64,000 bases of DNA, from positions 1 through 64,000 of the forward strand of contig CALKGK010000018.1 of NCBI GenBank assembly GCA_938085105.1. The letters run 5' to 3'. Position 1 is the stretch's first letter; each line of letters opens with the position of its first letter. Both the position numbers and the translations under genes were made by a program. A model generated the notes under the pieces. It did no database searches. It was not told the DNA's origin and worked only from the letters and a program-made list of their open reading frames with translations. This document shows, in pieces, positions 1 to 64,000 of this stretch. Source of the DNA: an uncultured Flavobacteriales bacterium. GTDB taxonomy: Bacteria > Bacteroidota > Bacteroidia > Flavobacteriales_D > Sanyastnellaceae.

Positions 1-36
1 GGTATTTCCTTTTCTGGTGATATGGAAGGTTATGGC

Positions 37-68
37 AAAAAAAAAGCGCCGATGATTCGGCGCTTTTT
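37..68 (-). terminator. Intrinsic terminator of the cytochrome c peroxidase gene
   Basis: Perfect 12-bp inverted repeat (41-52 with 57-68, core GCGCCGA/TCGGCGC) with loop TGAT. Read on the minus strand it is followed by a run of nine T (A run 37-45 on the plus strand). It lies just past the stop codon of the minus-strand peroxidase gene. The T run on the plus side makes it potentially bidirectional. Bases 1-36 hold nothing I recognise. Confidence 0.85.
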
Positions 69-88
69 GAAGTTTTTTTGAGCTTATT

Positions 89-1465
89 CTATTGCAAGCA
101 TCCTTGATCAATCATTGAGATTGGATCGTTGTTCGGGAAACAAAGTCCAGAAGGAAGATCTTGCGGCGCATATCTCATCAAGTTAGCATCATAAAGTGCA
201 TTCTCAATGAAATTCACCAAATCGTTGATTTCACCATCAGTCAAACCAAGCGGAACAAATTCTTCTGCCAGTTGGCTACTTGGAACATTAGGATTTTCAG
301 AAACTGCGTTGTTCTTGTATTCAACCACGTCACGTACAGAATGGAAAGTACCCCCGTGTCCATAGAACGGGCTGTCTTTCAAGTTGTAGAGTTGCGGTGT
401 CTTGAACTTGTAGTTTTCTTCAGGATTTCCAGTAAATCCACCACGTCCTAAGTTGGCCGCGTTCGCAGAGTTCGCTCCACCGTAAACACCAGGACCGTCC
501 ATGTCAGCCATTCCGTATCCGTAGAACGTCATGCTGCTTAATGCCGGACCAGTGTGGCAGCTTCCGCAATTTGCTTTTCCGAAGAAGACTGCTGCTCCTC
601 GCTTTTCGCTATCGGTCATGGCCGTGTTCACACCGCGCAACCAATCTTGCCAAGGACTTTGATTGGCCAAAATGGTTCTTTCGTATGCGGCAATGGCCAA
701 ACCTGCAGTACGTTGGGTATATCTTGTTTCCACAGGCCAGTCAGGGAATGCAAGGTCGAACAAGTCTTCATAAATGTTGATTTGTTCGCAAAGTTCCTCA
801 TCCACCAACATTCGGTGTTCGGTTAGTCCAGCGATGGCTTGAATTTCCAAACCAGCATTACCAAAGTTGTTATTGAAAATGGGTGTTCCCATGGCCCATT
901 GAGCCTCTGTTCCTTCATTGATGCCTTGAGCACCAAATTGACCATTCCAGAGCATTACCTCTTGGTAAGCACTGTTCATAGCTGAAGGAGTACGCCTGGG
1001 TTGAACATCCAAACTGTCTAAACTATAGATTGGATTCGGCTCTCTTGCTTCCCCAGCAATACCAAAGCCAATTCCACCTTCTCCAATACCTTGTTGCATG
1101 TTTGCTTGGAAACCTGCTTGAGCGAGATGACAGCTAGCGCATGAATAGGTGAATAAACCTTCGTCCTCATACTTCGCTGCTCGTCCAATTGCCGTTTCGT
1201 GAAACAACAATTTTCCAAGGTGCACTTTGGATGAATTGATAGGATTGAGCGGATCCTGTGGAATGAGTGAATACTGATTGCTTTCTGGAAGAACGAAGTA
1301 GTTTAAACCTTCTCCGTTGGAGGCGTCCATCAAAACATCTTTCAATGCTTGATCGTAATTGGTCGCCTCACCAGTGATGGGATCGTCCACCTGCTTGCGA
1401 CAGGATGAGAGGCCCAACAACAGTACTGCGGAGAACGCAATACTCGCTAGATGTTGTTTTTTCAT
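89..1465 (-). CDS. Di-heme cytochrome c peroxidase / MauG-family lipoprotein
   Basis: Predicted periplasmic lipoprotein of 458 aa that would reduce H2O2 using electrons from c-type cytochromes, or act as a MauG-like oxidase. Two heme-binding CxxCH motifs are visible: CASCH at residues 109-113 and CGSCH near residue 300, the classic two-domain layout. The reading frame is open 13 codons further upstream, but I chose the start at 1465 because it gives a clean lipoprotein signal (MKKQH, hydrophobic stretch, LSSC with Cys22). It is transcribed alone, with a strong terminator downstream. The exact substrate cannot be told from sequence; MauG-type enzymes and bacterial peroxidases share this architecture. 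Confidence 0.88.
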   Translation of the reverse strand: MKKQHLASIAFSAVLLLGLSSCRKQVDDPITGEATNYDQALKDVLMDASNGEGLNYFVLPESNQYSLIPQDPLNPINSSKVHLGKLLFHETAIGRAAKYEDEGLFTYSCASCHLAQAGFQANMQQGIGEGGIGFGIAGEAREPNPIYSLDSLDVQPRRTPSAMNSAYQEVMLWNGQFGAQGINEGTEAQWAMGTPIFNNNFGNAGLEIQAIAGLTEHRMLVDEELCEQINIYEDLFDLAFPDWPVETRYTQRTAGLAIAAYERTILANQSPWQDWLRGVNTAMTDSEKRGAAVFFGKANCGSCHTGPALSSMTFYGYGMADMDGPGVYGGANSANAANLGRGGFTGNPEENYKFKTPQLYNLKDSPFYGHGGTFHSVRDVVEYKNNAVSENPNVPSSQLAEEFVPLGLTDGEINDLVNFIENALYDANLMRYAPQDLPSGLCFPNNDPISMIDQGCLQ

Positions 1466-1534
1466 TGTTAGTAGGTAAGTAATTATTGTTATTAGTTGGC
1501 TCAAATATACGAAATATCGATGAATTTTAGCAGT

Positions 1535-2299
1535 TCATGGAGCATTTAGATAGGTACGGCAGATATCATAAAAGGTTTCAGGAGCTTCTGCATGTACCCA
1601 GTGGCCTGCTTTTTCAATGCTGAAGACGGTGGCGAAAGGGAAAAATTTCTTAATCAAATCTTCATCGTTCTCTAATATGTAATTGGATTGACCACCTCGA
1701 ATGAAAAGCGCAGGGATGTTACTTTGACCAGAAACGGGCTGGTCCACCATGGCTTGGATTTCACGATTAATCACAGGCACGTTGAAGCGCCAAGCGAGCA
1801 CTCCCTTTTCTATCCAGTACAAGTTTTTAAGTAGAAATTGTCGAACAGCTGCGTTCGGTTCGTACGACTGAAGATGCTTGTCAACTCCTCCGCGAGAGGC
1901 AATGGCTTTTAGATCGGCAGACAATAAACCGTCTAAAATATCGCGATGATGTACCGGATATGATTTGGGTGCCATGTCTACAATAATAAGCTTAACCACA
2001 TCCTGATCGTAATTACAGGCGTGCACCATGGCCGTTTTCCCACCCATGGAATGACCAAGAATGGTCACGTTTTCCAAGTCATGATCGTCAATGAATTCCG
2101 CGAGGTCGGCGGCCATCAGTTCGTAAGAAAACGCATCGCTGTGTGGCGAATGACCATGGTTTCGCTGGTCAACAAGAAATACTTGATGGGTTTCGGCAAA
2201 TCGGCGGGCTAAGGTTTGCCAATTGTCTCCAGACCCAAAGAGTCCGTGAAGAATAATGAGTGGATCTCCTTCCCCGAAGGTCGTGTAGTGTAATTTCAT
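1535..2299 (-). CDS. Alpha/beta-hydrolase (YbfF-like esterase)
   Basis: Soluble alpha/beta-hydrolase of 254 aa. The oxyanion-hole HG motif is at residues 18-19 (ILHGLFGSG), the nucleophile elbow GHSMGG places the catalytic Ser at residue 84, and a late GHWVHAE supplies the catalytic His. The family includes YbfF-type short-chain esterases; the substrate is unknown. Its ATG overlaps the stop of pdxJ by 4 bp (ATGA), so the two are almost certainly co-transcribed and translationally coupled. The pairing with pdxJ does not by itself indicate a role in vitamin B6 metabolism. Confidence 0.85.
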
Positions 2300-3012
2300 T
2301 TTCCCAATGCTTTTTGATAGGCTTGTACGGCATTTTCCAAACCGATGTATAAGGCTTCAGAGATGAGCGCATGTCCGATACTCACTTCATCCAAATAGGG
2401 CAAAGACTCAGCGAAGTAGCCCAGGTTTTCTTGGTTGAGGTCGTGTCCAGCATTCACGCCCAATCCGAAGTCATGAGCCCACTGCGAGGCTTGAACATAA
2501 GGAGCAACGGCCTGCTCTTTTGATTTTCGGTAGTTCACAGCAAAAGACTCCGTGTACAACTCAATTCGATCACTCCCCAATTTGGCCGCCCCTTCAATCA
2601 GACTGTGGTCGCACTCAATAAAAATACTGGTTCGGAGTCCAGCTTTCTTTAAAGTAGCTATCACTTCGCTCAACAAAGATTGATTTTTGATGGTGTCCCA
2701 CCCCGCATTGCTGGTGAGTACACCGGGTGGATCAGGGACCAAGGTCACTTGAGCCGGTTTCACACTCAAAACCAAGTCCATGAAAGACTGGTTGGGGTAG
2801 CCCTCAACGTTGAATTCTGTTTGAAGTGCTGGTTTCAAATCATGCACATCTTGGTAACGGATGTGTCGTTCGTCGGGGCGAGGGTGCACCGTGATTCCAT
2901 CTGCTCCAAAACGCTCAATGTCCAAAGCGGCTTGCAATACATTTGGAGTATTTCCACCCCGAGCATTTCGTAAAGTGGCGATTTTATTGATGTTGACGCT
3001 GAGTTTTGTCAT
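2296..3012 (-). CDS. pdxJ: Pyridoxine 5'-phosphate synthase PdxJ
   Basis: Condenses 1-deoxy-D-xylulose 5-phosphate with 3-amino-2-oxopropyl phosphate to form pyridoxine 5'-phosphate, the last ring-closing step of the DXP-dependent vitamin B6 pathway. The 238-aa length is normal. Family signatures visible: N-terminal [30 protein letters not shown], and the C-terminal GHDLNQENL and EVSIGHALI segments. It is the first gene of a two-gene unit with the hydrolase at 1535-2299 (4-bp overlap) and is divergent from the CBS gene, so the 129-bp gap 3013-3141 must hold both promoters. Confidence 0.95.
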
Positions 3013-3141
3013 TTTTTGAAGGGCAATTGTTTACAACTCTTAACAGGATCTTTCCTACAAGATCTTGAACATGATAACTTGCAACAAAGTTATACAAGTA
3101 GGCGATTTTAGCTTGAGTTTGTAACACTTAAAAAGCGGCAA

Positions 3142-3798
3142 GTGTTTTTAAATAGAATCATTTCAAAAGAAATACCAGAAGTTCGAATCTCTGATACGGT
3201 GGATGAAGTCCTTCGCATCATGGAAGAATTCAAGGTGGAACATCTTCCCGTTGTGAAAGGAGACATCCTTCTGGGGACGATTTCGGAAGGCACTTTGATG
3301 AACGTGGAAGATGAAGGGCTGCCCATCACCGGTTTGGAGCTTTTTGTAACCGCCATCGAAGAACAACAACACCTGTATGAGGTGATTGAGTTTATGGCTG
3401 AAAATCAACTGACCTTGGTGCCTGTGACGAACAATCGGGGAGAATATCTTGGTGTGATTACTGCTTTGGATGTGATCCGAGAGTTCGCGAGATCTCAAGG
3501 TGTGAAGTCGGAAGGAAGCATCGTGGTGCTTGAAATGAATTCCAGAGATTATTCCCTTGCTGAGATTGCTCGCTTGGCTGAATCCAATGGCTTGAAAATA
3601 TTGAGTTCTGTGCTTACGACCATGGATGAGTCCACAAAAACGGAGCTCACCTTGAAATTGAGCAAACAAGACATTGAGGCATTTATGGCTACCTTGAGAA
3701 GGTATGATTATGAGGTCAAGGCTTTCTACAAAGCGCCCGACCATAGCGAAGATCTAAGAAATCGCTACGAAGCTTTCATGAAATACCTCAATACCTAA
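3142..3798 (+). CDS. CBS-domain protein with C-terminal ACT-like region (AcuB-like)
   Basis: Cytoplasmic regulatory protein of 218 aa. Two CBS motifs occupy roughly residues 1-115 (visible as DTVDEVLRIMEEFKVEHLPVV and VTNNRGEYLGVITALDVI), followed by an ACT-like region at about 125-200 (SIVVLEMNSRDYSLAEIARL). CBS pairs bind adenosine nucleotides; the CBS-CBS-ACT order is that of AcuB-type proteins, whose precise role is poorly known. The start is a GTG at 3142: the frame is closed by TAG at 3109-3111 and no ATG lies before residue 1. It precedes nadK by 36 bp on the same strand, which suggests nucleotide-sensing context but proves nothing. Confidence 0.8.
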   Translation: MFLNRIISKEIPEVRISDTVDEVLRIMEEFKVEHLPVVKGDILLGTISEGTLMNVEDEGLPITGLELFVTAIEEQQHLYEVIEFMAENQLTLVPVTNNRGEYLGVITALDVIREFARSQGVKSEGSIVVLEMNSRDYSLAEIARLAESNGLKILSSVLTTMDESTKTELTLKLSKQDIEAFMATLRRYDYEVKAFYKAPDHSEDLRNRYEAFMKYLNT

Positions 3799-3834
3799 GG
3801 AAAGTGCCCTACCTTCGTAGAACAAGACACCCCT

Positions 3835-4710
3835 ATGAACATTGCGATATACGGTAAAAATTTTGGAGATGAGTTCATTCCCTCCATTGAGCTGCTTTTG
3901 CGCCAAATGCAAAAGGACGGTTTTCAGCTAAAGATATATGCAAAGTTCGCTCCTTGGTTGAAGGAAAGAATTCCACTCATGCAGGAAGTCGAGACCTTCA
4001 CCCACATCAATGAAATGCTCCCTTGCAAAGCACTGATCAGTATCGGTGGAGATGGAACCTTGCTCGACAGTGTCACCATCGTTCAAAATAGTGGAGTCCC
4101 TATTTTAGGAATCAATACTGGTCGTTTGGGTTTCCTTTCGAACATCTCTTCAAGCCAAATCATTGACGCCGTTGATGCACTCAAGGCCGATCGCTATGTC
4201 TTGGATCATCGTGCCCTCATCGAGGTAAAAGCAGAAGGAGTGGACTTCGGTAGCTTCAATTATGCACTGAATGAGGTCACCATCCATAAAAAAGAAACCT
4301 CCTCCATGATTGCCATTCACGCAAACATGGAAGAACACTATATTAATACGTATTGGGCTGACGGACTCATCATTTCCACTCCAACGGGATCTACGGCTTA
4401 CTCTTTGAGCTGTGGCGGCCCCATTGTAATGCCGGGAACAGAAAGTTGGATTTTCACTCCAATCGCTCCACACAACCTCAATGTTCGTCCGCTCGTGGTT
4501 CCCAACACCAAGGCAATTCAACTTCGAGCAGAGGGTAGGGAACTGCAATTTCTCCTTACCCTGGATTCTCGATCCTTTACCATCGATCACAAAACCCAGG
4601 TAGAAATTAAAAATGCACCTTTCGAAATTGCCCTCATCAACCTCGAACATCAGTATTTCTTCAATACCATTCGAAAGAAAATGATGTGGGGGATGGACAA
4701 AAGAAATTGA
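3835..4710 (+). CDS. nadK: NAD kinase
   Basis: Phosphorylates NAD+ to NADP+ using ATP or polyphosphate; the sole route to NADP. The 291-aa length is typical. The catalytic GGDGT motif is at residues 71-75 within ISIGGDGTLLDSV, followed by GINTGRLGFLS, the NEVTIHK segment, and DGLIISTPTGSTAYSLSCGGPIV, all NadK signatures. A TACCTTCG sequence at 3810-3817 resembles a Bacteroidota -7 element and could give nadK its own promoter in addition to read-through from the CBS gene. Start ATG at 3835. Confidence 0.96.
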   Translation: MNIAIYGKNFGDEFIPSIELLLRQMQKDGFQLKIYAKFAPWLKERIPLMQEVETFTHINEMLPCKALISIGGDGTLLDSVTIVQNSGVPILGINTGRLGFLSNISSSQIIDAVDALKADRYVLDHRALIEVKAEGVDFGSFNYALNEVTIHKKETSSMIAIHANMEEHYINTYWADGLIISTPTGSTAYSLSCGGPIVMPGTESWIFTPIAPHNLNVRPLVVPNTKAIQLRAEGRELQFLLTLDSRSFTIDHKTQVEIKNAPFEIALINLEHQYFFNTIRKKMMWGMDKRN

Positions 4711-4717
4711 TTGTGAG

Positions 4718-4725
4718 TAATTTTG
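4718..4725 (+). promoter_or_regulatory. Candidate -7 element upstream of the DUF6089-type gene
   Basis: TAATTTTG matches the Bacteroidota -7 consensus TAnnTTTG exactly, 77 bp upstream of the ATG at 4803. No TTG or TTTG lies at the expected distance upstream, so the call rests on the -7 element alone. Confidence 0.35.
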
Positions 4726-4802
4726 TCAGACAAAACCTGAACTTTTTGTCCGCAATTACGAATAAGGCACAATAAAACGCGTTAAACTGCATTCAATTGA
4801 CA

Positions 4803-5642
4803 ATGAAGCACTTCGTTCAAATACTTCTTATAACACTGATCACCAGCTCGGTAAGCGCTCAAGGGAAAAAGTTTGAGACTTCCAGAGAAATAGGAATCAT
4901 TGGTGGAACCTCCTATTATATCGGAGACCTCAACCCAAGCAAACACTTCGGTGGTCCGTTGAACCTTACTACTGGGGTGATGTATCGAAACAACATCGAT
5001 CGGAGATGGAGCATCAAAGGGCAATTGCTCTTTGGTCGGTTTTCAGCATCTGACGCCGCGTCGGACGATCCTTGGATGAGAAATAGAAACCTCTCTTTCC
5101 GCAACGACATTATTGAAGGAGCCCTTCAAGCCGAATTGAACTTCCTGCCCTATCAAATTGGAAATTCCAAGTACCCCTTTTCGCCTTATTTCTTTCTAGG
5201 TGTGGCCTATTACAGTCACAAACCACAAGCCGAATTCAATGGTCAGTGGTACGAACTTCAAGCGCTTGGAACCGAAGGGCAAGAGACGAGTGAAGGGGGT
5301 GATGCATACAATGTGAATGGTTTGGCCTTTCCTTTTGGTGCAGGATTGAGAGCAAATTTGTTTTCCATCGTCGCCATTTCTTTGGAGTGGGGAATGAGAA
5401 AAACGTATACCGACTACCTCGATGATGTGAGTGGAGTCTATGTTTCTCCTGCTGTTTTGGCGGAGGAAAGTGGGACTTTGGCAGCCCGTTTGGCCGATCG
5501 AAGCCTTGAACGAGAAGGTCAGTTTGGCGATAATGCCGGTCAGCAACGTGGCGATCCAGGACGAAACGACTGGTACAGTTTCGCTACGGTCACCCTCTCT
5601 TTTCGAATCGGGAAATTACCAACCACCTGTTGGAATCAGTAA
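4803..5642 (+). CDS. DUF6089-family outer-membrane beta-barrel protein
   Basis: Predicted outer-membrane protein of 279 aa with a signal peptide (residues 1-20, ending SSVSAQ) and a beta-rich mature part. The segment EIGIIGGTSYYIGDLNPSKHF is typical of the small Bacteroidota outer-membrane protein usually found directly upstream of uppS-bamA. The start is taken at the ATG 4803, not the TTG two codons earlier, because the ATG gives the normal signal-peptide start. The function is unknown; conserved position suggests a role linked to envelope biogenesis, but that is inference from context. Confidence 0.8.
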   Translation: MKHFVQILLITLITSSVSAQGKKFETSREIGIIGGTSYYIGDLNPSKHFGGPLNLTTGVMYRNNIDRRWSIKGQLLFGRFSASDAASDDPWMRNRNLSFRNDIIEGALQAELNFLPYQIGNSKYPFSPYFFLGVAYYSHKPQAEFNGQWYELQALGTEGQETSEGGDAYNVNGLAFPFGAGLRANLFSIVAISLEWGMRKTYTDYLDDVSGVYVSPAVLAEESGTLAARLADRSLEREGQFGDNAGQQRGDPGRNDWYSFATVTLSFRIGKLPTTCWNQ

Positions 5643-5769
5643 ACCGATAAATTTCAGTAAATTCGCGCTCCGAGAGTGAAAGTGCATCCCATGCAATTTC
5701 AGTGTGGAAAATTCTCTTCCCTGCTGGTGTAGCATTTAGCGATGCATTTACGTTTTAGATGTAGTGCGA

Positions 5770-6510
5770 ATGGCAATTCCTTCAAATATCAACCCAGAAA
5801 AGGTTCCCAATCACGTGGCCATCATCATGGATGGCAATGGTCGATGGGCGAAATCACAAGGTCAAGACCGTATTTATGGTCACCTCAGTGGGGTGCGTTC
5901 TGTACGCGAATCTTTGGAAGCAGCGCGTGAACTTGGAGTGAAATACCTCACTCTCTATGCCTTCTCCACTGAAAATTGGAACCGACCAAAAGAAGAGGTA
6001 GCCGCTTTGATGGACCTCCTCGTGAAAACCATTGTTGGAGAAATTGATGAACTCGACGCCAACGGTGTTCGATTGGAAGCCATTGGAGATTTGGAACACT
6101 TGCCTGAATCGTGCAAAAAAGAACTCCAAGGAGGAATCGAAAGAACCAAGAACAATCAAGAAATTACCCTCATTTTGGCCTTGAGCTACAGTTCCCGTTG
6201 GGAGATTATTGAAGCCATTAAAGGCATGATCAACTCAGGGGTGAAGGCAGAAGAAGTGAACGAAGAACTCATTCATAACTATTTGAGTACCCACGATTTT
6301 CCAGATCCAGAATTGATGATTCGCACCAGCGGTGAACAACGCATTAGCAATTTTCTCCTTTGGCAACTGGCGTATAGCGAACTCTATTTCACAGATACCT
6401 TCTGGCCAGAATTCAGAAAGAATGACTTTTTCGAAGCCATTGCCGAATTTCAAAGCCGAGAGCGCCGATTCGGTAAAACAAGCGAACAGATAATATTGAA
6501 AGACAAATAA
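5770..6510 (+). CDS. uppS: Undecaprenyl diphosphate synthase (isoprenyl transferase)
   Basis: Adds isopentenyl units in cis to farnesyl diphosphate to make undecaprenyl diphosphate, the lipid carrier for peptidoglycan and O-antigen. 246 aa, normal for the family. The signature HVAIIMDGNGRWAK lies at residues 15-28, with catalytic Asp21, followed by TLYAFSTENWNRP and the C-terminal DLMIRTSGE-type motif (here ELMIRTSGEQRISNF). I chose ATG 5770 over the GTG at 5764 since MAIPSNI is the better start. The stop TAA shares its last A with the bamA ATG, so the two genes are tightly coupled. Confidence 0.95.
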   Translation: MAIPSNINPEKVPNHVAIIMDGNGRWAKSQGQDRIYGHLSGVRSVRESLEAARELGVKYLTLYAFSTENWNRPKEEVAALMDLLVKTIVGEIDELDANGVRLEAIGDLEHLPESCKKELQGGIERTKNNQEITLILALSYSSRWEIIEAIKGMINSGVKAEEVNEELIHNYLSTHDFPDPELMIRTSGEQRISNFLLWQLAYSELYFTDTFWPEFRKNDFFEAIAEFQSRERRFGKTSEQIILKDK

Positions 6511-9056
6511 TGAAATTATACCCGTTTTTAATCCTCGTTTTTGCTTTCTTCTTGGGCCAAAACCCTGCTTTTGCACAGCCTTCAAAAATTGGCGGTGGCA
6601 TTGATTATGCAAAGCCAGCCGATTATAAAATTGCCGGTATTACCGTCCTAGGAGCGGAGTTTACCGATGTGCAAACGATCAAACTCTTTGCTGGTTTGCA
6701 GGAGGGAGACGAGATTACAGTGCCGGGTGAAGACGTGTCCAAGGCCATCAAAAACCTTTGGAGACAACAACTCTTTTCAGAGGTGGAGGTGTATGCGGCT
6801 GAAATTCGCGGAGAAGACATCTTTTTGGTCATCAGCGTAAAAGAAATGCCGCGTTTGTCCAAATACGGTATTCGAGGTGTTCGTAAAACCGAAAAAGAAA
6901 ACATCAAAGAAGAGGTGGGGATCATTCGGGGAATGATTGTGAACGAAAACCTCATTACCACCACCAAAAATCGAGTGATCGCCTATTACATCGATAAAGG
7001 TTTCTACAATGCCGAAGTTGATGTAACCACAGAAGTGGACCCGAACTATGATAACAGTGTGTCACTCATCATCACCATCAACAAAAAAGAACGGGTGAAG
7101 ATTGACGAAATCAGCATTTCTGGAGCCGATCAAATCAAAGAAAAGCAACTACGAAGAGCCTTCAAAAACACTAAGGAAAAACGCTGGTGGAGAGTGTTTA
7201 AAAGCTCAAAATTTATTGAAGAAGAGTACGAGGAAGATAAGAAGCGACTTCTTGCCAAGTACAACGCAGAAGGATACCGTAATGCAACCATCGAGGAAGA
7301 CAGCGTTCGCCGCGTGGGAGAAAAAAGTGTGGCCATCGGCCTGAAAGTGAATGAAGGAAATAAGTTCTATTTCCGCTCCATCACTTTTAGTGGAAACAAA
7401 AAATACCGGACCGGTCAGCTCGACTCCGTACTCAAAATCAATCGCGGTGATGTATACAACGTCGAAGTTCTGGAGTCCAGGCTCTATCAAAATCCAAAAG
7501 GACTCGATATTTCATCCCTTTACCAAGATGATGGATACCTCAACTTCCAAGCGATTCCTGTGGAGGTGATGGTGGAGAACGATTCCATTGACATCGAAAT
7601 TAGGATCCTCGAAGGAAAGCAATACCGCATAGGAAACATCACGGTGATTGGGAATACCAAAACGAATGACCATGTGGTTTATCGCGAAATTCGGACCCGA
7701 CCCGGTGATTTATTTAGTCGAACCGACATTATTCGGACCCAAAGGGAGTTGGCCAACCTTGGCTACTTCAATCCTGAAGCATTCCAAATCATTCCGACGC
7801 AGAACCAAGCGGAAGGAACCGTGGACATCGAATACATTGTGGAGGAGAAACCCTCCGATCAAATCGAACTCTCCGGAGGTTGGGGTGGCGGCCGAGTGGT
7901 GGGTACCCTCGGTGTAAGCTTCACCAATTTCTCGCTGAGAAACATGTTCAAAAAAGGAGCATGGCGTCCGGTTCCTACCGGAGACGGACAGCGTTTGAGC
8001 ATCCGTGCACAGTCCAATGGAGCTTTCTTCCAATCGTACAACTTGAGCTTCACGGAGCCTTGGTTGGGTGGGAAGAAACCAAATTCACTCAGTGTAGCTG
8101 TTTGGCACTCGGTGCAGTCCAACGGTCAACGAAAGAAAATCGACGGTGAGTTGAACCCCCTTCGTCAGGCACTCAAAATTACAGGGGCCAGTGTTGGCTT
8201 GGGTCAGCGTTGGCAAAAGCCGGATGACTGGTTCTTGATGTACTTGGGCTTGAGCTACCAGCACTTCGATTTGAACAACTTTAATTCCTTCTTCAGCTTT
8301 GCAAACGGAAATTCAAACAACCTGGCAGCCGAGTGGTCTTTGCAACGTAATTCCGTTTCAGATCCGATCTTCCCAACTTGGGGGTCGAACATCAAATTGA
8401 GTGTTAAAGCGACTTTGCCTTACAGCAGCATCTTCTATCGCGATAAAGATTTCACCGATGTGGAGAACATCACCGAACAGGAGAAATTCAAATGGGTGGA
8501 ATACCATAAGTGGAAGTTTACTGCAAAATGGTACACTGCCTTGACGAACAGTACCGAAGAGAATCCACGAAAATTGGTGCTCCATACCAATGTAGGACTT
8601 GGTTTCTTGGGCTTCTATAACCGCGATATCGGATTGTCTCCCTTTGAACGATTCTATTTGGGTGGAGTGTTCTTGAGTGGTTTTGTTTTGGATGGACGTG
8701 AAATTGTTAACCTTCGGGGTTATGACGACCTTTCCTTGACCTTCCCAAATCAAAACACAGGATCACCAGTAATTGCAAAATACGGTGCTGAATTGCGCTA
8801 CCCACTTTCAACCAATCCAAACGCGACAATTTATGCCCTCACCTTTGCCGAGGCGGGGAATACTTGGGGCAATATTGGAGATTTTAATCCATTTGAGTTG
8901 AACCGTTCTGCAGGGGTGGGCTTGAGAATCTTCCTCCCAATGTTTGGGCTCTTGGGTCTGGATTATGGTTGGAGATTTGACGATATTCCACAAGCTCCAC
9001 AGATGGCTAAAGGACAATTTCACTTTAGTATTGGCATGAATCTTGGAGAACTGTAA
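6510..9056 (+). CDS. bamA: Outer-membrane protein assembly factor BamA
   Basis: Central subunit of the BAM complex that inserts beta-barrel proteins into the outer membrane. 848 aa with a signal peptide (residues 1-23, ending AFAQ), a POTRA region to about residue 430 (repeated blocks such as ITVLGAEF, IRGVRKTEK, ITFSGNKKY, ITVIGNTKTNDHVVYREIRTRPGDLF) and an Omp85 barrel from about 450 to the end. The conserved late segments NLRGYDD and GAELRYPL are present. Its ATG overlaps the uppS stop by 1 bp. Two periplasmic chaperone genes follow, an arrangement standard in Bacteroidota. Confidence 0.95.
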   Translation: MKLYPFLILVFAFFLGQNPAFAQPSKIGGGIDYAKPADYKIAGITVLGAEFTDVQTIKLFAGLQEGDEITVPGEDVSKAIKNLWRQQLFSEVEVYAAEIRGEDIFLVISVKEMPRLSKYGIRGVRKTEKENIKEEVGIIRGMIVNENLITTTKNRVIAYYIDKGFYNAEVDVTTEVDPNYDNSVSLIITINKKERVKIDEISISGADQIKEKQLRRAFKNTKEKRWWRVFKSSKFIEEEYEEDKKRLLAKYNAEGYRNATIEEDSVRRVGEKSVAIGLKVNEGNKFYFRSITFSGNKKYRTGQLDSVLKINRGDVYNVEVLESRLYQNPKGLDISSLYQDDGYLNFQAIPVEVMVENDSIDIEIRILEGKQYRIGNITVIGNTKTNDHVVYREIRTRPGDLFSRTDIIRTQRELANLGYFNPEAFQIIPTQNQAEGTVDIEYIVEEKPSDQIELSGGWGGGRVVGTLGVSFTNFSLRNMFKKGAWRPVPTGDGQRLSIRAQSNGAFFQSYNLSFTEPWLGGKKPNSLSVAVWHSVQSNGQRKKIDGELNPLRQALKITGASVGLGQRWQKPDDWFLMYLGLSYQHFDLNNFNSFFSFANGNSNNLAAEWSLQRNSVSDPIFPTWGSNIKLSVKATLPYSSIFYRDKDFTDVENITEQEKFKWVEYHKWKFTAKWYTALTNSTEENPRKLVLHTNVGLGFLGFYNRDIGLSPFERFYLGGVFLSGFVLDGREIVNLRGYDDLSLTFPNQNTGSPVIAKYGAELRYPLSTNPNATIYALTFAEAGNTWGNIGDFNPFELNRSAGVGLRIFLPMFGLLGLDYGWRFDDIPQAPQMAKGQFHFSIGMNLGEL

Positions 9057-9075
9057 ACGTAAAATGATAAATTCG
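9043..9075 (+). promoter_or_regulatory. Weak candidate promoter ahead of the ompH pair
   Basis: TTG at 9043-9045 and TAAATTCG at 9068-9075 (one mismatch to TAnnTTTG) are separated by 22 bp, within the range described for flavobacterial promoters. It would allow the two chaperones to be expressed beyond bamA levels. The -35-like box lies inside the bamA end. Confidence 0.25.
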
Positions 9076-9100
9076 CCGTTTGGTCTGTAAACCAACCAAC

Positions 9101-9760
9101 ATGAAAACACCTTTTTTACTACTTATCCTCGCTACCTTTTTAGGTCTTGGAGCACAAGCACAGAAGTTTGCATACATTGACAGCGATTACGTTTTGCAGC
9201 ACATGCCTGAATACGCGGAGGCGCAAACCAAGCTGAACGAGTATTCATCTCAATGGCAAACCGAAGTAGAGGAGAAGTACGAGTCCATTGCCCGTTTGGA
9301 AGCTGCTTACCGAGCTGAGAAGGTGTTGTTGACCGAGGAGATGAAAAAGCGAAGAGAAGCAGAGATTGCAGACAAACGCAGAGAAGCAGCAGAACTTCAG
9401 AAAAAGAAATTTGGGGTGGAAGGAGAGTTGTTCCAAAAAAGAGAGGAATTGATCCAACCCGTGCAAGATAAAATGTTTGATGCCATTAAGGAAGTAGCCA
9501 GAAATGGAAGCTATATGGTTATTTTTGACATCAAGAACAACAGCAACATGTTGTATTCGAACCCGAAGTACAATGTGAGCGATAAAGTAATTAAAGAGAT
9601 GGGCTTCACTCCGGGTGAAACCATCGAAGCGGAAGGCGGAAAAGATGACGCTGCCGGTAAAGGAAAAAGCGGATCGGGAGGTCGAGACGCAGGAAGCAAA
9701 ACAGGGAAAGCAGGAGGGACGCAACAAACCAGAACTCCCGGTAAACCTGGAGGAAAATAA
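9101..9760 (+). CDS. OmpH/Skp-family periplasmic chaperone with basic Gly-rich tail
   Basis: Periplasmic chaperone predicted to hold unfolded outer-membrane proteins for BamA. 219 aa: signal peptide (residues 1-20, MKTPF to AQAQ), then KFAYIDSDYVLQHMPEY, a long charged coiled coil (roughly 50-125), and VIFDIKNNSNMLYSNPKYNVS. The start is at ATG 9101 because the upstream frame gives no signal peptide. Unlike the second copy, it ends in about 40 residues rich in Gly, Lys, Ser and Arg, of unknown role and probably disordered. The neighbouring 9787-10278 gene is a shorter paralogue. Confidence 0.88.
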   Translation: MKTPFLLLILATFLGLGAQAQKFAYIDSDYVLQHMPEYAEAQTKLNEYSSQWQTEVEEKYESIARLEAAYRAEKVLLTEEMKKRREAEIADKRREAAELQKKKFGVEGELFQKREELIQPVQDKMFDAIKEVARNGSYMVIFDIKNNSNMLYSNPKYNVSDKVIKEMGFTPGETIEAEGGKDDAAGKGKSGSGGRDAGSKTGKAGGTQQTRTPGKPGGK

Positions 9761-9786
9761 TATAACCAACACAGAAAATTAAAACG

Positions 9787-10278
9787 ATGAAAAAGATACT
9801 CTTAATGGTGTTGTGCATAGCTGCTGGAATGAGCATGCACGCACAAAAGTTCGGACACATTTACTCAGATTCTCTTTTGATGGCGATGCCGGAAAAAGCA
9901 CAAGCTGAGGAACAACTCCGTACGCTCGCTAAGCAGTACCAAGATGCAATTGACAAGAAAGACGCCGAATTCAGTGCGAAGTACCAAGAATACATCGAAT
10001 TGGATGCTAATTATCCAGAAGTATTGCGCGCTGAAAAAGAGAAAGAATTGACCATGATGCAACAAGGTATGCAGGAGTTCGCTGTAACCATGCAGAACAA
10101 ATTGGAAGAGGAACGCGGGAAGTTGATGACTCCCGTTTATGAAAAAGCCAGAGTGGCCATTCAAAAGGTAGCAAAAGACAATGGCTATACCTATGTCTTT
10201 GACGCCAGCACGGGGGTAACCCTTTACGAAGGTGGTGATAACATCATCGGACTCGTAAAAAAACAACTCGGCATCTAA
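9787..10278 (+). CDS. OmpH/Skp-family periplasmic chaperone
   Basis: 163-aa paralogue of the preceding chaperone, with signal peptide (residues 1-19, ending SMHAQ) and then KFGHIYSDSLLMAMPE, a coiled-coil arm (about 35-115) and the C-terminal YTYVFDASTGVTLYEGGDNI that typifies OmpH in Bacteroidota. It lacks the basic tail of the first copy. It is presumably a jellyfish-like trimer that delivers barrel proteins to BamA. It is the last gene of the uppS-bamA unit: a strong terminator follows 25 bp after its stop. Confidence 0.9.
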   Translation: MKKILLMVLCIAAGMSMHAQKFGHIYSDSLLMAMPEKAQAEEQLRTLAKQYQDAIDKKDAEFSAKYQEYIELDANYPEVLRAEKEKELTMMQQGMQEFAVTMQNKLEEERGKLMTPVYEKARVAIQKVAKDNGYTYVFDASTGVTLYEGGDNIIGLVKKQLGI

Positions 10279-10303
10279 TACTCCGAAGAAAATAATACTT
10301 TTG

Positions 10304-10331
10304 AAAGGACTGCTTTGGCGGTCCTTTTTTT
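10304..10331 (+). terminator. Terminator hairpin abutting the murI start codon
   Basis: Stem AAAGGACTGC (10304-10313) with GCGGTCCTTT (10318-10327), one G-T pair, loop TTTG, followed by T to 10331. The murI ATG begins at 10332, the very next base. It ends the bamA-ompH transcript and leaves murI with no room for an independent ribosome-binding region downstream of the hairpin. Confidence 0.85.
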
Positions 10332-11141
10332 ATGATGAACAATGCACCAATAGGCATATTCGACTCCGGAATTGGCGGAATGACGGTGGCCAAGATGATT
10401 CAAAAAAGACTCCCCAACGAGTCCATGATTTATTTTGGCGACACGGCGCACCTCCCCTATGGAGACAAATCCCCTTCCAGTATTCGTCACTACGCGGCGA
10501 GAATCACGGCTTGGTTGATTGAACACCGGGTAAAGGCGATCGTCATTGCATGCAATACCGCTTCGTCCCACGCTTTTGATACCGTGAGGGACATCTGTGG
10601 TCCACACATTCCAGTGATCAACGTCATCGATCCTGTGGTGGAACACGTTGCAGGCCTCATGAAGGAAGGAAAAGTGGGCGTGATTGGAACCAAAGGTACC
10701 ATTGAATCCAAGGTCTATCCGCGACGATTAAAGAAGGCGAACTCGAAACTTCAAGTCGTTAGTCAGTCCACTCCTTTGCTTGCACCCATGATTGAGGAAG
10801 GGTTTTTCAATAACAACATCTCCAAATCTGTTATTGCCTCTTACTTGCAGAAGAAATCTTTTGAAGGAGTGAAAGCGCTGATTCTGGGATGCACCCATTA
10901 TCCTTTGATTCAAAGAGAGATCAAGGCGCACTATACCAGCGATGTGAAGGTGATTGATTCTGCAAAGGTGGTTGCAGATGACTGTGCGGCTTTGCTGGAA
11001 GAGAAAGGTTTGCTGGCCGATAAAAACGCGCAAGCTGAATACCGCTTCTATGTTTCTGATTATACCGAAAGCTTCAAAAGGAGCACACGCCTCTTTTTTA
11101 AGCGAAGCACCGATCTTTCGGAAGCACGAATTTGGGATTAA
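10332..11141 (+). CDS. murI: Glutamate racemase
   Basis: Interconverts L- and D-glutamate to supply D-Glu for peptidoglycan. 269 aa. The N-terminal IGIFDSGIGGMTV (Asp11 region) and both catalytic cysteines are visible: Cys74 in ACNTASSH and Cys187 in GCTHYP. Start could be either of two adjacent ATGs (10332 or 10335); both lie at the end of the T tract of the upstream terminator hairpin, which is unusual. The gene is convergent with the gamma-carbonic anhydrase gene, only 9 bp away. Confidence 0.96.
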   Translation: MMNNAPIGIFDSGIGGMTVAKMIQKRLPNESMIYFGDTAHLPYGDKSPSSIRHYAARITAWLIEHRVKAIVIACNTASSHAFDTVRDICGPHIPVINVIDPVVEHVAGLMKEGKVGVIGTKGTIESKVYPRRLKKANSKLQVVSQSTPLLAPMIEEGFFNNNISKSVIASYLQKKSFEGVKALILGCTHYPLIQREIKAHYTSDVKVIDSAKVVADDCAALLEEKGLLADKNAQAEYRFYVSDYTESFKRSTRLFFKRSTDLSEARIWD

Positions 11142-11150
11142 ATCCAAACA

Positions 11151-11693
11151 CTATTCTTCGCTTCCTTCCTTGGCCCAAGAAGCATAACGGCGATAGTTCT
11201 GCGAAATACGCTGCACGTCGCCCGCAAAGAGCTCTGGAGACACTTTCTTCACCAAACGGGCAGGAACTCCCGCAAAAATACTCCCCGCAGGAACTCTGGT
11301 ACCTTCTAGAACGACTGCGCCAGCGGCGATAACACTTCCGCTTTCGATGTGGACTTGATCCATCACAATGGCGCCCATCCCTATCAGCACATCATCTTCA
11401 ACAGTACACCCGTGCACAATGGCATTGTGTCCAACAGAAACACGGTTGCCTAGTGTGGTTTTGGTTTTTTCGAAAGTACAATGAACGACTGCTCCATCTT
11501 GGATGTTCACTTCATCGCCAAACACAATGCTGTTCACATCACCTCGCACCACCGCGTTGTACCAAATGCTGCAACCTTCCCCAGTTTTCACATCACCTAC
11601 AATGGTGGCGTTAGGTGCTACCCAATTGTTTTCTCCCAACTGAGGTGATTTGCCTTTGATGGGGTGAATGAGGGGAGATGTTCGCTGAATCAT
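11151..11693 (-). CDS. Gamma-class carbonic anhydrase-like hexapeptide protein
   Basis: 180-aa left-handed beta-helix protein of the YrdA/PaaY/CamH group. Hexapeptide repeats run through residues 20-150, and the three histidines expected to bind a metal at the trimer interface are present (His71 in VVHCTF, His89 in VGHNA and His94 in IVHGC). Whether it hydrates CO2 or has another activity cannot be decided; many family members are annotated only by fold. It begins 3 bp after the stop of the N-acetyltransferase gene, so the two form one unit. Confidence 0.85.
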   Translation of the reverse strand: MIQRTSPLIHPIKGKSPQLGENNWVAPNATIVGDVKTGEGCSIWYNAVVRGDVNSIVFGDEVNIQDGAVVHCTFEKTKTTLGNRVSVGHNAIVHGCTVEDDVLIGMGAIVMDQVHIESGSVIAAGAVVLEGTRVPAGSIFAGVPARLVKKVSPELFAGDVQRISQNYRRYASWAKEGSEE

Positions 11694-11696
11694 GGT

Positions 11697-12539
11697 TTAT
11701 CTTTTGCCCGAAGATAAGCGGGCAGCGTCACTTTCGGTAATACTTAGATTGAAATGATGAAGTAAAATGTTTTGAAACTCCTTTGGAGTGGCCAAAGTTT
11801 GAATGCGTTTTTCGCTTGCTTTGGATAAAATGAGTTTGTTTTTAGAGATGCTCACCCGACCGTCTTTCGCACGGATGGAGGTGAGCAAACCCTTTACGAA
11901 CGGCGAAAATTCCGATGATTGGTGGTATCCAAACATGCCAAAGAAATCTTCAATGACTTTTGCTTCAGTTGTGAAGGTGTACAGTGTTTTGAACTTGCTT
12001 TTCATTCCTTCATTTTCACTTTGGAAAGACACTACCCCAAAGCTCCCGTTCAATTCGATTTGATAAGCCTCATGGTCCTCATAGTGAATGCATGATATGC
12101 CGTCAGTAAGAGGGAGGGCTTGGGCAGCAAATTTTCCGAATCCCACATCTACAAGGTGCTGCTGATCGTTTACTTGCACCAACAGCGCAAGGTGGTCGTA
12201 TTCCCTACCCAGTCGGCCATTTTGATCCATCACTTGTGCTGAAATGAGTTGCACTCGATATCCTAGGTGTTTGAGAAAAGAAGCGAACAAATGATTGAGT
12301 TCATAACAAAACCCGCCTCTACCGTCGTGCAAGATCTTCTTTCGAAGTACCGGCAAGCTCAAATCCAATGGATTCCCCAATTGAATGTCTAAATTTTCAA
12401 AAGGAATGTTCGTTTGATGTGCCTTAATGAGCGCATTCAGTTGATCTAAGGAAGGTTTCCCTTTTGGCTTGTAGCCCAAACGTTCAAAATACAGTTGATT
12501 CCAAGTTTGGATCAAATGCGCAGGAGCATTTATAGTCAC
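11697..12539 (-). CDS. nat: Arylamine N-acetyltransferase
   Basis: Transfers acyl groups from acyl-CoA to arylamines or hydrazines. 280 aa, the usual size. The catalytic triad is visible: Cys78 in RGGFCYELN, His116 in YDHLALLV and Asp131 in LVDVGFG. The N-terminal YFERLGY and IPFENLDI segments are also typical. It lies directly upstream of the gamma-carbonic anhydrase gene with a 3-bp gap. The physiological substrate is not apparent from context. Confidence 0.92.
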   Translation of the reverse strand: MTINAPAHLIQTWNQLYFERLGYKPKGKPSLDQLNALIKAHQTNIPFENLDIQLGNPLDLSLPVLRKKILHDGRGGFCYELNHLFASFLKHLGYRVQLISAQVMDQNGRLGREYDHLALLVQVNDQQHLVDVGFGKFAAQALPLTDGISCIHYEDHEAYQIELNGSFGVVSFQSENEGMKSKFKTLYTFTTEAKVIEDFFGMFGYHQSSEFSPFVKGLLTSIRAKDGRVSISKNKLILSKASEKRIQTLATPKEFQNILLHHFNLSITESDAARLSSGKR

Positions 12540-12638
12540 GGCGGTTATTTTTCAGTAACTAAAAGACAATCTAAATCTAAATTCGTTGCCTCTTCTGCGT
12601 AAAAAAAAAGTTAATTCGACGGAATGATGAGATCAATC

Positions 12639-13913
12639 TCATTTTTCAAGCGGCTTGAGCGCTTTTTGAAGTTGTTGAGAGATGAGCAGGCTCAAGATGG
12701 TATAAGCGGTGAAAATGAAGAAGCCCAATTGCAATTTCGAGTTGTTGGTGGTGAATACTTCAAGGCTACCACTGTTGTTTTCAAGTTGAGTGAGTTGTGA
12801 ATTGATCACCCCTCCAAACCCCAAATAAGCCATGAATAAAGCCAGCACCATCACATCAGCCATGGACCATTTCCCCGATTTAAAAATAAAGAACTGAGAC
12901 ACCCTTCCTCGCGGAACTTCACCTCGAAATTGTGCTAAAGCACTCAAGGAGAGTTTCACAAGAGGGAAGATGATGCTGAACATCCCAATCAATAGGGCAA
13001 CGAGTACAAGGGCAGGATCGCCTTTCTCCACCAAAAGGACAATGACGTTCAAGATGCTTTTGCTTTGAAAGAAGACGATTTGGTTTTCAAAAAGCACTTC
13101 TTCGCCCATCAAAAGAAATTCAAAGTGACTGATGGTGGCTTCGATATCGATCATGGGCAAAGAGATTCCTCCAAACAAGAGCAAACACGCGCTCACAGAA
13201 TACAAGGCCAACTCCCCCCGCAAAGCTCCAGGAACAATGCAAGCGCCAAAGGCAATCAATACAGCGATGAACAGCAAAGTACTGATCTTCGCCGCTATGT
13301 TTTTCTCGAATTCATGAAGTTGAAGAATGCGGTTCAATGCTTCGTCTGCCGATGATACCTGATACTTGTCGATGATGCGCTGCTGCAGGGTGTAATCCAT
13401 CGTGCCAATCGTTTCATCGGCGAATTCATTGATCTTTTTGATGATGAGCGACTTCAGTTCCTCTTTGTTCTTGGGGTCGTTCAAGGCGTGAATGATGGTT
13501 AGAGAGAACTCCGGAATGCGAGCGCGGATCTTATCGAAGGGAACCACAAAGTCGGAAACCGTTTGTCGAAAGAAACCCTTGATCCCTTCTTTTTTGTTTT
13601 CTTCCTTCAAGAGCACTTCCGCCTGATTGATGACTTCACGAAGGATTTTTTCGGTCCTCTTTTGAAGTTCTTTTTCATTCTCTGGCGTAACTTCAAAGGC
13701 ATTGACTTTCTCGGTGATGATTTGTGCTGCAATGGTTTTCCACTCATCCACATTGAACAGCCCATATTTAATGTGCTGAAGTTCCACTTTTTCCACCTTC
13801 AGTACACGGGTTCTTTCTTGAATGAAATACAACTGGAAGATGCAGAAGCCCATGATGATCAACAAAGCCGTTGCCAGTGCCGTTCGGATATAGACTTCCC
13901 AAGAATGTTTCAT
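12639..13913 (-). CDS. Inner-membrane protein with PqiA domain
   Basis: 424-aa membrane protein. An N-terminal transmembrane helix (about 10-28) is followed by a periplasmic or cytoplasmic helical region of about 180 residues, then about five transmembrane segments (around 213-235, 240-258, 297-320, 343-365 and 385-408). The late segment FIFKSGKWSMADVMVLALFMAYLGF is the hallmark of paraquat-inducible protein A. PqiA proteins work with MCE proteins in lipid transport between membranes in proteobacteria; no MCE gene is adjacent here. The long extra N-terminal region is not part of classical PqiA. A palindrome (ATGAGAT/ATCTCAT, 12627-12642) overlaps the stop codon. Confidence 0.75.
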   Translation of the reverse strand: MKHSWEVYIRTALATALLIIMGFCIFQLYFIQERTRVLKVEKVELQHIKYGLFNVDEWKTIAAQIITEKVNAFEVTPENEKELQKRTEKILREVINQAEVLLKEENKKEGIKGFFRQTVSDFVVPFDKIRARIPEFSLTIIHALNDPKNKEELKSLIIKKINEFADETIGTMDYTLQQRIIDKYQVSSADEALNRILQLHEFEKNIAAKISTLLFIAVLIAFGACIVPGALRGELALYSVSACLLLFGGISLPMIDIEATISHFEFLLMGEEVLFENQIVFFQSKSILNVIVLLVEKGDPALVLVALLIGMFSIIFPLVKLSLSALAQFRGEVPRGRVSQFFIFKSGKWSMADVMVLALFMAYLGFGGVINSQLTQLENNSGSLEVFTTNNSKLQLGFFIFTAYTILSLLISQQLQKALKPLEK

Positions 13914-14089
13914 GGGATAATGATACTAAAAATGAGATTCTCTTCGGGCATAAGTTGAGTTTTACCTTTCTGAGGAGAGTTTTGTTTTCGAAGCATTCCG
14001 ATCCAAAGAATCATTGGGTTGCACCAATGACTCATTGTTCTTCTGCTCTGTGTTCCCTTTTTTGAAAATTTGAACAAAACTTAAAAACG

Positions 14090-14671
14090 ATGAAAACGAA
14101 ATTATTTTGTTTGGGAATCTTGGCCGTGAGCATGCTCTTGGGGTCTTGCAAGAAGGAGGAAGAAGAAAGCCGAGGTTCGGTTGGTGGAAGCGGAAGTGGC
14201 CTTTATGGGGTCATTACTACTCCTGAAGGTTGCAGCTTTGATATTACTTACCCCGATGGAACCACGGAAACGAGAACCGGAACTTCATTGTCGGGATGGA
14301 GTGGTGGACAGCTCCTCAACTTAAATTTCTTCCGTCAATTGAGCATTTACGACGGACAAGACAGTTGGTTTCTACGCTTCAGCATGCCTCAAGGCACCGA
14401 TTGGGAAAGCGAAGTTTTGGGAACGCATGATTTGTATTCCATTCCTTTCTTGCTCCAGTGGTCTCAAGACATGGACGAAACCATTGTAGAATTCTACTCT
14501 CCGGGGAACGATGACATTGAAGGAAACAGCTATGGAACCGTTGAACTTGTCCCTAATATTCAAGTGGCTGGAGAGACCTACGACCTCTGGGGAACCGTTG
14601 ATGCAAGCTTCACTGTTTATGGACAAACCACCACGGTTTCAGGGGTGTTTTGGGCGGAAGAGATTGATTAA
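14090..14671 (+). CDS. Putative lipoprotein of unknown function
   Basis: 193-aa protein I do not recognise. Residues 1-20 form a lipoprotein signal (LLGSC, Cys20), followed by KKEEEES and a Gly-Ser linker. The remainder is beta-rich, with a GCSFDITYPDGTTETRTG segment and a C-terminal DLWGTVDASFTVYGQTTTVSGVFWAEEID. It may be a small surface or periplasmic lipoprotein. It is divergent from the PqiA-like gene; the 176-bp gap 13914-14089 must hold the promoters. It ends just upstream of the cysteine attenuator region but is probably separate from it, as a promoter candidate follows its stop. Confidence 0.7.
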   Translation: MKTKLFCLGILAVSMLLGSCKKEEEESRGSVGGSGSGLYGVITTPEGCSFDITYPDGTTETRTGTSLSGWSGGQLLNLNFFRQLSIYDGQDSWFLRFSMPQGTDWESEVLGTHDLYSIPFLLQWSQDMDETIVEFYSPGNDDIEGNSYGTVELVPNIQVAGETYDLWGTVDASFTVYGQTTTVSGVFWAEEID

Positions 14672-14694
14672 TATGAAGTTAATTACTCTATAGT

Positions 14695-14727
14695 TTTGGT
14701 GGAGTAAAAAGAATGACGTATTATTGC
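14695..14727 (+). promoter_or_regulatory. Candidate promoter of the cysteine attenuator-operon
   Basis: TTTG at 14695-14698 and TATTATTGC at 14719-14727 (one mismatch to TAnnTTTGC) are separated by 20 bp, the spacing of the Bacteroidota -33/-7 promoter. Transcription would start at about 14731-14735, at or next to the ATG of the first leader peptide. The first leader may therefore be translated from a leaderless or nearly leaderless transcript. Confidence 0.5.
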
Positions 14728-14730
14728 ACT

Positions 14731-14781
14731 ATGAATACGAATTTTAATACATGCTGCTGTTGTCTTCCCTCGATGAGGTAA
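14731..14781 (+). CDS. Cysteine leader peptide 1 (16 aa, CCCC)
   Basis: Short reading frame encoding MNTNFNTCCCCLPSMR, with four consecutive Cys codons (TGC TGC TGT TGT, 14752-14763) and stop TAA at 14779-14781. Four cysteines in a row in a 16-codon frame directly ahead of a terminator and a cysteine-synthesis operon is the pattern of an attenuator leader. No Shine-Dalgarno is visible. It resembles leader 2: both begin Met-Asn-Thr, have Phe at position 5 and start their Cys run at residue 8. The peptide itself probably has no function beyond sensing Cys-tRNA supply through ribosome speed. Confidence 0.75.
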   Translation: MNTNFNTCCCCLPSMR

Positions 14782-14830
14782 GCGCCTGTGTGTATTCTAC
14801 AAATAATTGCACTAAGCCCTACCTCTAATC
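14772..14830 (+). promoter_or_regulatory. Predicted antiterminator pairing, attenuator 1
   Basis: GAGGTA (14775-14780) is complementary to TACCTC (14820-14825), and GAT (14772-14774) to ATC (14828-14830) after a 2-nt bulge, giving 9 bp. The downstream partner includes the loop-proximal half of the terminator 5' arm, so the two structures compete. The core upstream strand starts 11 nt after the last Cys codon and overlaps the leader stop codon. A ribosome stalled on Cys codons would leave it free; one at the stop would cover it. Confidence 0.55.
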
Positions 14831-14846
14831 AAGGTGGGGCTTTTTT
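14814..14846 (+). terminator. Attenuator terminator 1
   Basis: Eleven-bp stem AAGCCCTACCT (14814-14824) with AGGTGGGGCTT (14832-14842), one T-G pair, 7-nt loop, followed by six T (14841-14846). It sits 33 bp past the leader 1 stop and well before any structural gene, so it is a premature terminator. Confidence 0.85.
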
Positions 14847-14878
14847 ATTTTGGTTAATTATACATTGATTATTAAACG

Positions 14879-14947
14879 ATGAACACTTCTTTTTTCTCTT
14901 GTTGTCCATGTTGTTGTCTTACTAAACTGGTGAGAAGGGAAAACTAA
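14879..14947 (+). CDS. Cysteine leader peptide 2 (22 aa, CCPCCC)
   Basis: Second short reading frame, beginning MNTSFFSCCPCCC and then LTKLVRREN, with five Cys codons among six (TGT at 14900-14905 and 14909-14917) and stop TAA at 14945-14947. It is preceded by an A/T-rich stretch (ATTAAACG), the usual start context in Bacteroidota. The same layout as leader 1 points to a duplication of the sensor module. I see no separate promoter between terminator 1 and this frame, so both leaders probably lie on one transcript. Confidence 0.75.
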   Translation: MNTSFFSCCPCCCLTKLVRREN

Positions 14948-14984
14948 TGCTTGTTTATTAACAAAGATCAGGGCTCTTCTTCAC
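14930..14984 (+). promoter_or_regulatory. Predicted antiterminator pairing, attenuator 2
   Basis: GTGAGAAGGG (14930-14939) can pair with CTCTTCTTCAC (14974-14984), ten pairs with one G-T and one bulged T. The partner includes the upper three bases of the terminator 2 stem (14974-14976), so pairing would open that terminator. The upstream strand starts 12 nt after the last Cys codon and ends 5 nt before the leader stop, matching the geometry of attenuator 1. Confidence 0.55.
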
Positions 14985-15001
14985 AGTTGAGCCCTTTTTT
15001 T
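14970..15001 (+). terminator. Attenuator terminator 2
   Basis: Stem AGGGCTC (14970-14976) with GAGCCCT (14989-14995), 12-nt loop, followed by seven T (14995-15001). It lies 22 bp past the leader 2 stop and 34 bp before the cysteine synthase ATG, so any transcript reaching the operon must pass it. Confidence 0.85.
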
Positions 15002-15035
15002 ATCCTCGAAAATTGAATTACGAAAACATACACTC

Positions 15036-15989
15036 ATGACCATTCAACAAAACTTTAAACAAGAAGAGCAATTCGCACTCCTACAATCGCTCGAAGAGTT
15101 GTCTTATTATGTAGGCAATACCCCGCTGTACCCCATCAAGAACATGCACACGAACACAAAAGTGAAGGTGTTTGCTAAGTTGGAATGGCAGCAGTTTGGC
15201 GGAAGTGTGAAAGCCCGTCCTGCCTTCAACATCATCTGGAATGCGGTAAAGGAAGGCAAGCTGAACAAGGAAAACCGACTTTTGGACGCCAGTTCGGGAA
15301 ATACCGGAATCGCCTACGCTGTATTTGCCGCTGCGGCCGGAATTCCACTTACCCTTTGCGTACCAGAGAATGCCTCCAAAGAACGAAAGCACTTGCTCAA
15401 AGCGCTAGGCGCAGAAGTCATCTATACCAGTCCTTTCGAAGGAACGGATGGAGCGCAGCGGGTAGCGAAGGACATGTACAGCGCAAACCCAGAGCTCTAT
15501 TTTTACGCCGATCAGTACAACAATCCTTGGAACTGGCAGGCTCATTTCAATGGAACGGCGCAAGAGATTATTGAGCAAACCGAAGGAAAGGTGAGTCACT
15601 TCATCGCCGGATTGGGAACTACAGGAACCTTCACAGGAACTGGGCGAGCGCTCAAGGAATACAATGCTGAAATTCAAGTCATTTCCCTGCAACCCGAAAG
15701 CGCCTTGCACGGTTTGGAAGGTTGGAAGCATCTGGAAACGGCCAAAGTACCGGGGATTTATGATGCTCAACTCGCCGATCTAGAGCGGAGCATTGATAGT
15801 GAAAAAGCTTTTGAGATTTTGGAGCGGGCTGCCCGTTTGGAAGGACTCGCGATTTCTCCTTCGGCAGCGGCCAATTTAGCTGGAGCACTTGAATTAGCGG
15901 AGGAGCTAGAAGAAGCGGTGATTGTTACGGTGCTGGCCGACGATCAATCGAAGTATATGGACATCATTGCTCAACATTCCAAGGTGTAA
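15036..15989 (+). CDS. cysM: CysM-like cysteine synthase (PLP-dependent)
   Basis: Fold-type II PLP enzyme of 317 aa, predicted to form a cysteine from an activated serine (O-acetyl- or O-phosphoserine) and a sulfur donor, probably the carrier-protein thiocarboxylate encoded two genes downstream. Lys59 in GGSVKARPA is the PLP Schiff-base lysine, DASSGNTG (84-91) binds substrate, and GLGTTGTFTGTG binds the PLP phosphate. The SVKxRPA form is CysM-type rather than CysK-type. Aligned from memory, the Arg that gives mycobacterial CysM its O-phosphoserine preference (Arg220) falls on Lys in GWKHLE, keeping the charge. First gene of a four-gene operon (2-bp gap to the next), preceded by two cysteine attenuators. 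Confidence 0.88.
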   Translation: MTIQQNFKQEEQFALLQSLEELSYYVGNTPLYPIKNMHTNTKVKVFAKLEWQQFGGSVKARPAFNIIWNAVKEGKLNKENRLLDASSGNTGIAYAVFAAAAGIPLTLCVPENASKERKHLLKALGAEVIYTSPFEGTDGAQRVAKDMYSANPELYFYADQYNNPWNWQAHFNGTAQEIIEQTEGKVSHFIAGLGTTGTFTGTGRALKEYNAEIQVISLQPESALHGLEGWKHLETAKVPGIYDAQLADLERSIDSEKAFEILERAARLEGLAISPSAAANLAGALELAEELEEAVIVTVLADDQSKYMDIIAQHSKV

Positions 15990-15991
15990 TT

Positions 15992-16414
15992 ATGGCAAAT
16001 TTAATCTTACTTAAAGAGGTCGGTGAGGCCATGAACAAAGCGGCAATCGATGCTTTTCCCAATGAGTGCTGTGGCTTTTTCTTCGGACACGAGGTTGGTG
16101 AAGACCGTGTGGTGCAAGAAGTGATGCCCGTTGAAAACAGCAAAGAAGGAGATCAACGCAGGCGCTTTTCCATCGACCCGAAAGCGTACATGGATGCAGA
16201 GAAACATGCTTTAGCGATGGACATGAGTTTGCTTGGGGTGTATCATTCGCATCCGTCTCACCCGGCAATTCCTTCTGAACACGATTTAAAACAGGCCATG
16301 CCTTGGTTCAGTTATATCATCCTTTCTGTTGAAAAAGAGGCAGTGAAGAACACCACGTCTTGGCAATTGGATGAAGCGCGAAAATTTAAAAACGAAACAC
16401 TAAAACAACTTTAA
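15992..16414 (+). CDS. JAMM/MPN+ metalloprotease (Mec+/QbsD-like)
   Basis: 140-aa zinc protease of the JAB1/MPN+ family. The full JAMM signature is present: Glu25 (NECCGFFFG), then His85, His87, Ser95 and Asp98 in HSHPSHPAIPSEHD. In mycobacteria Mec+ releases cysteine from the CysO-cysteine adduct, and in Pseudomonas QbsD trims residues after the Gly-Gly of its carrier. Here both activities are plausible, because the carrier encoded next ends in GGIV. It is separated from the cysteine synthase by 2 bp and from the carrier gene by 1 bp. Confidence 0.88.
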   Translation: MANLILLKEVGEAMNKAAIDAFPNECCGFFFGHEVGEDRVVQEVMPVENSKEGDQRRRFSIDPKAYMDAEKHALAMDMSLLGVYHSHPSHPAIPSEHDLKQAMPWFSYIILSVEKEAVKNTTSWQLDEARKFKNETLKQL

Positions 16415-16415
16415 A

Positions 16416-16694
16416 ATGGCACAAGTAATTATTCCCACTCCATTGCGAAAATTCACGAATTCTCAGGCGAGGTTCGAAGCAGCTGGAAACACCGTTCAAG
16501 ATGTACTCAAGGCTTTGAGCACTCAGCACCAAGGCTTGAAAACCCATTTGCTGGATGAAAACGGAGAACTGAGGTCTTTTGTTCGAGTATATTTGGGCGA
16601 TGAGGACATCAACTTCCTTCAAAAGGGAGCAACCCCAATCGAAGCAAACAGCATTATTTCAATCATACCAGCCATCGCTGGAGGAATCGTTTAG
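16416..16694 (+). CDS. ThiS/MoaD-family sulfur carrier (CysO-like) with GGIV C-terminus
   Basis: 92-aa beta-grasp, ubiquitin-like protein predicted to carry sulfur as a C-terminal thiocarboxylate. It resembles CysO/MoaD (VIIPTPLRKFTN, FVRVYLGDEDINFLQKG, ISIIPAIAGG). The Gly-Gly needed for activation is at residues 89-90 but is followed by Ile-Val, so two residues would have to be removed before adenylation. The adjacent JAMM protease is the obvious candidate. It is flanked by the protease (1-bp gap) and the activating enzyme (2-bp gap). Confidence 0.85.
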   Translation: MAQVIIPTPLRKFTNSQARFEAAGNTVQDVLKALSTQHQGLKTHLLDENGELRSFVRVYLGDEDINFLQKGATPIEANSIISIIPAIAGGIV

Positions 16695-16696
16695 TT

Positions 16697-17866
16697 ATGG
16701 ACAAACTTAACTTTAGCAAACAAGAATTGGAGCGGTATAGCCGACACCTGATTCTTCCCGAATTCAACATCGAGGGTCAGAAAAAATTGAAGGCAGCCAA
16801 AGTGTTGGTGGTTGGTTCTGGCGGATTGGGCAGCCCTTTACTCCTTTATCTCGCTGCGGCGGGTGTGGGGACCATTGGGATTGTGGATTTTGATCACGTG
16901 GACGAGTCGAACCTACAAAGGCAGGTGCTTTTTGGTGTGGATGACATTGGCGTTCCCAAGGTGGAAGCGGCAAAACGTCGACTGGAAAAACTCAATCCGC
17001 ACATCGACATCAAGACCTACAACACCTGGCTCACGAGTGATAACGCTTTGGAGATCATCAAAGACTATGACGTGGTGGCTGATGGAACCGATAATTTTCC
17101 GACACGTTACCTCGTCAATGATGCCTGCGTGCTTTTGGATAAGGTGAATGTGTATGCGAGTATCTATCGTTTTGAAGGGCAGGCTTCGGTATTTAACGAG
17201 TTGTTGGAAGATGGAAGTAGAGGACCCAATTACCGCGATCTCTTCCCCACACCGCCACCTCCTGGATTGGTGCCAAGCTGCGCTGAAGGCGGGGTAATTG
17301 GAGTGCTTCCAGGGATTTTAGGCTCTTTGCAAGCCAATGAAGTGATCAAGGTATTGAGTGGAGTTGGATCGACCTTAAGCGGGCGATTGTTTTTGTTTGA
17401 TGCAGCCAGTTTTGAAACCCGAACCGTGAAGGTGCACAAATCGCCAGACAATCCACTAACGGGAGAGCATCCGAGCCAATCGGGATTGATCGATTACCAA
17501 CAATTTTGTTCGGGTGAAAGGCAGCCTGAAGAAGAGCTTGAAACGAAAATAAAGACGATGTCGGTAGAGGAATATTTGGCGCTTCGAACCAGTGGAGAAG
17601 CGCATCAATTGATTGACGTTCGCGAGCCCTTTGAGTATGAAATTGCGGAAATGGGGGGTGAATTGTTGCCCTTGGGAAGCATCGAAAAGAATGTTGATCG
17701 AATAGCGAAAGACCGCAAAGTGATTGTCCACTGCAAGGCCGGAAAACGATCTGCCGATGCCATTGAACGACTGCAAGGAGCTTTTGGCTTAAACAACCTA
17801 TACAACCTCGAAGGAGGAATTTTGGCTTGGGCTGAAAAGGTGGATGCCGACTTGGCGAAATACTGA
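16697..17866 (+). CDS. E1-like sulfur-carrier activating enzyme with rhodanese domain (MoeZ-like)
   Basis: 389-aa two-domain enzyme. Residues 1-250 are a MoeB/ThiF-type adenylating domain (VLVVGSGGLGSPL at 37-49, ESNLQRQ at 70-76, ADGTDNFPTRYL, Cys195 in VPSCAEGG). Residues about 288-386 are a rhodanese domain with active-site Cys346 in HCKAGKRS. It would adenylate the Gly-Gly end of the carrier and exchange AMP for sulfur from a rhodanese persulfide, as MoeZ does for CysO in mycobacteria. I see no CxxC zinc pairs of the E. coli MoeB kind. Last gene of the operon, closed by a strong terminator. Confidence 0.9.
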   Translation: MDKLNFSKQELERYSRHLILPEFNIEGQKKLKAAKVLVVGSGGLGSPLLLYLAAAGVGTIGIVDFDHVDESNLQRQVLFGVDDIGVPKVEAAKRRLEKLNPHIDIKTYNTWLTSDNALEIIKDYDVVADGTDNFPTRYLVNDACVLLDKVNVYASIYRFEGQASVFNELLEDGSRGPNYRDLFPTPPPPGLVPSCAEGGVIGVLPGILGSLQANEVIKVLSGVGSTLSGRLFLFDAASFETRTVKVHKSPDNPLTGEHPSQSGLIDYQQFCSGERQPEEELETKIKTMSVEEYLALRTSGEAHQLIDVREPFEYEIAEMGGELLPLGSIEKNVDRIAKDRKVIVHCKAGKRSADAIERLQGAFGLNNLYNLEGGILAWAEKVDADLAKY

Positions 17867-17940
17867 GCGGTGTCCACTCCTATTTTTTAAAAGAATAGAT
17901 AAGATTTTTGGTTAAGATTGGGGAAACGTCCCCAGAAATG

Positions 17941-17969
17941 AAGGCACTATTGAAAGGTGCCTTTTTTTT
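17941..17969 (+). terminator. Terminator of the cysteine operon
   Basis: Stem AAGGCAC (17941-17947) with GTGCCTT (17957-17963), followed by eight T (17962-17969). It closes the operon that begins at 14.7 kb. Confidence 0.88.
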
Positions 17970-18002
17970 GTGGCTGAAAAAACGATGGAAAACCCTAAAC
18001 AC

Positions 18003-18031
18003 AAAAAAGCCCCTGATGTAGGAGCTTTTTT
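18003..18031 (-). terminator. Terminator of the sucA-sucB unit
   Basis: Stem with AAAAAAGC (18003-18010) and GCTTTTTT (18024-18031), centred on a short loop, 25 bp past the sucB stop on the minus strand. A and T runs flank both sides, so it may act in both directions between the two convergent operons. Confidence 0.8.
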
Positions 18032-18055
18032 GAAAAGGAATTCAATTCGTATTGA

Positions 18056-19315
18056 TTACAAACCGAGAAGGACTTCTGCCGGACTCTTCGATCCAAACAA
18101 CATTCTTTCTGGGTTTTCGAGCATTTCTTTCACTTTCACCAAGAAGCTAACGCTTTCTTTACCATCAATGATGCGGTGATCATAGCTCAAGGCAACATAC
18201 ATCATTGGTCGGATCACCACTTCTCCGTTTTCCGCCATTGGACGTTGAACGATGTTGTGCATTCCGAGGATGGCACTTTGCGGTGGGTTAATGATTGGTG
18301 TACTGAGCATTGATCCAAAGACCCCACCGTTGGTAATTGTGAAGGTTCCGCCGGTCATCTCGTCGATGGTAATCTTACCGTCGCGCGCTTTGATAGCCAA
18401 TCGTTTGATCTCGGCTTCAATCTCAGCCAAGCCCATTTGTTCTGCATTTCTTACTACGGGAACCATGAGTCCTTTTGGTGAACTCACCGCAATACCAATG
18501 TCCGCATAATCGTGGAAAATCATTTCTTTTCCATCGATCATTCCGTTCACTGCGGGGTACAATTCCAATGCTGTGGTTACCGCTTTTGTGAAGAAGGACA
18601 TGAATCCGAGGTTCACGCCGTGCACTTCACGGAAAGTCTCTTTGTATTTGGAGCGCATGTCCATGATCGGTTGCATGTTCACCTCGTTGAAGGTGGTGAG
18701 CATGGCCGTTTCGTTTTTAACGGATACCAGACGTTCGGCAATTTTGCGACGGAGGCTTGACATTTTTTCGCGCTTCTGCTCACGGCTTCCGCCCCAAGTT
18801 GTAGCTGCGTTGCTGTCAAATCCGGCGCTCATCGCTTGAACAACATCTTGTTTGGTAATTCTACCGTCTTTGCCCGTGCCTTGAATTTGCTGAGCACTCA
18901 CGTTGTTCTCCTTCATGATTTTGGCCGCAGCCGGAGACGCGTGTCCACTAGCATAGGTTTTCGCCGGTGCAGGGTTGGGTGCTTTTTCTTGAGGAGCTGG
19001 TGCTTCTTCTTTCGAGCTTTCTTTGGCTGGAGCTTGCGATGTGCTCTCTGGTTTTGCAGCACCTTCTGGCCTTTCTGCATCGGTATCGATGAGGCAAACC
19101 ACATCACCAACCGCTACGGTATCGCCTTCTTCTGCTTTGAGGGTAATCACTCCAGATTCTTCAGCAGGGAGCTCCAATGTGGCTTTGTCTGAATCCACCT
19201 CTGCGATGGTCTGGTCTTTTTCAACCCAGTCGCCATTACTGACCAACCACGTTGCAATTTCTACTTCTGATATTGATTCACCGGGTGAGGGAACCTTCAT
19301 TTCCAATATTGGCAT
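18056..19315 (-). CDS. sucB: 2-oxoglutarate dehydrogenase E2, dihydrolipoyl succinyltransferase
   Basis: E2 core of the 2-oxoglutarate dehydrogenase complex of the TCA cycle; moves the succinyl group from E1 to CoA. 419 aa: lipoyl domain (1-75) with lipoyl Lys44 in DSDKATLEL, a Pro/Ala/Glu-rich linker (78-120), an E3/E1-binding domain (about 125-160, [13 protein letters not shown]) and the catalytic domain with the active-site DHRIIDGKE near the C-terminus. It follows sucA by 12 bp. E3 (lpdA) is encoded on the opposite strand at 26.96 kb. Confidence 0.95.
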
Positions 19316-19327
19316 ATCGGTTTTTGT

Positions 19328-22054
19328 TTAAGCGTTCACCTTAGCGAAGGAGAACAGTTGATTCATCAAAACTTCTTGTCTTTGCTCGTGGATTTTTGGC
19401 GATCCTGCCGCTGGACTTCCACTTGCTGGTCGGGCAATTACTTCAATAGGGCCGAGTTTAAAGGTGCGCAGAACAAAGCTCCATGCGCCCATGTTCTCAG
19501 GCTCTTCTTGCATCCAAATGAGTTTACAATCTTTTTGGTACTCTGCCAAAACCTTCTTGATTTCTTGTTCCGGGAAGGGGTACAATTGTTCCAAACGCAC
19601 AATGGCCATGTTGTCTCCACTCTGTTTTTTCTCCTTCTCTTCCAAGATGTCGTAATAGGTTTTACCGGTGCAGAAAACAACGGTGTCCACTTCCTTTTTA
19701 TTCACGAAAGGATCTTTTATTACCGTTTGGAAGCCTCCTTTGCTCATTTCTTCGAGGCGAGAGGTTGCTTTCGGGTATCTCAAGAGTTTTTTCGGGCTGA
19801 AGACGATCAATGGTTTTCTGAAAGAACGTTTAACTTGCTCTCGAAGAAGGTGGAAGTAGTTGGCCGGTGTGGTTACATTCACCACGCGCATGTTGTCTTC
19901 CGCGCACAATTGCAAGAAACGCTCCATGCGTCCGCTCGAGTGCTCCGATCCCATTCCTTCATATCCGTGAGGAAGCAGCATCACCAAACCGTTTTGGGTT
20001 CTCCACTTGTCTTCCGCTGCAGAGATGAATTGGTCGATGATGATTTGCGCTCCGTTGTTGAAGTCACCAAATTGAGCTTCCCAAATGGTCAATCCTTGCG
20101 GCGAACCAAAGGCATAACCATAATCGAAACCAAGAACACCGTATTCAGACAACAAAGAGTTGTAGATCGAAAGTTTTGCTTGCTTATCGCTGAGATGATT
20201 AAGTGGGATGATTTCCTCTTCATCGTCTTCCGTTTTCACAACGGCGTGTCGGTGAGAGAAAGTACCTCTTTCCACATCTTGCCCAGAAATTCGGACGGGA
20301 TGACCTTCATTCAGCAAGGTGGCGTAGGCGAGCATTTCACCCATGGCCCAGTCGAGCTGATCCTCATCAATCATTCGAATGCGGTCTTTCAGTAGTTTTT
20401 CGATTTTTCTGAAGAACTTCTTCCCGTCGGGGAGGGTGCTCATTTTTGTTCCCAGCTCCTTGAGTGTTTTCACAGGAATGCCCGTCTTCACCACTTTGCT
20501 CACGTCTTCTTTGCTTGCTGGTGGGTAGGCTTTCCAAGTTTCTTCAAGGAAGTGCTTCACGTAAGCCTTGGAAATTTCTTTCGCCTCGTCGTAGTGCTTG
20601 TCCAGTTCTACTTCGAGGTCTTTTTTCATTTTCTTGCCATATGCTTCGTCCACCACTTTCTCTTCTATCAATTGTTGGAGATAGATTTCTCGTGGGTTTT
20701 CATGCTTCGCAATGGCTTTGTACAACTTGGGCTGGGTGAATTTCGGTTCATCTCCCTCGTTGTGTCCGTACTTTCGGTATCCGAGCAAATCAATGAATAC
20801 ATCGCGATTGAACTCTTGGCGGTACTCCAAGGCAATTCTCACGGTTTGGATCACCGCTTCGATGTCGTCAGCGTTCACGTGGAACACAGGAGAGAGGGTG
20901 GTCTTAGCAATGTCCGTACAATACGTTGATGAGCGTCCGTCCAAGTAATTGGTAGTGAAACCCACTTGGTTGTTGGCCACAATGTGCATGGTTCCACCTG
21001 CGCGGTAGCCGTCCAATTGCGCCATTTGTATGATTTCATAAACCACACCTTGTGCCGCAATGGCCGCATCGCCGTGCACCAAAATCGGTACAATGGCTTT
21101 TTCATCGCCCAAGTAATGATCAATTTTGGCTCTACTCAAACCTAAGGCTACGGGATCAACCGCCTCCAAGTGAGAAGGGTTGGGCATAAGGGTAAGGTGA
21201 ACGTCTTTTCCGGTATCTGCAACGAGGTCTGTGCTGTAACCCAAGTGGTACTTCACGTCACCATCAAAAGAGCTGTCCTCATCGTAATCCTTCCCGTCAA
21301 ACTCCGCGAAAATTTCCTTGTACGGTTTGTTGAAGATGTGCGCCAAGGAGTTCAGTCTTCCACGGTGCGCCATTCCAACTATAAATTCTTTGGCTCCCAT
21401 GTTGGAACCTCTTTCCACGATATCATCAATCGCGGCGATCAGGCTTTCCAGTCCTTCAACGGAAAAACGCTTTTGTCCAACAAATTTCTTCTGCAAGAAT
21501 TGCTCAAAAACCGTAGCTTGGTTGAGTTTCTTGAGGATTTGTTTCTTTTCTTCTGCGCTGAGTTGAATGCGATTCTTCACCTCAATCTTGTTTCGAATCC
21601 AAGATACGCGCTCTGGATCTTCGAGGTACATGTACTCTACTCCGATGGAATCGCAGTAGGTATCATTGAGGTGCTCAATAATGTCTTTAAGGGTGGCAGG
21701 ACCAATGCCTACTTCGTCACCAGCTTGAAAAACCGTTCCAAGGTCTTGATCGCTCAACTCAAAGTTAGCCAGATCAAGGGTGGGAGTGTAGGTTCTTCTC
21801 GCTCGAACCGGGTTGGTTTTGGTGAAGAGGTGTCCGCGAGTTCGGTAGGCGTGAATGAGGTTCAGCACACGAAATTCCTTCGGCATGTTCTCTGGAACCA
21901 AGGCTTCGTCGTCAAAGTTGGTTCTGGCAAATTCAAAACCTTCAAAGAAGGAGCGCCAGCCAGGTTCTACTGATTCGGGGTTGTTTTTGTACTGTTGATA
22001 CAGCTCATCAATGGCGTTTACGTCGCCGTTGCTTAAATAGGAATATTTGTCCAT
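19328..22054 (-). CDS. sucA: 2-oxoglutarate dehydrogenase E1
   Basis: Thiamine-diphosphate-dependent decarboxylase of the 2-oxoglutarate dehydrogenase complex. 908 aa, near the usual length. N-terminal LSNGDVNAIDELYQQYKNNPESV, the VGMAHRGRLN segment, MPNPSHLEAVDP, HGDAAIAAQGVVYE and the late FINAAED-like block (here QFISAAEDKW) are family signatures. Transcribed with sucB. A perfect TAnnTTTG box lies about 33 bp upstream of its ATG, overlapping the end of the preceding small gene, so sucAB probably has its own promoter. Confidence 0.96.
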   Translation of the reverse strand: MDKYSYLSNGDVNAIDELYQQYKNNPESVEPGWRSFFEGFEFARTNFDDEALVPENMPKEFRVLNLIHAYRTRGHLFTKTNPVRARRTYTPTLDLANFELSDQDLGTVFQAGDEVGIGPATLKDIIEHLNDTYCDSIGVEYMYLEDPERVSWIRNKIEVKNRIQLSAEEKKQILKKLNQATVFEQFLQKKFVGQKRFSVEGLESLIAAIDDIVERGSNMGAKEFIVGMAHRGRLNSLAHIFNKPYKEIFAEFDGKDYDEDSSFDGDVKYHLGYSTDLVADTGKDVHLTLMPNPSHLEAVDPVALGLSRAKIDHYLGDEKAIVPILVHGDAAIAAQGVVYEIIQMAQLDGYRAGGTMHIVANNQVGFTTNYLDGRSSTYCTDIAKTTLSPVFHVNADDIEAVIQTVRIALEYRQEFNRDVFIDLLGYRKYGHNEGDEPKFTQPKLYKAIAKHENPREIYLQQLIEEKVVDEAYGKKMKKDLEVELDKHYDEAKEISKAYVKHFLEETWKAYPPASKEDVSKVVKTGIPVKTLKELGTKMSTLPDGKKFFRKIEKLLKDRIRMIDEDQLDWAMGEMLAYATLLNEGHPVRISGQDVERGTFSHRHAVVKTEDDEEEIIPLNHLSDKQAKLSIYNSLLSEYGVLGFDYGYAFGSPQGLTIWEAQFGDFNNGAQIIIDQFISAAEDKWRTQNGLVMLLPHGYEGMGSEHSSGRMERFLQLCAEDNMRVVNVTTPANYFHLLREQVKRSFRKPLIVFSPKKLLRYPKATSRLEEMSKGGFQTVIKDPFVNKKEVDTVVFCTGKTYYDILEEKEKKQSGDNMAIVRLEQLYPFPEQEIKKVLAEYQKDCKLIWMQEEPENMGAWSFVLRTFKLGPIEVIARPASGSPAAGSPKIHEQRQEVLMNQLFSFAKVNA

Positions 22055-22086
22055 TCGAGGATACGTCTTACAGGTAAGCGATTATA

Positions 22087-22094
22087 CAAAGTTA
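22087..22094 (-). promoter_or_regulatory. Candidate -7 element of sucA
   Basis: TAACTTTG on the minus strand, an exact match to TAnnTTTG, with its last base 33 bp upstream of the sucA ATG and overlapping the stop codon of the upstream gene. No clear TTTG at the -33 position. The same octamer occurs upstream of lpdA. Confidence 0.4.
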
Positions 22095-22481
22095 AGAACT
22101 CTGAGATGAAGTTCCATCGATTGTTCTTTTTTGTGACCATGTTTCTCTCAGTGCAATTTTTTGTGCTTCGCGAAGCAAAATCAACACGGCCAATTCTTCG
22201 GCAACGTTGCCTGTATTTTCGGGTTTCAAGAGCACATCAAAGCGTTCTTGCGGCAGGTCTATTCGATAACACCAACGAAGCAATTTACTCATGTTTTTCT
22301 CGAGGAGCACTTCCACGAGATTGCTCACTGATACGAGCATTTGTTGCAATGGTTCTGTTCCTTCTGCCAAATCCATTTCAAAGACATCTTCTCCAAAATC
22401 TTTATTCAGTTGAAGAATGACTTGTTCAAAATTGGCTTTCTCGGGCCAATCTTCACGCATGCTTTTCAATTCTTTTGCCAT
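22092..22481 (-). CDS. Hypothetical protein, 129 aa
   Basis: Small soluble, acidic, mostly helical protein that I do not recognise. Visible segments are NFEQVILQLNKDFGEDVFE, LVEVLLEKNMSKLLRWCYRIDLPQ and AEELAVLILLREAQKIALRE; the tail is Ser/Gln rich. The middle reads like a short helical protein that might cap or bind a partner. It starts 3 bp after the polyprenyl synthase stop, so it is co-transcribed with it. No function can be assigned. Confidence 0.75.
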   Translation of the reverse strand: MAKELKSMREDWPEKANFEQVILQLNKDFGEDVFEMDLAEGTEPLQQMLVSVSNLVEVLLEKNMSKLLRWCYRIDLPQERFDVLLKPENTGNVAEELAVLILLREAQKIALRETWSQKRTIDGTSSQSS

Positions 22482-22484
22482 GCA

Positions 22485-23489
22485 TCAATTTTCTCTTACC
22501 ATGAGCGATCGAGCAAATGCTTCAAAGAAGTTCAATGCTTCTTCCGGCAATTGAGCTGCTTTGAGGTGATTCATTGCGGTGCTGAAGTGGTCTTCCATGG
22601 TAGATTGAATTTCTTCATCCACTTTCAATTTGGTGTAGAGGGATTTGAAGAAACTTACTTTGTCGGACTGGGCGTTGCGCTCTCCAATCCATCCTTCAAT
22701 GGCGCTCAAATCTTCCTTGCTTGCTTTTTCCAAGCAGCGAATCCAGAGGTAGGTTTTTTTGTCCGAAAGGATATCTCCCCCCACTTGTTTTCCAAATTTT
22801 TCAGGATCACCAAAGGCGTCCAAATAATCATCTTGCAACTGAAAGGCAATACCCATGGATTCTCCAAAACGATAAAGGTGCTCTGCAGAATCTTCACTTG
22901 CTCCACCCAAAATGGCTCCCATCTTCAGCGCAGCGGCCAAAAGAACGGAGGTTTTGAGTCGGATCATTTCCATGTATTCGTCCAAATGCACATCATCCCT
23001 CACCTCAAAATCCATGTCGAGTTGTTGACCCTCACATACTTCAAGCGCGGTGGTGTTGAACAAGGGGAAGAGTTGGGGCAGTAGTGCTGGCGGACAAGCA
23101 GCCAATTGTTCGTAAGCTTGAACGAGCATCGCATCTCCACTTAAAATTGCTGTGTTTGCGTTCCACTTTTCGTGTACTGTTGTTTTTCCTCTTCGAATGG
23201 GGGCTTCATCCATAATGTCGTCATGCATCAAGGTGAAATTATGAAACACTTCCACCGCCATTGCAGCGGGGATGGCCAATTTGCATTCATTCGCATAGGC
23301 ATCAGCAGCGGCTAGTACCATGAGGGGTCTGAGACGTTTCCCCCCCAAAGACATCATGTAGGTGATGGGGGTATATAGCGGGAACTCGGGCTGTCCTGAA
23401 TTATAAGTCTCCAACGCGGGGAGGAGTTCTTCTTGGTAGAGTTTGGCCAGTTTGGTCTGGTAGTCCATGGTACTTGTAGCTACGTTCAT
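22485..23489 (-). CDS. Polyprenyl diphosphate synthase
   Basis: Trans-isoprenyl chain-elongating enzyme of 334 aa (farnesyl-, geranylgeranyl- or longer-chain diphosphate synthase). Both Asp-rich motifs are present: DDIMD in LMHDDIMDEAP and DDYLD in FQLQDDYLDAFGD, with GGKRLRP upstream. The product chain length cannot be set with certainty from the sequence. The frame is open further upstream, but I take ATG 23489, which overlaps the rmlA stop as TGATG; an alternative is the Met at 23468. It would supply precursors for uppS, quinones or carotenoids. Confidence 0.88.
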   Translation of the reverse strand: MNVATSTMDYQTKLAKLYQEELLPALETYNSGQPEFPLYTPITYMMSLGGKRLRPLMVLAAADAYANECKLAIPAAMAVEVFHNFTLMHDDIMDEAPIRRGKTTVHEKWNANTAILSGDAMLVQAYEQLAACPPALLPQLFPLFNTTALEVCEGQQLDMDFEVRDDVHLDEYMEMIRLKTSVLLAAALKMGAILGGASEDSAEHLYRFGESMGIAFQLQDDYLDAFGDPEKFGKQVGGDILSDKKTYLWIRCLEKASKEDLSAIEGWIGERNAQSDKVSFFKSLYTKLKVDEEIQSTMEDHFSTAMNHLKAAQLPEEALNFFEAFARSLMVREN

Positions 23490-24358
23490 CAATCTTTGTG
23501 CTTCAACTGGCTCATGAGGTAATCGCCATACCCTGAATTCAAGAGGGGAAGGGCGAGTGCCTGAAGCTGCTCGTCGTCGATGTAGTTCATCCTCCAAGCC
23601 ACTTCTTCAATACAACCAATTTTTAATCCTTGGCGTTCTTCAATGACCTGAACATACTGTCCTGCTTGCATCAGAGAAGCAAAAGTTCCGGTGTCGAGCC
23701 AAGCTGTTCCACGATTCAATTTGGACACTTGGAGCTTGCCTGCTTTGAGGTAGGCGAGGTTGACATCAGTAATTTCGTATTCTCCTCTTGCGCTGGGCTG
23801 CAATGCTTCGGCAATGGAAACAACGTTGTTATCATAATAATACAATCCAGGGACCGCGTAGTTCGATTTGGGTGATTTTGGTTTCTCTTCGATGGACAAG
23901 GCTTTTTGGTTTTTGTCGAATTCTACCACACCGTAACGCTCGGGGTCACTGACGTGGTAGGCATAAACCATGGCGCCTTCAACCTCGCTGTTGGCGCGAA
24001 GGAGTTTCCCAAAACCTTCGCCATAAAAAATATTATCGCCGAGAATGAGCGCTACTTTATCGTTGCCAATAAATTCTTTTCCAATAACAAATGCTTGAGC
24101 TAATCCATTGGGAACGGCTTGTTCTGCGTAGGTGAAATTGCAACCGAGCTGACTCCCATCCCCCAAAAGCTTTTGGAATCCTGGTAGGTCGTGCGGAGTA
24201 GAAATGATGAGGATGTCCTTGATTCCGCTGATCATGAGGGTCGACAAAGGATAATAAATCATCGGTTTGTCGTACACCGGCATGAGTTGTTTGCTTAGCG
24301 CTCGAGTAAGGGGGTATAGTCGTGTGCCGCTACCTCCGGCTAGAATGATTCCTTTCAT
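23489..24358 (-). CDS. rmlA: Glucose-1-phosphate thymidylyltransferase
   Basis: Makes dTDP-glucose from glucose 1-phosphate and dTTP, the first step of dTDP-L-rhamnose and related sugar synthesis. 289 aa. Nucleotide-binding N-terminus [14 protein letters not shown], then [28 protein letters not shown] and WLDTGT are all RmlA signatures. The other rml genes are not in the window. It follows the MMPL-type gene by 9 bp and overlaps the polyprenyl synthase start. Confidence 0.95.
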
Positions 24359-24367
24359 GCCTACAAG

Positions 24368-26812
24368 TTATTCATTATCGCTGTCTTTCCTCACCTGCAG
24401 ATCATCCAGTTCAATGTCCTCTTCCTCGTCAATGATTTCCAAGAAAGGTTCTGAGAAGGCTTTTGTGGTGATGTAGCGTTCGAAGCTGAGCAACAATGAA
24501 GGGAGTAAAACCAGGTTGGCAAACATGGCCACGAGAAGGGTTACACTCACTAAGATCCCCAAGGCACGTGTTCCATCAAATTCAGATGCAGCAAACATCG
24601 TGAAGCCGAAGAACAAGACGATGGAAGTGTACATCATGGACACGCCCGTCTCCTTCACCGCGTTCAAAACCGAAGCTCGAATGTTCCAAGCTTTCATGCT
24701 GAGTTCTTGACGGTATTTGGCCAGGAAGTGAATGGTATCATCTACCGAAATTCCGAAGGCAATACTGAATACCAAGATGGTGGACGGCTTGATGGGAATT
24801 CCAAAATACCCCATGATGGCCGCAGTGAAAATCAAAGGAACCAAGTTGGGAAGCAAGGCAATGAGTACCATTCTCATGGAGCGGAACAGCAAAAACATGA
24901 TGGTCGCAATCACACAGATGGCCAGCGCCAAACTAATGAGCAAGTTTTTCACCATGTACGAGGTGCCCTCGAGGTAAACGACGCTGGTTCCTGTAAGGGT
25001 TACTTTGTACTTGTCGCTTGGGAAAATGGAGTCGATTCTCGGGCGAAGTTCGTCCAATAAGGACTCCATTTCGATGGTTCCGATATCAGCCACTTGGGTG
25101 CTGATGCGCGTGCTTTTACGGGTGCTGTCAATAAAAGTGTTCTCTCCGCCTTTGGTGTCGTAATCACCTTGGATGTACGGACCAATGAAACTCTCCTCAC
25201 TCCGGGTGATGAGGGTGTACTTTTCGGGATTTCCGTTGTAAAAGGCCTGTTTAGCGAATTTGCTCGCATCAACAATACTTAAGGACTTTGAAAATTCAGG
25301 ATACTCGCTCAACAAAAGCTGCAGTTTCTCCAAGCGTCTCAGGTTGGCGCGTTTGGTGATTTGTCCGGGTTTCTCTGTTTCCACCAGAACCTCAAAAGGC
25401 ATTACTCCGTTGTATTTGTCTTCAAACCAACGAAGGTCGGTAATCACTTTGTCTGACTGGGGAAGGTCATCCACCACGTTCCCTGTGGTTTGCATCAAGC
25501 TGATTCCATAGGCACCACCAATGAGAATTCCCGCCGTGATGAGGTAAACCACTTTTCGGTGATTGACCACCATGTTGACCAACCTGCCCACCACGTAAAA
25601 CAGCCATTTTCGGTCCAAGTGCCTTACATGCTTCCGCTTGGGAGGAGGAAGAAAGCTAAATACGGTTGGAATGGTGAGGATGGAAATGAGGAATACCGCA
25701 AAAATGTTCACCGCGGCAATGACCCCAAATTCTTTGAGTAGGTTACTTTCTACAAAGATGAAGGTGGCAAAACCCAGTGCAGTTGTGGCGTTGGTGAGCA
25801 AGGTGGCGTTACCAATTTTGATGATTACCCGACTCAAAGCCTTGGTTTTATTCCCGTGCTTTTTGAACTCCGAATGGTACTTGTTGAGCAGGTAAATGCA
25901 GTTCGGTACTCCAATCACAATCATGAGCGGAGGGATGAGACCCATCAATACCGAAACGGGGTAATTGAACAGTGCAATGAAGCCCAAAGACCAGGTTACC
26001 GCAATTCCAACCACCGTCATGCAAACGAGCATTACCCCAAAGTTTCTGAAGAAGAGGAGCAGAAGAATAGCTGTAACCAGTGCTGCGAGCAAGACAAAGA
26101 GTTTCAGCTCAGACTTCACCTTGTTCATCATGGAAGTCCGGATGAAGGGCAATCCGCTGACGTAGGTTTTGATGCCCGTTTCAGCTTCAAAGGTGTCGAT
26201 GTGATCGAGAATGATTTCAACGGACGGTCCGCGATCTTCTGAGTTGAACAAAGAGGCCTTCATGAAAATCATCATGATGCTTGAAGGGTCCTGGTCTTGG
26301 TAAAGCAAACCTTCATAGAAAGGCAGTTGCTTCATTTCGTAAATGGCGCTATCGACCTCGGCTTGGCTTGTTGGTCTGCCCGAAAGCAAAGACTCAAATT
26401 CAAACAGGCGCTCTTCTTCGTTTTTAACCAGTTTAAAACTGTGGGCAATGGAGAAAACACTGTCTACGGCAGAAGTAGGAACCTCGCTTACCACTCCATT
26501 TTCTTTGGTGATCACAGGAACAGTAACCTCTCTGAAGGTGTTCGCAAGATCGTACCACTTTTGGAATTTTTCGAGTTCGTAGAGCGATTCATCTTCAACC
26601 CCAAGGATAATGACGTTTCCGCCTTCACCAAAGGTGTCTACAAATTTCTGATACTCAATGTAAGTGCTGTCGTGCTTGGGGAGCAGGCCCGCAAACTCGT
26701 AGCTCATTCGCACTTGGGTTCCCTTCCACCCCATGAAAGCAGTGATGGCCAACAAGATGATCAGGATGGGCACGCGTGAGCGCAGAATGAAAGAAGCAAT
26801 TTTAGTCCACAT
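24368..26812 (-). CDS. MMPL/RND-family membrane transporter
   Basis: 814-aa inner-membrane protein of the RND superfamily (MMPL or hopanoid-exporter type). It has two halves, each with one transmembrane helix, a large extracytoplasmic domain and a bundle of about five helices (around 215-375 and 640-780), giving about 12 helices. Conserved pieces include LMGLIPPLMIVIGVPNCIYLLNKYH and SIAFGISVDDTIHFLAKYR. The start is ATG 26812 (MWTKIASFILRSR) because the 16 upstream codons do not fit. It probably exports a lipid or other hydrophobic molecule; the substrate is unknown. First gene of the rmlA-sucB strand. Confidence 0.85.
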   Translation of the reverse strand: MWTKIASFILRSRVPILIILLAITAFMGWKGTQVRMSYEFAGLLPKHDSTYIEYQKFVDTFGEGGNVIILGVEDESLYELEKFQKWYDLANTFREVTVPVITKENGVVSEVPTSAVDSVFSIAHSFKLVKNEEERLFEFESLLSGRPTSQAEVDSAIYEMKQLPFYEGLLYQDQDPSSIMMIFMKASLFNSEDRGPSVEIILDHIDTFEAETGIKTYVSGLPFIRTSMMNKVKSELKLFVLLAALVTAILLLLFFRNFGVMLVCMTVVGIAVTWSLGFIALFNYPVSVLMGLIPPLMIVIGVPNCIYLLNKYHSEFKKHGNKTKALSRVIIKIGNATLLTNATTALGFATFIFVESNLLKEFGVIAAVNIFAVFLISILTIPTVFSFLPPPKRKHVRHLDRKWLFYVVGRLVNMVVNHRKVVYLITAGILIGGAYGISLMQTTGNVVDDLPQSDKVITDLRWFEDKYNGVMPFEVLVETEKPGQITKRANLRRLEKLQLLLSEYPEFSKSLSIVDASKFAKQAFYNGNPEKYTLITRSEESFIGPYIQGDYDTKGGENTFIDSTRKSTRISTQVADIGTIEMESLLDELRPRIDSIFPSDKYKVTLTGTSVVYLEGTSYMVKNLLISLALAICVIATIMFLLFRSMRMVLIALLPNLVPLIFTAAIMGYFGIPIKPSTILVFSIAFGISVDDTIHFLAKYRQELSMKAWNIRASVLNAVKETGVSMMYTSIVLFFGFTMFAASEFDGTRALGILVSVTLLVAMFANLVLLPSLLLSFERYITTKAFSEPFLEIIDEEEDIELDDLQVRKDSDNE

Positions 26813-26924
26813 GCAGGAACAAAAGGGTAGGTCGGTCCATAGACCGATGGATTTGGGCACAAAGAAACAAAATATCCACAGAGAAACGAAGTGGAAGTTG
26901 GGATGATTGCAAGGGGATTCTTGC

Positions 26925-26932
26925 TAACTTTG
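26925..26932 (+). promoter_or_regulatory. Candidate -7 element of lpdA
   Basis: TAACTTTG, an exact TAnnTTTG match, 22 bp before the lpdA ATG. The nearest TTG boxes are 15 and 24 bp upstream, outside the usual spacing, so the -33 element is uncertain. Same octamer as upstream of sucA. Confidence 0.45.
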
Positions 26933-26954
26933 TCTCACAAAAGAAACTATTTCC

Positions 26955-28358
26955 ATGGAAAAATTTGATGTGGTCGTAATCGGTTCGGGCCCTGGAGGAT
27001 ATGTTGCCGCCATCCGATGTGCACAATTAGGAATGAAAACCGCCCTTGTTGAACGTTACAAGACCTTAGGAGGAACCTGCCTTAATGTGGGTTGTATCCC
27101 GTCCAAGGCTTTGTTGGACTCATCGGAGCACTACCATCAAGCAAAAGAGCAATTCAGCGAACACGGTATTGGTTTGGATAATTTGAAGGTGGACATGCCG
27201 CAAATGATCAAGCGTAAAAGTGAAGTGGTTGCTCAAACCACCGCGGGAATTGATTTTCTCATGGCGAAGAATAAAATTGAAGTTTTTCACGGACACGGTT
27301 CTTTTGTGAAAGAGAACGAGATTTCGGTGAAGCACGATGATGGAAAAGAAACCTTGCTTTCTGCTGGGAAAACCATCATTGCAACGGGTTCAAAACCTTC
27401 CAGCCTTCCTTTTATTACCATCGACAAGAAAAGAGTCATCACTTCAACAGAAGCATTGGAACTGAAAAGCGTGCCGAAGAAAATGGTGGTGATTGGCGGT
27501 GGTGTCATTGGATTGGAGCTGGGATCTGTTTACGCTCGTTTGGGAACCGAAGTGAGTGTAGTGGAGTACATGGACAGCATCATTCCTACCATGGATAAAG
27601 CGATGGGCAAAGAACTCATGCGCTCCATGAAGAAAATTGGTGTGAAGTTCTTGCTGAGCCATAAAGTAAAAGCGGTGGATGCCGCCGCACGCTCAGTAAC
27701 GGTGAAGGCCGATAATAAGAAGGGCGAGGAAGTAGTGCTGAAGGCGGATTATTGTTTGGTGGCCGTTGGAAGACACGCTTATACAGATAATCTTGGTTTG
27801 GAGAACATCGGAGTAAGTACCGATGAGCGAGGAAGAATTGAGGTGGATGAGCACTTGCAAACCAAAGTCCCAGGCGTTTATGCTATTGGCGATGTCATCA
27901 AAGGAGCGATGTTGGCACACAAGGCGGAGGAAGAAGGTGTTTTTGTGGCTGAACACATGGCCGGACAAAAACCACACATCAATTATTTGTTGATTCCGGG
28001 AGTGGTTTACACATGGCCCGAAGTTGCCAGTGTGGGATACACCGAAGAGCAATTGAAAGAAAAAGGAACGGCTTACAAGTCGGGCTCCTTCCCTTTCAAA
28101 GCGAGTGGACGAGCGCGTGCGAGCATGGATACTGATGGTTTGGTTAAGGTGCTTGCGGATAAGGAAACCGATGAGATTTTGGGGGTACACATTTGCGGAC
28201 CACGTGCTGCGGACATGATTGCTGAGGCCGTGGTGGCCATGGAGTTTAGAGCGAGTGCAGAAGATATTTCGCGCATGAGTCATGCTCACCCAACCTTCAC
28301 CGAAGCATTAAAAGAAGCGGCTTTGGCTGCAACGGATAACCGTGCACTCCACGTTTAG
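26955..28358 (+). CDS. lpdA: Dihydrolipoyl dehydrogenase (E3)
   Basis: FAD flavoprotein that reoxidises dihydrolipoamide on E2 subunits with NAD+. 467 aa: FAD-binding VIGSGPGGYVAAI (8-20), redox-active disulfide Cys42/Cys47 in GTCLNVGC, NAD-binding VIGGGVIGLELGSVY and the C-terminal His-Glu dyad in HAHPTFTEAL. It serves the 2-oxoglutarate dehydrogenase encoded nearby (sucAB, opposite strand) and probably pyruvate dehydrogenase too. Confidence 0.96.
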   Translation: MEKFDVVVIGSGPGGYVAAIRCAQLGMKTALVERYKTLGGTCLNVGCIPSKALLDSSEHYHQAKEQFSEHGIGLDNLKVDMPQMIKRKSEVVAQTTAGIDFLMAKNKIEVFHGHGSFVKENEISVKHDDGKETLLSAGKTIIATGSKPSSLPFITIDKKRVITSTEALELKSVPKKMVVIGGGVIGLELGSVYARLGTEVSVVEYMDSIIPTMDKAMGKELMRSMKKIGVKFLLSHKVKAVDAAARSVTVKADNKKGEEVVLKADYCLVAVGRHAYTDNLGLENIGVSTDERGRIEVDEHLQTKVPGVYAIGDVIKGAMLAHKAEEEGVFVAEHMAGQKPHINYLLIPGVVYTWPEVASVGYTEEQLKEKGTAYKSGSFPFKASGRARASMDTDGLVKVLADKETDEILGVHICGPRAADMIAEAVVAMEFRASAEDISRMSHAHPTFTEALKEAALAATDNRALHV

Positions 28359-28394
28359 TGGGAACCATTTGCCGAACCAGTTGTTGAAGTGATT

Positions 28395-29411
28395 ATGAAA
28401 AAAAGAACCGGAGTTCTCATTTTAAATTTGGGAACACCCGATGCCCCAACTCCAGGGGCGGTGGGAAGATATTTGAGAGAGTTTTTGGGCGATGGACGGG
28501 TGATTGATATTCCTTACATCCCCCGAAAAATCTTGGTGAATGGAATCATTGCGCCAACACGGAAATTCAAGTCGAGTGCGGAGTATAAAAAGGTGTGGAC
28601 CGAAAAGGGATCGCCCTTATTGCTCTACACAGAAGAGCTTTTGGAAAAACTGAAAGCGCGGTTTGAGGGTGAAGATGTGACGGTTGAAATGGCCATGCGC
28701 TACCAATCTCCGAGCATGGACGATGTCTTGGCTAAAATGCAAAAGGCCAATTACGATAAGTTGGTCATTGTGCCGCTATATCCGCAATATGCGTCAGCCA
28801 CTACAGGTTCAACCATCCAAAAGGCCATGGAAATCATTTCCAAGTGGTACGTTATTCCAGAAGTGAGCATGGTGAGCCAGTTTTACGACGATCCGCGCTA
28901 CATCGATACCATTGTTGAGGTAGCCAAGCCCTTTGATTTGAAAGCCTACGACCACATTTTGTTTAGCTATCATGGATTGCCTGAACGACAAGTGGACAAA
29001 GTGTATGAAGACCGAAAGTGCTCCAATCACAGCTGTGAGACGGAAATCAACGAGGAGAATAAGTTTTGCTACAAAGCCACTTGTTATGCGACCACCCGAC
29101 TCTTGGCTGAAAAGCTGGGCTTGTCTGAAGACGAATACACCGTTTGTTTTCAGTCGCGATTAGACAAAAAGTGGTTGCGACCTTTCAGCGATGATGTGAT
29201 CAAAGAATTGGCAGAAAAAGGAGCCAAGAAGCTCTTGTTTTTCAGTCCAGCTTTTGTGGCCGATTGTTTGGAAACCACCGTGGAAATTGGAGAAGGTTAT
29301 TTGGAAGAGTTCCAAGAAATGGGCGGAGAATCCCTTGAATTGGTGCCGAGTTTGAATTCGCATCCAATGTGGGTAGATTGTGTTGAAGGCTTGGTGAGGG
29401 AGCGATTATAG
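28395..29411 (+). CDS. hemH: Ferrochelatase
   Basis: Inserts Fe2+ into protoporphyrin IX, the last step of heme synthesis. 338 aa. The catalytic His is in FSYHGLPERQ, and NLGTPDAP and QYASATTGS are family segments. A short Cys-rich insert with four cysteines (KCSNHSC and FCYKATC) follows the active-site His. I take ATG 28395 rather than GTG two codons earlier. An imperfect hairpin (ACGGC/GCCGT, about 29430-29452) follows the stop but has no T run. The gene is 36 bp after lpdA. Confidence 0.93.
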   Translation: MKKRTGVLILNLGTPDAPTPGAVGRYLREFLGDGRVIDIPYIPRKILVNGIIAPTRKFKSSAEYKKVWTEKGSPLLLYTEELLEKLKARFEGEDVTVEMAMRYQSPSMDDVLAKMQKANYDKLVIVPLYPQYASATTGSTIQKAMEIISKWYVIPEVSMVSQFYDDPRYIDTIVEVAKPFDLKAYDHILFSYHGLPERQVDKVYEDRKCSNHSCETEINEENKFCYKATCYATTRLLAEKLGLSEDEYTVCFQSRLDKKWLRPFSDDVIKELAEKGAKKLLFFSPAFVADCLETTVEIGEGYLEEFQEMGGESLELVPSLNSHPMWVDCVEGLVRERL

Positions 29412-29660
29412 ATGTTCTTAAAATCCGAAACGGCCACCCTTTGGCAGCCGTTCCGTTGATCATCTGAAATAACTCCGTTAGCTACGTCGCCGAACGGCAA
29501 CGTTGAGAGTCGTTCGACCTTTGGCATACTTCGTGCCGAACACAAAGAAAAAGTGGTAAGACTCTGCTAGATAGGGGGTTGCAGCTTTGGCATGGTCGGC
29601 CTAAATTCCCAAAAAGAATCAGTTTTCCCAAAATGAAACAAATAATCCTGTTTAGGACAG

Positions 29661-30908
29661 GTGCAAATATCTTCAGATCTCGTGAACATACTTTTCCCCA
29701 ATCTTTCCAATTTAGGCATGCCGGTATTTTACCTGCATGACGGGACTTACAGCGAAAGATCGATTCTTGGTGTGGGGATCAAAAGCAGCATTCGTTTGAG
29801 TGATTCAAGCGATGCAGTTTTTACTCTATTTGATGCTTTCATTCAGAAGCCAGGATGGAAAATGGGCTATTTTTCATACAATTTGAAGAACCGTTTGGAG
29901 CGTTTGGAATCGCCCAAATTCAACCCGCATTCCATGCCAGACCTGTTTTTTGTGCAACCGGAGTTCGTGTTCGAATTGTCCAAAGGAGCGATGAAAGTGC
30001 TGGAGGGCAAGCATCATCCCGATTTGGAAAAGGTGATAAAGGCCATCGGCGAAAAATGCGGAGATCCTCAAATCAGTGAGGTGGAATTGCAGGCCAGAAC
30101 AAGCAGAAAAGAATACTTGGAGGCTCTCAAGCGAATCAAGGGTCATATTCAGCAAGGCGACATCTACGAGATGAATTACTGCCAAGAGTTCTTCAATCAC
30201 GACGCACAAATTGATCCCTTCTCGGTGTACCGACGAGTTCATGAAGCCACGCAAGCCCCTTTTTCTGCCTATTTTAACTGGGATGATCATGCCATCATGT
30301 GCGGGAGTCCAGAACGCTATATCCGAAAGCAGGGCCAAAAAATCCTTTCTCAACCCATTAAAGGGACCGTTAGACGCGGGAAGGATGAGCAGGAGGACAT
30401 TGCCTTAAAAACGGCATTGAAATCCGACCCCAAGGAGCGGGCAGAGAACATCATGATTACGGATTTGGTGCGGAACGACTTAAGCAAGGTGGCGACGAAG
30501 GGAAGTGTTCAGGTAGATGAGTTGTGCGAGGTGTACAGCTTTAAAACTGTTCATCAAATGATTACCAGTATCAGCGCTCAACTGCGTCCCGATTGCGGCC
30601 TTAAAGAGCTCGTTCAAGCTACCTTCCCAATGGGCAGCATGACGGGAGCCCCGAAAGTACGAGCGATGCAGTTGATTGATGAGTTGGAAAGCACCAATCG
30701 CGGCGTGTATTCTGGTGCTATGGGTTACATCGATCCCGAAGGAAACATGGATTTTAACGTTGTGATTCGTAGCTTGCTCTATCATAAGAAGAAGCGCTAC
30801 CTCTCTGCTTTGGTGGGCGGAGCAATTACTTCAGGCTCTGTTCCAGAGAAGGAGTATGAAGAATGCCTTTTGAAGGCAGATGCGCTCTTCAATGCGCTCA
30901 AGCCATGA
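29661..30908 (+). CDS. pabB: Aminodeoxychorismate synthase component I
   Basis: Chorismate-binding enzyme of 415 aa that aminates chorismate to 4-amino-4-deoxychorismate for folate. The signature GSMTGAPKVRAMQLIDELE and the KGTVRRG and NIMITDLVRNDLSKV segments support the PabB type over TrpE. The start is uncertain: GTG 29661 gives the usual N-terminus, but ATG 29718 is possible. Its stop overlaps the tilS ATG by 4 bp. The 249-bp gap before it (29412-29660) holds no gene I recognise; it contains CTTTGGCA three times (29439, 29519, 29585). Confidence 0.88.
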   Translation: MQISSDLVNILFPNLSNLGMPVFYLHDGTYSERSILGVGIKSSIRLSDSSDAVFTLFDAFIQKPGWKMGYFSYNLKNRLERLESPKFNPHSMPDLFFVQPEFVFELSKGAMKVLEGKHHPDLEKVIKAIGEKCGDPQISEVELQARTSRKEYLEALKRIKGHIQQGDIYEMNYCQEFFNHDAQIDPFSVYRRVHEATQAPFSAYFNWDDHAIMCGSPERYIRKQGQKILSQPIKGTVRRGKDEQEDIALKTALKSDPKERAENIMITDLVRNDLSKVATKGSVQVDELCEVYSFKTVHQMITSISAQLRPDCGLKELVQATFPMGSMTGAPKVRAMQLIDELESTNRGVYSGAMGYIDPEGNMDFNVVIRSLLYHKKKRYLSALVGGAITSGSVPEKEYEECLLKADALFNALKP

Positions 30909-32245
30909 TTGAACAATTAAAAAAGCATCTTTACGAGTCACAGCTTTTGGCTGATGGAGTGAGGGTTTTAATCGCTTGTTCCGGAGGAGCTGATAGCACT
31001 GCACTGCTTTACTTGATGCACCATTTGGGCTACACGGTAGAAGTGGCTCACGTCAATTATCAACTCCGCGGCGAGGCTTCTCAAAATGCAGAAGATTATC
31101 TCGATGAGGTGTGCAAGAAATTGGATGTGCCCTACCATGTTCAACGCTTCGATACCCATCAATTGGTTTCGGAAAGCAAGCGTGGCGTTCAAGAGTTGGC
31201 CAGGCACCTGCGCTATCAGTGGTTTGAAAAGCTGGCCGAAGAGCAAGGCATTCCCTTTATTCTCACAGCGCACCACCAAAACGATCGACTAGAATCCTAC
31301 GCCCATCACCTCCTGCGAGGAAATAGTTTGAGCGGATTTAGTTCCATTCCTCAACAGCGCGGAAAGATCTGTCGTCCCTTGCTCCAATTCACCCAAAAAG
31401 AACTTCGAAATTATCTAAAGGAGATTGGTGTAGAATGGGTGGAAGATGAGAGCAATGAAACCCTGGTTTATTCCCGAAATAAAATCCGACACCAACTCTT
31501 GCCCCTGATGTCTGAAATTCATGAGGGCTTCGAACATAATTGGTTGCGACAGATGGAGATGTTCAAGGAGTTGAACCATTTTCTGTCGGACTTCATGCAA
31601 AACCTCGGTCAGCGCGCCATTCGAACGGAAGCTTCAGGCTTGTTTATTGACCTCGAAGTATTGGAGCAATTGAGTTTTAAACGCCTGCTGATCATGCACC
31701 TCGCTCCGCAGTTTGGTTTCGACTTAAAACGGACCGATGAATGGTTGAATTTGATCGATTCCCAAAATGGGAAAACCATTTACAGCGCCACCCATCGGGT
31801 CATTCGTCAGCGAGGAGCTTTACTGATTACTTCCTTACCGGAGCGTTTGGAGGAGCAATCTTTTCTTATTCACGAAACCTTGGAAAAGAACTCGGAAGAA
31901 CTGGATTTGGAGCTTGATTTTCTGGAGTTAAATCCAAGTTTGCTCAAAGAGATCAAGCAGAATCGGGATGAGTTGTGTGCTTATTTGGATGCAGACGCCT
32001 TGTTGTTTCCTTTGGTATATCGTCCGTGGACCCAAGGAGATCGTTTTCAGCCATTGGGAATGAAAGGCAAGCAGCTCCTGAGTGATTTTTTCACCCAGAA
32101 AAAATTAGATCAAGTAGAAAAAGAAGCTGCTTTTGTGCTTGAAAGTGCTGGCGAAATTGTGTGGGTGGTGGGGCATCGCATTGCCCATGGTGTAAGAATA
32201 AAGGATGGGAGTAGTCGGGTTTTGCGCTTGAAGAAGAAAGAATAA
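30905..32245 (+). CDS. tilS: tRNA(Ile)-lysidine synthetase
   Basis: Converts cytidine 34 of the CAU anticodon of tRNA-Ile to lysidine, essential for decoding AUA. 446 aa. The PP-loop motif SGGADS is in LIACSGGADSTALL, followed by AHVNYQLRG, ILTAHHQNDRLE and NKIRHQLLP, and a C-terminal TilS domain (about 370-440, YRPWTQGDRFQPLGM). The start is ATG 30905, which overlaps the pabB stop (ATGA); the longer frame upstream is not needed. Confidence 0.94.
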   Translation: MIEQLKKHLYESQLLADGVRVLIACSGGADSTALLYLMHHLGYTVEVAHVNYQLRGEASQNAEDYLDEVCKKLDVPYHVQRFDTHQLVSESKRGVQELARHLRYQWFEKLAEEQGIPFILTAHHQNDRLESYAHHLLRGNSLSGFSSIPQQRGKICRPLLQFTQKELRNYLKEIGVEWVEDESNETLVYSRNKIRHQLLPLMSEIHEGFEHNWLRQMEMFKELNHFLSDFMQNLGQRAIRTEASGLFIDLEVLEQLSFKRLLIMHLAPQFGFDLKRTDEWLNLIDSQNGKTIYSATHRVIRQRGALLITSLPERLEEQSFLIHETLEKNSEELDLELDFLELNPSLLKEIKQNRDELCAYLDADALLFPLVYRPWTQGDRFQPLGMKGKQLLSDFFTQKKLDQVEKEAAFVLESAGEIVWVVGHRIAHGVRIKDGSSRVLRLKKKE

Positions 32246-32299
32246 TCGTAACCTTTTCGTTGCAAGTGTCGTTTTTGTAATCAACCTAACCAATAGAAA

Positions 32300-32596
32300 A
32301 TGACCCTTTTACCCCACGACGTGCACTACCCAACAAATAGCCTTAAAAATTTTCATTTCAAAGTAGCTGAGTCCATGCCACATCCGGCAGTGGAGCTCAA
32401 GCGACGCGCTGAATTGTACAAGGCGGCATTGCACAGTTCACTATACCAAACACGCGTTGAATTATGGATTCAAGGCGTTAACGACTGCATCAAGGTCTTG
32501 GCAAGAATTGAAGCCATGAGCCAAAGTGATGTTCTCCTGGAATGCGGAACAGGCGTTCCAACATCTTCCATCATCCAAATTCGAATTCCTCGCTAA
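32300..32596 (+). CDS. Hypothetical protein, 98 aa
   Basis: Small protein I do not recognise: MTLLPHDVHYPTNS, a helical middle (ELKRRAELYKAALHSSLYQTRVELW) and a short tail. It is not clearly membrane-bound or exported. It lies between tilS and the YhhQ-type transporter with its own ATG and a 54-bp gap on the left. Coding status is likely because the codon use and start context fit, but there is no homology I can claim. Confidence 0.55.
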   Translation: MTLLPHDVHYPTNSLKNFHFKVAESMPHPAVELKRRAELYKAALHSSLYQTRVELWIQGVNDCIKVLARIEAMSQSDVLLECGTGVPTSSIIQIRIPR

Positions 32597-32635
32597 AATT
32601 GATTTCGCTTTGCGGGCTTGTTGTATCTTCAGCCA

Positions 32636-33346
32636 GTGAAATTACAGACCGAAAAAGACCGAAATCACGCCTTACTACTGTACCTCATTTTGGGTTCTTT
32701 GTTTGTGGCTAGTTTGGTGACTTGCAACTTGATCTTTCGTAAATTTTTTGGAGTACTTCTTTTTGAAGGAAGTTTTCTGGAGTTGCGCATGGAACAATCG
32801 GTTGGACTGCTTCCGTATCCCATTACTTTCTTGATCAGCGATTTGATTTCGGAAATTTATGGTCGGAAGCGCGCCAATCAAGTGGTTTTTGCGGGATTGC
32901 TCTGCAGTCTGTTCGTCCTGTTCATCATCTTCGTTGCTGGAAATGCTCCAGCCACCACATGGTCGTATGTGAGCGACGCCGATTTTAATACGGTGTTCGG
33001 ACAAACGGGCTTGGCGGTTGCCGCGAGCATGTGCGCCTATCTCATAGCCCAATTCATCGACATTCGCATTTACCACTTTTGGAAAAATTTAACACAGGGA
33101 AAAAAGCTGTGGCTTCGCAATAACTTTTCAACCATGAGCTCCCAAATGATTGATACAGCGGTGGTGCTTTTGCTCCTGTGCTCAAGCGGTGAAATTGCTT
33201 GGGAACGCTTTGTTCAACTCTTCACAATCGGTGTGCTGTTCAAGATCACCATTGCTGCTTTAGACACTCCTTTAATGTACCTTTGTACCTATTTGATTCG
33301 AAAACGCTTTGGACTGAAGCAAGGAGAAGAAATTTCACTCATTTAG
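32636..33346 (+). CDS. yhhQ: YhhQ-type queuosine precursor transporter (VUT family)
   Basis: Integral membrane protein of 236 aa with six predicted helices, matching the VUT_1 family that imports 7-cyano-7-deazaguanine (preQ0) or similar queuosine precursors. Visible landmarks: VTCNLIFRKFFGV, YPITFLISDLISEIYGRKRAN, QFIDIRIYHFWKNLT and NFSTMSSQMIDTAVV. The start is a GTG at 32636; TTG codons upstream are less likely. The substrate is inferred from the family and not shown here. Confidence 0.85.
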   Translation: MKLQTEKDRNHALLLYLILGSLFVASLVTCNLIFRKFFGVLLFEGSFLELRMEQSVGLLPYPITFLISDLISEIYGRKRANQVVFAGLLCSLFVLFIIFVAGNAPATTWSYVSDADFNTVFGQTGLAVAASMCAYLIAQFIDIRIYHFWKNLTQGKKLWLRNNFSTMSSQMIDTAVVLLLLCSSGEIAWERFVQLFTIGVLFKITIAALDTPLMYLCTYLIRKRFGLKQGEEISLI

Positions 33347-33421
33347 GAATCCAATCCAGAAATTGGATGAAACTTCTGAAACGCTTGAATAGTCTTATTT
33401 TCGAGATTGATTATTACACCT

Positions 33422-35911
33422 ATGAAAAAGATAAACATCACGTCGTCCATCCTTACGCTTGTATTGCTAATTGGATCTATTTTGCCAATGAGTGCTCAGG
33501 TACTAGAGCCCGTGAAATGGGAATTTAGCGGAAAGATGATGGAAAATGGTAATATCCAACTCATGATGGATTGTAGCATCGATGAGGGATGGCATGTTTA
33601 CGCTACATCAGTGAGCGACGACCCCGAGGCTTTCGGTCCATTGCCAACAGAAGTACTCTGGCAAAACAATGACGACTTTGCTATTCTTGGAAAGCTTCAA
33701 GAAGGAGAGTACATCACGCACTATGATCCCAACTTCGAAATGGATTTGAATTATTTTGAGGAGGAGGCCTTTTTCACCCAAATGATTGAGCTTAAGGGCG
33801 ACTTACCCATGACGATCCAAGGGGAACTGAATTACATGGCTTGTGATGATGAAAAGTGCATCTTCCCAGACCCAATTCCTTTGTTCATTGCGGTTGAAGA
33901 GAATAGGAATGTAGAGGTTTCCAACAGCGCTCCTGCTGCTACGAGTCAGAATTCGGGAATTTATGAGCCGGCTACTTGGAGTTTTCAATCCGAAGATCTT
34001 GGTGACGGCAACTATGAGGTGCAGATGATTTGTACCCTGGACGAAGGCTGGCACGTGTATTCTCAAACCCTGAGTTCTTTGGAGGGTCCGCTTCCAACCA
34101 TGTTTACGTTTGAGGCGCAAGATGGATTGTCTTTGGTGGGTGAGGTGATGGAACAAGAACCGCACGTGGAGTACGATCCCAACTTTATGATGGACTTGGC
34201 TTACTTCGATACCAAAGCCGTGTTTCGTCAGAAGGTGAATGCGCCGGAGGCAAAAGTTTTGAAGGGAAGCGTGGATTTTATGGTGTGTAACGATGAGCGC
34301 TGCCTTCCACCAGAATTGATCGAATTTACCGTGGATTTGGCTTCAGGAATGGGTCAACAACTCGGAATGGAAGATGCGGGGAACGAGCAAGTTATTTTGG
34401 ACGAAAGCGCCATCATTCCTCCTCTTCCCATGGTGAACCTCGATAAACCGGCCAGCGATTGCGGTGGCGAGGTGAAGGACATTAAAAATACGTGGACCGT
34501 CTTTGTGTTCGGTTTTATTGGTGGACTTTTGGCCTTGCTCACTCCTTGTGTATTCCCCATGATTCCACTCACCGTTTCTTTTTTCACGAAAGGAAACCAA
34601 AGCCGTTCGAAAGGAATTGCCCAAGCTTTGCTCTATGGCTTCTTTATCTTCTTGATTTATGCCTTATTGAGTGTACCCTTCCACTTTGGAACAGAGCCTG
34701 AAGTGCTGAACGAAATTGCCACAGGAGTTACCCTCAACATCATTTTCTTTGTGGTGTTTGTGGTCTTCGCGATTTCCTTTTTTGGATTTTTCGAGATTCA
34801 GTTGCCAACGGGCATGGTGAACAAAATCGACAGCGCTTCTAACGTGGGCGGTTTGATCGGGATTTTCCTCATGGCACTCACGCTTGCCTTGGTGTCCTTC
34901 AGTTGTACTGGTCCGATTCTAGGAACGGTGCTCGGAAATGCTTTGAAAAACGGACCCTGGCCCATTACCGCGGCCATGAGTGGTTTTGGGATTGCTTTGG
35001 GACTCCCTTTCGCCATTTTTGCGATGTTCCCAAGCATGATGAAAAGCCTTCCAAAATCTGGAGGTTGGTTGAACAGTGTGAAAGTGGTTCTTGGTTTCCT
35101 CGAGTTGGCTTTGGCCTTGAAATTCTTGAGTAACGCAGATTTGGTGAAGCAGTGGGGCATCATCCCAAGAGAGGCCTTTTTCCTCATTTGGACCATCATT
35201 TTCCTCGGGCTTGCATTGTATCTTTTCGGGCTGATCAAGTTCCCGCACGACAGCAAAAACAAGAAAGTGGGTCCGCTTGGAATCGGTTTCGGAACGCTCA
35301 TCCTTGCCTTTGCGATTTACTTGGCGCCCGGTGTTTTGAGAAACAGTCCGTGGAACCACGATTTGTTGAGCGGCTTCCCTCCTCCAACATTCTACTCTTG
35401 GTATGATCAAGAAGCTGGGGGTGACGATGAGCATCACATGGCCGACGATAAATTCCACCCGCCTTTCGATGATTTTGAAGCGGCGCGCGCGGAAGCAAAA
35501 GCAACAGGAAAACCCATCTTGATTGACTTTACCGGTTGGGCCTGTGTGAACTGCCGTAAGATGGAAGAAAGCGTGTGGACCGAACCCGTTGTTTTGGATA
35601 AATTGAGAAATGATTTTGTGGTGGTGTCGCTTTATGTGGATGACAGAACCGAGCTTCCAGAAGACCAACAAGGAGTGTTCGAATATGAAGTGAACGGAGA
35701 GATGAAGCAAAAGAACATCCGCACCATTGGAAACAAGTGGGCTACCTTCCAAACCAAGCTCTTCAACAACAACTCACAACCTTATTACGTGATGTTGAGT
35801 CCGGAAGGAGAACTCTTGGCCAACCCTGTAGGTTACACGCCCGATGTTCAGGAGTACACCGACTATTTGGACTGCGGTATTCAAACCAATGCGAAAACCG
35901 CATCGAACTAG
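33422..35911 (+). CDS. DsbD-like thiol:disulfide interchange protein with duplicated N-domain
   Basis: 829-aa protein that would carry electrons from cytoplasmic thioredoxin across the inner membrane to periplasmic thiols. Signal peptide 1-26, then two tandem N-terminal domains (about 28-157 and 181-306), each with the same landmarks (DEGWHVY, YDPNF, then Cys141-x4-Cys146 and Cys289-x4-Cys294). A polytopic segment from about 360 to 640 has the redox cysteines in LLTPCVFPM and SFSCTGPI, and a thioredoxin domain with CVNC is near residue 706. E. coli DsbD has only one N-domain. Start ATG 33422 (MKKINITSS). A strong terminator follows. Confidence 0.9.
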   Translation: MKKINITSSILTLVLLIGSILPMSAQVLEPVKWEFSGKMMENGNIQLMMDCSIDEGWHVYATSVSDDPEAFGPLPTEVLWQNNDDFAILGKLQEGEYITHYDPNFEMDLNYFEEEAFFTQMIELKGDLPMTIQGELNYMACDDEKCIFPDPIPLFIAVEENRNVEVSNSAPAATSQNSGIYEPATWSFQSEDLGDGNYEVQMICTLDEGWHVYSQTLSSLEGPLPTMFTFEAQDGLSLVGEVMEQEPHVEYDPNFMMDLAYFDTKAVFRQKVNAPEAKVLKGSVDFMVCNDERCLPPELIEFTVDLASGMGQQLGMEDAGNEQVILDESAIIPPLPMVNLDKPASDCGGEVKDIKNTWTVFVFGFIGGLLALLTPCVFPMIPLTVSFFTKGNQSRSKGIAQALLYGFFIFLIYALLSVPFHFGTEPEVLNEIATGVTLNIIFFVVFVVFAISFFGFFEIQLPTGMVNKIDSASNVGGLIGIFLMALTLALVSFSCTGPILGTVLGNALKNGPWPITAAMSGFGIALGLPFAIFAMFPSMMKSLPKSGGWLNSVKVVLGFLELALALKFLSNADLVKQWGIIPREAFFLIWTIIFLGLALYLFGLIKFPHDSKNKKVGPLGIGFGTLILAFAIYLAPGVLRNSPWNHDLLSGFPPPTFYSWYDQEAGGDDEHHMADDKFHPPFDDFEAARAEAKATGKPILIDFTGWACVNCRKMEESVWTEPVVLDKLRNDFVVVSLYVDDRTELPEDQQGVFEYEVNGEMKQKNIRTIGNKWATFQTKLFNNNSQPYYVMLSPEGELLANPVGYTPDVQEYTDYLDCGIQTNAKTASN

Positions 35912-35930
35912 GCTTCGAGTGAAGATATTG

Positions 35931-35966
35931 AAAAGCCGGAATGAAAATTCTGGCTTTTTCTTTTTT
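35931..35966 (+). terminator. Terminator of the DsbD-like gene
   Basis: Twelve-bp stem AAAAGCCGGAAT (35931-35942) with ATTCTGGCTTTT (35947-35958), one G-T pair, GAAA tetraloop, followed by further T residues to 35966. Confidence 0.85.
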
Positions 35967-35998
35967 GAACCCTTTCTTTTCGTCAATTTCGTAGTGTT

Positions 35999-36577
35999 AT
36001 GAATAGTCAAGATCGAATTCGTCAGCATTTTGAAGAAGCCCAACAGGTGCTTCAGGATTTTTTAGCTCAAGAACAGCAGCAGAACGCTGTGGGTCGGGCA
36101 GGAGCACTTATGGTTGAATCTCTGAAGAACGGGGGTAAAATCATTTCTTGCGGCAACGGCGGGTCGATGTGCGACGCCATGCACTTTGCCGAAGAGCTCA
36201 CCGGAAGGTACCGCGACAATCGCAAAGCCATTCCTGCCATCTCCATTTCTGATCCTTCGCACATTGCTTGTGTGGGCAACGACTATGGTTTTGACTACAT
36301 CTTTTCGCGCTACCTCGAAGCCGTGGGCAACAAGGGCGATGTGCTCTTGGGCATTTCCACCAGTGGAAACTCAGGCAACGTACTCAAAGCCGCAGAGGTG
36401 GCCAAGGAGAAGGGCATCCATGTTATCGGACTCACTGGCAAAGACGGCGGCAAACTCGCTCCACTGTGCGATGTGGAAGTGCGCGTACCCTGGCACGGCT
36501 ATGCCGACCGCATCCAAGAAATCCACATCAAGGTGATTCATTCTTTGATTGATTATATTGAGGGAGGGGTGTTGTGA
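35999..36577 (+). CDS. gmhA: Phosphoheptose isomerase
   Basis: Converts sedoheptulose 7-phosphate to D-glycero-D-manno-heptose 7-phosphate for lipopolysaccharide core synthesis. 192 aa, one SIS domain: [18 protein letters not shown] and [15 protein letters not shown] bind the sugar phosphate. It is a single gene between the DsbD terminator and a convergent T9SS gene. Confidence 0.93.
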
Positions 36578-36614
36578 GCTAGCGAGAAATTAAAGATGAT
36601 TTGTTCGGTACAAA

Positions 36615-36649
36615 AAAAAGCCACTACAATCATATTGCAATGGCTTTTT
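36615..36649. terminator. Bidirectional terminator between gmhA and the T9SS gene
   Basis: Stem AAAAAGCCA (36615-36623) with TGGCTTTTT (36641-36649), with A and T runs on both flanks. It lies 37 bp past the gmhA stop and 19 bp past the stop of the convergent minus-strand gene, and can serve both. Confidence 0.85.
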
Positions 36650-36668
36650 GAATATTGGGGTATTGGTG

Positions 36669-39600
36669 TTACTGTATCACAAGGCGCAGGTGCTGTACAC
36701 GGTTTTCGTAGCTGAAAGTAGCGAGGTAAACACCGTTTGCTAGCTCAGACACATCCAAGCTTGCATTGCTTTCACTGAAGGTGTTCGAGCGCACAATTTG
36801 TCCGCGCATATCTGTCAATTTAAACTGTGTTCCAACTTCAATTCCCGTGATGTTTAGGAGGTCTTCAACAGGGTTTGGATACATCTTCGTGCTGGCGAAC
36901 ATGGCTTCTTCCGTTGAAAGCACCACATAAGCCTCAGAGATGATACTACAGCCGTTGTTGCTCACTTCAACCGTGTAATTGCCCGGACTCGGGTTTTCTA
37001 GCGTTTGGCTGTTTGCCCCGTCAATCGCTTCTCCATCCAAATACCATTGGTTGCCGCTCATGGCACTGGAAACCAAGCTGCCGTTGAAAAGGGTAATGGT
37101 GGGAACAGCCGGCGTTTGATTTACGGTGATATCAATCGAGGTGCTGGTGGCACAACCAAATTCATTCGTGCTGGTGGCAATGTAGGTGGTGCTTTCGCTC
37201 GGGAAGAACTCTACGTTGTTCTCCACTCCTTCATTCCAGCTTAAAATTTCTTCGCCCAGAGCTAACAAAGTGATGCCCGTTCCAGAGCAAATTTCTTCTT
37301 CACTGGCTAGCACTTGGGGAGCATTTGGGATGGGATTAACGATGATTTCAATGGAATTGCTCGAACTGCAATCATTTCCTTCATCACCAATAACGGTGTA
37401 GCTTGCACTCGCTGTTGGTATGAATTCCACACCATTTTCTACTCCGTCCATCCAAGCAATGTTTGTTGGTCCGCTAGCTGTAAGCGTTAGCGCTTCACCT
37501 GCACAAAGTTCCATGCTGGATGCGCTAATTTCCGGAACTGCGGCATTTTCATTCACCACTACAGTTATTGAAGTCGTGGTGGTACATGCATCCGGATTTC
37601 CTGCCGTAACCGTGTAGGTTTGGGTACTTGTGGGGAAGAATTCTTGGTTATTGCCTACGTTATTGTCCCACGATAGCCAAACGTTACCAGAAGCGCTGAG
37701 AGTAACTCCCGTTCCTTCACAGATTTCTTCTGCTGAAGCACTGATTTGAGGAGCGTCTGGAAGTGGATTCACCACAATTTCGATGCTGCTGGAGCTGGTA
37801 CACTCGTTCCCGTTGCTGCCCACAGCGGTATAGGTGGTGGTTTCGGTAGGGATGAAAGCAAGGCCACTGCTAATTCCGTTGTCCCAGGAGATGTTGGCCG
37901 GACCATCGGCAGTGAGTGTCACTTCTTCTCCTGCGCACACTTCCAAGCTTGAGGCCGTAATTTGCGGTGAAGGGGCAGTTTCATTTACCGTGATGTTCAC
38001 TGTAGCACTTGCGGTACAAGATCCGTCATCACTGGCAGTGAGGGTGTAACTCGCTGTTTCATTTGGGGTGAAGGGGACGTTGTTTTCTACACCGTTGTTC
38101 CAAAGGAATGTGGCATCACCAGCGGCACTTAAGGTGACTTCTTCGCCTGCACAAATGGCCATGTCTTCGCTGTTCAAAGTGAATTCAACTCCTGTGATTT
38201 CTACATCGAAGCTATCGGTGTAAGTGAAGTTTTCGTCTTGTGCTTGAATGCTGATGGTGGTCGTACCCAAGGTGTTGTTGTCGAGGTTGTCGATGGAAAT
38301 GGAGTACTGTCCGCCGCCCAAGTCGCTTACTGTGATGTCTGCATTATCGATCACCGCCAAATTACTACTGCTAGCCGTTACGTTGTTGATGCTTCCTCCA
38401 TTATTGGTAATGATGGCGTTCACTCCGCTGAGACCGGTATTCTGACAAACGCTTTGATTTCCTGGAGCGGTAATGGTAGCGTCATCGTCCAAATTGTTCA
38501 CGCTAATGCTGGTGTTGGCCAGTCCAGCATAGGTAGCATCGGCAGAGGTGCTGGTATCAAGGGTGATCGTTACGGCAACGTTTCCATCGTCTACGGCATC
38601 ATCTACCCCTTGGCAAATGACAGTTTGTGGTGTGTCCCAATTTGCTAGGGTGAAGGTGAGCGTGGGCGTTGAAACGATCACTTCATCAGTATTGGTGCTG
38701 GCGATTTGAACCGTTACTTCGTCGCTAGGAGCGGTGTTCAAGACCACGGGGATGAATACGCCATCTCCTGCTTCGGTAACTTCATAACCACCAGCTCCCG
38801 TATTAAGTCCGGGAAATGCAAAGCCGTTAAAAGCTCTTGAGTAGATGCCTTGAGTATCGCCTTGGAAACCGTTTCCAGACCAAGCGCTGACAAACCCTCC
38901 ATTTGGAAATACAGCCAGGGCCGCATATTCTTGGTATTCTGCTGAGGTGGTATTCATTTGAAGGATTCCCGTATTGCTTTGGTTGTAGTTGTTTCCTCCA
39001 ATTACATAGGCTTCGTTCCGCAATGGGTTGCTAAAACCTCCGTTTCGAATGGACTTGGTTACCAAGAAATCACCATTATCGTAGAGGTGACATTCCACGT
39101 TGTCATACCAATCGCCAGAGGTCACCAACTGCTCATTATTCACAATGAAATTCCCCGCTTCATCCAAAATCCAAAGCCGCATGTGTCGGCTTGAAAAAAC
39201 GGTTCCGTGTGTCGTCACGATCATCACTTCTCCATTGGCATTTCCTTCTGCGTCGAGATCAGAACCTACATTGTACTCAGAATCCACATACCACAAGGTT
39301 TGTTCTGGAATTTCAGCCAAGAAGTTGGAAGAGAAGGTTTTTCTCATGATGTTTCGATAGTAATCACAGCAGCCAGAAACCAAGATGTATTGGTGGTAAA
39401 TGGCCGTCATTCCGCCGTCGGGATGGATGACGATGTTGGGCTCACTGTAATCTGCACCCGAGTTTTCGGTAACCAAAACCTGCGAATTGATCCAAGCATT
39501 GTTGTTGAGGTTGTAACCGCGCAAGTACACTTGATCGTTGTCCTCGTTGTTGTAAATGAAGGCCAATGTATCTTCTTGAATGTCCACGTCGAAGGTCTCC

Positions 39601-39995
39601 ACTCCACTCGTCACACTCACTTCTGCTTCCAAAGAGTTATCCGGATTGATGACTGTAAATTTCAAGTTGCCTCCAGCTTCAATGTAGCTCACAAGGTACT
39701 TTCCCTCCTCCCAGTAGTGCGCAACCATCAGTTTTGAATTGCCTGGGTTGATGCTGATCTCGTCAGAAATGGGCACATGGCTGCTATCAAATTTGCGTGC
39801 TTTAATTTCTCCCGCATATTGATTCATGGTCCAAAAAACCATGTAATTCCCCTGATCGTCGGTGGCAATAACAGGACAGAATTGATTGCCGTCGATATCG
39901 GTGTTCACCAATTGTTCAAGAGAAACGGGATTGAGGTTTTGTGCCGAAAAAGAAAGGCTCAATACAAGGGATAAAAGGAGAAAAAGCTGCTTCAT
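36669..39995 (-). CDS. Large secreted T9SS protein with Ig-like repeats
   Basis: 1108-aa secreted protein. Signal peptide (residues 1-18, MKQLF to FSAQ), then a beta-rich N-terminal region (about 20-400) of WD/propeller-like character, a Calx-beta-like region (about 400-515, LTFTLANWDTPQTV and DDGNVAVTITL), and five tandem 72-residue repeats (about 615-974), each starting C-x-G and carrying a second Cys. The C-terminus (MYPNPVEDLLNITG ... LRLVIQ) is a type A T9SS sorting domain, so it should be exported by T9SS and anchored or released. The function is unknown; adhesin or binding protein is a guess. Confidence 0.85.
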   Translation of the reverse strand: MKQLFLLLSLVLSLSFSAQNLNPVSLEQLVNTDIDGNQFCPVIATDDQGNYMVFWTMNQYAGEIKARKFDSSHVPISDEISINPGNSKLMVAHYWEEGKYLVSYIEAGGNLKFTVINPDNSLEAEVSVTSGVETFDVDIQEDTLAFIYNNEDNDQVYLRGYNLNNNAWINSQVLVTENSGADYSEPNIVIHPDGGMTAIYHQYILVSGCCDYYRNIMRKTFSSNFLAEIPEQTLWYVDSEYNVGSDLDAEGNANGEVMIVTTHGTVFSSRHMRLWILDEAGNFIVNNEQLVTSGDWYDNVECHLYDNGDFLVTKSIRNGGFSNPLRNEAYVIGGNNYNQSNTGILQMNTTSAEYQEYAALAVFPNGGFVSAWSGNGFQGDTQGIYSRAFNGFAFPGLNTGAGGYEVTEAGDGVFIPVVLNTAPSDEVTVQIASTNTDEVIVSTPTLTFTLANWDTPQTVICQGVDDAVDDGNVAVTITLDTSTSADATYAGLANTSISVNNLDDDATITAPGNQSVCQNTGLSGVNAIITNNGGSINNVTASSSNLAVIDNADITVSDLGGGQYSISIDNLDNNTLGTTTISIQAQDENFTYTDSFDVEITGVEFTLNSEDMAICAGEEVTLSAAGDATFLWNNGVENNVPFTPNETASYTLTASDDGSCTASATVNITVNETAPSPQITASSLEVCAGEEVTLTADGPANISWDNGISSGLAFIPTETTTYTAVGSNGNECTSSSSIEIVVNPLPDAPQISASAEEICEGTGVTLSASGNVWLSWDNNVGNNQEFFPTSTQTYTVTAGNPDACTTTTSITVVVNENAAVPEISASSMELCAGEALTLTASGPTNIAWMDGVENGVEFIPTASASYTVIGDEGNDCSSSNSIEIIVNPIPNAPQVLASEEEICSGTGITLLALGEEILSWNEGVENNVEFFPSESTTYIATSTNEFGCATSTSIDITVNQTPAVPTITLFNGSLVSSAMSGNQWYLDGEAIDGANSQTLENPSPGNYTVEVSNNGCSIISEAYVVLSTEEAMFASTKMYPNPVEDLLNITGIEVGTQFKLTDMRGQIVRSNTFSESNASLDVSELANGVYLATFSYENRVQHLRLVIQ
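37074..38153 (-). repeat. Five tandem 216-bp repeats encoding Ig-like domains
   Basis: Within the 36669-39995 gene, five consecutive 72-residue units, each opening with a C-A/E/S-G motif (CAGEEVTL, CEGTGVTL, CSGTGITL) and followed by a W-D/N/E-x-G/N block, F-x-P and a second Cys about 45 residues later. The repeats are diverged at DNA level but in register. The fourth and fifth alternate in type with the others. Confidence 0.85.
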
Positions 39996-40333
39996 TAGAT
40001 TAATGATTGTGATGAAACGAAGTTACAAGGAAATAGCAGACAGCTGAAATGGGAAAGGCGGACAAAGTTGAGTTCCTAAAATCATCTGCTGTTTTGGGAC
40101 TTCATTTTCCTTTAAATGTGTATCTCTTTAAGTGTACAGAATCTAAGGGATTCAAGAACGAAAGGGTGAGTTGGGTAATCATGCCCTATGCCAACCCTAA
40201 TCCTAAACAACCCGCGCAAGCAACCTCAACCGGCGAAGCCATTCAACCAAATTCGGTGCTCAGGAAATAAAAATGACATTTGAAAGCTTCAGGTTTTGAT
40301 ACAAAATCACCCTAAGGGAGCGCCGTTCAGTGT

Positions 40334-40365
40334 TCATCCACAAAACATCCGATATCATCCACAAA
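40334..40365 (+). repeat. Two TCATCCACAAA boxes 21 bp apart
   Basis: Identical 11-mers at 40334-40344 and 40355-40365, 21 bp apart centre to centre (about two helical turns). Each is one base from the DnaA box TTATCCACA. They lie in the 495-bp gap 39996-40490 between the T9SS gene and comM, which otherwise shows no gene, repeat or RNA I can support. Confidence 0.5.
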
Positions 40366-40490
40366 GTGGTGGCATTTCTTCTTGTTTGACGCTAGAATAA
40401 TGTTCAACTTCAACCAACAAAGTAATGAAATCGCGGTGTTTTTCTCTCGGTTTCGCGCTTTGATTTTGAACTGAATTAGAACCTTTAGCT

Positions 40491-42029
40491 ATGCTCGTCA
40501 AATCTTTTGGTGCCGCTTTGTACGGCATCGCAGCTACTCTTGTTACGCTTGAAATCCACCTCAACACAGGCATTCAATTTTTGATGGTGGGTTTGCCCGA
40601 CTCGGCCGTGAAGGAGAGTCAGCAACGAGTAAAAACAGCCATCGAAGCGATTGGTTTTTCGTGGCCAGGGAAGGCGATTACCATTAACCTAGCTCCAGCC
40701 GACATTAAAAAGGAGGGTGCTGCTTATGATTTGCCTTTGGCCATTGGCTTGCTCGCTGCTACAGGTAAGATTGCGGGAGATCGGGTGGCCAAATACATCA
40801 TCATGGGGGAGTTGAGCTTAGATGGGAGCTTGAGAGCGGTGAAAGGGGCTTTACCGATGTCACTTTTGGCAAGAGATGAGGGTTTTGAAGGCATTATTTT
40901 ACCTCAAGAAAACGCCCCGGAAGCTGCAGTGGTGGATAAGGTGAAGGTTTATGGCTTTACGCATCTGGAGGAGGTATTGGACTTTTTTCTAAGTGAAGAA
41001 GCTGGTGAGCCTATAGTGCTGGATACCGACCAACTCTTCTATCAAAAATTGAACGATCATGCCTTGGATTTTTCCGATGTGAAAGGACAAGAAAACATCA
41101 AGCGTGCTTTTGAAATTGCCGCCGCCGGGAGTCACAACCTGATTCTCATTGGTCCGCCCGGTGCCGGAAAAACCATGCTTGCCAAGCGTTTGCCGACGAT
41201 CTTGCCTCCCTTAAACCTCAGTGAAAGCTTGGAAACGACCAAAATTCATTCGGTGGCAGGACGCATTCCGAAAAACGAGGCTTTGATCACCACCCGCCCC
41301 TTCAGAGCGCCGCATCATACCATTTCTGATGTAGCGCTCGTGGGAGGTGGAGGTTTTCCCCAACCGGGAGAAATTTCCCTGGCCCACCATGGCGTGCTTT
41401 TTCTCGACGAATTGCCCGAATTCAAACGAACGGTTTTGGAGGTGATGCGGCAACCCATTGAAGAGCGGAAAGTCACCATTTCAAGGGCGCGTTTTTCGGT
41501 TGATTTTCCTGCGAGTTTTATGCTTGTGGCGGCCATGAATCCTTGTCCATGCGGCTACTTTAATCACCCAGAAAAAGACTGTGTTTGCCAAGGAGGTGTG
41601 GTGCAGAAGTACTTGAATAAGGTATCCGGACCCCTCCTCGATCGCATCGACATTCACATTGAAGTTACCCCTGTAAGTTTTGACGAACTGAGTTCTCGTC
41701 CGCCTTCGGAAAACAGCGGTTCCATTCGAGAGCGGGTGATGAAAGCGCGGAAGGTTCAGGAAAAACGCTTTGAAGATCATCCGGAGATCCACTGCAATTC
41801 ACAAATCGGTTCCAAAGAGTTGAAAGTGTATTGTGAGATTGGTGCTGATGGACACGAGTTGTTGAAGGGAGCGATGCGCCGATTGAATCTCAGTGCAAGG
41901 GCGTACGACCGTATTTTAAAAGTAGCGCGCACCATTGCTGATTTGGACAGCAGTGCATCCATAAAAACAGAACACCTCGCAGAAGCGATACAATATAGAA
42001 GCCTTGACCGGGAGAATTGGGCGGGTTAA
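40491..42029 (+). CDS. comM: YifB/ComM-family Mg-chelatase-like AAA+ ATPase
   Basis: 512-aa AAA+ protein of the ComM/YifB family. An N-terminal Lon-like domain (1-190, including GLPDSAVKESQQRVKTAI) precedes the AAA+ module with Walker A GPPGAGKTM and Walker B in LFLDELPEF, then a C-terminal helical domain. In naturally competent bacteria ComM is a branch-migrating helicase for integrating foreign DNA; elsewhere its role is unclear. The start ATG follows a long non-coding stretch. Confidence 0.93.
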   Translation: MLVKSFGAALYGIAATLVTLEIHLNTGIQFLMVGLPDSAVKESQQRVKTAIEAIGFSWPGKAITINLAPADIKKEGAAYDLPLAIGLLAATGKIAGDRVAKYIIMGELSLDGSLRAVKGALPMSLLARDEGFEGIILPQENAPEAAVVDKVKVYGFTHLEEVLDFFLSEEAGEPIVLDTDQLFYQKLNDHALDFSDVKGQENIKRAFEIAAAGSHNLILIGPPGAGKTMLAKRLPTILPPLNLSESLETTKIHSVAGRIPKNEALITTRPFRAPHHTISDVALVGGGGFPQPGEISLAHHGVLFLDELPEFKRTVLEVMRQPIEERKVTISRARFSVDFPASFMLVAAMNPCPCGYFNHPEKDCVCQGGVVQKYLNKVSGPLLDRIDIHIEVTPVSFDELSSRPPSENSGSIRERVMKARKVQEKRFEDHPEIHCNSQIGSKELKVYCEIGADGHELLKGAMRRLNLSARAYDRILKVARTIADLDSSASIKTEHLAEAIQYRSLDRENWAG

Positions 42030-42075
42030 TTCCCGATCCGAATTCAATGCTATTCACTTTTTAATCCTCATCAAA

Positions 42076-43731
42076 ATGAAACACTCATTATTCTTGAAAT
42101 TAAGCGGTCTGTGCATCTTGTTTTTGACCCTACAACAGCTCAGTCTTGCTCAAAACCTTCGTTTTTTTTCCAATCCACAAGAAAATCAGGGATTCGCACT
42201 TTGGTGCGCCTTGGAGGAAGCCAGCATGTACCAAGTCGAAATACTTCTAAGAAACCACTCCAATGGGAGCTACAGCGAAACAAGCTTGGAGCGTTTCAAG
42301 GTGGAAAAACAGAATTACCTCCAAATTCCTGAGGCCTATTTAAGAAGCGACAGCCCATATAAGGAGTACCGATTAGAACTCACACCCTTGGATGAAAACG
42401 GAATTCCGAGTGGAGAGACATCAGCTCAAAGTCTGCTTCCGAAGAGCTTTCATATCAATTCGAATGGGGCAGGTTTTGTGAAAGGCTGCAGCATGACCTG
42501 TAACGGGAACGATTATGCATACACCATTCAGCAATTTGTTGCGGTGGATGAAGGTGGAGCCTTGCAGCCGGAAGTGTTTTATCGCCTCGAAAGAGCTGTG
42601 GAAAGTACACAAACCGAAGATGGAATCACCGTTCAATATCTTCCCTATTATGAATACATGGGAGATGAAACCTTTTATGATTCCTATCTCACAGAAGAGG
42701 GTGTTTTACCTTCAGGACTGAGCGATTATCATGAAATTGGCTACTGGTCATTGTCCAACCCAGGCGTGAATACTCTCCAAAATAGTGGAGCTTACAGCGC
42801 TCCGGATGTGATTGCTTTTGAGCCCATGACGGGATTTGAAGATGCCTTTGGATATCCTTTGTTGCCATGGCAGTGGAACAACCTTGTTGGGATGAGAAAG
42901 GGCAGAGGGTTTTGGGCAGGAATGAGCTATGAAACTCCCATCCTCGCTCAAGATGCGGCCACGTTTTGCTCGTTCTCGTCTCCCGAAACTTTTGTGGAAA
43001 TGATGAACCAATATGTGTTCAACGACTTGCCCAACGTGCCCAGTTTGACGTGCAACGGTGGTGAATTTTTCGATTTGATTGTCGAGGACCCGACCATCTA
43101 CACTGCAGGTTGTTTAACCACGGTTTGCTTTGCACACAAACCCGACGGCACCAGTCAATTATTGAGCGATTGGGTGAACTATGTGAAGCAGCTTGCTCTT
43201 GCATCTGGCCACGCCGAACTTGAGGAAACACATCCAATGAAGAATCTTCAGCATTTGTCCATTCAAAAATGGAGCACTCAGGGTTTTTCGAGTGTTTTGA
43301 ATAAGCGGGTTTCTAGTTTGTTCGATGAGAATGATCAGTTCCTATTGGGTGATTTTGTTTTGGAAAAAGGGCTGTATTCCATAACTAGTTTGGCGGTGAA
43401 CGGAAGCCTTTATTCTTCGTTTTTTGAATTGGACGAGAGCACAACACTGGACCTTTCTTTGGCCAATCAACTCGAAGTGGATCTCTACCCAAATCCTCTG
43501 GGCGATGAAGGCCTGAACGTTCAAATTACCTCTCCAGAGAACATGGTTGTTGTGCACGAAATACTCAATCCAAACGGCTATGTGATTTACACGAATAAAC
43601 CATGGCTTTTTGCTGAAGAGCGTTTTAGTGGAACCTTGTTTTTGAGCCATATCGATGCATACCCCTTCTTAATTCACCGAGTGACGTGCCCAGATGGCAG
43701 CGTGAACTCGCAAACCATACTCTTAAAATAA
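42076..43731 (+). CDS. Secreted protein, probable T9SS cargo
   Basis: 551-aa secreted protein I do not recognise. Signal peptide 1-26 (MKHSLFLK to LSLAQ). The middle is rich in Tyr, Pro and Gly with no domain I can name. The tail from about residue 470 (LEVDLYPNPLGDEGLNVQIT ... SQTILLK) resembles a T9SS sorting domain, with the YPNP motif. The start is ATG 42076; the frame is open upstream but gives no signal peptide. It is 7 bp from the next gene, also a T9SS protein, so the two are probably co-transcribed. Confidence 0.78.
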   Translation: MKHSLFLKLSGLCILFLTLQQLSLAQNLRFFSNPQENQGFALWCALEEASMYQVEILLRNHSNGSYSETSLERFKVEKQNYLQIPEAYLRSDSPYKEYRLELTPLDENGIPSGETSAQSLLPKSFHINSNGAGFVKGCSMTCNGNDYAYTIQQFVAVDEGGALQPEVFYRLERAVESTQTEDGITVQYLPYYEYMGDETFYDSYLTEEGVLPSGLSDYHEIGYWSLSNPGVNTLQNSGAYSAPDVIAFEPMTGFEDAFGYPLLPWQWNNLVGMRKGRGFWAGMSYETPILAQDAATFCSFSSPETFVEMMNQYVFNDLPNVPSLTCNGGEFFDLIVEDPTIYTAGCLTTVCFAHKPDGTSQLLSDWVNYVKQLALASGHAELEETHPMKNLQHLSIQKWSTQGFSSVLNKRVSSLFDENDQFLLGDFVLEKGLYSITSLAVNGSLYSSFFELDESTTLDLSLANQLEVDLYPNPLGDEGLNVQITSPENMVVVHEILNPNGYVIYTNKPWLFAEERFSGTLFLSHIDAYPFLIHRVTCPDGSVNSQTILLK

Positions 43732-43738
43732 AATCATC

Positions 43739-45454
43739 ATGAACAGGACTCAATTTCTCATTTTCTTGCTTTTTTGCCCTGCATTTGTGGAGGCACAAGA
43801 CGGTTTTTATCCAGATGCGCTTGCCTGGTGCACGCACTACGGACAGTTTGGAACCGTTGAACCCATCGCTGCTGAATTGGGCGAAGATGCCTTCTTTTTT
43901 GCAGGCAATACCAATGCCTCCGTAGGAATGGCCAGTTTGAATGGGGTTCACCAATCCAATTTCATCACTGCGGACAGCAACATCAGGGATGGGTTCCTGA
44001 GTTCCTTTGATTTCAATGGAAATTTTTTGTGGGGAACTTATTTTGGCGGACTGGGGGCTGATTTTGTCCAAGACATGGCCATCGATGCTGATGGGAACAT
44101 CCTTCTGGTTGGACGAACGAAAAGCTCTGAAGGAATAGCAACACCGGGGGCATACATGGAAACCCCAATAGGGGAGTTTGAAAGCGGGTTCTTGGCGAGT
44201 TTTACCGCATCGGGAAACTTGAATTGGGCCACTTACTTTGGAGGAAGTGAGTATGACCATATCAACGCCATTGCTGTTGGTGAGGATGGAAGCATTTGGT
44301 GCGCTGGTACAACGGAATCTCCAGACCTCCCCGTGATGGACGCCTTTCAAGAGGAGTACGGAGGCGGTTGGACCGATGCTTTTATAGCGCGTTTCAGTGC
44401 TTCGGGTGACCTTGAATTCTGCAGTTATTTTGGAGGAGATGATGAAGATGGCATTGCAGATATCGTTTTGACTGAAAACGGATTAAGCTGTTTCGGTTCC
44501 ACCAAATCAGTACTCAACATGAGTGTGGACGCTCATCAAGCGGAATTGAGTGGCTCAACCGATGGGTTCTTAATACATGTAGACAACAACCATATTTTGA
44601 CCCATTCCAGCTATCTCGGTGGCGGTTCTTTTGATTCGGCAATGAAACTCACTAGTCATAATGGAGCATATTATGCCTTGTTGAGGAGTTTCAGCGATGA
44701 TTTTGCCACACCAAATGCTGCCTTTTCTGAGCGATTTGGCGGAGTAGATTTGGTGCTTTGTCGCTTGAATGCGGATTTTTCTTTGGATTGGTCGAGCTAT
44801 TACGGAGGAAATTCCTTTGACGATGCAAGCACGAGCGATTTGCTGGCCTATGAGGGTGGAGTGATGATCACAGGAGGAACGCACAGCCAAGATTTGCCCA
44901 TGCTCAACGCCTTTGATGACAGCTACGATACAACAGATTATATTGCCATAGGAGATGCCTTCATTGCGGGCTTTGCGCATGACGGAGTATATCAGTTCGG
45001 GACGTATTATGGGTCCTACTCTCGAGATTATGCCACCAAACTTTTGTTGAATGATGGCAGCCTCTATCTCATCGGATCGAGCAGGTCTGGCGGGATGGCA
45101 ACTGATGGTGCTCATCTCGCTTTTGATTACGGTATTGGGTATTCTGCGTTGCTTACACGTTTTGATTTGCAAACATTATCACTGCCAAATCACATCACGG
45201 AATTTAGTGAAATTAAGGTGTATCCAAACCCTATTTCAGGCGGTGAAAGCCTTCAAGTGCAAAGCTCGTTACAAGTAGAATCGTGGTGTTTGTTGGAGCT
45301 CTCGGGTCGCGTGCTAGTAGAAAAAAAGCTTAAAGGATTTGGGCGTCAGACAATCATAGAATTAAAACCATACCACCTGAGCCCTGGATGCTATGTTTTG
45401 CAGGTGCATTTGGAGAATGGAGAAGTCCGAAGTAAACGTTTTGTGGTGCCGTAG
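43739..45454 (+). CDS. Secreted SBBP-repeat protein, T9SS cargo
   Basis: 571-aa secreted protein. Signal peptide 1-19 (FVEAQ). The body has about six repeats of the SBBP (seven-bladed propeller) type, each with W/S-x-YFGG or YYGG (for example LWGTYFGG, NWATYFGG, EFCSYFGG, SSYLGGG, DWSSYYGG), spaced about 50-65 residues apart, typical of a beta-propeller. The tail (IKVYPNPISGGESLQVQS ... KRFVVP) is a T9SS sorting domain. It is the second of a two-gene unit, ended by a terminator. Confidence 0.88.
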   Translation: MNRTQFLIFLLFCPAFVEAQDGFYPDALAWCTHYGQFGTVEPIAAELGEDAFFFAGNTNASVGMASLNGVHQSNFITADSNIRDGFLSSFDFNGNFLWGTYFGGLGADFVQDMAIDADGNILLVGRTKSSEGIATPGAYMETPIGEFESGFLASFTASGNLNWATYFGGSEYDHINAIAVGEDGSIWCAGTTESPDLPVMDAFQEEYGGGWTDAFIARFSASGDLEFCSYFGGDDEDGIADIVLTENGLSCFGSTKSVLNMSVDAHQAELSGSTDGFLIHVDNNHILTHSSYLGGGSFDSAMKLTSHNGAYYALLRSFSDDFATPNAAFSERFGGVDLVLCRLNADFSLDWSSYYGGNSFDDASTSDLLAYEGGVMITGGTHSQDLPMLNAFDDSYDTTDYIAIGDAFIAGFAHDGVYQFGTYYGSYSRDYATKLLLNDGSLYLIGSSRSGGMATDGAHLAFDYGIGYSALLTRFDLQTLSLPNHITEFSEIKVYPNPISGGESLQVQSSLQVESWCLLELSGRVLVEKKLKGFGRQTIIELKPYHLSPGCYVLQVHLENGEVRSKRFVVP

Positions 45455-45462
45455 TTTCAAAA

Positions 45463-45506
45463 AAAACAGGAGAGCTCCTTCATGGACCCTCCTGTTTTCT
45501 TTTAAT
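45463..45506. terminator. Bidirectional terminator between the T9SS gene and mscS
   Basis: Ten-bp perfect stem AAAACAGGAG (45463-45472) with CTCCTGTTTT (45489-45498), 16-nt loop, T run on one side and A run on the other. Confidence 0.85.
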
Positions 45507-45523
45507 TTGTTCAGTAAAATGGG

Positions 45524-46342
45524 CTATTGCTCTTTTTGGTGCAAATGCAAATCCATTTGAGGATAAGGAATATTGAGTCCTTCTTGGTCAAATACTTTGT
45601 ATACTTCTTCTTGGAGTCTGAAATGAACCGGCCAGTAATCTTTAGCATCGACCCAAGCGCGCACGGCTAAATTGACTGAACTATCTGCAAGTGCGGATAC
45701 TGCAATGAATAAGGCAGGATCTTTTAGAATTCGGTCATCAGCATCACAAATGTTTTGAATAACGCTTTTTGCTTTGTCCACATCGTCACCATAACCAATA
45801 CCAAAGGTGATGTCCACACGTCTTCGGTCTTCTGTACTGTAATTCACCATTGAACCGGTGCTCAACCCTCCATTAGGGATGATGATGGTTTTGTTGTCTG
45901 GCGATTTCAAGATGGTATTGAAAATCTGGATTTCGTGCACCGAGCCACTATGTCCTTGCGCCTCAATGTAATCACCCACTTTAAAAGGTTTAAAAATAAG
46001 CAGCATTACTCCACCTGCGAAGTTTTGTAGGGTTCCAGACAAAGCCATACCAATAGCGAGTCCTGCCGCACCAAGAATGGCAATGAAGGAGGTCATCTCA
46101 ATACCAATCATGCTCAATACAGTGATCACGAGCATTACTTTCAGGGCGATATTGATGATGCTTTTGAGGAAGCCTTGGAGTGATGGCTCGAGATCGCGTT
46201 TCTGCATGATTTTCACAGCTCCAGAAGTCAGCATGCGAACCACCATCAGCCCGATAATGAGCACTAAGATTGCAGCGATGAGTTTCGGTCCGTAGGTGAG
46301 AACGATGTCCCGACCGGTTTCAATGAGTTTGTCAGTATCCAT
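45524..46342 (-). CDS. mscS: Small-conductance mechanosensitive channel
   Basis: 272-aa MscS-family channel that opens on hypo-osmotic stress. N-terminal helices (about 20-45, 65-88) are followed by the pore helix GAAGLAIGMALSGTLQNFAGGVMLLIFKPF, then the beta domain (GDYIEAQGHSGSVHEI, IPNGGLSTGSMVNYS). Length and helix count are those of E. coli MscS. Single gene, convergent with the T9SS gene. Confidence 0.92.
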   Translation of the reverse strand: MDTDKLIETGRDIVLTYGPKLIAAILVLIIGLMVVRMLTSGAVKIMQKRDLEPSLQGFLKSIINIALKVMLVITVLSMIGIEMTSFIAILGAAGLAIGMALSGTLQNFAGGVMLLIFKPFKVGDYIEAQGHSGSVHEIQIFNTILKSPDNKTIIIPNGGLSTGSMVNYSTEDRRRVDITFGIGYGDDVDKAKSVIQNICDADDRILKDPALFIAVSALADSSVNLAVRAWVDAKDYWPVHFRLQEEVYKVFDQEGLNIPYPQMDLHLHQKEQ

Positions 46343-46493
46343 AAATATTCTGTTTTAAGTTGTGATGGACAAAGGTCTATTGATTGTTGTGGACAGGCAA
46401 ATTCTTAGGAACTTATCTTTCTGAGATGACCAATTGGAAAGATAATTCGGGAAGGGAATAAAATGAGGACAGGATTGAGGTACTTGTTTTTGA

Positions 46494-47816
46494 CTACCGA
46501 AACACCGAAAAACGCTCACTATCCAACCTCAGCATGATGAAAATCAGCAGGGTGAAACCCAGTAAGGAAGAACCCCCATACGAGAAAAAGGGTAAGGGAA
46601 TTCCGATCACTGGCGCCAAGCCAATAACCATCCCAATGTTGATCAATACGTGCATGAAGAGAATACTCGCCACGCAATAGCCATAAACACGAGAGAATTG
46701 GGATCGCTGTCGTTCTGCAAGGAAGAGCAGCCGCAGGATGAGGGTGGCAAAGAGGAGCAGCACAAAAACACTCCCAATAAAGCCCCATTCTTCTCCAATG
46801 GTACAGAAAATAAAGTCGGTGTTCTGTTCGGGCACAAAATTGTAGCGGGTCATGGGGCCTTCAAGTACGCCCTTGCCACGCCAACCACCGCTTCCAATGG
46901 CTGCTTTGGCATGACGAATGTTGTAATCCGCATCGGGATTGTTCACTTCAAGACCAAAGAGGATGTAAATACGTTCTTTTTGGTGGGGTTTGAGGATTTG
47001 CTCAATTCCAGTATAAACACCACCAGAAAAGATGAGTGCTCCGAACAGCGATGCCAAGACAATGAGGTTGGTGCGCTTTCTGTTTCGAGGAAGGACAAGG
47101 AGTTTCACCCCTAAAAAACCCAAGGCCGCCAGTGCTAAAATTCCAAGACCCACATAAAAGATTCCGCTTTGCTCCCCAAACCAAGGATACTCCACTACAT
47201 TGGCTCCCATGATGATGCTCACCACGCCAAGAATGAGGGAGGCAAAACCGATGATGAGGATGTTCCCCGATAGCCCTTCGCGATACATGGCAAAGATGAA
47301 GCCCAAGAAAACCAATACTGTACCAGCATCCGGTTGAAGGAGAATAAGTCCGGCAGGGATGGCCACGATGCCAAATACTTGGAGTCGGTTCGTGAACGAC
47401 TTGAATTTCACACCGGAGGTATTGATGAAATAAGCCAAAAACAGTCCTGTGGCCATTTTTGCAAACTCCGAGGGTTGAATGGCAAAGCTGCCAATAGCAA
47501 ACCACGATCGCGCTCCCCCCACTTTTTTGCCAATCAAAAGTACAAGTACGAGCATGACGGTGACCGAGAGGTAGATGATGGGGGAGAAGCGATTGAAAAA
47601 CTCCCCTTCAATGTTGAGGGTAAAGAGGGCTACAAGAGCGCAGATTCCCATCCAAAGGAGTTGTTTTCCGTAAGGCATTCCCATGTCCCAAATTTCGGGG
47701 TGGGCTTCACTAAATGAGGCACTATAAATAGCAATCCATCCGCAAATCACCAAAGCGGCATAGATCCCTATACTGAGCCAATCGATATTCTTCCGTATGT
47801 CACGTCCTCTCTGCAT
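46494..47816 (-). CDS. rodA: Rod-shape-determining protein RodA (SEDS glycosyltransferase)
   Basis: Peptidoglycan polymerase of the elongation machinery, partner of PBP2. 440 aa with about ten transmembrane helices; SEDS landmarks KVGGARSWFAIGSFAIQPSEFAKM, LLQPDAGTVLVFLGF, NTDFIFCTIGEEWGF and PFFSYGGSSL are visible. It begins directly after the PBP2 stop (no gap), the usual mrdA-rodA arrangement. The gap downstream to mscS shows no clear terminator. Confidence 0.95.
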   Translation of the reverse strand: MQRGRDIRKNIDWLSIGIYAALVICGWIAIYSASFSEAHPEIWDMGMPYGKQLLWMGICALVALFTLNIEGEFFNRFSPIIYLSVTVMLVLVLLIGKKVGGARSWFAIGSFAIQPSEFAKMATGLFLAYFINTSGVKFKSFTNRLQVFGIVAIPAGLILLQPDAGTVLVFLGFIFAMYREGLSGNILIIGFASLILGVVSIIMGANVVEYPWFGEQSGIFYVGLGILALAALGFLGVKLLVLPRNRKRTNLIVLASLFGALIFSGGVYTGIEQILKPHQKERIYILFGLEVNNPDADYNIRHAKAAIGSGGWRGKGVLEGPMTRYNFVPEQNTDFIFCTIGEEWGFIGSVFVLLLFATLILRLLFLAERQRSQFSRVYGYCVASILFMHVLINIGMVIGLAPVIGIPLPFFSYGGSSLLGFTLLIFIMLRLDSERFSVFR

Positions 47817-49628
47817 TTAGTCGAAAAAATGTTGGTCAATGATTCTTTGCTCTTTGCGCGGATCACTGATGGAGTCATTGATGTACTGCTCAATCATCAA
47901 ACTCGCGATGGGTGCTGCCCAGGTTCCACCAAAGCCCGCGTTCTCAACATAAACGGAGATGGCAATCTGAGGGTTTTCTTTTGGAGCAAATGCCATAAAA
48001 ACGGAGTGGTCGGGCAATGGGTCGTTCTGTACGGTCCCCGTTTTACCACAAACAGTGATTCCCGGAGTTCTTGCTCGTCTTGCAGTTCCTCCATCTTGTT
48101 CTACCACCTTTTGCATGGCATTCACCACCGTTTCAAAGTAATCAGGATCAATGTTGGTTTGAAGTGGCGTTCTGAAGCGCTCCAACTTTCCTTGTCCGCC
48201 AATGTCTTTGACGGTGTGCGGAGGGTAGTAATAACCCCGATTTGCAATGATGGCTCCGAGGTTGGCCATTTGTAGCGGATTCACCAAAAGTTCTCCTTCT
48301 CCAATACTGATGGAATAAATGGTGCTGAAGGCCCAACGCTCTTCTCCATAGATCTTGTCATAGTATTTTTTCCCCGGCACATTCCCACGATTCACTCCAG
48401 GAACGTCCGTATCCAAGGCAGTTCCAAACCCAAAACTTTCGATGCGTTCTTTCCAATGACTCATCCCAATGGCAGCATCTTCAAAGCGGTCTTTTTTGAT
48501 GTTGGCCTCCACCATTCGCTGCATTACACCGCGAAAATAAGGATTACAAGAGTGGATGATGGCTCCTTCGAGGTCGTCGTAGGTGTGCGGACCATGACAA
48601 CCAATGAGGTTTCGATTGCAAGCAATTCTAGTTTGAGGGGTGATTTTATCTTCGTCCAGTGCAATCAGGGCTTGCACCATTTTGAAGATGGATCCCGGGC
48701 GGTAGGTTCCTTTGATGGCCCGATTGTACAGCGGAAGGAGGGAGTCGTTTTGAAGCAGGCCGTAGTTGCTTCCACGGTCCCTTCCAACCAGAAGGTTGGG
48801 ATCATAAGTAGGGCTTGAAACCATGGCTAAAATTTCACCCGTCGCTGGTTCAATGGCAACGATGCTTCCCTTTTTGTGTTGCATGAGGTATTCCCCGTAG
48901 GCTTGTAAATCGCTATCAATGGTGGAAACGAGGTTCTGACCACTTATGGCGAGGGTGTCGAAGTCTCCTTCATTAAAGCTTTCTTGTGGCCGACCCATAG
49001 GGTCAATCACCATAAAACGAACGCCTTTTTGTCCGCGTAGGTAGTCTTCATAGGCCATCTCAATGCCGCCTTTCCCGATGTAATCTCCAGGACGGTAGTA
49101 GGGATCTCGGTCAATGTCTCGTTGAACCACTTCACCAATATCACCCAGTAACAATGCACCAATGCCTCGTTTGTAGTTTCTTACGGTTCTTGGCTGACCA
49201 TAAAAACCGGGGTATTTATACAACTGCTCAGCGATGGGGGCAAAGTCTTCTGGGCGAATTTGTTTGATGAATACTTGCTCTTTGTTGGAGGCCCAGCCTC
49301 GCGATTTTCTCATTTTTGCGAGCCGTTCGTCAAACTCGTCTTTACTGATTTTCAAGAGGGCACAAAAGCGGAGTGTATCGAGGTCTTTCACTTCTCGAGG
49401 AAGCATCATGAGGTCGTAAATGGCTTGATTTGCAACCAAAAGTTCTCCTTTCCGATCGTAAATCAGTCCGCGAGGCGGATAGATTTTTGTCGAGCGTTCG
49501 GTGAGGTTTGCGGCTTTTCTGCTCCAATAATCATCGCTGATCTGCAAGGTGAAAAGACGAACAATAAAGGCCAAAATGATGAAGACCACAATGCCAATAA
49601 CCACAAATTTTCGGTTCCCGAGGTTCAT
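47817..49628 (-). CDS. mrdA: Penicillin-binding protein 2 (elongation transpeptidase)
   Basis: Transpeptidase that cross-links new peptidoglycan during cell elongation. 603 aa: N-terminal membrane anchor (about 8-28), PBP dimerisation region, then the transpeptidase domain with SxxK (PGSIFKM), SxN (SCN in IIHSCNPY) and KTG (CGKTGTVQND). The frame overlaps mreD by 4 bp and is followed directly by rodA. Confidence 0.95.
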   Translation of the reverse strand: MNLGNRKFVVIGIVVFIILAFIVRLFTLQISDDYWSRKAANLTERSTKIYPPRGLIYDRKGELLVANQAIYDLMMLPREVKDLDTLRFCALLKISKDEFDERLAKMRKSRGWASNKEQVFIKQIRPEDFAPIAEQLYKYPGFYGQPRTVRNYKRGIGALLLGDIGEVVQRDIDRDPYYRPGDYIGKGGIEMAYEDYLRGQKGVRFMVIDPMGRPQESFNEGDFDTLAISGQNLVSTIDSDLQAYGEYLMQHKKGSIVAIEPATGEILAMVSSPTYDPNLLVGRDRGSNYGLLQNDSLLPLYNRAIKGTYRPGSIFKMVQALIALDEDKITPQTRIACNRNLIGCHGPHTYDDLEGAIIHSCNPYFRGVMQRMVEANIKKDRFEDAAIGMSHWKERIESFGFGTALDTDVPGVNRGNVPGKKYYDKIYGEERWAFSTIYSISIGEGELLVNPLQMANLGAIIANRGYYYPPHTVKDIGGQGKLERFRTPLQTNIDPDYFETVVNAMQKVVEQDGGTARRARTPGITVCGKTGTVQNDPLPDHSVFMAFAPKENPQIAISVYVENAGFGGTWAAPIASLMIEQYINDSISDPRKEQRIIDQHFFD

Positions 49629-50152
49629 GAGGTCTTGCGTTGATCAGGACTAAAAATGAGGTACTGCCCAAGCACCATCAAGAAAACGGTAGCAAGTGTG
49701 CTGAAGAAAACTTTGGTGAGGGTGTGTCCGAAAAAATCAAAAGAAAAGGCTTCCACAAAGAAGAGTGCAGAGTGATGAATGAAGGTAGCCAATGCAGCGA
49801 AGGTGAGGTACCAGCTGAATCCCAAATGTTGAATACTGGGGTTTTGTCCAAATTCATAACCTTCACGTGGGGCGAGGATTCTCAAAAGCGCGGGCTGAAC
49901 AAAAGCAAGCAATACACAGGCCGAGGTGTGCATACCGAGCGTATTCGTGAATGCGTCAACACTCATCCCCACTACAAAACCGATGAATAACAAAAGCAAG
50001 CGGGGTGTTTCGAGCGGAAGCATCAAGAGCGCAAAGATGTATACCGATGGCAAAACCATTCCTTGGAAAAGGTCCAAACGGTTCACTACCAAACCTTGCA
50101 GCAAGATGAAGAAGAGTATTCTGATGATATTTCGGAAAATGGGATTGATCAT
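49625..50152 (-). CDS. mreD: Rod-shape-determining protein MreD
   Basis: 175-aa inner-membrane protein with about five helices (FFILLQGLVVNRL, LLLLFIGFVVGMSVDAF and others). It is short and poorly conserved, so identification rests on the position between mreC and mrdA, size and topology. It overlaps both neighbours by 4 bp, which indicates translational coupling. Confidence 0.88.
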   Translation of the reverse strand: MINPIFRNIIRILFFILLQGLVVNRLDLFQGMVLPSVYIFALLMLPLETPRLLLLFIGFVVGMSVDAFTNTLGMHTSACVLLAFVQPALLRILAPREGYEFGQNPSIQHLGFSWYLTFAALATFIHHSALFFVEAFSFDFFGHTLTKVFFSTLATVFLMVLGQYLIFSPDQRKTS

Positions 50153-50976
50153 GGCTGCTCTACGTTTTCCAAGTTCAGCTGTTCTTCCTTCATCAGATTA
50201 CTCACTACTTTGACATAGCTCAATTTATAGAAATCGGTTTTCAAGAGTAGGCGAATGTTGTAAAAGTTCTCCCCTTCTGGAGCATCTATTTCAGCAATGG
50301 TTCCCACTAACAGCCCTTCTGGAAAGAAGCTCGAAAAGCCGGTGGTAATAACGCTATCACCAATTTGAACATTGGCGTGCTTCGGGATTTCCAAGATTTG
50401 AGCGTAACGCGGGTCTTTGTCTTTCCAAGCCAGCATTCCAAAATCGTTTCCTTTTTTCAACTTGATACTGGCAGTGAAATTCGGGTTGATGATAGGCATC
50501 ACCGAACTGAAATGCTTGCTCACATCTTTGATGATTCCAACCATGGCGCCATTGGCAACAACTCCCATTTCGGGTTTCACACCGGTGACGCTTCCCTTGT
50601 TGAGGGTGATGAAATTGTTTCGGGTGTTGACGGAGTTATTGATGACTTTGGCCGGAAGGTATTCGTAGCGCTGAACGAAGAGGGTATCGTTCACCACGAT
50701 GGTTCCGTTTTCCAGGTCCATGAAGTTCTCCAGCTGCTTCGATTTGAGTTGCGCGTTCTCTGCCGACAGCTCATCATTGAAATCGCTAAGCTTCAGGTAG
50801 TCAGAAAAAGCAGCACGTTTTTCATACAAGGAACCAATCAAGTGGTTGCTCGTATTGATGAAAACGCTTTCTTGGTAGTTGTTGTTTTTGACAAGAAGGG
50901 CGAAGGCAATCAATTGCAGGGCGAGGAACACCAAAAAAATATGGTACCGGTAAATCAGTCTTCCGATGTTTCTCAT
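50149..50976 (-). CDS. mreC: Rod-shape-determining protein MreC
   Basis: 275-aa bitopic protein: an N-terminal helix (about 12-30), a coiled-coil segment (about 55-80) and a periplasmic beta-rich domain (VINNSVNTRNNFITLNKGS, VVANGAMVGIIKDVS, DSVITTGFSSFFPEGLLVGTI). It bridges MreB and the cell-wall synthases. It lies 30 bp after mreB and overlaps mreD by 4 bp. Confidence 0.93.
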   Translation of the reverse strand: MRNIGRLIYRYHIFLVFLALQLIAFALLVKNNNYQESVFINTSNHLIGSLYEKRAAFSDYLKLSDFNDELSAENAQLKSKQLENFMDLENGTIVVNDTLFVQRYEYLPAKVINNSVNTRNNFITLNKGSVTGVKPEMGVVANGAMVGIIKDVSKHFSSVMPIINPNFTASIKLKKGNDFGMLAWKDKDPRYAQILEIPKHANVQIGDSVITTGFSSFFPEGLLVGTIAEIDAPEGENFYNIRLLLKTDFYKLSYVKVVSNLMKEEQLNLENVEQP

Positions 50977-51006
50977 TGCATTTTTCTCCTCGTGGTCGTT
51001 AGTGCA

Positions 51007-52032
51007 CTATTCGCGCATTAAGAATTGGAATTTATCAATGTTTTTCAAAGCGATGGAGGTCCCTTTCGCAACCGCGCGCAAAGGGTCATCGGCTACGTGA
51101 ACAGGCAATTTTGTTTTGAGTGAAATCCGCTTGTCCAAGCCGCGCAACAACGCACCACCACCAGCAAGGTAGATTCCTGTTTTGTAAATGTCGGCAGACA
51201 ATTCAGGAGGTGTGTTTTCGAGTGCGCTGAGGATGGCCTCTTCAATTTTGGAAATGGATTTGTCCAAAGCATGCGCAATTTCTGTCGAACTCACATGAAT
51301 TTCTTTCGGAATACCGGTCATCAAATCTCGTCCGCGAACGGCAAAATCTTCGGGAGCATTTTCAAGATCGGGAAGGGCCGCTCCTACTTCGATTTTAATT
51401 TGCTCAGCCGTACGTTCTCCAATGAGGATGTTGTGTTGGCGACGCATGTATTCTTCAATATCTTGAGTGAATTCGTCACCCGCAACGCGGATATTCTTAT
51501 CGGTCACAATTCCACCAAGTGCGATAACGGCAATTTCAGAAGTACCACCACCGATATCGATGATCATGTTACCCATGGGCTCTTCTACATCAATGCCAAT
51601 ACCAATGGCAGCGGCCATCGGTTCGTGGATGAGGTAAACTTCCTTTGCACCAGCGTGTTCTGCAGAATCTTTTACCGCTCGTTTTTCAACTTCGGTAATG
51701 CCTGAGGGAATACAGATTACCATTCTTAGGGAAGGGGCAAACCAATTTTTGCCTTTGTTAATCATTTTGATCATCCCTTTGATCATGTCTTCAGCGGCGT
51801 GGAAATCGGCAATTACACCGTCTTTGAGCGGACGAATGGTCTTGATGTTTTCATGGGTTTTACCATGCATTTGTTGAGCCAACCTTCCAATGGCAACGGT
51901 TTTATTGGTTGCTCGATCTTTCGCTACGATCGACGGTTCATCCACCACTACTTTATCGTTGTAATAGATAATGGTGTTTGCAGTACCGAGGTCGATAGCG
52001 ATCTCTTGCATGAAGAAATTAAATAGCCCCAT
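51007..52032 (-). CDS. mreB: Rod-shape-determining protein MreB
   Basis: Bacterial actin that positions the elongation machinery. 341 aa; nucleotide-binding landmarks IDLGTANTIIYY, EPMAAAIGIGIDV, GNMIIDIGGGTSEIAVIALGG and GIYLAGGGALLRGLD are present. First gene of the mreB-mreC-mreD-mrdA-rodA operon. An exact TAnnTTTG box lies 39 bp upstream. Confidence 0.96.
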   Translation of the reverse strand: MGLFNFFMQEIAIDLGTANTIIYYNDKVVVDEPSIVAKDRATNKTVAIGRLAQQMHGKTHENIKTIRPLKDGVIADFHAAEDMIKGMIKMINKGKNWFAPSLRMVICIPSGITEVEKRAVKDSAEHAGAKEVYLIHEPMAAAIGIGIDVEEPMGNMIIDIGGGTSEIAVIALGGIVTDKNIRVAGDEFTQDIEEYMRRQHNILIGERTAEQIKIEVGAALPDLENAPEDFAVRGRDLMTGIPKEIHVSSTEIAHALDKSISKIEEAILSALENTPPELSADIYKTGIYLAGGGALLRGLDKRISLKTKLPVHVADDPLRAVAKGTSIALKNIDKFQFLMRE

Positions 52033-52070
52033 GGTGTTTTTTCAATGTGTGTTCTGATTCCCTTTCTTTA

Positions 52071-52078
52071 CAAATATA
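52071..52078 (-). promoter_or_regulatory. Candidate -7 element of the mre operon
   Basis: TATATTTG on the minus strand, an exact TAnnTTTG match in the 101-bp gap between mreB and purH, 39 bp upstream of the mreB ATG. No TTTG at the -33 spacing is visible. Confidence 0.45.
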
Positions 52079-52133
52079 ACTAATGCTTCGACTTAAGCCG
52101 CTTTCGTAATTATTTGCTGTTGCTTTTCTTTTA

Positions 52134-53663
52134 TTAGTGCTTGAAGTGCCTGTTTCCGGTAAAGAACATGGCTACTCCATTTTCATTGCAATAATCGATC
52201 GAAAGCTGGTCTTTGATGGAGCCTCCCGGTTGAATAACAAACTTCACTCCTTCCAAATTGGCCAATTCCACACAGTCGGGAAATGGGAAGAAGGCGTCGC
52301 TGGCCATCACAGCCCCGTTCAAATCAAATCCGAATGCTTTGGCTTTCACAATGGCTTGCTTCAAGGCGTCTACACGAGAGGTCTGACCTGTGCCACTGGC
52401 CAAAAGCTGATTGTTTTTAGCAAAAACGATGGTGTTGGACTTGGTGTGCTTCACCAATTTGTTAGCAAATTCAAGGTCGCTCAAAACGGCATCTGACGCT
52501 CCGACTTTGGTGACTTGTTTGAAGTCTTTGGCTTGATCAGAAATCATGTCGCGATCCTGCATCAACACGCCATTCAAAATGGTTCGGAACTGCTTTTGTG
52601 GCAAATTCCAGTGTTTTTGAATGAGGATGACTCTGTTTTTCTTGCTTTGAAGCAATTCGAGTGCCCCGGCTTCATATCCCGGAGCAATCACCACCTCGCA
52701 GAACAGGGTGTTGATTTCTTCCGCTGTGGCCAAGTCGATGTTCTTGTTGCTAATCAACACACCTCCAAAAGCAGAAACGGGATCACCAGCGAGGGCATCT
52801 TTGTAAGCCTCTACCAAGCTTGATCTGCTCGATAGTCCGCAAGCGTTATTATGCTTGAGAATGGCGAAGGTGGGCATGTCGTCTTTGAACTCGTTCATCA
52901 AATGAACTGCCGCGTCAACATCCAAAAGGTTGTTGTAGCTCAGTGCTTTGCCATGGAGTTGGTCAAACATTCCTCCCAAATCGCCAAAGAAGAATCCCTG
53001 TTGGTGTGGGTTTTCTCCATAGCGCAAGGCTTCTCCTTGTGGGTAGCTTTCCTTCAACACCATTTGCTCACCATTCGCAAAATACTTGAAAATCATGGTG
53101 TCGTAGTGAGAAGAAATCTGAAAGGCTTCTGTTGCAAAATACTTTCGGTCTTCCAGAGAGGTGTGTCCATCTTGCTCGTTCAAAATGTTCATCAAACGAC
53201 CATATTGCGCCATGCTCGGCACGATGGTCACGTCTTTGAAGTTCTTGGCTGCTGCACGAATCAGAGAGATCCCACCGATATCGATTTTTTCAATAATGTC
53301 TTCATGCGCTGCTCCGCTGGCTACGGTATCTTCGAAGGGATAGAGGTCCACAATCACCAAATCCAATTCCGGAATGGCGTATTCTTCCAATTGTTGAAGG
53401 TCGCTTTCTAAGCCTCTTCGGCCCAAAATCCCCCCAAAAACTTTCGGGTGAAGGGTTTTCACTCTTCCGCCCAAAATAGAGGGGTAAGAGGTGAGTTCTT
53501 CAACGGGTACGACTTCAACTCCACGTTCTTCAATAAAAGATTGAGTTCCGCCTGTGGAATAGATCGTTACTCCCAGTGCTTTAAGTTTTTCAACAATTGG
53601 ACCTAGTCCGTCTTTGTGGAACACAGAAATTAGTGCGCTTTTGATGGGTTTCCCGCCGCTCAT
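52134..53663 (-). CDS. purH: Bifunctional AICAR transformylase / IMP cyclohydrolase
   Basis: Last two steps of purine synthesis, AICAR to FAICAR to IMP. 509 aa: an N-terminal MGS-like cyclohydrolase domain (KSALISVFHKDGLG, STGGTQ, TLHPKVFGG) and a C-terminal transformylase domain (RYGENPHQQG, KHNNACG, SDAFFPFPD). I chose ATG 53663 over the upstream extension because MSGGKPIKSALIS is the usual N-terminus. Confidence 0.95.
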   Translation of the reverse strand: MSGGKPIKSALISVFHKDGLGPIVEKLKALGVTIYSTGGTQSFIEERGVEVVPVEELTSYPSILGGRVKTLHPKVFGGILGRRGLESDLQQLEEYAIPELDLVIVDLYPFEDTVASGAAHEDIIEKIDIGGISLIRAAAKNFKDVTIVPSMAQYGRLMNILNEQDGHTSLEDRKYFATEAFQISSHYDTMIFKYFANGEQMVLKESYPQGEALRYGENPHQQGFFFGDLGGMFDQLHGKALSYNNLLDVDAAVHLMNEFKDDMPTFAILKHNNACGLSSRSSLVEAYKDALAGDPVSAFGGVLISNKNIDLATAEEINTLFCEVVIAPGYEAGALELLQSKKNRVILIQKHWNLPQKQFRTILNGVLMQDRDMISDQAKDFKQVTKVGASDAVLSDLEFANKLVKHTKSNTIVFAKNNQLLASGTGQTSRVDALKQAIVKAKAFGFDLNGAVMASDAFFPFPDCVELANLEGVKFVIQPGGSIKDQLSIDYCNENGVAMFFTGNRHFKH

Positions 53664-53684
53664 AATGAAAGATTTTGCAAAGGG

Positions 53685-53692
53685 CAAAAGTA
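53685..53692 (-). promoter_or_regulatory. Candidate -7 element of purH
   Basis: TACTTTTG on the minus strand, an exact TAnnTTTG match whose last base is about 22 bp upstream of the purH ATG at 53663, giving a short leader. It lies in the 204-bp gap shared with the divergent ABC permease gene. No purine riboswitch is visible there. Confidence 0.4.
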
Positions 53693-53867
53693 ATGTTTCT
53701 ATGCCCATTTACCTACCTCAGGGGGTAAGGCATTGGGGAAATGTTAATAAGTGATGGGGAATGGTGGATTACCTTTCTCGGGCTGATGACCTCACTTTTC
53801 ATGAACTGAACGTTTTTTAACGGCTTCACCCTGCCCAAAATCGGGGCAACTTCGTACTTTCGACCCG

Positions 53868-55124
53868 ATGATTTACCTCCGCCTCTTACGAGAAAGTTTT
53901 CTTTTTGCTTGGCAAGCGATTACAAACAATAAACTCCGCACACTGCTCTCGCTGCTTGGGGTGATGGTGGGGATTTTCGTGATTTCTTCCGTTTTCACGA
54001 TGGTGGACACGATGGAGAGCAACCTCAAAGATTCCTTCAACATGTTGTCTGACGATGTGCTTTTCGTGCAGAAAATGCCTTGGGGACCCGAAGATGGAGA
54101 AACCTATGAGTGGTGGAAGTATTTTCAAAGACGTCAACCGAAATTGAAAGATACTCAAGCACTTCGTCAGCGTTTGACTTTGGCCGATGCGGTGAGTTTT
54201 CAGTCGGGAATCATGGCCACCATCGAATACCGAAACAGCAGTGCAGAGAACATGCAAATGGCCGCTGTGAGCTACGAGTATCCGAGATGTGTTCAAATCG
54301 ACATCGAAGAGGGGCGGTTTTTTACAGAAGGTGAAGCCCAGGCGGGAAGAGCAGTGGCGATTATTGGTGCTGATATCAAAACCCAGCTTTTTGGAGAAGA
54401 AGATCCCATTGGGAAATCAATCAAAATCAAAGGGCGAAAGCTGGAGGTGATTGGGGTCTTCAAAAAGGCGGGAGTGAGCATTGTTTCGGATGGGTTTGAC
54501 CAAATGGCAATGACCAACGCAAATTTTGGCTCGCGATTGATCAACTACAATAAATCAGATTGCTCTTTGGTGGTGAAGGCCAAAGAAGGTGTGGATGTGG
54601 ATGCTTTGAAAGAGGAAATTATTCAGCACTATCGAACGATTCGCGGGGTGAAACCGAGTGAAGGGAATGATTTTGCCATCAACCGAGTGGAAATGATCAC
54701 CAGCGTGATTGATGAGATTTTCGTTTATGTGGAGCAGGGCGGATGGTTTATTGGTTTGTTTGCCATCTTGGTGGGTTGCGTGAGCATTGCGAACATCATG
54801 TTTGTGTCGGTGAGAGAACGTACCCGCGTTATCGGTATTCAGAAAGCTTTGGGTGCCAAGGATATTTTTATCCTCGGTCAGTTCTTGTTCGAAGCAGTGG
54901 CCCTTTGTGTGTTCGGAGCCATCATGGCGTTTTTACTGGTGGTGGTGATGGTTGTGTGTGTGAACGCATTGTCTACCCGCCTGGATTGGGGGCTGGAGCT
55001 CGGGATTCATCTCAACCGTTTTTTCATTGCCATGCTGATTGCCGTGGTTTCGGGATTGGTGGCCGGAATTTTCCCCGCTTTGAAGGCCGCAAGAATGAGT
55101 CCGGTAGAGGCCATGCGCGGCTAG
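53868..55124 (+). CDS. ABC transporter permease, MacB/FtsX family
   Basis: 418-aa inner-membrane protein with an N-terminal helix (about 20-42), a periplasmic MacB-type core domain (about 45-270) and three C-terminal helices (about 290-410), the MacB/LolC-like topology. Landmarks are LLSLLGVMVGIFVISSVFTMVD, VAIIGADIKTQLFGEEDPIGKSIKI, RERTRVIGIQKALGA and GIFPALKAARMSPVEAMRG. No ATP-binding gene is adjacent, so its partner is encoded elsewhere. The substrate could be a lipoprotein, peptide or drug. Confidence 0.9.
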   Translation: MIYLRLLRESFLFAWQAITNNKLRTLLSLLGVMVGIFVISSVFTMVDTMESNLKDSFNMLSDDVLFVQKMPWGPEDGETYEWWKYFQRRQPKLKDTQALRQRLTLADAVSFQSGIMATIEYRNSSAENMQMAAVSYEYPRCVQIDIEEGRFFTEGEAQAGRAVAIIGADIKTQLFGEEDPIGKSIKIKGRKLEVIGVFKKAGVSIVSDGFDQMAMTNANFGSRLINYNKSDCSLVVKAKEGVDVDALKEEIIQHYRTIRGVKPSEGNDFAINRVEMITSVIDEIFVYVEQGGWFIGLFAILVGCVSIANIMFVSVRERTRVIGIQKALGAKDIFILGQFLFEAVALCVFGAIMAFLLVVVMVVCVNALSTRLDWGLELGIHLNRFFIAMLIAVVSGLVAGIFPALKAARMSPVEAMRG

Positions 55125-55130
55125 ACATTA

Positions 55131-55175
55131 AAAAAAAGGGTGCCAATTTTTGCTTTCGCATCCATCAACACCCTT
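55131..55175 (-). terminator. Terminator of the T9SS gene at 55203-58328
   Basis: Stem AAGGGTG (55136-55142) with CACCCTT (55169-55175) and a 26-nt loop; read on the minus strand it is followed by a T run (A run from 55129). It lies 27 bp past the stop of the minus-strand gene, and within the trailer of the convergent permease. Confidence 0.7.
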
Positions 55176-55202
55176 CCGATCTCGCTTAGATCAATAACTC
55201 TT

Positions 55203-58200
55203 TTATGGCTGAATAAATTGTTCTGAAAACAAGACTTCAGTGGCGGTTCTTACCGTGATTACGTACACACCTTGTGCCAATTGCGACTGGGCAAACAGGA
55301 ACTCCCCTTGTTCCATGAGGCTGTACTCTTCTTCAATAATGCGTTGTCCCGCAGTAGTATAAACCGCAAAACTTAAGGGGGTCGAGATTTCCTCCTTCAC
55401 GCTAAACACCAATCCGTCGTTTTGCGTGCTCATGGTAAGCAAAGCTTCTCCTTTGTCATCTTTTTGGGAACCTTCCGTTCCCGAGTTGGCTTCAAAGCCG
55501 TCAATTGGATTGGCTTCCCTTTCGAAAACTTCAATCATTTCGGTACTGCTTAGTGTGCAATCATTGGAAGAAACATGCTGGGTGAGAGCGTAAATTCCGG
55601 GTGCGGTGTATTCATGAATGGGGTTGGCGTTCAAGCTATCAAGACTTCCGTCACCAAAATCATATACCAAGCTTTGTGCATTGAGGGTTTGCGCGTTAAT
55701 GAAGATGCTCTCGTTCACGTAAACTTCAGTGCTGGATAATTCAAAGCCTGATTGTGGCGCAAGATCGTCCCTAAGGTCAACACTTGGAAGATCAGCCATC
55801 ATTTCACACTCTGAAATGGCAACAAGATGATAGGGCTCTGCATTCAAATTGTTCACAAGTACGTTGCCTTGTACTGAATTTAATACAGCAACGGTATTGT
55901 AATTGTCGTCCTGAACTTCGATGTCCCAGAGATATTCATTACTCAAAAAGAATTCAATGCTGCCGGTTCCATCTTCATTGCAAGTACTCCGCTGAATGAG
56001 GGTTTCAATTTCTGCAGGAGGTGCTGCTTCAATTTGAACCATCTGAACATTGCTCCCGCAAAATTCGGAGTTGTTCTGAACTTCAACTTCGTAAAATCCG
56101 GGATCTAGACCCTCCAATTGATCTGAAGAACTTGCTCCATAGGTGGTTTGAAGTACTTCTCCCATTTCATCTCTCCAAATGTAGGTCCAAGGCGCTTCAC
56201 CATAACCTTCGGCGGTAATGATTCCGTTGGCGGCGCCCGGACAACTTTCGTCCACGCTGCTCAGCTCACTTGGTGCGTTGAAGTGGATGACAAATCGAAG
56301 TGGGTCGCTGTTCTCATCCATCACAAAAGGGAACAAGTCTCCTTCGTTAAAAGGCGCAAACACGCCACTGTCTTTGTCTTCAAGTACCAAACACAGTCCG
56401 TTTTCAAAGGCATCAATGCTTTCGTTGGCGAGGATGAATTCGCCCTGACTTCCTGCTCTCACTTCGAGTTGAACAGTGGTATGTGCTTCGGGATTTGGAA
56501 ACATGCTAATGCTTAGTCGTTCCTCCTCCTCGGGATCATTTACAATGGCGATGCTCGGAATGGATGCATCTGGCGCATAAAATTTATAGGCGTCAAAAGG
56601 AGCGTCAAAGGCCATCGTTGCTTGATCATTGAAACCAAACACGGCTTCGTCGTTTCGGCCGCTGGCTTGAAGTTCAATGCGAATAAGGGCTTGTGTTGAA
56701 ACCTCGTTGTTTCTCATAAATACTCCGTTCAATGTGGTTTTGGCAGCTTCTTGAAAAGTGATGTTCTGGAGTCCGCCACTTCCATTGGCCTGAACCCAAA
56801 ATGCTTGTCCGGAAGCAATTCTACTCGTTAAAGAACCGATGCTTACCCCATTCACATAACTGGAATACTGTCCAGAATTGGGATCGTAAGCATAAATGGC
56901 GTTGTTCACTCCAACGATGCTCAGACCAGAACTACTGTCCCAATCAATGGAGGCAGGGTAAGGGTTGGAGATGAGGTTCCAACCATCATTTCCAGCTCCC
57001 AATTCAGATGGGGTATAGCTCAAAGGAATGCGTTGTTCGCCCCGATGGAAAGGCCCCCTCATTTCAATGGTACTTGGTCCTGGGTTGAAATAAACGAAAT
57101 AGCCTTTGCCAGATTCAATGGTGTCTGTGACGTTACCGATGCTTTGAAAACCGAAATTCCGGTCTGCTTCAGTACCCTCAAAAAAGCGCTCATCATAAAC
57201 CCGAATATTGCTCCAAGGGTTTTGGGCTGAAGGATAGTTGGGGTAGTCAGAACCAGCGAAACCGGTGGTTGGGAAGTCGTCGTTCCACTGTTCAAATGTG
57301 GCGTTTTCGATCGGACTCCCCATCATTCTCCAAGAGCTGGATCCAGCTGGGAAATAGCGCTGGTAAGTAATGGTATCGCCCACAATGTCTGCTCCTGTTT
57401 TGATTTCAGCAATAGAACCCGTGCTTGCCGCATTGGAGAGCAAGGTAATTTCTTGTTCGTTGAAGTCAAACACACCTTGATAGGGCATGAGGTTCCCTCG
57501 AATGCCAACAGGGGTCATGCATTTCACTGTATCACCTGAATATACTTTCAGGTCGAAAAAATGAACGTTGCCATTTCCTTCAATTTGCTGCTCTTCGCTC
57601 CCCTCAAAGGAAACCACGCCGGTGCTTTGGTCAAAACTGCCCAAAACGTTCAAATCTCCTTTGAGTACCAAGGAGGAAGAAGTGTTTTCGAAGGTCATGC
57701 TCGCCCCGCTCGAAATTTCGAGATCGCCAACATTGATGGTTCCGCTAATTTCTGGTTGATGGGTTCCGTTGGAAATAATCACATCGTCATTGGATTGAGG
57801 AATGTTTCCTCCTAGCCAGTTGGAGGAGGTGTTCCAGTCGCTGGAGTTGGTTCCAATCCAGGTCATCGGACCCGAAGAAGAACTTGGGCTTAGATCAATG
57901 GTGGTGTTTCCTGGTGAGAGTTGCGGACCGTTGATACTTAATAATGCATCGAAGCATTCCAAAGAACTTGGAGAAGCAGCAGCACAATCCGTACCCGAAG
58001 TATAGGTGTTCGCTGTAGTCACAACCCCACTTCCGCCGTTGTTGGGCAAATTGAAGAAGAGATTGTTGTTGCCACAAGCCAGCTGTCCTTGCAAAGTCCA
58101 CATCGAAGATGGAGCATTACTTCCATCAATAACAATATCATAGGCAATGTCAACAGTGTAGTTATAGCCCCATTGACAATTGGCCGGGACATTTACATCC

Positions 58201-58328
58201 ACAATTTCGAGTGTAACACTTAAGGTGTAGCCAGAACTTGAAGTAAAGGTTTGGGTGCTTTGGGCGTAGCTTGCCAAGGTGCAAAAGAGCATTCCAAGCG
58301 AAAGCCAAATTTTGTTTTTTGTAATCAT
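55203..58328 (-). CDS. Secreted T9SS surface protein, paralogue of the next gene
   Basis: 1041-aa secreted protein. Signal peptide 1-22 (MITKNKIWLSL to SYAQ). The long middle shares many blocks with the next gene (WRMMGSPIENATFEQWNDDFPTTGF, NAIYAYDPNSGQYSSYVNG, SGQAFWVQANGSGG). Near the C-terminus is a PKD-like domain (LVYDFGDGSLDSLNANPIHEY), then a T9SS sorting tail (VYVITVRTATEVLFSEQFIQP). The start is ATG 58328; upstream codons in frame belong to an overlap with the next gene's end and give no signal peptide. The function is unknown, probably surface or adhesion. Confidence 0.82.
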   Translation of the reverse strand: MITKNKIWLSLGMLFCTLASYAQSTQTFTSSSGYTLSVTLEIVDVNVPANCQWGYNYTVDIAYDIVIDGSNAPSSMWTLQGQLACGNNNLFFNLPNNGGSGVVTTANTYTSGTDCAAASPSSLECFDALLSINGPQLSPGNTTIDLSPSSSSGPMTWIGTNSSDWNTSSNWLGGNIPQSNDDVIISNGTHQPEISGTINVGDLEISSGASMTFENTSSSLVLKGDLNVLGSFDQSTGVVSFEGSEEQQIEGNGNVHFFDLKVYSGDTVKCMTPVGIRGNLMPYQGVFDFNEQEITLLSNAASTGSIAEIKTGADIVGDTITYQRYFPAGSSSWRMMGSPIENATFEQWNDDFPTTGFAGSDYPNYPSAQNPWSNIRVYDERFFEGTEADRNFGFQSIGNVTDTIESGKGYFVYFNPGPSTIEMRGPFHRGEQRIPLSYTPSELGAGNDGWNLISNPYPASIDWDSSSGLSIVGVNNAIYAYDPNSGQYSSYVNGVSIGSLTSRIASGQAFWVQANGSGGLQNITFQEAAKTTLNGVFMRNNEVSTQALIRIELQASGRNDEAVFGFNDQATMAFDAPFDAYKFYAPDASIPSIAIVNDPEEEERLSISMFPNPEAHTTVQLEVRAGSQGEFILANESIDAFENGLCLVLEDKDSGVFAPFNEGDLFPFVMDENSDPLRFVIHFNAPSELSSVDESCPGAANGIITAEGYGEAPWTYIWRDEMGEVLQTTYGASSSDQLEGLDPGFYEVEVQNNSEFCGSNVQMVQIEAAPPAEIETLIQRSTCNEDGTGSIEFFLSNEYLWDIEVQDDNYNTVAVLNSVQGNVLVNNLNAEPYHLVAISECEMMADLPSVDLRDDLAPQSGFELSSTEVYVNESIFINAQTLNAQSLVYDFGDGSLDSLNANPIHEYTAPGIYALTQHVSSNDCTLSSTEMIEVFEREANPIDGFEANSGTEGSQKDDKGEALLTMSTQNDGLVFSVKEEISTPLSFAVYTTAGQRIIEEEYSLMEQGEFLFAQSQLAQGVYVITVRTATEVLFSEQFIQP

Positions 58329-58380
58329 GGGATGGTGAATTGATGTGTGTTTGGGGACTTGTGGTGTTTCCCTCTTGGCC

Positions 58381-61300
58381 TTATTGAATAATGAACTTCT
58401 CGGTGTAAAGAACTTCTTGGTTGTTTTTTGCTTCAATGAAATAAATGCCAGGAGCAAATTCACTCGTGTTTAGGTTGATGTGCATCATTTCTTGAGATAA
58501 AAATTGTGTTTCAAATAGCAATTGTCCACCTATACTTAGAACACGAACCAAGGTTTCATTTTCCAGTATTTCAAGCGATTTTAATTGAAGATTTTCTGCA
58601 TTGAGATCCAACTCGAATTGAGGCTTTTTATCTGAATCCACCAGCTTGTTATTGGCTTCTTCGTTGGCAGAAAATGTAGAAGCTCCTGGTCCTGAGAGTT
58701 CGTCACTTGGTCGATCTATCACCTCAATGGTTTGGGTCAATTGTTCTGAACAGAATTCGTTTTCTAAAAGCACTTGGACCTCATAGCTCCCGGCAGTGGT
58801 GAATTCGTGACTGGGGTTGTTGAGGTCTGAACTCAAATTTCCATCACCGAAATCCCAAGAGATTTGGTTGCAATTGCTGCACAGGGCTTCGAAAAGGACA
58901 TTTTCATTCACCCAAACTTGTTCAGGTACTTCGCTGAAACTTCCTTGAATGGCATTTGGATCGCGCAGGTCGATGCTATTGAATTCAATGCTTTGCCCAC
59001 AATTGTTTTCGGCTATGATTTGATACAGTCCTCCGCTCAAGGCTTCGAAAAGGCTGCTGTCTTGTTGCGCGCTTTTTTCTTCCAAAAGATCTCCCTCTGT
59101 GTTGAACAAGGACAGATCCCACTCATAAGGAGCGTTCATGTTGAGTACAATTTGGGCAGACTCAAGGGAGTTACAACTCGCCGTTTCAAAACTGTGCTGA
59201 ACGTTGGCTTCGTCGGCAGTTTCTACCTGAACAACGGCGCTGCTCGAAGCGCACAAAGCGTTTGATCCCGTTACGCTCACTTCGTAAAACCCTGGGGCGA
59301 GTCCTTCTGCAACATCTGCGGTGCTCAAAGCGGTGCTTTCTTTCAGAACGTTGCCCATTTCATCTCTCCAAACAAAATCCCATGGAGCTTCTCCAAAACC
59401 TTGTGCAATGATTTGGCCGTTTTCCGCATCCGGACAACTTTCGTTCAAAACACTCAAATCCAATGGTGGAGCCATGTGAATGACGAAGCGTTGCGACGGT
59501 GAAGCATCACTCATCACAAAAGGATAGACATCTCCATGGTTGAAAGGAACGGTTTGACCGAGTTCCAAATCTTCAAGGAAAAGGCAGAGATCATCTTCAG
59601 AATCCACCATTGCATTGATCAACATCAAGTCGGTCTGACTTCCTTTTTTCACCTCCAATGGTACCCAAAGTTCCTCAGCAGGAAAAGGGTTTACAGCAAT
59701 GCTATAAGGTTCTTGCGAAAGGGTGTCCGGAATCAATGCAAGACTAGGTGTTGCAGGGTTGGAAGGGTAAAACTTGAATGCATCTAAATCAGGGTCATAG
59801 GCTGAGCTGCTTTCGTCGTTGAAAGCGAGAACGACTTCATCCAAAGTGTTGCTTCCCTCCATTTGTATGCGAACAGTGGCATTGGTGGAAAAATTAGTGC
59901 TTCTCAAATGAACTCCTTGTAAATTGGACTTAGCACTTTCTTCGATGGTCAAGTTGGGGTTGTTGGCATTTGTTTTAACCCAAAAGGCTTGTCCTGAGGC
60001 AATCAGTCCATCAAATCCTCCAACACCGATGCCGTTAACATAGCTCGCATAGAGTCCGGTAGCAGGATTGAAGGCGTAAATGGCGTTGTTCACACCCGTT
60101 TTTGAGAGTCCGCTAGCTTCCCAGTCAATGGCTGAGGGATAAGGATTCGCAACAAGGTTCCAGCCATCATGCACTCCACCCATATCCGAGCTGGAGTAAT
60201 CCAATGCTAGGGTTTGACTTCCTTTATTGAATTCACCCTGCATGTCGATCGTTGTTGGGTTGGGGTCGAAGTAAACAAAATAGCCCAGCTCAGTACCAAT
60301 GGTGTCGGTAACATTCCCAATGGCTTCAAATCCAAAGTTACGGTCGGCTTCATCTCCATTGATGTGGGTTTCGTCGTATTTACGAATGTTCGCCCAAGGG
60401 TTGGCTGATGATGGATAGCTTGGATAATCCGACCCTGGGAATCCTGTGGTTGGGAAATCATCAGCCCATTGTAGGAAGGCAGCGTCTTTGATGGGAGAAC
60501 AAAGCATTCTCCAATTTCCTTGTCCGGCAGAGAAAAAACGATGGTAGCGAATTTCATCACCTTCAATACTGGCGTCAGATTTAATCTCGCCAATGCTTCC
60601 TGTGGTGTTCGCGTTGGAAAGCAGACTAAGGTCTCGCTCCTCCAAATCAAGCGTTCCGGACTCCATTTGAAGTGCACCCCAAAGGGCAATGTTTTGTGTT
60701 AATCGAACGGTGTCATTCGTGTTGATTTTCAAACGATAAAACTTACTTACACTGCTTCCAGAAATCAACTGTAGATCGCTTCCATTCATTTGAACAATGC
60801 CGTTTTCGTTGTCGAAATCACCGTTGTTAATGAAGTGTTTCTTCACGTTCAAGACGGCCGAACTGTTCTCCATGCTCAATGCAGATCCAGCTTTGATGAT
60901 GAGGTTCTGAATGGTTACCGCTTCGTCCAAAGAAGGGTTGTTGGTTTGGGTATCAATCATTACTGACTTGGATGAACCGGGCACAGTGCCACCTTCCCAA
61001 TTCGATGCTGTTCCCCAGTCGTTGCTGGTGTTTCCTTTCCAAACATAGGTTTGATCCAAACAATGCTCGTTGCTCACACTATTTTCAAAAACTCCACTAT
61101 AACTCGCAAGGACGTTCCCTTCTTCATCTTTAAAAGAGTAGCTGCCGTCCGTTGAGCAACTGCTGTAGTCTGTTCCTCCGGTAAAACCATCGCCATAGTC
61201 ATCGTTCAATGTCACAGTGTAACATCCGTCGCTCAAACAGAGTTGGTAATCGATGGGGTCAGGATTTTCTTCATCATCGTATTCACCGATATCAATACTT

Positions 61301-62958
61301 GCGACAACATTGTCCGAAGCATCTTTGATGGACCATCCCAATTCAGACCCCCAGCAATCGCTTTGGAAGGTAAAGGTGATGTTGTTCTGGCCGTAGGTTG
61401 ATGGAACTGCGATGGTGCTCGATGTTTGATCGCTATTATCGTCGTTGGATGCGGTGAGTTCGACATCTAAACTGATCCCGCTCGGAACACGAATGAGTGG
61501 GTTGGTTTCACTGGAAGTCATTCCGTCATACGAAAAGGTCCATAGAATTGTCGTTGCTCCTGAACTGGTGTTCGTGAACTGAATATCGGCAAAGCCACAT
61601 CCATTGGAAACGATGGAGTAGGTGAAAGCGGCTGTAGCATTGCTGTAGATGCATGACCCATCGTTGATGGTAGCGCTGCTGTTGTAGTTATCTGCAAGCA
61701 CATCGTTACAACCTTTAATTATGCAAAAGGTCCCAGTCAATGTAGCCCCCCAATCTAAAGCGCCGGAGTATTCGTAAAGGACGAGCTCATCTGGACCTTC
61801 AATTTTCAAAGATCCGTTCAAGCTACATCCGGAGTGAATGGTTCCATGAAAGCCATCCGAATAGGAATCTGTGAGTTTGATCTCGTAACAATCTTCTGCC
61901 AAACAGAAGTTGCGCACGATCAGTGCAGCTTCATTGTCATCGCTAAAACTACCTGTGCTTTCGCTATCAATGCTTAAGTCTTCATCATTACTGAGCTCCC
62001 ATCCCAATTCACTTCCAAAACAATCCGGTTGCAATTCCATGGTAACAGGAGTGCCGTCGTTGTTCAATGTAATCGTGATGCTTTGAGTGCTGATATCGCT
62101 ATTGTCAGGATTGCTTGCCGTTAAGCTTGCACTGATGGTTTCACCACCATTAAATTCAATCATCGGATTACTTTCGGTGGATGAAGGATAATCACTCCCA
62201 AAGTTCCAAGCGAAGGTGTTAGCACCTGCACTTGTATTGGTGAATTGTATGCTGGTTTTTCCGCATCCTGAGCTAGCGACTGTATAAGTAAAGCCCGCCG
62301 AGGCACTTGGGTAGATGCAGGATTCGTCGTCTTGGTTAGCATTGCTGTTGTAATTACTAGCGATGGGATCAGTACATCCACTCACAATTGTGGTGGAGTT
62401 TTGTGCCCCTGGAGTTCCATTGCTCACTGTGGAGGCTGCCCATGAAGCGGAGACTCCGTTGTTGGTGTCTGAATCTACCAACTCTAAACTACTGCAATTT
62501 CCATCTGCATTGGGCCAGCCGTTGTTGTCGTCATAAATCACTTCATCAATGATGGTCCCGCTGTCATTGCGGAGTCGGATTCGCTCACTGTTGTTGCTCA
62601 AACCACCGCTCCATTGAAATACTTGATAGGAATTTCCAGAATACGAGCTGGAGTTATTTGCCACAATGAGGTATTCACCGGGGCCCAAGGATGTTCCTGA
62701 AGGAAAGGTGAAAGACATGGCTACGCTGAAATTCCACCCAGAGAGGTTGACACTGCTGGTTCCTTGGTTAAAGAGTTCAACAAATTCATAGTTCCCATCG
62801 CTTCCTTGTGAGGAGCAGGGGTTGTAATGAATCTCGTTGATTACGATATCGTCATCTGCTAATGCGAGAGGGCGAGCGTTGATTTGAAGAAGGGTAAAAT
62901 AGGCCAGGGCAAAAATGCTCATGGCTTTAAAATTCGGTGCAAGAGTGGTGAACTTCAT
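58381..62958 (-). CDS. Very large secreted T9SS protein with lamin-tail domain
   Basis: 1525-aa secreted protein, N-terminal signal (up to about residue 34), then a lamin-tail domain (about 34-188; VINEIHYNP, YEFVELFNQG, GEYLIVANN). Two 219-residue units follow (194-412 and 416-634), each beginning GC-x-D-x-x-A-x-NYN and a Ca-binding-type DD/ND-x-SC, then a PKD-like part and a DCF/WGSELGW block. The rest is paralogous to the preceding gene, with a PKD domain (ISWDFGDGNLSSDLNNPSHEF) and a T9SS tail (IYFIEAKNNQEVLYTEKFIIQ). The start is M1; M13 is an alternative. The function is unknown. Confidence 0.85.
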   Translation of the reverse strand: MKFTTLAPNFKAMSIFALAYFTLLQINARPLALADDDIVINEIHYNPCSSQGSDGNYEFVELFNQGTSSVNLSGWNFSVAMSFTFPSGTSLGPGEYLIVANNSSSYSGNSYQVFQWSGGLSNNSERIRLRNDSGTIIDEVIYDDNNGWPNADGNCSSLELVDSDTNNGVSASWAASTVSNGTPGAQNSTTIVSGCTDPIASNYNSNANQDDESCIYPSASAGFTYTVASSGCGKTSIQFTNTSAGANTFAWNFGSDYPSSTESNPMIEFNGGETISASLTASNPDNSDISTQSITITLNNDGTPVTMELQPDCFGSELGWELSNDEDLSIDSESTGSFSDDNEAALIVRNFCLAEDCYEIKLTDSYSDGFHGTIHSGCSLNGSLKIEGPDELVLYEYSGALDWGATLTGTFCIIKGCNDVLADNYNSSATINDGSCIYSNATAAFTYSIVSNGCGFADIQFTNTSSGATTILWTFSYDGMTSSETNPLIRVPSGISLDVELTASNDDNSDQTSSTIAVPSTYGQNNITFTFQSDCWGSELGWSIKDASDNVVASIDIGEYDDEENPDPIDYQLCLSDGCYTVTLNDDYGDGFTGGTDYSSCSTDGSYSFKDEEGNVLASYSGVFENSVSNEHCLDQTYVWKGNTSNDWGTASNWEGGTVPGSSKSVMIDTQTNNPSLDEAVTIQNLIIKAGSALSMENSSAVLNVKKHFINNGDFDNENGIVQMNGSDLQLISGSSVSKFYRLKINTNDTVRLTQNIALWGALQMESGTLDLEERDLSLLSNANTTGSIGEIKSDASIEGDEIRYHRFFSAGQGNWRMLCSPIKDAAFLQWADDFPTTGFPGSDYPSYPSSANPWANIRKYDETHINGDEADRNFGFEAIGNVTDTIGTELGYFVYFDPNPTTIDMQGEFNKGSQTLALDYSSSDMGGVHDGWNLVANPYPSAIDWEASGLSKTGVNNAIYAFNPATGLYASYVNGIGVGGFDGLIASGQAFWVKTNANNPNLTIEESAKSNLQGVHLRSTNFSTNATVRIQMEGSNTLDEVVLAFNDESSSAYDPDLDAFKFYPSNPATPSLALIPDTLSQEPYSIAVNPFPAEELWVPLEVKKGSQTDLMLINAMVDSEDDLCLFLEDLELGQTVPFNHGDVYPFVMSDASPSQRFVIHMAPPLDLSVLNESCPDAENGQIIAQGFGEAPWDFVWRDEMGNVLKESTALSTADVAEGLAPGFYEVSVTGSNALCASSSAVVQVETADEANVQHSFETASCNSLESAQIVLNMNAPYEWDLSLFNTEGDLLEEKSAQQDSSLFEALSGGLYQIIAENNCGQSIEFNSIDLRDPNAIQGSFSEVPEQVWVNENVLFEALCSNCNQISWDFGDGNLSSDLNNPSHEFTTAGSYEVQVLLENEFCSEQLTQTIEVIDRPSDELSGPGASTFSANEEANNKLVDSDKKPQFELDLNAENLQLKSLEILENETLVRVLSIGGQLLFETQFLSQEMMHINLNTSEFAPGIYFIEAKNNQEVLYTEKFIIQ
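61057..62379 (-). repeat. Two 219-residue modules (GCTD-PKD-like-DCFG) in the 1525-aa protein
   Basis: Unit 1 covers 61723-62379 and unit 2 covers 61057-61713; both are 219 codons and follow the same order of landmarks (GCTD/GCND start, DESC/DGSC, GCG, NTS.GA, DCFG/DCWG-SELGW, CYEI/CYTV, DGF). A third copy is in the partial gene at 63140-64000, ending near 63212. The copies are diverged, so duplication is old. Confidence 0.8.
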
Positions 62959-63079
62959 CGCGAAATATTAGAGGTTGTCTTTCCTCCTACGCTGGTTCTT
63001 GAGAGAGGTTGATAAGTTTTGGAGCTTTCAGACACCGCTTACAAGTGCCGCTGAGTTTAACCTACAGCTTGTTCTTTGC

Positions 63080-63114
63080 AAAAAAAAGGGGAGCTCCTTT
63101 TGCCCCCCCCTTTT
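63080..63114 (-). terminator. Terminator of the partial T9SS gene
   Basis: Stem AAAAGGGG (63084-63091) with CCCCTTTT (63107-63114) and a 15-nt loop; on the minus strand it is followed by seven or more T (63080-63087 on the plus strand is A). It lies about 26 bp past the stop of the minus-strand gene and upstream of the 1525-aa gene, separating the two. Confidence 0.75.
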
Positions 63115-63139
63115 GATTTAGTATGACGTAACGCAAGCG

Positions 63140-64000
63140 TCACGTGGTGATTAGTTCAGGTAGCATTTTTCTGAGAACACAATCATTTCTTTGTTTGAGA
63201 GCTCTACTTGATAAACCAAAGTCTGCGGCTCCAAGGTATTCACTGATCACGTTGTTGTTTTCGTCCAAGAAGGAGTAGGTTCCGTCAAAACCACAAGTTT
63301 CTCCACTTGTGAAACCAATCCCGTTTCCGGCAAAACCATCACCATAAGTATCGGCAAGGTCAACGGTGTAACAGTCATCGGGTAAGCAGAACTCGTAATT
63401 TACTGTAGCTGGTGTTCCGGTTGTGATGGGGTATGTACCAGCTCCTACACTAGCAATAACCTCGTTCGCACTGTTGCTTAAGGTCCAAGACAACTCATCT
63501 CCAAAGCAGTCTGGGGTAAAACGGAATGTTACAAAAGTGCCAGTGTTGGTGGATGGGGGAACAGTTACGGTAATGCTCGTATCTGCAGCTCCCATTCCAT
63601 TGCTCACCTCGAGGTTGACGTCAAAACTAATATCTGAAGGTACTTCCAGGCTTGGTTCAAACTCATTGGATGTTTCTCCCAAAAGCGTAAAACTCCAGTT
63701 GTTGTTTGCTGCGCCAGAGCTGTTGTTGGTGAAGTTGATGGTTGCTCTTCCGCATTGGTTGCTTACAATGGTGTATGCAAAATCTGCAGAAGGTGCTGAG
63801 TAAGTACACGATCCATCGTCGAGCAAAGCGGTGCTGTCATAATTACTTGCCGTGAGGTCGGTACAGCCTTGCACAGCAGAGACACTGTTCACTTCACCTG
63901 GAGAACCGTAACCATCGGATTCAGCCCATGCTCCACTTGTGTCATTGTTTGAAGAGGCATCAATCAGCTCCATGGACGGACAATCGCCGTCGGCATCCGG
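63140..64000 (-). pseudogene. Partial, probably truncated T9SS protein with lamin-tail domain
   Basis: The gene continues past the window edge (the frame is open from base 64000; start not seen). Visible: the end of a lamin-tail domain (PDADGDCPSMELIDASS) and one 219-residue module (GCTDLTASNYDSTALLDDGSC to EYLGAADFG). It then ends in an unrelated-looking stretch (RALKQRNDCVLRKMLPEL) instead of a T9SS tail. In the shifted frame, 63151-63216 encodes VYQVELSNKEMIVFSEKCYLN, which aligns in full with the T9SS tails of the two neighbours. I infer a deletion or frameshift that put the tail out of frame; a sequencing error is possible. Confidence 0.6.

Follow-up and report, generated by a model that had tools for sequence, protein, structure and literature searches.

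The question raised by this locus is why two short open reading frames with runs of cysteine codons, each followed by an intrinsic terminator, should stand one behind the other ahead of a single operon. We studied it in a 64,000-nucleotide stretch of DNA from an uncultured Flavobacteriales bacterium, referred to here as the window. The earlier note had described both reading frames and their terminators, and had placed the second terminator 34 bp before a CysM-like gene; these coordinates turned out to be correct, the gap being that between the end of the T-tract of terminator 2 and the ATG at 15036. Upstream of the operon the following features were found.

14731-14781, + strand: leader peptide 1 (ORF1), MNTNFNTCCCCLPSMR, with CCCC (Cys codons 14752-14763); it has counterparts in the 10 tandem loci of the family
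14814-14850, + strand: intrinsic terminator 1, including its T-tract (hairpin 14814-14842, T-rich tail)
14879-14947, + strand: leader peptide 2 (ORF2), MNTSFFSCCPCCCLTKLVRREN, with CCPCCC (Cys codons 14900-14917)
14970-15001, + strand: intrinsic terminator 2 (hairpin 14970-14995, T7 tract to 15001)

Terminator 1 has a predicted stability of -17.4 kcal/mol, which none of 200 shuffled sequences equalled, and terminator 2 reaches -13.3 kcal/mol; the latter was overlooked by the first terminator scan because of its long loop (12 nt). ORF1 contains four Cys codons and ORF2 five, and these are conserved among relatives. Such a combination is not a product of chance: the genome contains 27 TGY4 runs, and the automatic detector found a leader with a terminator at this locus only. 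When the 64-kb window was scanned for 14 amino acids, leaders 1 and 2 were its only short ORFs having both a run and a terminator.

Downstream of the leaders lies a set of four genes, the first of which is the cysM-like one.

15036-15989, + strand: cysM-like cysteine synthase (CysM/CysK family), first gene of the operon
15992-16414, + strand: Mec-like JAMM protease
16416-16694, + strand: CysO-like ThiS/MoaD sulfur carrier, C-terminus AGGIV
16697-17866, + strand: MoeZ-like ThiF and rhodanese sulfurtransferase

The best solved relative of the CysO-like carrier is CysO of M. tuberculosis (3dwg_C, E=7e-13). In mycobacteria the CysO/CysM/Mec/MoeZ set makes cysteine from O-phosphoserine and the CysO thiocarboxylate (PMC3227635), and, as judged from its predicted proteins, the cysM-mec-cysO-moeZ operon matches this sulfur-carrier route to cysteine. 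In the carrier encoded here the GG is followed by IV, and thus it may need trimming before activation, for which the JAMM protease of the adjacent gene is a possible candidate. As to other amino acids, hisG had no match in the genome of the window and ilvB only a weak partial one, and therefore his and ilv leaders could not be used as a comparison; a possible auxotrophy for histidine and branched-chain amino acids, in an organism which retains cysteine synthesis, is suggested by the same searches. Matches resembling trpE and aspartokinase are present in the genome, and ahead of the trpE-like gene, which lies within the window, the scan for 14 amino acids found no leader.

Where, then, would transcription of this region begin? 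A generic sigma-70 scan gave no useful promoter, and we therefore applied the Bacteroidota promoter consensus TAnnTTTG (PMC7366714), which led to one candidate.

14695-14726, + strand: candidate promoter, with TTTG at 14695-14698, a 20-nt spacer and TATTATTG at 14719-14726

The TATTATTG box matches the consensus at five of six positions and ends 4 nt ahead of ORF1. This -7 box is imperfect in the window; the boxes of relatives usually match better, and a TAnnTTTG box is found 4-8 nt upstream of the ATG of most first or sole leaders. Its location just ahead of leader 1 suggests that this leader is probably near-leaderless. In the same promoter scan no TAnnTTTG box was found ahead of leader 2, which suggests that both leaders are placed in series on one transcript.

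We next turn to the relatives. The ortholog set comprised 18 genomes of the family and order, that of the window included, with CysM identity of at least 53%. The Cys runs, which the earlier note had expected to be conserved, are indeed kept ahead of the same operon, and so are the terminators: none of the 18 operons lacks an upstream Cys-run ORF with its terminator, and within the family a strong hairpin and a T-tract come after every Cys-run ORF. The Cys run is the chief conserved part of the leaders, and their length, flanks and C-termini are free to vary. The MNT-x-F start, which the earlier note had made part of the leader motif together with the Cys run, fared less well, as it occurs in some relatives only and is not essential. 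Conserved clusters of cysteines might also be expected if the ORFs encoded functional cysteine-rich peptides that bind thiols or metals, and if the hairpins only served to separate transcripts. We regard this as very improbable, since little besides the Cys run is kept, whereas the RNA pairing described below coevolves. In four of the ten tandem loci the leaders are separated from cysM by a peroxiredoxin gene and are still found at the 5' end; two loci of the same genus (L003 and L004) differ exactly in this insertion. Altogether, a peroxiredoxin gene opens the operon in this position, after the Cys leaders and before cysM, in L003, L006, L008, L013 and L074.

If the terminators respond to the position of a ribosome, an alternative pairing should be available to each of them. 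For every element we tested the stretch from the last Cys codon to the terminator for pairing with the 5' arm of that terminator, and in the window the following structures were predicted.

14775-14785, + strand: 5' arm of antiterminator 1, overlapping the ORF1 stop codon; its 3' arm (14816-14825) lies within terminator 1
14930-14939, + strand: 5' arm of antiterminator 2; 3' arm at about 14974-14984
14764-14782, + strand: possible protector hairpin 1 (strand 1:2), from the MFE fold
14918-14934, + strand: possible protector hairpin 2, -6.5 kcal/mol, shuffle p 0.015

The pairing of antiterminator 1 (-11.1 kcal/mol, shuffle p about 0.03) and antiterminator 2 (-12.6 kcal/mol, p about 0.04) is moderately above that of shuffles in the window itself, and the signal of antiterminator 1 is far stronger across relatives. 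Of the 28 elements in the family set, 15 beat their shuffles at p<=0.05 (Fisher 1e-14), while four (L002.2, L013.2, L014 and L016) paired no better than shuffles. Column-wise covariation on MAFFT alignments was dropped because gaps misplace the arms, and we compared instead the pairing of each antiterminator with its cognate terminator and with mismatched ones. The mean pairing energy was -14.9 kcal/mol for cognate and -10.4 kcal/mol for mismatched arms (permutation p=5e-5; 57 representatives of 66 elements, near-copies excluded), and cognate pairing was also favoured in the family set alone (p=0.003 for leader 1, 0.027 for leader 2 and 0.008 for single leaders), although all these p-values are guides only, relatives being non-independent. 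By this comparison of sequences the two arms coevolve, and the antiterminator is mutually exclusive with the terminator, which is the covariation that the earlier note had proposed to test.

The spacing of the arms is just as regular. In 95% of elements, compared to 45% of shuffles, the antiterminator arm starts 20-40 nt past the first Cys codon, and its distance from the Cys codons is far less spread than in shuffles (Levene p=5e-14); the distance from the stop codon, by contrast, varies widely among elements. A fixed distance from the Cys codons is what would be expected if a ribosome stalled there must keep the arm free. For both leaders of the window a protector hairpin is predicted that joins the end of the Cys run to the antiterminator arm, and across elements its signal is weak (mean z -0.6, Fisher p 2.6e-4). 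Such a 1:2 hairpin is present in trp and is not universal among attenuators.

A terminator/antiterminator switch would also be present in a riboswitch or a T-box, in which case the Cys codons would be incidental. This seems scarcely credible to us, as no Rfam family of leaders, riboswitches or T-boxes was matched at threshold or gathering score, and the alignments lack a conserved aptamer-like block.

To what extent is this arrangement spread beyond the order? A tree of 98 orthologs was built from the 18 of the order set and 80 more from a scan of named genomes. In a clade of 58 operons from Bacteroidota and Balneolota, a Cys leader with a terminator precedes 49 (34 single and 15 tandem), three, all from Balneolota, have a Cys run and no T-tract terminator, and six have no leader. 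Among the other 40 operons (Acidobacteriota, Armatimonadota, Chloroflexota and others) a leader was found in three and none in 37. Seven additional orthologs from the class likewise have a leader. The detector seems specific, with 65 sense matches in the 98 operon upstreams as against two antisense and two in reversed sequence, and 84.6 kb of unrelated cysK/CBS loci yielded no match; no convincing Cys leader was seen before other genes of the relatives in the part of the matches covered.

Several loci deserve separate mention. The operon labelled Rhodopirellula MED697 (L065) has the same leader type, and its CysM sits at branch length 0 among the relatives of the window, so that it is probably a misbinned contig. 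Outside the main clade, a Cys leader with a terminator occurs in an Ignavibacteriota genome and two MAG contigs (L131, L123, L103), one of the contigs being labelled Acidobacteria, which may reflect either transfer or misbinning. In L076, L078 and L105, cysM and its neighbours form part of a larger siroheme/sulfite-reduction operon, and no Cys leader was found within the sequence reached, which ends short of the operon start.

The three Balneolota loci (L059, L063, L113), in which the Cys run directly precedes the stop codon and no T-tract terminator follows, possibly use a different attenuation, translational or Rho-dependent; in the two Fodinibius loci among them an inverted repeat follows. 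They also bear on whether ribosome stalling at the polycysteine codons might act throughout by exposing the start of the next gene. Polycysteine leaders of this kind are known from mycobacteria, where leaderless short ORFs of M. smegmatis act by translation attenuation (Canestrari et al. 2020, as cited in PMC9031893 and PMC13236596); in that type a terminator is absent and the stall frees the downstream ribosome-binding site. For the operon of the window we consider such a mechanism very improbable, as every element of its family carries a strong hairpin and a conserved T-tract, and the alternative pairing is aimed at the 5' arm of the terminator.

The remaining question is whether both leaders matter. 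The tandem arrangement pointed out by the earlier note is kept in 10 of the 18 close operons and recurs in Saprospiraceae, and the tandem state changes at least three times on supported branches of the tree. In one Saprospiraceae operon (L061) the two leader copies show 82% similarity, suggesting that they arose by a separate and recent duplication. One view is that a single checkpoint does the work, the other being a relic or a fine-tuner. A single leader is the state of 34 of the 58 clade operons, and leader 2 has the weaker antiterminators on average (mean z -1.2 versus -2.8 for leader 1). However, Cys runs, terminators and cognate pairing are kept in both leaders over many genera of the family, in which a leader resembles the leader at the same position in other genomes more than the one beside it. 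We thus find it rather unlikely that only one checkpoint counts. The likeness by position suggests that the pair probably predates the genera compared and that both of its members were kept separately.

Cognate antiterminators, their fixed distance from the Cys codons and their conservation all support the ribosome-mediated attenuation proposed in the earlier note. On this comparative evidence we consider it very probable that a single cysM-mec-cysO-moeZ transcript is controlled by two ribosome-mediated transcription attenuators in series. We infer translation of the leaders, stalling, termination and a response to cysteine as follows. Transcription would start at the ATG of leader 1 or a few bases ahead of it. 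When Cys-tRNA is plentiful, the ribosome would pass the Cys codons and cover the end of the ORF, so that terminator 1 forms and transcription halts. When it is scarce, the ribosome would stall on the Cys run, and the sequence past its leading edge could pair with the 5' arm of terminator 1. With terminator 1 averted, RNA polymerase would continue to leader 2, where the test is repeated, and the operon would be expressed only when both checkpoints were passed. The presumed gain from the pair is lower leakage and a steeper response. Sharp responses from rare codons and multi-step races are a property of the published attenuation model (PMC1183508); that two checkpoints would sharpen them further goes beyond that model and is our own suggestion. 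With moderate confidence we extend this to a phylum-wide Bacteroidota cysteine attenuator of the sulfur-carrier pathway, repeatedly duplicated to give two serial checkpoints for the same signal, of which the first is near-leaderless and the second internal, with ribosomes loaded in two ways.

Antiterminators, a probable near-leaderless start, the sulfur-carrier operon, the spread in the phylum and a cysS precedent (uORFC-8-2) were not part of the earlier note. If the proposed mechanism is true, Bacteroidota would have a well-supported cysteine sensor, and their terminators would be governed there by ribosome position, which implies coupling of transcription and translation at least in the leaders. 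The CysO/CysM/Mec/MoeZ route, studied in mycobacteria, would be linked, in a second phylum, to a defined regulatory RNA. Moreover, the natural series of single and double checkpoints poses the question why a cell should test one signal twice.

In a literature search covering few subscription papers, we found neither a cysteine attenuator in Bacteroidota nor a tandem pair responding to the same signal for any amino acid. What appears new is a terminator-based attenuator with Cys codons in Bacteroidota, in tandem for one signal, though priority is not proven. Attenuation by leader peptides is suspected to act ahead of amino-acid operons in Flavobacterium psychrophilum (PMC9723704), and the available part of that paper's main text names neither a cysteine leader nor a tandem arrangement. 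The nearest terminator-based precedent is uORFC-8-2, the cysS leader of Rhodobacterales (PMC8632094), which likewise pairs a Cys-codon uORF with an intrinsic terminator and is predicted to work by ribosome-mediated attenuation, but has two Cys codons in one element, upstream of cysteinyl-tRNA synthetase and in Alphaproteobacteria. The polycysteine leaders of Actinobacteria (PMC1262725) are also short ORFs with Cys runs before cysteine or sulfur genes; unlike those described here, they have no conserved terminator. The leader of Salmonella mgtCBR also contains two short ORFs that each serve as an attenuator (PMC3641672); there the signals differ (ATP and proline), whereas here both consist of cysteine codons.

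The trp, his and leu attenuators of Proteobacteria share with our elements a leader ORF with cognate codons, a terminator and a mutually exclusive antiterminator at a set distance, and possibly a protector hairpin, though this is weakly supported here. The present locus differs from them in its amino acid, cysteine, in its phylum, Bacteroidota, in a first ORF that is probably near-leaderless, and in having two complete attenuators in series.
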